Positions 1 through 24,781 of a DNA stretch of 24,781 bases are shown here, one piece after another. Each line of letters begins with the position of its first letter. The first letter of the stretch is position 1. Where the stretch lies: positions 1,901 through 26,681 of IMG/VR virus record IMGVR_UViG_3300030118_000883; one strand, given 5' to 3'. The notes below the pieces were generated by a model. The model was not told the DNA's origin. It saw nothing but the letters and a program-made list of their open reading frames with translations, and did no database searches. A program made the translations under genes and the position numbers. Source of the DNA: a virus.

Positions 1-62
1 TAACTCCCTGCTGAAACAGCAGTATTAGCAAGTCCACCTGATTGTGTTTTGGTTAATCCCAT
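1..62 (-). CDS. 5' end of a further gene, probably another tail-fibre protein (partial)
   Basis: Reading leftwards from the ATG at 62-60, an open frame gives MGLTKTQSGGLANTAVSAGS and leaves the window without a stop. The ATG overlaps the TAA of the preceding 55-residue gene by one base (TAATG), the coupling used throughout this cluster. A short N-terminus of the form MxLTKxQxGGLA resembles the start of fibre or virion-appendage proteins in marine phages, and the gene follows three fibre cassettes, so a fibre is the most likely identity. Only 20 residues are visible, so the product is inferred from context rather than from a domain. Confidence 0.5.
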   Translation of the reverse strand, partial: MGLTKTQSGGLANTAVSAGS

Positions 63-229
63 TAGTCAGCCTCCTCTGCTGTATTTCCCTCTGCTACCCA
101 AGCGAGGTACTCTTGGTAGTCTTTGTTTCCTTCGTAAAACGGAACAGTTGAAATTACTCCATCATCAGTTGTTTTTATAACTGAATTTGCTTGTGTACCA
201 TCTGGAAGTTTAAAAAATTTGTAATTCAT
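62..229 (-). CDS. Small acidic tail-fibre-associated protein, 55 aa
   Basis: This short gene encodes MNYKFFKLPDGTQANSVIKT..., ending in the acidic stretch YQEYLAWVAEGNTAEEAD. The ATG overlaps the TGA of the upstream 389-residue fibre gene as ATGA, so translation is probably coupled. Small proteins with a DYQEYLAWVAEGN-type C-terminus are, to my recollection, frequent next to tail-fibre genes in marine phages. Their function is unknown; a fibre chaperone or fibre-bound accessory is plausible from position alone. No signal peptide, membrane segment or cysteine is present. The aromatic and acidic C-terminal third is the recognisable part. Confidence 0.7.
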   Translation of the reverse strand: MNYKFFKLPDGTQANSVIKTTDDGVISTVPFYEGNKDYQEYLAWVAEGNTAEEAD

Positions 230-1395
230 AATTCTGACTCTGCTGTAAATTGATGTCTTAAAAAGATGTTAGAACCTGTACCGCTACTACTATTATTTAT
301 ATAAGGAAAATGTCCTTTGCGACCAATATAATGTATATTTATAGATTTATCAGTAGAATCTGCTGACATTTTTCCTGTAGTGTTGGCATTTGCTGTGGAA
401 TAAGCTGTTACTGTTGGAGGATCTCTCATTTCTACTGGATACCTTACACTTGGCACTCCAGCGTAAGCTTGAGATGTAGGCATACTATATACAAACGCAT
501 TTTCAGTTGTAGCAGTACCAATTACTGCATCGTAATTGTATGACTTATAAAAATATCTGAAACAAAGATTAATCTCCTGACCGAATGACCTAAATTCAAA
601 GTCGCTGGCATGATCCGAAACTTCTAATTGAACTCCTGTAATTTCAAAAGTCGCATCATTAGTTGTGTACCATGTTGAAGTTTGATCGGGCGTATGATTT
701 GTCCCATCAAATGCTGCCCATGAATTTAAAGATTTATTATTAGTAAAATCTGTCCCCAAAAACAAAGTAAAATACATTTCTAAACCTGATGCGTTATTAT
801 TATCAAACTGCAAAGCTGAATTACCTATAATTGTTTTTGTTACTTTAGTCCATGTATTTTGACTTAAAGATCCAGTTTCAATACAAAAATTTTGTGCTGT
901 ACCATCTCTTGTTCTTATATATCCATAAAAATTTTGAGCAATACTAGATTTAACCCAAAAACTTAAAGTAATTTTACTATTTGTATTTGTATAATTCCAA
1001 CCACTATTCGCAATATCTTGTGCTTCTATTTTATGACCTATTTCAATATAATCTGAAGAACCAGCACCACCTGATTGATTTCCATTTGTGACTCTAAGTG
1101 CTTTTCTAAATCCTAATGTATAAGGTGTTGTTCCTGATGCAACATCAACCTGTGATTGTGTAGGTGCTTCATTTGTACCACTATATTGAACAAGAAATCT
1201 ATCAACACTTCCATAACCATTTGTTGTAGATGACGTTCCCCTTTGAGCTATTTTCATATCTCCGTTTATCGTGAGTCGTCTATTACTTAGGTTATTAGTA
1301 ATATTGGCAGTACACGTTCCATCAGAATTATTAATACTTAAGGCAGCTACCGATGCTCCTACCCCTTTTATCGAATTTACTTTGATTTCACTCAT
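226..1395 (-). CDS. Tail fibre / receptor-binding protein with carbohydrate-binding-like jelly roll, 389 aa
   Basis: The short N-terminus (MSEIKVNSIKG) is like the attachment leader of cyanophage-type fibres. Residues 38-70 carry the NRRLTINGDMKIAQRGTSS...VDRF block. Residues about 95-262 look like a beta-sandwich of carbohydrate-binding type, with the stretches LSFWVKSS, WTKVTKTI and FEITGVQLEV. This is followed at about 262-285 by the conserved DFEFRSFGQEINLCFRYFY motif. Residues 290-389 form a more variable, Asn/Ser/Thr-rich tip that may decide specificity. The gene starts 2 nt after the stop of the 119-residue chaperone gene and overlaps the following 55-residue gene by 4 nt. A host-surface binding fibre is the best reading; the exact ligand cannot be told. 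Confidence 0.85.
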   Translation of the reverse strand: MSEIKVNSIKGVGASVAALSINNSDGTCTANITNNLSNRRLTINGDMKIAQRGTSSTTNGYGSVDRFLVQYSGTNEAPTQSQVDVASGTTPYTLGFRKALRVTNGNQSGGAGSSDYIEIGHKIEAQDIANSGWNYTNTNSKITLSFWVKSSIAQNFYGYIRTRDGTAQNFCIETGSLSQNTWTKVTKTIIGNSALQFDNNNASGLEMYFTLFLGTDFTNNKSLNSWAAFDGTNHTPDQTSTWYTTNDATFEITGVQLEVSDHASDFEFRSFGQEINLCFRYFYKSYNYDAVIGTATTENAFVYSMPTSQAYAGVPSVRYPVEMRDPPTVTAYSTANANTTGKMSADSTDKSINIHYIGRKGHFPYINNSSSGTGSNIFLRHQFTAESEL

Positions 1396-1408
1396 AATTA
1401 GCTAGGTT
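1391..1408 (-). repeat. Fibre-cassette junction repeat, copy 1
   Basis: The 18-base sequence CTCATAATTAGCTAGGTT (plus strand) is identical to the sequence at 2367-2384. On the coding strand it covers the last two codons (Pro-Ser) and TAA stop of the upstream 119-residue gene, the TT spacer, and ATGAG, the start of the 389-residue fibre. A shorter core, CTAATTATGA, also marks the start of the 677-residue fibre at 5313. Confidence 0.8.
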
Positions 1409-1757
1409 CTGTTGGGAAAGTAACAGATGACATATCTAAATTACCATTTGAATCTAATTTAGGGGAGACACTAGCTGGTAAGTCTCGTAAACTTTGACGA
1501 TATGTTTTCCAATCATCTGAAAGGGTCAAATCAGAGCTAGCCCTCCAATCACAAGCAGTTAATAATTTATCTCTTTCAACCCTTAAAAGTCTCATAGGTT
1601 CTTCATCTGTCAATCTTTTTAACTCAGCATTTATTTCAGCTTCAGTCGGTGCAGTACCACTATCTTGCCATATTAAACCAGAATAATCAGAACCAGACCA
1701 AGACCAAGTTTTACGAGGTTTTAAAATTGATAAAGCTATCTTTTTATCGTAAATCAT
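1398..1757 (-). CDS. Tail (fibre) assembly chaperone, Phage_tail_APC-like, 119 aa
   Basis: Residues 54-94 match the signature of the phage tail assembly chaperone family usually found beside fibre genes: PMRLLRVERDKLL, then DW at 70-71, then YRQSLRDLP at 86-94. The protein ends in VTFPTEPS, as family members typically end in a short WPxxP-like tail. It is small, soluble and without cysteines except C69. The ATG overlaps the TAA of the preceding fibre gene (TAATG), and AGGAG lies about 10 nt upstream inside that gene. It probably folds or trimerises the neighbouring 204- or 389-residue fibre. The N-terminal 50 residues (KTWSWSGSDYSGLIW) are more variable and may recognise the client fibre. Confidence 0.85.
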   Translation of the reverse strand: MIYDKKIALSILKPRKTWSWSGSDYSGLIWQDSGTAPTEAEINAELKRLTDEEPMRLLRVERDKLLTACDWRASSDLTLSDDWKTYRQSLRDLPASVSPKLDSNGNLDMSSVTFPTEPS

Positions 1758-2371
1758 TATCCTTTAATCTCCTGTACAAACATAGTTCCAAATCTACTTG
1801 TATTTCCTGAACCTCCAAAAAGTCTAACCGTTGTACCATCAACACTTCTTAACCCTATTCTATAAACCGTTGAAGATGTTGTGGCTGGAGTGTCAATATA
1901 AACATAAGTTTGAGAATCGTAACTATAAGAACTACTATTACCAGTTTTATAATTACCGCCTAAAGTTTTAGCAATCATATTACTGTCACTCACACTTCCT
2001 CTATATAATGCTGTCTCATATCTTCTGTCCTCATCACCCCAACCACCTACACTTAAATGTGCTATTACTAAGACTCTGCTACTACTAGCACTAGGAATAA
2101 TAGATTTTCCAAACCCTGTATCTTGGAAAGAAGTATTAGATGTATCATATTCAGAAGTTTGTACTACATCTGAAAATTGAGATAAAGCGTTTCCGTCTGT
2201 AACACCTACTGTTGCAAAACTTAAATTGCCAGAACCATCTGTTTTTAATAACTGACCTGCTGATCCATCAGCTTGCGGTAGTTTTAAATTTACATCAGAC
2301 GCAGGGTTAGAACTAGGTGCTGATATTATCACCCCATTACCACCGCTATGTACTAATTTTATCTGGCTCAT
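1757..2371 (-). CDS. Tail fibre protein, 204 aa
   Basis: The N-terminus MSQIKLVHSGGNG resembles that of the next fibre (MSEIKVNS). Residues 28-54 carry the module LKLPQADGSAGQLLKTDGSG followed by NLSF, a common phage-fibre motif that also occurs in degenerate form in the 677-residue fibre (WTLPATDASVSGYVL). Residues about 75-204 are predicted all-beta, with a pattern (SSRVLVIAHLSVGG, ETALYRGS, TVYRIGLRSVDG, FVQEIKG) shared loosely with the end of the 195-residue fibre, so both may end in a related jelly-roll tip. It sits 2 nt after the 103-residue gene and overlaps the chaperone gene by 1 nt. It is probably a short fibre or a tip attached to a longer one. Confidence 0.75.
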   Translation of the reverse strand: MSQIKLVHSGGNGVIISAPSSNPASDVNLKLPQADGSAGQLLKTDGSGNLSFATVGVTDGNALSQFSDVVQTSEYDTSNTSFQDTGFGKSIIPSASSSRVLVIAHLSVGGWGDEDRRYETALYRGSVSDSNMIAKTLGGNYKTGNSSSYSYDSQTYVYIDTPATTSSTVYRIGLRSVDGTTVRLFGGSGNTSRFGTMFVQEIKG

Positions 2372-2384
2372 AATTAGCTAGGTT
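2367..2384 (-). repeat. Fibre-cassette junction repeat, copy 2
   Basis: This is an exact 18-base copy of the sequence at 1391-1408. Here it joins the Pro-Ser-stop end of the 103-residue gene to the start of the 204-residue fibre. The upstream proteins (103 and 119 residues) are not otherwise obviously alike, so identity across the junction is unexpected. Confidence 0.8.
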
Positions 2385-2685
2385 TTGGGTTAGCGTCTTT
2401 AACCGCTTTATTGTGGATAGCAAAACTACCAGTTGCATCTAGTTTACCTGCAATAATATCGTCATACAACATAGCCATTTGCTCTCCAGTTGGTGCGTAA
2501 GCTGTTGAACCACTAAATGTTCTTTTATCTTTATATTCAACTTTTGCGTATTCTGCATCTATATCTGATTGAACAATAGAAACTTCTACACCATCTTTAT
2601 CATAAGCTTTAAAAACTCCATCTATTTCTGAAACTGATACAGCATCAGCATACAAGTTACAAATAATTTGGTGTTTATCAATCAT
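2374..2685 (-). CDS. Small tail-fibre partner protein, 103 aa
   Basis: The gene starts in an ATGA overlap with the upstream 195-residue fibre. The C-terminal half (TAYAPTGEQMAMLYDDIIAG, then AVKDANPKPS) resembles a motif of the form YPPxGDQLDxLYHDI...IKAVKDxxPKP, found in small proteins encoded beside fibre genes in many phages. The N-terminal half (MIDKHQIICNLYADAVSVSE...) is variable. There is no signal peptide or membrane helix. Its position as the small second gene of a fibre cassette suggests a fibre-folding or attachment partner, but the biochemical role is not established and I infer it from context. Confidence 0.7.
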   Translation of the reverse strand: MIDKHQIICNLYADAVSVSEIDGVFKAYDKDGVEVSIVQSDIDAEYAKVEYKDKRTFSGSTAYAPTGEQMAMLYDDIIAGKLDATGSFAIHNKAVKDANPKPS

Positions 2686-3269
2686 GTTGTTGCGACCTCA
2701 AAAACTGAAAAAGTTGTCTTAGTGTAATTACCACTTGATGTTCGTCCTAAGTGTGCATTTGAATCTGAGTTTGTAGTTCTTAAATATATTTTATAACTTA
2801 ATGCGTCTGTTGTATTGTGGTCATCTTCATGCGTTAAACAGAAAGGTGACATTGTATTATTATCACCTGCGTCACCATGAAAAGAAATCATACCTGCTGC
2901 ACTATTTCCGTCTGTTCTTAAATTTGCGTAAGAACCACTACCAACCTTTCTATATAAAGTAACTTGAACTCCTCTATTATTACTACCATTAAAAATAGTA
3001 CTCGATATTGTTAAGAACATAAGTGATGTCGCAACAGTTGGAGTTATATCCAGAGAGGGCATATTAGGCAAAGCTACAAAACTATCGCTATTTGTGCTGT
3101 TATCTCCATATAAACTTACTGACTTAAATTGCAAAATAGCTCCTGCTCCTCTTTTAGCTGCTGTAACAGCATTAGCAGCAAGCATATCGGTATCAACAAT
3201 ACCGTCTGGTAGTCCTCCTACCGCTACTCCGCTTATAACATTTGTCGTTCCATTAAATACTAAAGCCAT
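2682..3269 (-). CDS. Tail fibre protein, 195 aa
   Basis: Residues 1-43 (MALVFNGTTNVISGVAVGGL, then DGIVDTDMLAANAVTAAK) match a recurrent N-terminal module of marine phage fibres. The rest is beta-rich, with segments LMFLTISSTIF, GVQVTLYRKVGSGSY, LSYKIYLRTTNSD and TTFSVFEVATT, suggesting a jelly-roll tip related in layout to the 204-residue fibre. A strong ribosome binding site lies just upstream and overlaps the stop of the 677-residue fibre gene, so this gene may be made at a higher level than its neighbours. The stop overlaps the start of the 103-residue partner gene. The identity as a fibre is firm; its place on the virion is unknown. Confidence 0.78.
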   Translation of the reverse strand: MALVFNGTTNVISGVAVGGLPDGIVDTDMLAANAVTAAKRGAGAILQFKSVSLYGDNSTNSDSFVALPNMPSLDITPTVATSLMFLTISSTIFNGSNNRGVQVTLYRKVGSGSYANLRTDGNSAAGMISFHGDAGDNNTMSPFCLTHEDDHNTTDALSYKIYLRTTNSDSNAHLGRTSSGNYTKTTFSVFEVATT

Positions 3270-3274
3270 AATTT

Positions 3275-3282
3275 ACCTCCTA
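3275..3282 (-). promoter_or_regulatory. Strong ribosome binding site for the 195-aa fibre
   Basis: The coding strand reads TAGGAGGTAAATTATGGC: an AGGAGGT Shine-Dalgarno five bases before the ATG. Its first TAG is the stop codon of the upstream 677-residue fibre, so termination and initiation share the site. Confidence 0.85.
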
Positions 3283-5313
3283 TAACACAACATAACGTGA
3301 ACCTGATGGAATGGTAACTGTTACTCCATTAGCTACTGTAATAATTCCAACACTAAATCCTGATTTGTTTGTAGTCATTGTGTAATTATTTGAAATTGTT
3401 AGCGAGTTTTCTGTAACGCAACCATCCGCTTTCTGTGATGAAACTCCTGTCAAGGCAGATCCATCAATAGCTGGTAACGCTCCAGTAAGAGCAGAAGAGG
3501 GTAAGTTGGTTAAACTTGCACCCGATCCACTAAATATAGTCGCAGCAAGTAATCCTGTAGCAGCATTAAAGGTAAGATTTGATCCTGATTTAAGTGCCAA
3601 GTCTCCTGTTGCAGCAGTAGCAAATAAGGGAAAACAGGTGGTATCAGAACTCTCATCAGCAATCGTTGATGTACTTGCATTTCCAACCGCTATCTGAGTT
3701 CCCATATTGACAATGAAATATGTAGAACCGCTAGGAGGAGCAGAATCAAAAATAATGTCAGTACCACTTACAACATATCCATCTGTCATATTGCCTTGCC
3801 CAGTACCATCATTAGGTTGTTGCATGACACCATTGATTGAGACTCGTAAGATCTCTGCATTTACAGGTGTTACTGCTGTACTTGTTCCCTTCGTGACAAG
3901 CTTGAATCTATAAGCAGTACCATTAAAGGTTGCAGATCCTCCACCAGTTCCAGAAGATGATGCAATATCTAATAAATCAGCACTTCCTGTACCGCCAGTA
4001 GAACCTCCAATCTCTCCCCATGAACTACCATCATATCCTTCAAATTCTGATGTCTGACTATTAAATCTGAGCATACCAGCAGAGGGAGAGCCAGGTCTTT
4101 GAGCAGTCGTACCAGCAGCAATATCAATAGCTCCTGTACCTGTCATCGATATATTTCCACTAACAGTCAAACTTGCTAATGTTCCGATGTTGGCAGTAGA
4201 AGAATTTGTCTGAACAGAATTACCCATTAAAGAATGAGAACTACATTGATAATGCAGAACCATCGGAGTGTTATCTACTATCGCAATTTGTGTATAAGCA
4301 CCACTAGAACCTGGTGTTCCATTTGTGGTTACGTTAGTTGTGTAAGCAGTTGTTTTATCTGACTCAAGATAAAAACGAAGAGGATGTCCACTATTACTGC
4401 TATGCGATTGATCGAATTTATATGTTCTACCTGGTGTAAGAGTTATAAATGGTGATTCTTTTCCATCTATGACATAACCACTACTAGATCCACTTCCGTT
4501 ATATCTATGTGCTGCTGTTTTACTCGCAACTGTTACTGTGAAAGTTTTAACCGATCCAGTATAAGTAGCATGAAGAGAAGCAAAACCTCTGATATTACCG
4601 TCATCAGTAAGAGTTAAAGTTCCTGTAAAATTAGGATCTGCATTTTGACCTGGAGCGACCCACGATAAAACTCCACTTGCATTACTGGACAACACATATC
4701 CACTTACACTCGCATCTGTAGCTGGTAATGTCCAAATTAAATTAGATGCAACTGTAGCTGGAGATTTGAAACCTACATAATGAGAAGAGTCATTATCTAA
4801 ATATCTAAATTCTTTTTGACCAGAAACAGAGATATGCTCACTACTTGTCCAAGAATCTGTAGAGTTTACCCAGTTAAATGTTTTATCTGTAGCTCCTTTA
4901 AGAGTTAAACCACCTCCATCAGCAGTTGTATCAGAAGGAGTACTAACTTTTCCAAGCGTAATATTTTTATCTTCAACATCAAGGTTAGTAGTATTTATGG
5001 TTGTAGTCGTTCCATTAACAGTAAGATCACCAGGAATGTTGACAAGACCAGCAGAATTTATAGTCATTCGACCAACCCCTGCTGTACTGAAAGTCAAAGT
5101 ATCAGAGCCACCACTAATTCCTGAATCATTATCCGAGTTAAAACTAAAGGATGGAACAGCAGCCGATCCATCAGGTGCTTTACTTAATAAATTTGAATAT
5201 GCAATCTTTTTGTTTTTATCAGCACCAGTAGCACTTTGATCTATTATTGGAAGCGTATCTGTAGCTGCTGGAGCAGTTAAGGCGGTAAATTCTGATATTT
5301 TGCGGTTTGTCAT
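3280..5313 (-). CDS. Large multidomain tail fibre with cupredoxin-like insert, 677 aa
   Basis: Modules in order: an N-terminal leader TNRKISEFTAL (1-25); the LTVNGTTTTINTTNLDVEDK block (97-116), a motif I recall from cyanophage virion proteins; a WTLPATDASVSGYVLSSNAS module (194-213); a cupredoxin-like domain at about 256-368 with His310, Cys357, His360 and Met363; the GTTAQRP...FEGYDGSSWGEI module (401-435), also present in the next fibre gene upstream; a beta domain with RVSINGVMQQPNDG (490-503); and a C-terminal SGSGASLTNLP...GSALTGV repeat-like segment (595-624). The stop lies inside the ribosome binding site of the 195-residue fibre gene. No clear Shine-Dalgarno precedes it; it starts 2 nt after the previous stop. 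It is probably a main side or tip fibre. Confidence 0.82.
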   Translation of the reverse strand: MTNRKISEFTALTAPAATDTLPIIDQSATGADKNKKIAYSNLLSKAPDGSAAVPSFSFNSDNDSGISGGSDTLTFSTAGVGRMTINSAGLVNIPGDLTVNGTTTTINTTNLDVEDKNITLGKVSTPSDTTADGGGLTLKGATDKTFNWVNSTDSWTSSEHISVSGQKEFRYLDNDSSHYVGFKSPATVASNLIWTLPATDASVSGYVLSSNASGVLSWVAPGQNADPNFTGTLTLTDDGNIRGFASLHATYTGSVKTFTVTVASKTAAHRYNGSGSSSGYVIDGKESPFITLTPGRTYKFDQSHSSNSGHPLRFYLESDKTTAYTTNVTTNGTPGSSGAYTQIAIVDNTPMVLHYQCSSHSLMGNSVQTNSSTANIGTLASLTVSGNISMTGTGAIDIAAGTTAQRPGSPSAGMLRFNSQTSEFEGYDGSSWGEIGGSTGGTGSADLLDIASSSGTGGGSATFNGTAYRFKLVTKGTSTAVTPVNAEILRVSINGVMQQPNDGTGQGNMTDGYVVSGTDIIFDSAPPSGSTYFIVNMGTQIAVGNASTSTIADESSDTTCFPLFATAATGDLALKSGSNLTFNAATGLLAATIFSGSGASLTNLPSSALTGALPAIDGSALTGVSSQKADGCVTENSLTISNNYTMTTNKSGFSVGIITVANGVTVTIPSGSRYVVL

Positions 5314-5315
5314 AA

Positions 5316-6242
5316 TTAGAATTTAATAACGTACATTAAAGCAATATTCTTTACTCTAACTTCAGCACCACCATCATTTGCAACCCCAACCGAAATTCCT
5401 GTATTTGCATCGTTCATACTACTTGAACTTGAACCTCCATCTCCACTACCAGTAACTCTTGATCCTCCATCATCACCAGTACCATGTCCTAACGTAACGT
5501 GTTTGTGGCCTGGGTCAGTAACAGATGCACTATGACCATGAGTTTTGTTTTGATCTGACTGAGTAGAAGCAAAAGATCTTCCATCATCTCCAGTATTTGT
5601 AGCATTATTAGCCCAACCTCTTACAAATTGACCACGCAAATCAGGAAGGTTAAATGTTGATGAGCCATCACCAGAACCAAAAGTTGTGCTAATTGTTGCA
5701 AACAAAGTTGCATATACTGATCTACTAACAGCAGCACCATTACACTCTAAATATCCAGAGGGTACTGTTGTAGATGCAAAGGTAAATATTGATCCAGCAG
5801 GAACTCCATTAGCAATTTCACCCCAAGAACCTCCGTTATAACCTTCAAACTGCGAAAGCGTAGTATTGAATCTTATATCTCCTGTAGCTGGAGTTGGTCT
5901 TTGTGCTGTAGTTCCAGTAGGCAACTGCAAAGATCCAGTTCCAGACATCACAATATCACCCGCAGACGTTATAGTTCCTGTAAAACTAGGTGAGGCAGTT
6001 GTAGCATGACCTAAATTTGCTACATCTGTTTTGCCAAGTAATAAATAAGTTGGAGTACTGGCATTAGTACAAATATTTAAAGTATTATTTGCGGTATTTA
6101 CAAATAATTTCCCAACAACATTATTTGTAGGAACAGATGTTCCGCTATTTGTTGATTGTATATCTCCTAAAACATTGTTTAAATCTGCTCTAAATGCAGC
6201 CCCAGCTTGATCTGCAATATTATAATCATGCGTATTACTCAT
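5316..6242 (-). CDS. Tail fibre with phage tail collar domain, 308 aa
   Basis: Residues 98-145 are the shared fibre module (GTTAQRPTP...SQFEGYNGGSWGEI). Residues 146-210 are a clear phage tail collar domain: GVPAGSIFTFASTTVPSGYL, ECNG, FATISTTFGSGDG, FNLPDLRGQFVRGW. Residues 233-248 hold two HxH motifs (HGH at 235-237, HKH at 246-248). HxH motifs in fibre tips such as T4 gp37 bind iron in the trimer axis, so metal binding here is an inference from that family. The Gly/Ser-rich stretch 250-290 and the end NIALMYVIKF are typical for collar fibres. It follows gpJ directly and has a strong ribosome binding site, so it is a good candidate for the fibre attached near the tail tip. Confidence 0.88.
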   Translation of the reverse strand: MSNTHDYNIADQAGAAFRADLNNVLGDIQSTNSGTSVPTNNVVGKLFVNTANNTLNICTNASTPTYLLLGKTDVANLGHATTASPSFTGTITSAGDIVMSGTGSLQLPTGTTAQRPTPATGDIRFNTTLSQFEGYNGGSWGEIANGVPAGSIFTFASTTVPSGYLECNGAAVSRSVYATLFATISTTFGSGDGSSTFNLPDLRGQFVRGWANNATNTGDDGRSFASTQSDQNKTHGHSASVTDPGHKHVTLGHGTGDDGGSRVTGSGDGGSSSSSMNDANTGISVGVANDGGAEVRVKNIALMYVIKF

Positions 6243-9200
6243 TTATGTAACCTCCTTTCCAAAACCTGATGCAGCCCATACAAAAGATCTTGCTGCTGCT
6301 GCATTTCCATTAAACCATGATATTTGAAAACCTGTCCTCGATTCGTTAGCTAATACAAACCTATCGCCTGATTGTTGACCATTAGATGTTTGCGTAATCA
6401 CAATGTTTGGTGTTTGTTTAAAAGGCTTGGAAAAAGAAACAGTATATTGTGATGACCCAGTAGTAACTGGAGTAGAAATACTTTCTGTTCTTCCTTGTAA
6501 TTCTAGTGTAGCTCCTAACTCCGTAACAGCTATATTTTGGGTTGTGTCACTACTTGTTAATATTGCTTTAAATTGAAACGCTCTACCTGTAATGAGAACA
6601 TTACTAAATTCTTTATATGCACTCCATGTAGGAGATCCAGAAGGATTATCATTTGTTGATCTTACATATACAGCAGCATTACCCTTAGTAGCATTTGCGT
6701 TTGCAGATCCAATAGTATCAATAGAACCCCATGTATCAATTAAATCAGTTCGAGAATCCCATAAAGTAGCTGTATAAAAAGTATTAGCTTCTAAAACTTT
6801 TCTTAGATTTACATCGTATGCTTGACCTAAATCTATTGAATTTGCAAAAATATATTCTCCTGATGTTGCAGTTGCATTATTAGTGACAGTAAGTTTTAAA
6901 GCATCTAATGATGAATCATAAACAGTATTACTTTTTGACCCAGTAAAGTTTGCTGTATGCTCATCTACAGTTCCAACAACAAGCCTCTGACTAGGGGCAG
7001 GGAGATTAGTTGTAACTCTAGTATTATTCCAAGCCGAATCCGTAGAGCCAGGTGAAGGGGATTGTCTTCCACCGTCATCCTCAAATTTAATTAAATAAGT
7101 CCCCGCTAATAACGGGACAATTTTTTGTGTCTGGTTTCCAGCAGCAGCAACAACAATATTCTGTGCATTTTGCCATTGAGCTTGTGATGTTTTACTTGAA
7201 TGCCTAATTAAGGTTTTTCCTCCTAATAAAACGTCAAGTTCTGTTGCTCGATTCCAACTTAAAATTGCACTTGTTTCATCAATAGGCAGCAAACTAACAC
7301 CAGAGACATTAGAAGGAGGGTCAGTCTTGCCTTTAGCAACAAAAAATGGAGAAGCAGGGCTTTGTCCTGTTGTTGATCTTAAACCAGAAGAGCTTACAGA
7401 AAAAACTTCTATTTCATAATTACCAGCAACCGTATCTAATATTTCAAAACTCTTTGAGTTTTCAATAGTTCTTGAATCATAGTTACCATTTTGAAGTCTC
7501 CATCTTATGTAAACTTTATCAATATGTATGCTTTTTAATTCGCCTGGTTTTAATGGATTTGGAATAGTAAAATCAGTTACCCAATTTACTATTATTTTTG
7601 TTCTTGCAATTCCAGTATTTTCATAAATAACTTCTGTTGCTCTTACTGATTTAGGTGGTTCTGGTGGTTCATCAAGATTAGTAATATCTCTTTTTGGAAG
7701 TGCAATACCGTTTTCAACGTGATTGTATTTACCCTCGTTATATTCACTTGCTGTAATTGAATAAAAAGCTCTATCTTTTTCTTCAACTGTCAATACTCTC
7801 CATGTAGAAGCTTGAATGTCATTTGTTTGATATAACCAAACACTATTAGGGTTTGGTGCTGTAGAAAAATGCTGTCCTAAACTAAAAACACCGTTATTTA
7901 AACCACTTACTGTTTTTTCTTCAACTGAGCCATCAGGCAAAACACAACTTAGAGTTGATCCAATTACATAAACCAAGTCAACATCACTACCTGTAGTATC
8001 TTTTTTTGCAAAAGTTGTGTCAATAGTAACAGTATTTGTAGTTGCTGATTCAATTCTTCCACATCTACGCTCTCCAGAGATCATTGGATCTGCAATCTCA
8101 ATAACTTGACCTGGTCTTACTACAACTCCTGCATCAATAGCAGTACTAAAGGTAACAACATTTCTTTCTACGTTTGACATATATAACATCCACTTTGCTA
8201 ATCGAGAAGCTTGGCCTCTTGATGTGCAAGCGAAACTATCAATATTCTTAATAACTGTGCCATACCTTGCTTGGCTTGCTGTATCAATTTGCTCAACGTA
8301 ATTTATATCACGCAAGTCCATATCAAGATATTTAGCTATTACTACAGTTGGTCTTTGTTTTTGACTTACGTTGGAATAACTAAAACCAGGCTCTAAAACA
8401 TTTGCTAATGAAAACAAGTATGTTGGATCTTTTGGAGCGTCTTGAGTTATTGATAATGAACCCGCACTCCATAATGGCATTGCTCTGAACACAGAACACA
8501 TTTGATTAACCACGTTATAAGCTTCTTGTTGGTTTTGCAGAGAAACATTACAACTAAATCTAGGTTCTGTAGAGCCTGTACCAGTTCCATCGTCAACTTG
8601 TGTACTGCAATAAACTGAAGCTGTGTAAAAACTAAATTTATCTAAATCTGCTTCTGTTAAATGATCTCCCAGCCCATACCTTGAACTTGTAAGTAAATCG
8701 TATAAACACCAAGCAGGATCGTTTGTCCATTGTGCTGCTCCTAATGTTCCGTTAAAAACTCCAGAATATGATAAACTTCCATCTGCATTAACAGTTGCAT
8801 TATGAGGAATTTTTACTTTTGTACCTTTAATTAGATATTTTCTTGTCGGTATAGAACTAAATTGTTCTGCGTCAACTTTCAATCCAATAAGTGCTGTATT
8901 TGGATAAGTAAGTTTGTCATATTTTATTTCTACATAAGTATTAAATTGAAAAGCATTAGAAAGCTTACTAGAGCTACTATCAGGTGTTATACGAGTTACT
9001 CTAATATTTACAGGAAAATTACCACTTAAATTTATTAAATAATCTCTTAAATATGTATCAGGTGTTCTTCCAGAAATTGTACCTTTATTTCCAGAAACTA
9101 CAGTTTGATATGATCCGCCTTGATATTGAACTGCTATTGCTAATTCAACTGAAGTTCCAAAAATATCTCCTTCATCAGTAAATTTTTGTAGAACAGGAAC

Positions 9201-9587
9201 AGTTATTTGTATTGAGACAGCATCAACATCTGAATCAGTTATTTGTATAACCTTTGGTTGTGCTTGAGGTACAGTAGAAAAACCTGTTGATTTAGTTGTC
9301 GCTACATCTCTAGTGATTGGAATGGTCGTTTGACTAGATGTACCTGTTCTTGCTTCAAAACTAACATCTTTAAAATTAAATGATCCATCAGATGCTTGTA
9401 AGGGAGTGTTATTTAAAAATATAGATTTAGCACCGTTTTCGAGTCCTTGTATTTCTCCCTCACCTATAACATCTAAAACTCTTGCAAAACTTTTTGAGTC
9501 TAAATTATCTTTTGCTTCTGTTGGAGAGCGATCACCACCACCGCCTCCTTTTCCTCCTCCACCTCCAGAGCCTAAAATTTTACTCAT
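6243..9587 (-). CDS. J: Tail tip / host specificity protein J, 1114 aa
   Basis: The length matches lambda gpJ (about 1130 residues). The N-terminus is the usual poly-Gly lead (SGGGGGKGGGGGD, 7-19), followed by the family signature SFARVLDVIGEGEIQGL (33-49). The segment VYCSTQVDDG...EPRFSCNVSLQNQQEAYNVVNQM (325-363) and the RPGQVIEIADP region (491-501) belong to the conserved tip body. Two fibronectin-III-like domains follow at about 641-745 and 755-850, the first opening with NLDEPPEPPKSVRA. The C-terminal part ends in a beta domain (about 1040-1112; FSKPFKQTPNIVITQ) that probably contacts the receptor or carries the fibres. The ATG overlaps the stop of gpI (ATGA). gpJ closes the tail tip and, in lambda, binds the host receptor; here downstream fibres may share that task. 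Confidence 0.95.
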   Translation of the reverse strand: MSKILGSGGGGGKGGGGGDRSPTEAKDNLDSKSFARVLDVIGEGEIQGLENGAKSIFLNNTPLQASDGSFNFKDVSFEARTGTSSQTTIPITRDVATTKSTGFSTVPQAQPKVIQITDSDVDAVSIQITVPVLQKFTDEGDIFGTSVELAIAVQYQGGSYQTVVSGNKGTISGRTPDTYLRDYLINLSGNFPVNIRVTRITPDSSSSKLSNAFQFNTYVEIKYDKLTYPNTALIGLKVDAEQFSSIPTRKYLIKGTKVKIPHNATVNADGSLSYSGVFNGTLGAAQWTNDPAWCLYDLLTSSRYGLGDHLTEADLDKFSFYTASVYCSTQVDDGTGTGSTEPRFSCNVSLQNQQEAYNVVNQMCSVFRAMPLWSAGSLSITQDAPKDPTYLFSLANVLEPGFSYSNVSQKQRPTVVIAKYLDMDLRDINYVEQIDTASQARYGTVIKNIDSFACTSRGQASRLAKWMLYMSNVERNVVTFSTAIDAGVVVRPGQVIEIADPMISGERRCGRIESATTNTVTIDTTFAKKDTTGSDVDLVYVIGSTLSCVLPDGSVEEKTVSGLNNGVFSLGQHFSTAPNPNSVWLYQTNDIQASTWRVLTVEEKDRAFYSITASEYNEGKYNHVENGIALPKRDITNLDEPPEPPKSVRATEVIYENTGIARTKIIVNWVTDFTIPNPLKPGELKSIHIDKVYIRWRLQNGNYDSRTIENSKSFEILDTVAGNYEIEVFSVSSSGLRSTTGQSPASPFFVAKGKTDPPSNVSGVSLLPIDETSAILSWNRATELDVLLGGKTLIRHSSKTSQAQWQNAQNIVVAAAGNQTQKIVPLLAGTYLIKFEDDGGRQSPSPGSTDSAWNNTRVTTNLPAPSQRLVVGTVDEHTANFTGSKSNTVYDSSLDALKLTVTNNATATSGEYIFANSIDLGQAYDVNLRKVLEANTFYTATLWDSRTDLIDTWGSIDTIGSANANATKGNAAVYVRSTNDNPSGSPTWSAYKEFSNVLITGRAFQFKAILTSSDTTQNIAVTELGATLELQGRTESISTPVTTGSSQYTVSFSKPFKQTPNIVITQTSNGQQSGDRFVLANESRTGFQISWFNGNAAAARSFVWAASGFGKEVT
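6250..6257 (-). promoter_or_regulatory. Strong ribosome binding site for the collar-domain fibre
   Basis: The coding strand reads AAGGAGGTTACATAAATG: a full Shine-Dalgarno, seven bases before the ATG, placed inside the last codons of gpJ. Confidence 0.85.
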
Positions 9588-10204
9588 ACTTCCACCTGTT
9601 CATTTTCAATATTTGCTGAGACAGTTATTGATCCAGTTATAACACGACCATAATGTATAGGTACTGCAACGCCAGCTCTTGAAGTGTTTTGAATACCACT
9701 AAAATTAAAAGACTTTCTTGGATCTTGACTATCTTCTGGGACAGGTGGTGTAGGTGTAAGCATTTGATCTATACCACTCAAAATCATTGAAGCACCCATA
9801 GCAGATACCATAGTTCCCATCTTTGTAAAAAATCCTCCCGTGACAGCAGGCCCTGCTCCAAATAAACCAGTATGTCCAAACATCCCTGCACCAGGAAACA
9901 TAAAGCTTGCTCCTATTAATATTGCACCAAATAATATTTGTCTTCCTGATGCCCCTCCCGCACCAGTAATAACAGGAACTATCTTTATATCGCTTTGTCC
10001 AGTTGGATAATGTAATTCTTTTTCCTCTAACTCCCAATCATTAATTATTACCTTGTAATACTTATCAGACATATATTTTTCAACAGTAGGAAAATTAGTG
10101 ACTAAAAATCTTACTGCTTGTGCAGCATTATTAACTTCTGCTTCAAAGGTTCTTTGACCTAGAAACTTCGCAAGTTCTCCGTATAGCTTAATTTTCCGTA
10201 GCAT
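9584..10204 (-). CDS. I: Tail tip assembly protein I, 206 aa
   Basis: The protein matches lambda gpI in size (about 220) and layout: an N-terminal ubiquitin-like beta-grasp part (MLRKIKLYGELAKFLGQRTF, then AAQAVRFLVTNFP), a central Gly/Ala/Met/Phe-rich hydrophobic stretch at about 81-147 (ITGAGGASGRQILFGAILIG), and the conserved end GIQNTSRAGVAVPIHYGRVI followed by TGSITVSANIE. Between them is a Pro-rich linker (TPTPPVPEDSQDP). gpI acts with K, L and J to build the tip and is probably not retained, or only in small amounts, in the virion. The start overlaps the end of K by 17 nt, and the stop overlaps the ATG of J. Confidence 0.92.
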   Translation of the reverse strand: MLRKIKLYGELAKFLGQRTFEAEVNNAAQAVRFLVTNFPTVEKYMSDKYYKVIINDWELEEKELHYPTGQSDIKIVPVITGAGGASGRQILFGAILIGASFMFPGAGMFGHTGLFGAGPAVTGGFFTKMGTMVSAMGASMILSGIDQMLTPTPPVPEDSQDPRKSFNFSGIQNTSRAGVAVPIHYGRVITGSITVSANIENEQVEV

Positions 10205-10895
10205 AACGAATCCTTTTACCTGTGCATTTTAGCAACCATTCATCTAATAAATCACGACTTGATAATCTATTTTGCAAATGATGTAAAACGGTCTGCTCTC
10301 CTAAGTAAACACCAATATGGTTTAATCCGCTACTGCATATTGACATTAATAATAAATCACCTTTTTCTAACTCTTCGTCTTGTAATAATTCTCTAAAACC
10401 TGTTTCCTCATAACATCCATTAAACATTGGATTTTTAAGAAAATCATTGTGGTCATTTGGTCTTTCCCAATCTCTTAGTTTTATCCCAAGTTCTTGATCG
10501 TACCAATCACGACATAAACTCCAACAATCAGTTAAACCAAAAACCCATTTTCTTCCTATCAACGGTGCTTTATATCCGCATGGTTCAAATGATGTCCACT
10601 TATTAAGATTTGGTTGTACAATCCACCATTTAATTCCTGATTTTTCGCAAGCTATTTTATCTGCTTGACTTGGTTCTGGACTTGTTACAGGATGGCTATG
10701 AATTATAGCAGTTATTTCTCCTTGATCTTCGGCATTAGCGTAATCATGTGGATCTAAAATAAATTGATCTGTAGGATCAGGAGCTATATTTTTACATGGA
10801 AAATATACCTCTTTTCCTTTTTTTATTAGTAATAAACCACAAGATTCTTTAGGATCAGATTCTTGTGCGTGTTTTAATGCGAGTTCTTGCCACAT
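10188..10895 (-). CDS. K: Tail tip assembly protein K, JAMM + NlpC/P60 peptidase, 235 aa
   Basis: Two catalytic domains are visible. Residues 1-110 are a JAB/JAMM metallopeptidase-like fold with a full zinc motif: Glu17 and HSHP-x6-S-x2-D (His66, His68, Ser76, Asp79). Residues 118-235 are an NlpC/P60 domain with Cys124 (LTDCWSLCRDWY), His193 (LNHIGVYLGE) and His205/206 (VLHHL). This is the domain order of lambda gpK, which acts in tip assembly; the NlpC/P60 half is thought to cut peptidoglycan or process a tail protein. The start overlaps the stop of L (TAATG). Because all key residues are intact in both halves, both activities are expected, although the substrate is unproven. Confidence 0.94.
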   Translation of the reverse strand: MWQELALKHAQESDPKESCGLLLIKKGKEVYFPCKNIAPDPTDQFILDPHDYANAEDQGEITAIIHSHPVTSPEPSQADKIACEKSGIKWWIVQPNLNKWTSFEPCGYKAPLIGRKWVFGLTDCWSLCRDWYDQELGIKLRDWERPNDHNDFLKNPMFNGCYEETGFRELLQDEELEKGDLLLMSICSSGLNHIGVYLGEQTVLHHLQNRLSSRDLLDEWLLKCTGKRIRYATEN

Positions 10896-11521
10896 TATGA
10901 GAAGAAAGATCCAATACCAGGAAAGTCTTGAGGTAAGATTTGACGTTTTGGCAATCTTACTCCTTGTAAATCAAAGCTTGCTGCAAGTTCAAATTCTACA
11001 ACTGATCTATTTTCAGAAGCTTTACGATCAATAAAAAATACTTCTAATGGGAATAGGGCTGTAGGATCAGCAGTACCGAATGGATTTGCACCTGACTCTT
11101 GATCTATAACATTACTATTTTCTTGAAGTAAAAAAGAACCATCTTCTAATAAAATATCTCCACCTTCAAAATTTGCATCATCTATAAATCTTCTTAAAGT
11201 TCTTATTCTTGTAACCTTTGCTCCTTCTAAACCTTGTGGCAATGTCAAAAGTATTGTTGTAATATCCCCAAAAATATTTGAAATTTTTAATGTTGGTCTT
11301 GGTAATTGCTTTCCATTAAATTCAAATCCACTTGCCTCAATTGGCATCCTTGTATATTCAATATTATTAAAAATCAAATTTGTTTCATTATTAGTACCAA
11401 CACCATTATGAAAATAATATGTTCTTGAAATACCGTGCATAGTGGTATTAAGTTCTAATTGAAAAAGCTCAATAATATTATCTACATTTGGTTTCTGTAG
11501 CTCAGATACAGGTATTGCCAT
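10895..11521 (-). CDS. L: Minor tail protein L lacking the Fe-S cysteines, 208 aa
   Basis: Position between M and K, size, and the motifs IIELFQLEL (16-24), YTRMPIEASGFEFNGKQLPR (56-75) followed by PTLKISN, and NPFGTADPTALFPLEVFFID (146-165) identify a lambda gpL homologue, a tail-tip ring protein. Two things differ from lambda. The protein has no cysteine at all, whereas lambda gpL holds an iron-sulfur cluster with cysteines in its C-terminal part; here the chain ends after RLPKRQILPQDFPGIGSFFS. And residues about 121-145 contain a beta-hairpin-like insertion (GDILLEDGSFLLQEN). The start overlaps the stop of M (TAATG), with no Shine-Dalgarno. Confidence 0.88.
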   Translation of the reverse strand: MAIPVSELQKPNVDNIIELFQLELNTTMHGISRTYYFHNGVGTNNETNLIFNNIEYTRMPIEASGFEFNGKQLPRPTLKISNIFGDITTILLTLPQGLEGAKVTRIRTLRRFIDDANFEGGDILLEDGSFLLQENSNVIDQESGANPFGTADPTALFPLEVFFIDRKASENRSVVEFELAASFDLQGVRLPKRQILPQDFPGIGSFFS

Positions 11522-11868
11522 TATGGTTCAAATACTTCTCTAAAAGTGACAGTAATCGTAGCTCTACCAGGAAATTTAATTTGCTTCTTTCTATTTAAAG
11601 CACGATATTTACTTGTTGTAGCTTCATCAGGTGCTTGCCAATTAAAGTAATCGCCATCTTCTATTCTTGCATTTAAAAAAGTTTCAATAGTATTACTTTC
11701 TGCGTTAGTAATATTATTAAAACTAAGACTATATTCTTTTGGATTTATGTTTAATCCAAATTTTATTACTTGTTCATAGCCATCTTGAAATCTTGTTGTA
11801 GTAACAAAAGGTTCTGTTGTTTTTGTAATTCCAAAACTAGCTTCTATTGAAGGAAAAGTTTGTGCCAT
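11521..11868 (-). CDS. M: Minor tail protein M, 115 aa
   Basis: The sequence matches the lambda gpM family (about 109 residues): TTRFQDGYEQVIKFGLNINP (25-44), ARIEDGDYFNWQAPDE (68-83) and the end RATITVTFREVFEP. gpM forms part of the initiator ring complex at the tail tip, between the tape measure and gpL. Both ends overlap neighbours as TAATG, so translation is coupled to tape measure and L. Confidence 0.92.
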   Translation of the reverse strand: MAQTFPSIEASFGITKTTEPFVTTTRFQDGYEQVIKFGLNINPKEYSLSFNNITNAESNTIETFLNARIEDGDYFNWQAPDEATTSKYRALNRKKQIKFPGRATITVTFREVFEP

Positions 11869-14132
11869 TAACCTAATAAACCTCCAGGTCGTTTTTGTCT
11901 TATAAGCTCTGCTTGTATAGCAGCACCAAGAATGTTTCCAAGTTCTTGAGATTGATTGGTGTCACCTTCAACAGAAGAACCTGACGCATCTACATTTACA
12001 GTTATATTACCAATATTTCCACCTGATGCTTCTACTCCAAGTTTCCCATCTCTACCTCTACGTAAAGGCATGATTGCTTCAACCCCCTGCTCGCCTGCAA
12101 GTGCTGCACCATTAGCGAGAGGAAATAATTGAGGACGAGTAATTAGACCCCCTTTTGCATAGGGTACAATTTTATTTTTAGGAATAACACCACCATCTGC
12201 AAATTTAAAAGGATTTTTGATAAATGGTGTACGAGAAAAATCGATATCGCCTGTTGGTAAATTTAACCCACCACCAAAAGGTAAAAATGAACTTAGATTA
12301 TTTTTAGGAGCAGGATTAAATAAATTTCCAAACATTCCTGTTAGTGGTTGAATTATTTGTGATCTAATTATTATTCTTGTAATATCTGCAATTATTGACT
12401 TTGCTAATTTTCTAAAATTTAATGTTCCTTGTAAAACAAATTCAACAAGTGCATCTTCCATTTTTTTGAATGTACTTACAAAAGAATTAGCTATATCTTG
12501 ATTAACTTGTTTTACGGATTCTCTATATTTATCTAAAATATCTCTTGCTTTTTTTGTATCATCTGTTGCTGCTTGAGAAACAGGATCTTCAAAAACATTT
12601 CCTCCATCTCCCTCTTGTGCAAAAGGATTATTAAACCCTTCTAAATTAAAACGACTACCACTAGCATTAAAAGAACTTGTATCTATATTGAAATTTGATG
12701 GATTTTTTGTAATATTTACAAAATCTTCCATAGCTTTATTTCGACTTTCTAAAAGTTTAATTTCATCTTGAATTAATTTTAATTCTTCTTTCTTTCTTTT
12801 TACGATATCTGCAAACGGCTCACCTGTAGCTCCAACCATACCTGTATCTAATTCAAATTGAAGTTGCAATGCTTGTTTTTTTAGGTTATCTAGTCTAAAT
12901 TCATCTCCAATTTTGAAAAATTCTTTCATCTTTTCAATAATGTTATTAAATACATTTATAGTATCGGTTGCGAATTGTTGTAATGAAGAACCAATAGGCT
13001 GCAAGAAATCACCAAAATTTTTCTTTAATTCATCTAATGCAACTCGCATCCTCTGACCTGCATCTGCTGTTGAAGCCGCCATAGCCTTTGCAGCTTCAGA
13101 ATGATCTTCACTTAACCTTACAACAAATTTCATTACATCATTTAAACCAACAGTTCCATCTCTCAAGTCTTTTTGCAATTGAGGTAATGTTCTTCCTGTC
13201 GCAGCAGCAAATTTTGTAACAGCTCCAGGGAGTCTCTCGCCCAGCTGACCCTGCAGCTCTTCTGCCGATACTTTGCCTTTACCAAAAATCTGCGACATCG
13301 CTCGAATAGCAGATTTCACATCTTCTGCATCTCCACCTGTTGCTTTGATTGCTTCAGAAACACCTCTAAAAACTTTTTCTGCTTCATCAACAGATCCTCC
13401 CGCACCTACAACTGATGCTGTTAAAGTTGTAAATTGTTGAGTTGCAGCAGCTATTGGAACATTTAATTCTCTAGAAACTGATTTAATAACCTTTTGAGCT
13501 TTATTAAATTCACTTTGAGATTTTGTTACTCCTTTTAAAGCAACTTCAAGTCTTTTTATTTGAGCAGAATATTCTGCGGCTTCTTTTGCTGAAGAAGCTA
13601 AAGCTCCTACCGCTACTACTCCAGCACCAATACCAGCACCAACAAGTCCACCTGCTAATACACTTCCTCCCGCTTGAGCAGCACCAGCAGCACCAGCACT
13701 GGCTAATCCAGCTATTGCAGGAGGTATTCCTAATGAACTTCCAATATATGCACCAACACCTCCGATAGCTGCTGCCCCACCAGCACCTAACCCAGCAAAC
13801 ATTCCTTTGCTTTTTTTACCTGTTTGATTAAAAGCTTGTAATTTTGCTCTATTTTCATCTATTGCTTTTCCTAACTTTTTAAATTGAGAACCACCAATTT
13901 TTACTTCATCTCTTAGTGCTTTTAATGTTCTTTCTTTTTGTTTAAATTGATTTATACTTTTTGGGACAACAGCGATTGTTTCTTTAATACCTTTATTTAA
14001 ATTTTTTATTCCTACTTCATTTAATGGCTTAAATGCTTTTGATAGTTGTTTTAATGAACGTGTTAAAGTCGTTAAATCTTCTAAACCTGTAACATCAAAA
14101 TTTAAAGTAACTTCTCCAGTTTTTCCTGCCAT
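11868..14132 (-). CDS. H: Tape measure protein (gpH-like), 754 aa
   Basis: Residues 20-105 are a Lys-rich helical N-terminus. Residues about 112-182 are Gly/Ala-rich and hydrophobic. Residues about 185-385 carry the conserved tape-measure N-domain (QIKRLEVALKGVTKSQSEFN, FGKGKVSAEELQGQLGERLP, LDELKKNFGDFLQPIGSSLQ). Residues about 395-470 are helical and Lys/Glu-rich. Near 555-615 lies the lambda-type C-terminal domain (FVSTFKKMEDALVEF, IIADITRIIIRSQIIQPLTG), then the end with FADGGVIP, AKGGLITRPQLF and GEQGVEAIMPLRRG. It sets tail length; using the roughly 0.15 nm per residue seen in siphoviruses, I infer a tail near 110 nm. A strong Shine-Dalgarno and a TAATG overlap precede it. Confidence 0.94.
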   Translation of the reverse strand: MAGKTGEVTLNFDVTGLEDLTTLTRSLKQLSKAFKPLNEVGIKNLNKGIKETIAVVPKSINQFKQKERTLKALRDEVKIGGSQFKKLGKAIDENRAKLQAFNQTGKKSKGMFAGLGAGGAAAIGGVGAYIGSSLGIPPAIAGLASAGAAGAAQAGGSVLAGGLVGAGIGAGVVAVGALASSAKEAAEYSAQIKRLEVALKGVTKSQSEFNKAQKVIKSVSRELNVPIAAATQQFTTLTASVVGAGGSVDEAEKVFRGVSEAIKATGGDAEDVKSAIRAMSQIFGKGKVSAEELQGQLGERLPGAVTKFAAATGRTLPQLQKDLRDGTVGLNDVMKFVVRLSEDHSEAAKAMAASTADAGQRMRVALDELKKNFGDFLQPIGSSLQQFATDTINVFNNIIEKMKEFFKIGDEFRLDNLKKQALQLQFELDTGMVGATGEPFADIVKRKKEELKLIQDEIKLLESRNKAMEDFVNITKNPSNFNIDTSSFNASGSRFNLEGFNNPFAQEGDGGNVFEDPVSQAATDDTKKARDILDKYRESVKQVNQDIANSFVSTFKKMEDALVEFVLQGTLNFRKLAKSIIADITRIIIRSQIIQPLTGMFGNLFNPAPKNNLSSFLPFGGGLNLPTGDIDFSRTPFIKNPFKFADGGVIPKNKIVPYAKGGLITRPQLFPLANGAALAGEQGVEAIMPLRRGRDGKLGVEASGGNIGNITVNVDASGSSVEGDTNQSQELGNILGAAIQAELIRQKRPGGLLG

Positions 14133-14802
14133 TATTTTTTCTCCTTATTAATCTCTACGAGAGCTACAGATTCCATAAGTTGTATGCCCTCTAGCATTTC
14201 TTGACGGTTTTCTACATTGTAAAGGTCAAATAGTCCACCAGCAAGCAGTAAGACCTCATATTTTAAACCTACCATACCTCCAAAAGAACAATCCCATTGT
14301 GTATTCATTCTTAAAAACATCATAACAATTTCCCAATTATCATCAATTACTTCAAATTCATCCCTTGATTCTAGTTGCTTCTCTATCTGAATACCAAATA
14401 CTTCTGCATCTTTAGCGGTATCATCTATAACTTGTTTGCTGCCCGAAGCCCAATATAAAGCAGCATCAGTTAGTTTTTTACTTGTGCATTACTATAAAAA
14501 TCTCTAAAACCATCTAATACACCCGCTACAAAATCTGTATCTTCAGCAAATTCTTTTAATATTGCTTGTGAAAATTGTATAGGTGTCCCATCTTCTTCAT
14601 TTACATCTTCCCAACCTACTAAAACTTTTTGCAAAGCATCATACTCAGTTGCTTCCTCAAAGTTATTAAGTTCAGACCTTGATAAACGATTAAACTTAGC
14701 AGTAAATGTTGTTGTTTCAAACTCGCCTACTTTTGTTGTAGATGGTGTTTGTACTTTTACAGGCCAAGAATAAACCTTAGTTTTTTTTCTTACAAAAGCC
14801 AT
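14132..14802 (-). CDS. GT: Tail assembly chaperone gpG-T, made by -1 ribosomal frameshift (223 aa)
   Basis: The T part has no start of its own. Shifting -1 at the A-AAA-AAC heptamer (14473-14479) joins gpG to an open frame from 14473 to 14132: LTDAALYWASGSKQVIDDTA..., through MMFLRMNTQWDCSFGG, to the end VEINKEKK. The joined product is 110 + 113 = 223 residues. In lambda the same arrangement gives gpG and gpGT, which bind the tape measure and tail tube during assembly, with T contacting tube subunits. The T domain here has predicted helices and LLLAGGLFDLYNVENRQEML. The stop overlaps the tape-measure ATG (TAATG). The only in-frame ATG start, at 14323, would miss 50 residues of open frame that reads as protein, so I treat that shorter frame as the T end. 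Confidence 0.88.
14141..14146 (-). promoter_or_regulatory. Ribosome binding site of the tape measure gene
   Basis: The coding strand shows AAGGAG followed by AAAAAATA and ATG: a Shine-Dalgarno eight bases upstream, lying inside the end of the T frame. Confidence 0.8.
14437..14479 (-). promoter_or_regulatory. Programmed -1 frameshift signal (slippery heptamer plus stem)
   Basis: The zero-frame codons GTA AAA AAC TAA contain the heptamer A AAA AAC at 14473-14479, immediately before the gpG stop. Seven bases further (14472-14466), TGCTGC (14465-14460) can pair with GCAGCA (14442-14437) over a 17-base loop, giving a 6-bp stem. Heptamer, short spacer and downstream stem are the three usual parts of a -1 signal. 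The heptamer and frame are seen directly; the stem's role is inferred. Confidence 0.82.
14470..14802 (-). CDS. G: Tail assembly chaperone gpG, 110 aa
   Basis: This is the zero-frame product, starting MAFVRKKTKVYSWPVKVQTP and ending NAQVKN at the TAA next to the slippery site. It sits between tail tube and tape measure, as in lambda, where G (140 residues) is made in excess over GT. The N-terminus is beta-like and Lys-rich (TTTFTAKFNRLSRSELNNFE); the C-terminal half is helical and acidic (ILKEFAEDTDFVAGVLDGFR). The assignment rests on position, size, the frameshift and this charge pattern. No clear Shine-Dalgarno precedes the ATG; the 60 bases upstream (14803-14862) are AT-rich and hold no gene. 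Confidence 0.87.
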   Translation of the reverse strand: MAFVRKKTKVYSWPVKVQTPSTTKVGEFETTTFTAKFNRLSRSELNNFEEATEYDALQKVLVGWEDVNEEDGTPIQFSQAILKEFAEDTDFVAGVLDGFRDFYSNAQVKN

Positions 14803-14862
14803 AAAACTAAATAATATATATGTTTCTACACTTTAGCTAGGAAGTCAATATTTAGTAAGTAT

Positions 14863-15792
14863 CTATGTGTAAGTTATTGTAAGTTCATCGTTTGCTGCGG
14901 TTGGAACTAATGTGTAAGGAATCTCTAGCATTTGTATTCCATCTTCTTCTGCATAAGCAACGTCACCAATATCTGCTTTTGTAGAAGATACTTGTACTTT
15001 GTTACCCGCAGTTGTTCCATGTAAGAATGTTAGGTTTCCTGTTGTTTCAGCAAGTGCAGCAGCAAAGAAATCCTTAGTTGCTAATGGTATAGCTTCTATA
15101 GAAACAGAACCAGTTATGTTTCTATTAACTAATAATGTTTCTTGTGAACCACCAACTAACTCACGATAAACAAGCTCATTACCTATATCTAAAGAAATAG
15201 AAGATAATGCACCAGAGTGTGAAAGTAACTGAAAACTACTTGTATTACCTTGCTTAAATATTAAAGGTGTTGCTTGATTTCCATAAGTGACAGTAGGTAA
15301 AGCTGTGTCTGTTGGAGGAATATATATGCCTTGGAAAGTAAAGTCGATTGTAGGTATTTCACCAACAGATCCATTAATTACAAAACTGCCTCTTGCTCCA
15401 ACCACTTTATGTCTAACACCATCTGTGTTGTAGTGAATAGTAACTGAAGAAAAACTTGTTGAAACAGGTGCATAAGTAACACTTGTTCCACTACTAATAG
15501 TCTCGCTAAAGCCACAGGCTTTAAGGGCATCTCCATATCGAGGAGCGGCTCCGGCGGTTCCAGATCCAGCAAGTTCTACGGAAAAAGTTACCTCAACATT
15601 TGTGTTTGCTAATAGTTGTTGGAAAGCTCCTAAAAAAGGTCTTACAACATCTCTACTTACAACATCGCTTGATTGTGGTGTAATACTTAAATCTCGTACA
15701 AGAACAGCATCAGCAGCAACTATTCCAGGATCTGATCCATAGCTGGTTTCTGCCTCAATCAGAATTACTCTTTTTCTTGTCAGTAGTGCCAT
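14863..15792 (-). CDS. Major tail tube protein (gpV-like), 309 aa
   Basis: The N-terminus ALLTRKRVILIEAETSYGSD, then AVLVRDLSITP and VSRDVVRPFLGAF, matches phage tail tube proteins of the long-tailed type. The central region alternates beta strands (VEVTFSVELAGSG, APRYGDALKACGF, FVINGSVGEIPTIDFTFQGI), as expected for the ring-forming tube fold. The C-terminal 130 residues (SSISLDIGNELVYRELVGGS, ITGSVSIEAIPLATKDFF, IQMLEIPYTLVP) look like a second tube-like repeat or Ig-like half, which explains the greater length than lambda gpV (246). It stacks into rings around the tape measure. It follows the small 50-residue ORF, which it overlaps. Confidence 0.9.
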   Translation of the reverse strand: MALLTRKRVILIEAETSYGSDPGIVAADAVLVRDLSITPQSSDVVSRDVVRPFLGAFQQLLANTNVEVTFSVELAGSGTAGAAPRYGDALKACGFSETISSGTSVTYAPVSTSFSSVTIHYNTDGVRHKVVGARGSFVINGSVGEIPTIDFTFQGIYIPPTDTALPTVTYGNQATPLIFKQGNTSSFQLLSHSGALSSISLDIGNELVYRELVGGSQETLLVNRNITGSVSIEAIPLATKDFFAAALAETTGNLTFLHGTTAGNKVQVSSTKADIGDVAYAEEDGIQMLEIPYTLVPTAANDELTITYT

Positions 15793-15907
15793 CTTTAGTT
15801 ACCTCAGTAGGGGGTTCTGCTTTTTTTGTTTGTTGAACTAGCTTTGCTTTGCCAGTTTTGGGGTCAAGTATGTAAGTACCGCCCTCAGTTGGATTTTCAT
15901 TTACCAT
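15755..15907 (-). CDS. Small Lys/Glu-rich protein before the tail tube gene, 50 aa
   Basis: An ATG at 15907 opens a 50-codon frame: MVNENPTEGGTYILDPKTGK, then AKLVQQTKKAEPPTEVTKDG, then TTDKKKSNSD and TGA. The first half has a strand-like GGTYILDPKTGKAKLV segment; the rest is disordered, charged and Lys/Pro-rich. It overlaps the first 38 nt of the tail tube gene in another frame and fills an otherwise empty gap between the tail terminator and tube genes. I know of no assigned function. The readable N-terminus and its fit in the gap argue that it is real; the large overlap and weak ribosome binding site argue for caution. Confidence 0.6.
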   Translation of the reverse strand: MVNENPTEGGTYILDPKTGKAKLVQQTKKAEPPTEVTKDGTTDKKKSNSD

Positions 15908-15941
15908 CTTAAACAATCAGGGTTAGTAGGGTACAACTTTT

Positions 15942-15947
15942 ATTATA
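15942..15947 (-). promoter_or_regulatory. Possible -10 element upstream of the tail tube region
   Basis: The coding strand carries a perfect TATAAT just after the stop of the tail-terminator gene and about 35 nt before the 50-residue ORF. The best -35 at 17-nt spacing (TATAAC) is poor, and AT-rich DNA makes chance TATAAT common. It lies downstream of the terminator-like hairpin at 16650-16674, so a promoter restarting tail transcription would make sense, but support is weak. Confidence 0.22.
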
Positions 15948-15949
15948 AT

Positions 15950-16369
15950 TCATGTGCTTAATTTGTTATATTCTGTTCTGTATTGTATTTCGTACTCACA
16001 AGTTATGACACCAGCAGGTTGATCTGCATCTAAAACTTCAAAACTTTGTGTTGATGGTTGAATATCAATCGCTAAACCTCCAAGAGTTGTGTTAGTTAAG
16101 ATTTTTGTATGTAAACTTTCAATAGTAGAATCAGCTATATTTTCTGGAATTTCTCCTCTAACAATCACGACAACTCTTATTCTTAATGTCCAATCAACTC
16201 TTGTATTATTAATATTAGGAGTATCAGTTATAGGTTCTAATACTAAAGCAGGAGATTCAGCTCTTGTTAAAGCTGCAACTCTAGATCTATAAATTCGTGT
16301 TCCTACTCCTGTAGTACCTGTAAGATTTGTTTTTATAGCAGCTAATATTTGTTCTCTTTTGCTAGCCAT
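15950..16369 (-). CDS. Tail terminator / tail completion protein (gpU-like), 139 aa
   Basis: The pattern KREQILAAIKTNLTG, then RIYRSRVAALTRAESPALVL, then a strand-rich body (WTLRIRVVVIVRGEIPENIA, SFEVLDADQPAGVITCEYEI ending QYRTEY) fits the gpU/tail-completion family: an N-terminal helix followed by an R..P.L.. strand and a beta-sheet. Size (139, lambda gpU 131) and position between head-tail joining and tail tube agree. In lambda gpU caps the finished tube and binds the head. I cannot exclude that it corresponds to gpZ instead; only one of the two seems present in this gap. The gap to the upstream stop is 1 nt. Confidence 0.75.
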   Translation of the reverse strand: MASKREQILAAIKTNLTGTTGVGTRIYRSRVAALTRAESPALVLEPITDTPNINNTRVDWTLRIRVVVIVRGEIPENIADSTIESLHTKILTNTTLGGLAIDIQPSTQSFEVLDADQPAGVITCEYEIQYRTEYNKLST

Positions 16370-16370
16370 T

Positions 16371-16649
16371 TTAAACTTTGGTTAATGAAAGTATACATAA
16401 TTTGCCATCATCTATTTTCTTAACACTACGAACTTTATAATTTACGGAGTTAACTGTTAGCGTTGAATCAAAAGCTGCACTTCCTAAATCAGAAGTTTTT
16501 GCAGTAAGTTGGTAATCAGTTGTCAATATGACACCATCTGCAATCATTTCATCAGGTTCATCTAAAATTCCTTTATAAGTTACAGAATTAAAAACAACTG
16601 AATCTTGAAAATCAGAAAAAAATGTATCTAAATCTTCAGTAAATGCCAT
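16371..16649 (-). CDS. Head-tail joining protein (gpFII-like), 92 aa
   Basis: Size and position match lambda gpFII (117 residues), which seals the head and provides the tail docking site. Visible features are an N-terminal acidic helix (MAFTEDLDTFFSDFQDSVVF), then beta strands: SVTYKGILDEPDEM, GVILTTDYQLTAKTSDLG, TLTVNSVNYKVRSVKKID and LCILSLTKV. The strand and turn order (Y-x-G-I-x-D-E-P, then YKVRSV) fits the head-tail joining family. I start it at the ATG at 16649. An in-frame ATG at 16664 would add MGLFL but lies in the loop of the terminator-like hairpin. Neither start has a free Shine-Dalgarno. Confidence 0.72.
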   Translation of the reverse strand: MAFTEDLDTFFSDFQDSVVFNSVTYKGILDEPDEMIADGVILTTDYQLTAKTSDLGSAAFDSTLTVNSVNYKVRSVKKIDDGKLCILSLTKV

Positions 16650-16674
16650 AAGAAAAAGCCCCATGAAAGGGGCT
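16650..16674 (-). terminator. Intrinsic-terminator-like hairpin between decoration and head-tail genes
   Basis: On the coding strand AGCCCC (16674-16669), loop TTTCAT, GGGGCT (16662-16657) is followed by TTTTCTT. That is a 6-bp GC-rich stem with a T-run, 7 nt after the decoration gene stop. On the other strand the same hairpin is followed by ATATTTTTT, so it could work both ways. The T-run runs straight into the ATG of the next gene. It probably lowers expression of the head-tail and tail genes relative to the abundant capsid proteins. Confidence 0.72.
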
Positions 16675-16681
16675 ATATTTT

Positions 16682-17065
16682 TTATCCGTACTTCTTAGCA
16701 GCAACTAATGATATTCCGTAAACAAAAACAGGTGAAGAACCCGCTACTGTTTGAACTATCTTGATGAATCTTTTACATTCATCTTTGTTAACTGCAAGAC
16801 TCTGAAGAGATGCTGAAGTTGTTACTTCAGTAAAAGCTGCTCCAGACAAGTCTCCATAAGTACCACCTGATGTATCAGAATCTTGAACTTTAATATTTAA
16901 AGTTGGAGATGAGCCTGTTCCTGCTGCACAGTTAAGAACAAGAACAACATCACCATCAAATTCTAATAAATCAATAGCACTCGATGTAGCTGTTGATGTA
17001 ACAGAAGCAGATGCTACTGCTGCTGTTATATCAAGCTTTTCCAAGTTTTGTTGAATGATTGCCAC
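16682..17065 (-). CDS. Probable capsid decoration / head structural protein, 127 aa (GTG start)
   Basis: The protein is small, Ala/Ser/Thr/Val-rich and all-beta in pattern: SAIDLLEFDGDVVLVLNC, SPTLNIKVQDSDTSGGTYGD, CKRFIKIVQTVAGSSPVFVY, GISLVAAKKYG. This resembles beta-sandwich head proteins of the form xxLxVxVQxSDxxxGxYxDL that often follow the major capsid gene, where lambda has gpD. The start is GTG at 17065-17063, supported by an AGAGGAAA site upstream; there is no ATG in frame. A terminator-like hairpin follows, consistent with a heavily expressed structural gene. A role as capsid decoration or cement is inferred from position and fold pattern. Confidence 0.65.
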   Translation of the reverse strand: MAIIQQNLEKLDITAAVASASVTSTATSSAIDLLEFDGDVVLVLNCAAGTGSSPTLNIKVQDSDTSGGTYGDLSGAAFTEVTTSASLQSLAVNKDECKRFIKIVQTVAGSSPVFVYGISLVAAKKYG

Positions 17066-17066
17066 T

Positions 17067-17291
17067 TTAAGTTTCCTCTGTTGTAGTAGTCTGTTTTTTC
17101 TTAGGTTTTTGCTTTGCTTTTGGTTTTTCCTCTACAACTTCTTCTTCAACTACAGTAGTAGTTTCTGAAGCTTCTATAGCTTTACCACTAAAAATAAGCA
17201 AGCGACCAACATTATTATCTACCTCAATAGTAGTGCCAGAGTCCGTTGGGACTCCAGCTATCATTGTTGATCTAATTAGTTCAACTTTCAT
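17067..17291 (-). CDS. Small head-region protein with Lys-rich tail, 74 aa
   Basis: I start this gene at the ATG at 17291, one base after the capsid stop. Any longer frame would overlap the capsid gene in a different frame and begin with the unlikely MLHCKMLTLLSS. Residues 1-43 (MKVELIRSTMIAGVPTDSGT, IEVDNNVGRLLIFSGKAIEA) form a compact beta domain of a kind frequently seen after phage capsid genes, with the pattern xGxxxxxGxxIEVDxxxAxxLIxxGxA. Residues 44-74 are low-complexity: Glu-rich (VVEEEVVEEK), then Lys-rich (KAKQKPKKKQ), then Thr/Glu-rich. The function of the family is not known to me; a small head or assembly protein is likely from position. Confidence 0.75.
   Translation of the reverse strand: MKVELIRSTMIAGVPTDSGTTIEVDNNVGRLLIFSGKAIEASETTTVVEEEVVEEKPKAKQKPKKKQTTTTEET
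17072..17079 (-). promoter_or_regulatory. Ribosome binding site supporting the GTG start of the decoration gene
   Basis: The coding strand reads AGAGGAAACTTAAAGTGGCA: GAGGAA lies seven bases before the GTG, inside the end of the preceding gene. It decides the non-ATG start at 17065. Confidence 0.7.
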
Positions 17292-17292
17292 A

Positions 17293-20040
17293 TTATGTGC
17301 CGAAGCAGAATGCAGTTGGTTGCTTGATAGCAAAGTCAACATCTTGCAATGCAACAATTTTGACTGTGCCGCTACCCGCTTTTGTGATTGTATCTACTGT
17401 AAGATCTAAACCACTCCACATACCAATACAGAACTGGCTGAAGTCACCGAATAGTGCATCGTTGTTAACGAGTTGATTTGAAACAATAACTGGGTAGCCA
17501 TTGATTTCATTGTTCTCAAAAACAAACTTACCTGTGTTTGAAGCAACTTCTGTACTCTTCAATGCACCTCTTGCAGAAGCATTAATGATGTAGAACATAT
17601 TTGCTACATCTGCGTTTGCAGCAGCTACATCAGTTTCCATTCCGATGTACTCAGCGAATGTACCAAATGTAGTAATTGTTTGTGTGCCAACACCAGTTGT
17701 ATCTTTGATACCTAATGGTTGGTTTGAAGAACCTGTACCGTAGATAGCTGCATTGTCTAACTTAGTAGCAATTACACGAGCTATATCATCTCTAATCATA
17801 CTTTCAACATCAATAGATGATTGAAGTAATAATCTTCTTGTAAATTCAACCACTCCACCAACAGTTTTTGGTGTCATGTTCACTTGGTCGAAGGCTTGCT
17901 GTGATTCTGTAGGCTCAGATCCTTCTCCAACGAAAAACCCTGTTGCTGTCTGAGTCATTCTAGGGATCGCAATGTTACCAGAAAGTCCTGTAAGCATTGT
18001 TGGGTTTGCAGCCATAACAGCCATTCTCTTACGAAGAATGTCTATAAAAGAACCAGAAAGTAATTCTGTTGGAACTAAGTTACCACCCGCAGTTGCAGTA
18101 CCTACATTCAAGTCTCTTTGTAAAACTTCGTTAGGAACTAAAATTCCATTTGCAGGTTTGTCATAACGCTTAGATGCCTCGTCTGAAACTTCTCTTTCAA
18201 ATGCAGCAGCCTCTTGTGCTGATCTGTCATTAGGGTTTGCTAAAGCATTTAATGCTCTTAAGAAGGAAAACTTCTTAACTTCTTTTGGTTCTAAACCAAC
18301 TTCATTAGTTGTCATGTCTGTTGAACGAATTGGGGTATTGTTTGCCTCTGCCTTGTTTTTAACAAGATCGAGGATTGCTGCTCTTGATTCAACAATAGAT
18401 TTGTTGCTTTTAATAAGAGTCTCAGCTATCTCTTCTGCTCCATACTCTCCGAACTCACGACATAATGAAGTGATAGATGCTGTACGAGCATTGTTTTCAT
18501 CAATAGCACGTTGTACTTCGGCTTTGATGTCGATTTCAACGGATTTCTCCGTATCAACCGCAGTTTCTTTAGTTGATTCTTCCATGTTACGAACTTTGGG
18601 TGATGCGGAATCCTCCGCAGAGATAATCTCCTCGACTGGAGATTTACTTTCTATATTAATACTATTACCTTGAGAGGGGTCAATTAAACTTCTTCCGAAA
18701 CCAATTGTAGGATCTGCTGGAACAGTAACAACTGATAGTTCATGTACCGACCAAGAACGAGCTAGCATTCCATCTTCTGTCTCATCAATATCATTAATAG
18801 AATATCCAAAACTTATACCTCGAATAATTCCATCTTTTACATCTTCTAAAATTTCAGATGCAAACTTACTTCTTGAGAAACGAATCTTTGCATAACCTCT
18901 TTTGTCTTCACCAATATATGCAGATTCAACTACACCTATTGGTTTATCCATATTGTGGTTGAACAAAACCGCACCGCCATCATTAAGTCTTGAAAGATCA
19001 GCAGCACCACTTTCATGGCTGAGAATTTCGTTACCGAAATAACGCTTTACTGGATATTCTGACGAAAAAGGAAACTCAAATGTTCTTGATTTCACATTTT
19101 TGAAATCAGTAACTTCTTTTCTTTCCAATTTGTCATTAACATCTATTGATCTGATAGCTGCAATTTTAGTTAAGGCACTAAATCTATGACCAGCATAGAT
19201 ATCAGTCTCCTCACCATTTCTGTAGACCTGTATCAGGGCAGCAGGGTCATCAGCAGTACCATTAATTACAAAAGAACTACTAGGAACATCAATTTGACCA
19301 TCCCTAACAATTCTTGTAATTTTACCTCTAGCAGTACCACCACTAGCATTCCAGCGAACAAAATCGCCAGTCTTTAAAGCATCTGGTGCTGCTCTGTTGT
19401 CTTCAATAGTTTTTTGAGCCATAGTTTTTTCGTTAGTAGCTGGTTCAAATTTAATGGGATCAAATTCATTTCTCTCAAGCCAGGATCTAGCTTCAGAGGC
19501 AGAATAATCGGATAATCTGAACCTAATAGATTGAAGTTCAGCACCCTCCTCATTATCCTTTATACCAAATATAAAGTCTATGCCTTGTGAGGCTTCATTA
19601 TTAGACCGCCTAAATGTATCATATTGTTCTGAATTTGTAATAGTCGCTGCGTGTTCATTTGGATATGGTCTTGCAAGTTCTATTGGTTCTGCTCTTTCTC
19701 TAGCTTTTTTTATGGCAGCAGCTTTTCCTCTACTCCAACTGAAGCCTGCATCACCTCCCCAAGCAGCCCATGCGACCCTACCTTTTGACGGATATCCCTT
19801 TTCTCCAGGGCTGAAACCTTCTGCTTTCTTGTCAACCTCATGCCTACTGAAAAAACTAAACATACGCAAGGTAACATCTGCTGAAAGTTCTGAGCCACTT
19901 AGTATTTGAGTCGCTCTTACTGCTGCCACTTGCGTACCACCTGCCCTACCTTCTTTTTTCCAATCTTTATATCTTTGTGCTTCTGTCTTCATCCCATCTG
20001 TAGGTTTGAGATTAATCTCAGTTCCGCTTACATTTGCCAT
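17293..20040 (-). CDS. Prohead protease-major capsid protein fusion polyprotein (HK97-type), 915 aa
   Basis: Modules: residues 20-115, a helical module with RHEVDKKAEGFSPGEKGYPS and WAAWGGDAG; 121-200, RPYPNEHAATI ... FRLSDYSASEARSWLERNEF; about 217-295, a Tudor/SH3-like beta module (LKTGDFVRWNASGGTARGKI); 318-450, an HK97-type prohead serine protease with His362 (FNHNMDKPIG), Ser410 (IRGISFGYSI) and the HELSVVTVPADP motif (433-444); 451-575, an acidic linker and coiled-coil delta-like region; 576-915, the HK97-fold capsid protein (TAGGNLVPTELL, FVGEGSEP, PKTVGGVVEFTRRLL, SSNQPLGI, FENNEINGYPVIVSN). HK97 itself uses two separate genes. Maturation would need cleavage between protease and shell, probably between about 570 and 650. 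Residue assignment is by motif only; the third catalytic residue is uncertain. Confidence 0.92.
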   Translation of the reverse strand: MANVSGTEINLKPTDGMKTEAQRYKDWKKEGRAGGTQVAAVRATQILSGSELSADVTLRMFSFFSRHEVDKKAEGFSPGEKGYPSKGRVAWAAWGGDAGFSWSRGKAAAIKKARERAEPIELARPYPNEHAATITNSEQYDTFRRSNNEASQGIDFIFGIKDNEEGAELQSIRFRLSDYSASEARSWLERNEFDPIKFEPATNEKTMAQKTIEDNRAAPDALKTGDFVRWNASGGTARGKITRIVRDGQIDVPSSSFVINGTADDPAALIQVYRNGEETDIYAGHRFSALTKIAAIRSIDVNDKLERKEVTDFKNVKSRTFEFPFSSEYPVKRYFGNEILSHESGAADLSRLNDGGAVLFNHNMDKPIGVVESAYIGEDKRGYAKIRFSRSKFASEILEDVKDGIIRGISFGYSINDIDETEDGMLARSWSVHELSVVTVPADPTIGFGRSLIDPSQGNSINIESKSPVEEIISAEDSASPKVRNMEESTKETAVDTEKSVEIDIKAEVQRAIDENNARTASITSLCREFGEYGAEEIAETLIKSNKSIVESRAAILDLVKNKAEANNTPIRSTDMTTNEVGLEPKEVKKFSFLRALNALANPNDRSAQEAAAFEREVSDEASKRYDKPANGILVPNEVLQRDLNVGTATAGGNLVPTELLSGSFIDILRKRMAVMAANPTMLTGLSGNIAIPRMTQTATGFFVGEGSEPTESQQAFDQVNMTPKTVGGVVEFTRRLLLQSSIDVESMIRDDIARVIATKLDNAAIYGTGSSNQPLGIKDTTGVGTQTITTFGTFAEYIGMETDVAAANADVANMFYIINASARGALKSTEVASNTGKFVFENNEINGYPVIVSNQLVNNDALFGDFSQFCIGMWSGLDLTVDTITKAGSGTVKIVALQDVDFAIKQPTAFCFGT
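18604..18644 (-). other. Tandem inverted repeats in the protease-capsid linker
   Basis: On the coding strand AATCTCC AGTCGA GGAGATT (18644-18625, 7-bp stem) is followed five bases later by TGCGGA GGAT TCCGCA (18619-18604, 6-bp stem). They lie in codons 466-479 of the polyprotein, just after the protease domain and 18 bases before an in-frame ATG (Met486, 18585). Both repeats are seen directly; any role in translation is conjecture. Confidence 0.6.
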
Positions 20041-20042
20041 GA

Positions 20043-21605
20043 TTACTTAGTTTTTTTGCGTGTTTTCTTTGTTCTTGATGGTGCTGTAGGTTGAACAGTT
20101 GGTAAATCAAGTTCCAACTGACCTACCTCTACCTCTAAATCAAGATCTTTATCTAATGTAACTCCTAACTCTTTAGCGGTTTCCTGTTCTCTAGCTATTT
20201 CTGAAATAATATCGTCATAATCACCACCATTCGTCTGAGCTATAACTTGTGATTTACTCATATAACCAGCTTGTTCTGCCTCTCTAAACGCTTTTATTTC
20301 TTTAAGAGGATCGACATAATGTTGTGCTGGAGGTGTCCATCTTGGCTTCATATATCTTTCTGGCCTTACTGCATAATCATCAAAATCTAATTCACCAACT
20401 AATACAGCTAGTTTCATCCATTCTTTAAATACTCTTAGGTGAAGATTGTTTATAAGATATTTTTGACAAAATCTCCAATGTTCCCTATCTTCTAACAAAC
20501 TTAATCTAGAACTCGAATAATTAGTTTCACTAAAGTCTTTACTGATAGTTTCAAAACTACAACCTAAACCTGTAGCAAATCGTCTGATTTTATTTTTTAC
20601 AAACATCTCATACTGTTGAGATGGGTAATCTATGTCAGGAATTGTTACTTTTTCATTAGGCATCAAATATCTAAATGTACCTGGCTCAAATGATTGTATC
20701 CTCTGCCCATTAACGACATCATCTCCTATCAACTCTCCTTGGTCATTTTCCACAAAGCCCATTATGCTCGCACCTGCTCTAGCTCTTATGACTGCTGCCT
20801 CTTCATAACCCTGTAATTGATGCATATCTGCCATCACGCTATGAAACCAAGGCACTCCTCTATTCTGACCAGGTCTTTCTGGTAAATACAGATGAATAAT
20901 ATCTTCAGCAGAAATAAATATGTGTAATTTTTGATTATTTGAATAATCTAAGTAATAAGCATCCCCTGGATGTTTAGTAAGAATGGCATATCGTTGTGGT
21001 CTTCCCCACTCATCAATCTCCACTCCGTTTCGCCATTCGTTTTTTAATTTTAATGTTTTACCTGTATATTCTTCATCTAACATATCTGATTCAATTAACT
21101 GAAGAGCTAAAGGAACTTTTGAATTACCAAACTGTTGTCTAACTATTCTGAATATCGCTTCTCCTGACTCACATAATGCACCCGCAGCTAACCACTCAAA
21201 TTCATGGAAACCATAACGACCAGCACAGTCACAACTGCTTGGTGATGACCATTCAGCCCATTTTCGTTCAATTAGATCATTTATTGTTTTTGCTCTTCTA
21301 CCTGTTTTAGATTGCAGAACACGAGATTGAAACTTCATTCCTGTTCCAACCATATTTATTTGTGTTGTCCTCTTAGCTTGTCTTGCGTAAGGATTATTTC
21401 TTACAAGTTCTCTAGACCTATCTCTTAATTTTCTAAGACTATTTCTAATTTCAGCATCTGCACTTAACTGACTTGCCATCCAATCAGAAGTAAGCCTCGA
21501 AACTAATGCTCCTTGATAAGCTCTAATATTTCTTAGAGGATTAGCTTTTTTTCCAAAACCTAATACTCTTTTTACTGTATTAGAAATGTTTGATCTGATT
21601 CCCAT
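20043..21605 (-). CDS. Portal protein (lambda gpB-like), 520 aa
   Basis: The sequence follows the lambda portal family from end to end: RKLRDRSRELVRNNPYARQA (39-58), IEWDLNxx-equivalent segments WAAGALCESGEAIFRI-like near 150, LQLIESDMLDEEY, GVEIDEWGRPQRYAIL, LYLPERPGQNRGVPWFHSVM, and FETISKDFSETNYSSSRLSL. Length (lambda gpB 533) agrees. It forms the dodecameric ring at the special capsid vertex through which DNA enters and leaves and on which the connector proteins sit. The Lys/Arg-rich C-terminus (APSRTKKTRKKTK) is unusual but typical of basic portal tails. The ATG overlaps the upstream stop (TAATG); the capsid polyprotein gene begins 2 nt after its stop. Confidence 0.95.
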   Translation of the reverse strand: MGIRSNISNTVKRVLGFGKKANPLRNIRAYQGALVSRLTSDWMASQLSADAEIRNSLRKLRDRSRELVRNNPYARQAKRTTQINMVGTGMKFQSRVLQSKTGRRAKTINDLIERKWAEWSSPSSCDCAGRYGFHEFEWLAAGALCESGEAIFRIVRQQFGNSKVPLALQLIESDMLDEEYTGKTLKLKNEWRNGVEIDEWGRPQRYAILTKHPGDAYYLDYSNNQKLHIFISAEDIIHLYLPERPGQNRGVPWFHSVMADMHQLQGYEEAAVIRARAGASIMGFVENDQGELIGDDVVNGQRIQSFEPGTFRYLMPNEKVTIPDIDYPSQQYEMFVKNKIRRFATGLGCSFETISKDFSETNYSSSRLSLLEDREHWRFCQKYLINNLHLRVFKEWMKLAVLVGELDFDDYAVRPERYMKPRWTPPAQHYVDPLKEIKAFREAEQAGYMSKSQVIAQTNGGDYDDIISEIAREQETAKELGVTLDKDLDLEVEVGQLELDLPTVQPTAPSRTKKTRKKTK

Positions 21606-22189
21606 TAGTAAGATGCTCCGAAACGTACAAATGTAGCTCTTGGGTTTCCAAGACCATTAGCGATTAATTCTGCTTGTTTTTCTCTTATTAACTCAGCTTT
21701 ATATCTGCTTTCTAACATTATTAATTCAGATAATTCATATTTTTTTGCTGTCCTTGTACCAATCTTATATTCTTGTACCACACCTCCACTAGTAATATTT
21801 CTAATAGCTTGTTGTATAGTATCGAGATCTTTTTCAACCTGACTTCTTCCATCAAATGCAGCAGGAGTACCAGTATATGCTAATGATGCTAATACTTCAA
21901 AACTTCCTGTAAAAATTGTTTGTTTTTCTTGTCCTGATTTATTTGCAACTGCTTGATAAAACCAATTTCCAGCATCAAAATTTGTTGTTGTCGTAGCTGG
22001 AATACTAAATTGAAATCCATCATTAAAAGCAGAACTGTTTACAGTTGCACCTTCAGATGAAGTATTAGTTCTTAGGTAATAGATAACAGACCAATCAGGA
22101 CTACTAATACTATTACCAAATACATCTTGCGTTGCTGCAATTCTCCATTGAACTAGATCACCAGCCCTTATTTTTGATGGAAATGTCAT
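21605..22189 (-). CDS. Head-tail connector: beta domain fused to gpW-like domain, 194 aa
   Basis: I start at the ATG at 22189, four bases after the terminase stop; a longer frame would need a TTG inside the terminase gene. Residues 1-105 form an Ig-like beta domain (AGDLVQWRIAATQD, WSVIYYLRTNT, GNWFYQAVANKSGQ, FTGSFEVLAS). Residues about 116-192 match lambda gpW (68 residues), which fills the head-tail connector: VEKDLDTIQQAIRNITSGGV, VQEYKIGTRTAKKYELSELI, LESRYKAELIREKQ and NGLGNPRATFVRF. Lambda gpW lacks the N-terminal domain. Similar two-part proteins occur in other prophages as far as I recall. The position between terminase and portal is that of W in lambda. Confidence 0.82.
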   Translation of the reverse strand: MTFPSKIRAGDLVQWRIAATQDVFGNSISSPDWSVIYYLRTNTSSEGATVNSSAFNDGFQFSIPATTTTNFDAGNWFYQAVANKSGQEKQTIFTGSFEVLASLAYTGTPAAFDGRSQVEKDLDTIQQAIRNITSGGVVQEYKIGTRTAKKYELSELIMLESRYKAELIREKQAELIANGLGNPRATFVRFGASY

Positions 22190-22193
22190 GTTT

Positions 22194-24065
22194 TTACCAA
22201 TTTGCGACAAAATTCGACTTATTAGTCGACTTAGTACGATCTAATGATAGCTTACTATCCTTTTTAGGTTCGTCAGGATTTAATCTTTTTTCTAACTGAT
22301 CAAATATTGTTCTTCTGTCATATTTTTGTAGTAATCTTTGCCATGCAGCATATGCATATACAAATTCATCTAATGCCTCATTACGAGCGTCACTTTTTTT
22401 AACCCATACTCTTTCTTGATAGCCATGTTTATATCTAAGTACTTGTCTTTCTGCTGTTAATTCTTGAAAATAATCATTTGTAATTGTTGGATAAAAATGT
22501 ATATACCCTTCTCCAGGTTCTGCATCTTTTAATCGGTTATGTAATGTTGATTTTATTACATCAACTCCAACAGGAAACAACTGCACACCTCTTTTTAAAG
22601 CTTTACCAGAAAAATTTATATCTACTTTGCTAGGTCTTCCTATTGGTGGTTTACCTTTTTGTCCCATTCCTTTTATACCTATCAAACCTAGTTGACCTCT
22701 TTCTCGAACATATTGATAAACTTCTTGAGTAAAGTGTCCACCTGTATCTATAGCTGCACTATCAATTTTCATTTTTTTTCCTTCTTCATTTAAATATTCA
22801 CTCATAAGCACCTCATCCATCTGTTTCCAAAGATCTGCTCTCGCTGGACTACCATAAATAACTTTTCTATCTATTAAATACATTTCTTCATTACGTCCTA
22901 TACCCCATAAACTCATAGAAAGCCTATCGTCTTGCACATCGCATCCTAGACACAAACTGAGAACTGTTTTAGGAGGTATACCTTGCTTGTAAGTTTCAGC
23001 ACCTGCTCTTTCCATTAATCCATCAGCACTAACTTTAGATGCTGCTGATTCTTCCCAAACTTCTCCAAGAATAGTATTTATCCACGTTTTTAATTGTTCG
23101 GGATCATCTTTACTCTGTAAAAACTCCTCAACTAAATTAGACCAACTTGCATTTGGTGAATATGAATACGCTGCCCATATATGAAATCCTAAATGCTTTG
23201 GATTACCAGGTGCTGTAGCTCGCCATTCTCCTCTTTCAACCATCCATCTTTTTTTAGTATGTGGTATTAAACATCCACAACTTTCACAAGCGTATGCAAC
23301 AGTATCAGGATCATTATCTCTCCATTTCATATTAGGCCATTTTAAATACTGCATATGATTGCATTCCGGACATGGAACGTAATAACGCATCTGACAAGTC
23401 TGTAAAAACATTTTCTCTATACGAGAAAAATCTTTAATAGTTGGTGTTGAGCCTGCTACTATTTTTCGATTCCAATAATATTCTGTTCTTCTAATACCAA
23501 GCTTTATCTGATCTCCTTCTGTTCCAGCAGATGCAGGGTAACCATCAACCTCATCAAATAAAACTATTCGTCTACTTACCCTACGAAATCCCCTTGCACT
23601 ATTAGCTCCTACTAAAGATAATGTACCTCCTGGGAAATTTTTCTGTAATAATGTATTGTTGCCATCCTTAGATTTAGGATCACTTACTAAACCATGCAAA
23701 CATGGAGTATCTCGCAGCATAGGTTGAATTTCTTCTTTAGAGTAAGACTGACAATCATCTAAAGTAGGCTGACAAACCATTATTGGACATGGATCTTGAT
23801 GAATATGATATGCAATTAAATGATTTAAAATTTTTGAATATCCAACCCTTGCAGATTTCATTAAAGTTACTTGCTCTACGTCTGGATTAGTAATTGCATC
23901 CATAATTCCTTTCTGGTAGGGCAAAGTTCTCCATCTACCACCTTCAGCAGAACTTTCAGCAGATAAATAAGCATAATTATCAGCCCATTCACTTAAACTG
24001 AGTTTTTTAGGCGGTTTAAAAGCTAAATATGCTTTTTTTTCTAGTTTTGCGAGGTTATTTATCAT
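22194..24065 (-). CDS. terL: Terminase large subunit (gpA-type packaging ATPase/nuclease), 623 aa
   Basis: ATPase half: Walker A-like KSARVGYSK (70-78), Walker B IVLFDE (167-172), coupling motif AGSTPT (204-209). A zinc-binding pair follows: CPEC (232-235) and CESC (260-263), as in lambda gpA. Nuclease half: GCDVQDDRL with Asp376, AAIDTGGHF with Asp440, and DARNEALDEFVYAYAAW with Asp566 as likely metal ligands. Length (lambda gpA 641) fits. The protein cuts concatemeric DNA and pumps it into the prohead, together with the small subunit just upstream and the portal. The GpA family is usually linked to cos cutting, though headful phages also have it. A 36-nt repeat-containing spacer separates it from TerS. 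Confidence 0.96.
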   Translation of the reverse strand: MINNLAKLEKKAYLAFKPPKKLSLSEWADNYAYLSAESSAEGGRWRTLPYQKGIMDAITNPDVEQVTLMKSARVGYSKILNHLIAYHIHQDPCPIMVCQPTLDDCQSYSKEEIQPMLRDTPCLHGLVSDPKSKDGNNTLLQKNFPGGTLSLVGANSARGFRRVSRRIVLFDEVDGYPASAGTEGDQIKLGIRRTEYYWNRKIVAGSTPTIKDFSRIEKMFLQTCQMRYYVPCPECNHMQYLKWPNMKWRDNDPDTVAYACESCGCLIPHTKKRWMVERGEWRATAPGNPKHLGFHIWAAYSYSPNASWSNLVEEFLQSKDDPEQLKTWINTILGEVWEESAASKVSADGLMERAGAETYKQGIPPKTVLSLCLGCDVQDDRLSMSLWGIGRNEEMYLIDRKVIYGSPARADLWKQMDEVLMSEYLNEEGKKMKIDSAAIDTGGHFTQEVYQYVRERGQLGLIGIKGMGQKGKPPIGRPSKVDINFSGKALKRGVQLFPVGVDVIKSTLHNRLKDAEPGEGYIHFYPTITNDYFQELTAERQVLRYKHGYQERVWVKKSDARNEALDEFVYAYAAWQRLLQKYDRRTIFDQLEKRLNPDEPKKDSKLSLDRTKSTNKSNFVANW

Positions 24066-24096
24066 AAAAATACTGTTTTTTACTGTTTTGCGAGGT
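24044..24096 (-). repeat. Direct repeat of 12 bp around the terminase large-subunit start
   Basis: The coding-strand 12-mer ACCTCGCAAAAC occurs at 24096-24085, in the TerS-TerL spacer, and again at 24055-24044, inside TerL codons 4-7, 41 nt apart. The spacer also holds two copies of AAAACAGTA in tandem. The copies straddle the TerL start codon. Confidence 0.7.
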
Positions 24097-24101
24097 AAAA
24101 A

Positions 24102-24608
24102 TTATGCTACTGATAACTCTTCTAAAGCTTCTCTTACTATGTCATCTAGGCAAGAAACTGCATTTGTGTCTAAATCTGGGATGCGTTGCTTTGCTTTAGC
24201 AGGTATACCTAATAATTTATTTCGAGCATTAGTAATAATGTCACACCACTTATTTTCAACTTCATTCATTGGTACTAATTCTTTCTCTTTCATTTTTCTT
24301 TCTAATTCTAGTAATTCTGCTTTCAAATGCTCTGTTCTAGCTTTACTCTCCTCATACTCAGGTATTGATTCATCTGTTTTACTAAGTCGGGATCTATGGA
24401 CAACTACATTACTGTCTTTTGATTTTGTCCTAACCCTTTTAAATGCTGATTTGCTATACCATTCCTTTTCTAATGTATCGCTATTGATAACTATCTTTCC
24501 TTTCTCATCTTGCATAGCCGTAAGACGGCCTTCTTTAATAGCACCATAAACAGCCTGGATGGTTACACCCATTTTTTCTGCTGCTTCTTTTCTAGTTATC
24601 AGAGGCAT
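24102..24608 (-). CDS. terS: Terminase small subunit (Nu1-like), 168 aa
   Basis: Residues 1-50 form a winged helix-turn-helix (PLITRKEAAEKMGVTIQAVY, GAIKEGRLTA, KIVINSDTLEKEW), the DNA-recognition part found in lambda Nu1 and MerR/Xis-like proteins. Residues 80-115 are a long charged helix (YEESKARTEHLKAELLELER, KMKEKELVPMNEVE), probably for oligomerisation. The C-terminal part (WCDIITNARNKLLGIPAKAK, CLDDIVREALEEL) is the typical TerS end that contacts TerL. It recognises the packaging site and hands DNA to the large subunit. No Shine-Dalgarno precedes the ATG, which is reached through TTTTTTAT. Confidence 0.88.
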   Translation of the reverse strand: MPLITRKEAAEKMGVTIQAVYGAIKEGRLTAMQDEKGKIVINSDTLEKEWYSKSAFKRVRTKSKDSNVVVHRSRLSKTDESIPEYEESKARTEHLKAELLELERKMKEKELVPMNEVENKWCDIITNARNKLLGIPAKAKQRIPDLDTNAVSCLDDIVREALEELSVA

Positions 24609-24621
24609 ATAAAAAATGTAA

Positions 24622-24780
24622 TTACTTACACTTCTTACAATAGCGTAAATATTTATTCGTGGTATAATACCGCATTTTTACTAGCTTTTTCATAGCTCTT
24701 GTCTCATCAGTCTCATATGCTGAGATTTGTAAGAACATTTTGCCCGAAATGCCTAGAAAAATTTTGCGATCCGAAACCAT
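24622..24780 (-). CDS. Small basic ORF with C-terminal CxxC, 52 aa or the end of a longer gene
   Basis: An open frame begins at an ATG one base from the window edge and ends at 24622, 13 nt before TerS: MVSDRKIFLGISGKMFLQIS..., with the C-terminal end MRYYTTNKYLRYCKKCK. It may be complete or the 3' end of a larger gene cut by the window. The Cys pair in YCKKCK at the very end suggests half of a zinc site, or a dimeric metal-binding end. Composition is Lys/Tyr-rich. Small genes of unknown role often lie before terS in phages. No homologue is recognised, and a non-coding leader of the terminase operon remains possible. Confidence 0.42.
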   Translation of the reverse strand: MVSDRKIFLGISGKMFLQISAYETDETRAMKKLVKMRYYTTNKYLRYCKKCK

Positions 24781-24781
24781 T

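Follow-up and report, generated by a model that had tools for sequence, protein, structure and literature searches.

A predicted cupredoxin domain with a conserved type 1 copper ligand set in tail fibres and other virion proteins of marine phages

Results

The fibre gene and its setting

The window, i.e. the whole stretch of DNA analysed here, comprises 24,781 bases out of a virus record of 26,681 bases. Its gene content reads as that of a tailed phage, with small and large terminase, portal, capsid, tape measure, minor tail proteins, a gpJ-like central fibre and fibres following one another in an order which we take to be lambda-like. The fibre gene bearing the domain of interest is located downstream of the gpJ-like central fibre and of a fibre with a collar domain (Table 1). 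The encoded protein affiliates with the PHROG family phrog_30742, its best match (E 1.5e-58), with residues 223-391 as the best-matching stretch. When the domain was searched alone, it matched phrog_30742 with E 3.8e-58 and phrog_693 with E 9.5e-13, both of which are described merely as tail fibre proteins. Elsewhere in the window, a single open frame of 915 aa (17293-20040) matched both head maturation protease and major head protein families; its N-terminal stretch matched phrog_2859, a family of unknown function.

Table 1. Features of the domain-bearing fibre gene, in window coordinates
Feature	Position	Strand	Basis
Tail fibre gene bearing the domain, 677 aa	3280..5313	(-)	Open reading frame and translation; PHROG tail fibre families
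Predicted cupredoxin-fold domain, residues about 255-370	4204..4551	(-)	AlphaFold2 model and PDB fold matches
His310, first predicted copper ligand	4384..4386	(-)	Sequence; invariant in the 57-sequence and 11-member sets
Cys357, predicted copper thiolate ligand	4243..4245	(-)	Sequence; invariant in the 57-sequence and 11-member sets
His360, predicted copper ligand	4234..4236	(-)	Sequence; invariant in the 57-sequence and 11-member sets
Met363, predicted axial ligand	4225..4227	(-)	Sequence; invariant in the 57-sequence and 11-member sets

Predicted fold

Window positions 4171-4578 (residues 246-381) were submitted to structure prediction together with 56 relatives of less than 88% mutual identity, drawn from 160 relatives on viral contigs. 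The AlphaFold2 model of the domain exhibited nine strands, a mean pLDDT of 84.6 and a pTM of 0.80. In a Foldseek comparison with the PDB, all 50 matches listed were cupredoxin-fold proteins, 20 of them with E ≤0.001, and rusticyanin ranked best (E 3e-4). The listed matches further included two-domain laccases, copper nitrite reductase and multicopper oxidase, as well as factor VIII and ceruloplasmin, which presumably also belong to the cupredoxin group. VIA-align gave a Z of 9.2 for the first domain of the nitrite reductase 2dv6 (rmsd 4.3, 109 aligned), 7.4 for rusticyanin 2cal (rmsd 3.5, 97 aligned) and 7.0 for the purple cupredoxin 5fc9 (rmsd 2.8, 93 aligned of 95 residues), where a Z below 8 may reflect a common arrangement and the 50 Foldseek matches listed here come from the cupredoxin group.

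The model confidently predicts a cupredoxin fold, a Greek-key beta-sandwich, for the window domain. The initial annotation had proposed the strand order of a cupredoxin and placed the domain at residues 256-368. Structure prediction, Foldseek and VIA-align against the PDB bore out the fold, and the strand order agrees with the AlphaFold2 model; the location holds as well, with limits in the model that are slightly wider. Matches to the CBM_4_9 and Ig-like families of Pfam lay below the cut-off, and neither reading was retained, given that the fold matches listed had come from copper proteins or relatives of these. The model also resembles beta-sandwich proteins of Pithovirus LCPAC302/304 and Marseillevirus LCMAC201/202 (BFVD ranks 33, 36, 38, 39 and 45; E 3e-7 to 4e-6), some of which are barely longer than the domain.

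Ligand residues

The translation confirmed the residues that had been singled out as a type 1 copper ligand pattern, namely His310 in SGHPLRF and Cys357, His360 and Met363 in YQCSSHSLMGN. According to the DSSP assignment of the model, His310 is found just ahead of a strand, Cys357 at a strand end, and His360 and Met363 in the loop before the last strand. The order of a type 1 site, a His followed by Cys, His and Met, thus appears in the sequence and in the modelled strands, and likewise in the alignments to L392 and to plastocyanin-type proteins described below. The C-x2-H-x2-M spacing of the fibre is presumably that of amicyanin. In 20,000 shuffles of the fibre's own letters, this motif arose by chance with a frequency of 0.00045 per shuffle, and the same motif with a His 30-60 residues upstream with a frequency of 0.0001. 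Given the strand order and the alignment to copper proteins, we infer that the four ligands are near each other in space. A disulfide inside the domain was excluded, since the domain contains one cysteine.

Sequence relationship to copper proteins

Searched alone, the window domain exceeded the cut-off of no family in Pfam or NCBIfam and had no sequence match in the PDB. It did not match PF00127 (Copper-bind; curated cut-off 21.2 bits) at E values up to 1, and three of the 57 sequences of the family set A2 matched that model weakly, with a best E of 0.013. PF25489 (At5g54830-like) gave 18.7 bits and E 0.0018, below its curated cut-off of 27 bits. The kinship was seen in L392, a domain in a Bacteroidetes genome, which passes PF00127 with 31.9 bits. 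The phage profile A1 and the PF00127 model match one and the same place in this genome. A BLASTP alignment of the window domain to L392 covered 118 columns with 27% identity (E 4e-6, for a single comparison), and the His, Cys, His and Met of the window domain were all in register. Judged by sequence, the phage domain is akin to a Pfam Copper-bind domain.

Profile-profile comparison with five plastocyanin-type proteins above the Copper-bind cut-off yielded probabilities of 46-49% and E values of about 2e-4. In these alignments His fell on His and Cys-x2-His on Cys-x2-His, and the Met was offset because most plastocyanin-type proteins have two extra loop residues. When the profile of the 57 sequences was compared with 177,635 PDB sequences, the one match was pseudoazurin 3tu6, a weak match to be taken as a hint only (E 0.54), which carries the identical C-x2-H-x2-M run.

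Occurrence among marine phages

The supposition that marine phages commonly carry the domain proved right in tblastn searches of phage records and in scans of viral contigs. With tblastn the domain was detected in 51 of 50,697 phage records, and the named carriers were all Synechococcus, Prochlorococcus, Pelagibacter or Methylophilales phages, cyanophages, marine viruses or one seawater phage. A first scan of viral contigs returned 134 relatives, 80 of which were kept; a second returned at least 591 of 599 stretches, again with 80 kept. Among the proteins in which the domain resides, nine of whose carriers were scanned, are tail fibres and baseplate wedge proteins, together with a minor tail protein and structural proteins of the virion. 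In marine phages the domain thus behaves as a plug-in module, found in tail fibres, the baseplate wedge and further virion proteins. One cyanophage-like contig contains a plastocyanin-type gene together with several copies of the domain. Examples from cellular assemblies are a very long Bacteroidetes open frame and a SAR116 protein, and some of the cellular-assembly contigs with the domain probably represent phage DNA.

Conservation of the ligands

Alignment of homologous domains revealed that all four ligands are kept, as they were invariant in 57 of 57 diverse domains and in 11 of 11 far phage members. The latter are 39-58% identical to the first row of their alignment and have 11 invariant columns, all four ligands among them. 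In close relatives, the ligands were retained in 61 of 61 unique sequences, the window included. Silent codon differences at the ligand positions are common among the copies, and the conservation is therefore not mere recency.

A sample blind to the ligands was fetched by a DNA pattern for TYxFDQxDx[ST]N, in which no ligand position occurs. Among the matches listed, 108 of 123 complete copies had both the His and the Cys-His-Met loop, five had the His only, and ten had neither. A larger collection of 392 complete copies (402 matches minus 10 incomplete ones) mixes sets obtained with ligand-bearing queries and one set obtained with a ligand-free query; within it only L174-L291 are ligand-blind. 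The loop was present in 305 of these copies, every one of which had the His, and lost in 87, of which 37 had the His and 50 had not. Among representatives of less than 90% identity, the His was found in 176/176 copies with the loop versus 23/44 without; the corresponding values were 80/80 versus 10/20 below 70% identity and 40/40 versus 6/14 below 60%.

Fisher tests on the association of His and loop ignore kinship. A tree of 109 domains, calculated with the ligand columns removed, requires ten changes of the loop, three of them forced by supported branches, and eight changes of the His. In independent pairs on this tree the His changed in the same way as the loop or stayed, and never changed in the opposite way; with just three pairs on supported branches, the tree-based coupling test was not significant. 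These patterns suggest that the His and the Cys-His-Met loop mostly act as one predicted metal site. The presence of the His by itself proves little, because it persists in 37 of the 87 loop-free copies.

The axial position of the 305 loop copies was occupied by Met after two residues in 293 cases, by Met after three residues in nine, by Gln in two and by Lys in one. Leu, which the loop expression allowed, was found in none of the 305. The copies in which Gln or Lys replaces the axial Met are of the baseplate wedge type (L236, L252 and L208; the phrog_708 match was tested in L236). Stellacyanin uses Gln as axial ligand.

Ligand-free relatives

Relatives without the Cys-His-Met loop were also found in virion proteins, among them L185, a head closure Hc2 protein, and L207, a fibre of phrog_693 whose copy of the domain lacks the ligands, unlike that of the window fibre. 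One ligand-free branch often retains the His. As a control, a ligand-free branch was modelled with AlphaFold2 (pLDDT 71.8, pTM 0.66); its matches in the PDB were weak, with a best E of 0.015, and cupredoxins were mixed with Ig domains. These sequences indicate that the module can live in a virion protein without metal and does not depend on it; retention of the ligands in other copies gains weight from this. In L185, L212, L226 and L289 the ligand-free copy is situated in the C-terminal part of the protein. The N-terminal part of L185 matches head closure Hc2 (phrog_460), and L212, L226 and L289 share this N-terminal sequence by eye.

Discussion

The type 1 cupredoxins (plastocyanin, pseudoazurin, rusticyanin, amicyanin; PF00127) resemble the window domain in predicted fold and in the order of a His followed by Cys-x2-His-x2-Met near the C-terminal strand, and L392 provides a bridge in sequence. 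They are small exported carriers, whereas the window domain is inserted in a phage fibre and remains below the Pfam cut-off. The phage domain furthermore contains long conserved segments, FDQSDSSN and YTTGVT, that were not seen in the five plastocyanin-type proteins compared. The N-terminal domain of the three-domain copper nitrite reductase 2dv6 and the two-domain laccases were among the highest structural scores; these domains are parts of enzymes, whereas the window fibre matched no enzyme family in Pfam or PHROG.

The reading that we favour, as a moderately probable one given the model and the alignments, is a cupredoxin domain, inserted in the fibre, which most probably holds a single copper ion via His310, Cys357, His360 and Met363 and would perform a mechanical or adhesive job. 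The predicted stoichiometry of one copper ion per domain is likely when considered on its own; that it serves the fibre structurally or as a contact is, taken alone, a tentative suggestion that falls short of an even chance. The apo domain would fold during fibre assembly in the host cytoplasm, and copper would be taken up there or after lysis. Cupredoxins generally function beyond the cytoplasm and are able to fold in the absence of copper; phage fibres assemble inside the host cell, so that uptake of copper at lysis or later is conjecture. The metal would then tie the ligand loops and produce a stiff, exposed beta-sandwich on the fibre, with the domain serving as a spacer locked by metal, or as a module for contact, and not in electron transfer. 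A mechanical or adhesive job is preferred over electron transfer because one and the same module recurs in fibres, baseplate wedge, minor tail and other virion proteins, and because its ligand-free sister branches still sit in virion proteins.

The same ligand-free branches could be taken to mean that the phages reuse a cupredoxin as a beta-sandwich for spacing or adhesion, with ligands kept by descent or for folding and with no role for a metal. That 37 of the 87 loop-free copies still have the His fits this explanation, as does the ligand-free model, which still finds cupredoxins, if weakly and mixed with Ig domains. We nevertheless regard it as rather unlikely, as none of the four ligands varies in a set reaching down to 39% identity and all are kept in 108 of the 123 ligand-blind copies among the matches listed. 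Since ligand-free copies persist in virion proteins, the ligands are dispensable for keeping the domain there, and their retention elsewhere needs a reason.

Two further explanations grant the copper and assign it another task. Copper held by the fibre might help docking to a host metal receptor or a copper-handling surface protein. We consider this quite improbable: the analysis gave no sign of a receptor, the metal of a type 1 site is for the most part buried, which counts against docking, and the domain also occurs in proteins that need not touch the host. Many of the proteins with the domain are tail fibres or belong to the baseplate, which would suit docking, and an iron Trojan Horse idea for tail fibres with HxH motifs is in print (PMC11705849); the window fibre contains no such motif. 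Alternatively, the site might pass an electron or quench oxidants, either on the surface of the host or while a photosynthetic host is being infected. Electron carriers have this ligand set, many of the named phages with the domain are cyanophages, and the cyanophage-like contig mentioned above combines a plastocyanin-type gene with several domain copies. With no partner protein or electron chain seen, and with the domain also carried by Pelagibacter and Methylophilales phages, a redox function is very improbable.

The cupredoxin fold and its site are well known; what is new, within the literature searched, is their predicted occurrence as a virion domain. No report of a cupredoxin in phage virions was found in that literature (a limited library and part of the listings), nor any account of the domain in connection with plastocyanin or copper in phage tails, and the words cupredoxin and copper are absent from the main text of PMC3037559. 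The nearest printed idea in that literature is the binding of iron by HxH motifs in phage fibres, seen in T4 gp37 and proposed in alterophage R22Y; these fibres are similar in having a metal site, observed or proposed, with ligands other than those predicted in the window domain (PMC11705849). No HxH motif was present in the 677 residues of the window fibre. HxH iron-binding fibres presumably also differ in fold from the cupredoxin domain. A complete type 1 ligand set in a widespread virion domain would place a second, better defined metal site beside the HxH iron.

The stronger claim, namely that the virions of ocean phages bear genuine type 1 copper centres by way of a mobile plug-in domain spread over many virion proteins, and that the phages use the metal in infection, is unlikely. 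If it were true, docking to a host copper-handling protein would be an example of such a use, and virions would constitute a biological copper ligand pool in seawater. Several carriers have recorded hosts (Synechococcus, Prochlorococcus, Pelagibacter and Methylophilales), and the copper content of their virions is therefore directly measurable. The ligand-free sister branches are natural, ready-made controls. The predicted fold also gives a name to a domain which in the PHROGs is covered by no families other than those labelled tail fibre, other virion or unknown. In one 802-residue protein (L229:4872-7280), the domain occurs together with stretches that match regulator-of-chromosome-condensation families.

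Follow-up and report, generated by a model that had tools for sequence, protein, structure and literature searches.

A fused prohead protease and major capsid gene of a tailed phage with an apparent second in-frame start before its delta-capsid part

If a prohead protease and a major capsid protein are encoded by one reading frame, does every shell subunit bring a protease into the head? Fused genes of this kind are annotated as a single 'major capsid protein' in many phages; on that reading, each head would contain the protease in hundreds of copies. The question arises here for a 915-codon gene of a marine phage in the window (the whole analysed stretch of 24,781 nucleotides, part of a 26.7-kb IMG/VR virus record). 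Based on sequence comparisons, we consider it probable, at roughly three chances in four, that this gene has two in-frame starts, giving a 915-aa fusion and a 430-aa delta-capsid protein. The fusion and its N-terminal modules belong to what is already known, and the apparent second in-frame start is the new point.

The gene (Table 1) lies on the minus strand, which the initial annotation did not give; the plus strand of the same interval contains many stops. Its ATG is 2 nt past the stop of the portal gene and lacks a Shine-Dalgarno sequence (-0.8 kcal/mol), and its stop codon ends at 17293. The genes run from the terminase small and large subunits through a connector-like gene, a lambda-type portal and the fusion to head-completion and tail genes. 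The unbroken 915-codon frame described by the initial annotation stands, and it recurs in relatives: a single-frame fusion was seen in 56 complete relatives in a first count and in 352 loci, not deduplicated, in a later one. The dN/dS values of 0.08-0.17 indicate purifying selection on all segments of the gene. Since the frame recurs in relatives under purifying selection, a chance ORF or an assembly error is excluded.

Table 1. Features of the fusion gene in the window and the evidence for each.
Feature	Residues	Position	Strand	Basis
Fusion gene, protease-delta-capsid with three N-terminal modules	915 aa	17293..20040	(-)	single ORF
Module A, helical, 'WGGDAG'	1-118	19687..20040	(-)	PHROG 2859 over 13-117, E 6e-30
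Module B, beta-alpha, 'NEH...WLERNEF'	~125-206	19423..19668	(-)	pLDDT ~90
Module T, Tudor/SH3-like	220-295	19156..19383	(-)	Pfam Hva1_TUDOR
S78 prohead protease	314-450	18691..19101	(-)	Pfam Peptidase_S78
Protease residues	H362, S410, E434	18955-18957, 18811-18813, 18739-18741	(-)	invariant in relatives
Disordered linker	442-505	18526..18717	(-)	pLDDT <50
Delta-like helical domain	505-640	18121..18528	(-)	helices in predicted model
HK97-fold shell	652-915	17296..18087	(-)	Phage_capsid; PDB 8gta
Proposed internal in-frame start ATG, protease/delta boundary	M486	18583..18585	(-)	conserved Met and synonymous minimum
Proposed nested delta-capsid, 430 aa	486-915	17293..18585	(-)	inferred; comparable to HK97 gp5
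Conserved RNA structure around inner ATG		18433..18622	(-)	RNAalifold consensus, shuffles
Hairpins; longer stem		~18604-18619 and ~18539-18552; ~18498-18529	(-)	
Zone expected to contain maturation cleavage (approximate)	~626-652	18085..18165	(-)	R4C model start

Three Pfam families were matched in the order Hva1_TUDOR (225-278, E 3e-6), Peptidase_S78 (354-444, 2e-11) and Phage_capsid (652-914, 6e-42). The scores of Hva1_TUDOR (27.6 bits, gathering cut-off 24.1) and Peptidase_S78 (44.5 bits, cut-off 21) place these segments within their families, and residues 314-914 belong to PHROG 617, 'major head protein' (E 3e-157, profile positions 21-621 of 626). The NCBIfam model NF045541, built for prohead protease/major capsid fusions, aligned only at 315-580 with 151.8 bits against a curated cut-off of 525; the protein is of that model's kind but lies outside the curated family. 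H362, S410 and E434, the last of which we take to be the third catalytic residue of the S78 triad, are unchanged in 225 of 225 relatives. The best fold match of the shell is PDB 8gta (Foldseek E 4e-19; sequence match E 8e-53), with the HK97 and D3 shells also matched, and this fold match together with the Phage_capsid match identifies it as an HK97-fold major capsid protein. In the predicted full-length model (mean pLDDT 70) the delta helices span 505-529, 535-544 and 549-565. The N-terminal 312 residues modelled alone form three confident units with a mean pLDDT of 87, mostly at least 95 in module A. Pfam, PHROG and the structure model thus agree with the initial annotation on three modules followed by protease, delta and capsid in one frame, and Pfam and the invariance among relatives support its HK97-type protease with His362 and Ser410. 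Its remark that fusions occur in some phages is also correct, given PHROG 617, the NCBIfam models and phage R4C.

Among the N-terminal modules, only T has a recognisable fold, Tudor/SH3-like, with weak matches to Tudor, CAP-Gly and chromo domains in the PDB fold search; Hva1_TUDOR was matched in 42 of 50 members. Module B gave a weak BRX-like Pfam match in six of 50. The PDB fold search with residues 1-312 returned nothing at E<=0.001, so that no solved relative was found for modules A and B, and a PDB sequence search using the N-terminal profile gave no significant match.

The initial annotation singled out the approximately 300 residues in front of the protease as the unusual part. This did not hold, as cyanophages and roseophages, along with hundreds of contigs of marine origin, carry the same modules before the fusion, and they also precede stand-alone proteases elsewhere. 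In GenBank, nine phage records match at least 80% of the protein, including S-CBS1, S-CBS3, CRP-811, CRP-821, CRP-822, CRP-823 and CRP-831. In IMG/VR, at least 599 stretches match the N-terminal peptide patterns, and at least 598 relatives of the N-terminal part were confirmed. The Synechococcus phages S-CBS1 and S-CBS3 and the Roseobacter phages CRP-811, CRP-821 and CRP-406 carry the same fusion with these modules, preceded by a lambda-type portal, and it is annotated there solely as 'major capsid protein'. In contrast to the A-B-T set of the window, S-CBS1 and S-CBS3 lack T, CRP-811 lacks B, and CRP-406 has A only. The sets found among relatives are A-B-T, A-B, A-T and A alone, in proportions biased by a sampling that began from the window; A comes first in nearly all, and B is optional.

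Module A also precedes S78 in the stand-alone protease of phiPsal1, accompanies an XkdF-type protease in phage DC31 of Limnohabitans, and is found in a DUF2213-matching protein of a Vibrio phage, upstream of the capsid gene, and in a phage DSL-LC01 protein whose annotation is capsid maturation protease. It occurs in many phage proteases and portals, and structural neighbours from the viral library are for the most part portals, prohead proteases and XkdF-like proteins. Modules A and T are accordingly accessory parts that recur in head assembly proteins. The proposed rarity of the N-terminal modules is therefore rejected, the modules being common and shuffled among relatives, and neither they nor the fusion is rare.

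Several relatives show further peculiarities. In CRP-823 (1486-4414) the annotation has two overlapping ORFs in place of the one fusion, module A being apparently separated from the rest, which reflects either a natural split or a sequencing error. In IMGVR_UViG_3300030207_001508 (L052) the frame breaks within module B, leaving A with part of B on one side and the rest on the other, probably by an assembly error. One relative, L006, is identical to the window in A, S78 and shell (100% each), and has 88% identity in B, 78% in T and 89% in delta; such sharp differences between gene segments, also seen in L030 and L053, point to intragenic recombination between modules. In S-CBS3 and S-CBS1 a major tropism determinant (mtd) is annotated shortly downstream of the capsid fusion.

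The proposed inner start lies in the linker between protease and delta. After three more scans of IMG/VR our set comprised 228 unique fusions in 27 clusters at <70% identity. A Met is present in the linker before delta in all 228 fusions and all 27 clusters, and M486 itself is invariant in 38 near relatives. In a first set of 27 diverse fusions all had a linker Met, and the linker sequence itself was unconserved. With a background Met frequency of 0.75% in linkers, the chance of a Met in 27 linkers would be 1e-5 under independence, a value to be read loosely because the lineages are related. In 16 of the 27 clusters the linker ATG has a Shine-Dalgarno core upstream, at -15 to -4, compared with 53 of 447 (12%) other in-frame ATGs (Fisher p 3e-8, with only approximate independence, since the clusters are related lineages); a comparison of Shine-Dalgarno energies using the last linker Met was marginal (p 0.04). 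Examples of the Shine-Dalgarno sequence with the linker ATG are cggaggacgcaATG in R4C, aaggagaacactATG in CRP-811 and tggaggatgttactATG in CRP-406. The linker Met of R4C is M189, beginning MSDPIQ, and that of RcCronus is M190, beginning MSDTTT. The signal is strong in R4C, CRP-811, CRP-821, CRP-406 and VP882, moderate in ep3, Arya, PT1, Persinger and RcCronus, and absent or weak in the window, S-CBS1, S-CBS3, S-LBS1 and several other clusters. Across clusters, the combination expected of a nested in-frame gene of the lambda C/Nu3 kind, an ATG within the protease gene with conserved initiation signals, is present; the window taken alone has the inner ATG and the constraint described below, without a Shine-Dalgarno sequence. 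In the window lineage and the cyanophages, initiation at this ATG would therefore need another route. Another in-frame candidate, M576 (STD[M]TTNEV), was rejected, having neither a Shine-Dalgarno sequence nor a synonymous minimum.

Synonymous variation in the window group (38 close relatives) collapses over codons 474-530, with its minimum at codon 487, adjoining ATG 486. The minimum observed/expected ratio is 0.09, compared with a 5th percentile of 0.39 and a lowest value of 0.17 in 2000 shuffles; this statistic is a pairwise measure, and the permutation ignores autocorrelation. The depressed region of about 50 codons is broader than a start site requires. First and second codon positions vary normally over codons 486-500, which argues against a sweep, and a recent sweep or recombination is rejected for these codons. 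Over codons 501-530 diversity is low at all codon positions, and a sweep or recombination could account for part of the wider patch. The long antisense ORF 18314-18673 was rejected as the source of the constraint, because it shares its wobble positions with the main frame.

We also scanned the S78-delta-capsid frame (about 600 codons) in the five clusters that have 13 or more members. In four of them (n=77, 69, 24 and 13) the global minimum is at the linker Met, the minimum windows starting at codons 175, 188, 172 and 202 with the Met at 176, 188, 175 and 202, respectively. In the fifth, that of CRP-811 (n=13), it occupies the 15 codons just upstream (164-178, Met at 181). By a rough estimate that assumes a uniform distribution over about 600 codons, a minimum would fall within 20 codons of the Met by chance in about 7% of cases per cluster. 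Control genes of the same genomes had their lowest windows at 0.70 (portal), 0.57 (tail tube, at the start of the gene), 0.69 and 0.53 (two small genes). A comparable drop, to 0.11, was limited to terL, at its overlap with the next gene start, and thus serves as a positive control. In the window this dip at the terL 3' end is at about 22194-22250 (-), over the overlap with the TTG start of the next gene at 22210.

The constrained junction is also structured at the RNA level in the window lineage. The RNAalifold consensus of the window group has 48 pairs, two of them with compensatory changes, where covariation was assessed by pair counts against shuffles. In one hairpin the closing pair changes from A-U to C-G in nine sequences, the encoded residues changing too. 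By codon-shuffle folding, the most structured segment of the window is just after M486 (z -4.6), and a second cluster (L042) has strong structure at the inner ATG (z -4.3); the same procedure detected none there in R4C and CRP-811, which have a Shine-Dalgarno sequence. In this comparison, strong RNA structure at the inner ATG was confined to lineages that lack a Shine-Dalgarno sequence there. We infer that the Shine-Dalgarno sequence and the structured RNA may be two routes to the same inner start.

The patch could instead be an RNA or DNA element with another purpose, such as mRNA stability, a regulatory RNA, or a recombination or packaging signal, in a gene with a single start whose one polyprotein gives a true 1:1 ratio. 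The frame is indeed unbroken in all relatives, and in the window lineage the patch is wide, structured and without Shine-Dalgarno sequence; it matches no known RNA family, an Rfam search of the window having given no match. However, the in-frame ATG before delta is the constrained spot across lineages whose patch sequences differ, and in many of them it has a canonical Shine-Dalgarno sequence. Since R4C and CRP-811 have no RNA structure at this ATG, the common factor is the ATG and not a shared RNA element, and we regard the single-start explanation as unlikely. Still less probable is that the ATG is a relict of a separate capsid gene from before the fusion, at which initiation has been lost. 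Unfused relatives do exist, phiPsal1 having module A in its protease gene and the capsid, with its propeptide, in a gene of its own, but among proteins 35-97% identical a relict ATG would neither stay unchanged while synonymous change is depressed nor retain a Shine-Dalgarno sequence in so many clusters. An overlapping gene in the +1 frame over codons 474-545, which is open over most of the stretch in the sequences inspected and would fit the conservation of main-frame third positions where first positions vary, hardly deserves consideration, because no ATG opens that frame at the conserved spot, its end varies among relatives, the in-frame ATG position is common to other lineages, and in the second hairpin the changes at first positions (A-U to C-G) are explained by RNA pairing.

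If, as we favour, the gene has two in-frame starts, the first ATG would give the 915-aa chain of about 100 kDa with modules A, B and T, the S78 protease, the linker, delta and capsid, and the inner ATG would give a 430-aa delta-capsid of about 46 kDa equivalent to the separate gp5 of HK97. Most likely, judging from these signals, the fusion is the minority product and delta-capsid the majority. As delta and shell domains are common to both, the two forms would be able to co-assemble, and the long form would bring a limited amount of protease and the A-B-T modules into the prohead, in a proportion governed by how often translation begins at each start. Cleavage near residues 626-652, presumably self-cleavage by the protease, would then strip off delta, protease and modules, so that about 270-290 residues remain as the shell. 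The initial annotation had stated that the fusion fixes protease and capsid at 1:1, with internal initiation named as an exception; the conserved internal-initiation signals at the protease/delta boundary suggest an excess of protease-free delta-capsid, and a fixed 1:1 ratio is probably wrong.

Phage R4C, which infects Dinoroseobacter shibae, provides evidence on maturation. The 629-aa product of vBDshSR4C_006 (gp6, PHROG 617) is homologous to the window protein over 314-914, with the same protease and delta and the same order of S78, Met-containing linker, delta and HK97 shell; unlike the window protein, it lacks modules A, B and T, and its linker ATG has a strong Shine-Dalgarno sequence whereas that of the window has none. 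PDB 8gta is the R4C shell, and its 268-residue sequence corresponds to residues 362-629 of this product, beginning at the residue aligned with G652 of the window. In the published structure, 415 capsid copies are assigned to vBDshSR4C_006 and a protease is not mentioned (PMC10276861). As the 629-aa fusion gives a virion shell model of 362-629 only, the mature shell has probably lost everything ahead of about residue 650, and the suggestion of the initial annotation that the N-terminal parts are cut away gains support to that extent. The evidence for cleavage in R4C is strong but indirect, because the deposited chain may begin at the first ordered residue.

Protease, scaffold or delta, and capsid are likewise joined in one gene, according to excerpts of the respective papers, in Pseudomonas phage MD8 (gp5; PMC8508860), the Arthrobacter phages Circum, Gordon and Maggie and Rhodococcus phage RRH1 (PMC5513430), and the RcC phages of R. 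capsulatus (PMC8601537). These excerpts make no mention of an internal start for the fusions, and we found no report of one in a protease-capsid fusion in the open-licence literature. MD8 differs from the window in its ClpP-type protease and Mu gpT-like capsid. In the unrelated fusion of RRH1, an ATG with a Shine-Dalgarno core before the delta region leaves a 388-aa product, and MD8 has candidate internal ATGs with Shine-Dalgarno sequences; each is a single case. A precedent is lambda C/Nu3, where the 3' part of the protease gene also encodes a short in-frame product, so that protease and assembly protein are made in unequal amounts. There the nested product is a scaffold and the capsid gene is separate, whereas here it would be scaffold plus capsid. 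The C/Nu3 overlap is credited to Shaw and Murialdo 1980, cited in PMC8508860.

A conserved nested start, if real, would resolve the stoichiometry puzzle of the fused genes and change their annotation, and would explain how a single frame is kept without overloading the prohead with protease and three extra domains. It would also be a phage parallel to the Gag/Gag-Pol strategy of retroviruses, in which a minority protease-bearing form has its assembly domain in common with the majority Gag. Gag-Pol is produced by C-terminal frameshift or readthrough, whereas the phage protease is N-terminal and its proportion would depend on two starts; the likeness is one of function, without homology. We think it somewhat more probable than the opposite that the window represents a widespread class of tailed phages with Gag/Gag-Pol-like heads, made from one gene with two starts, the inner one used through a Shine-Dalgarno sequence or, as in the window, through structured RNA that lacks one.

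Two features were noticed among the tail genes of the window. A slippery heptamer, A AAA AAC, lies at 14473-14479 (-), just before the stop of a 110-aa ORF (14470-14802), and the -1 frame after it continues to 14132 (ORF 14132-14323), as in a tail chaperone frameshift of the lambda G/GT type. In addition, the tail gene at 10188-10895 (-) resembles lambda gpK to the eye, with an apparent JAB/MPN metalloprotease motif ahead of an NlpC/P60-like part.
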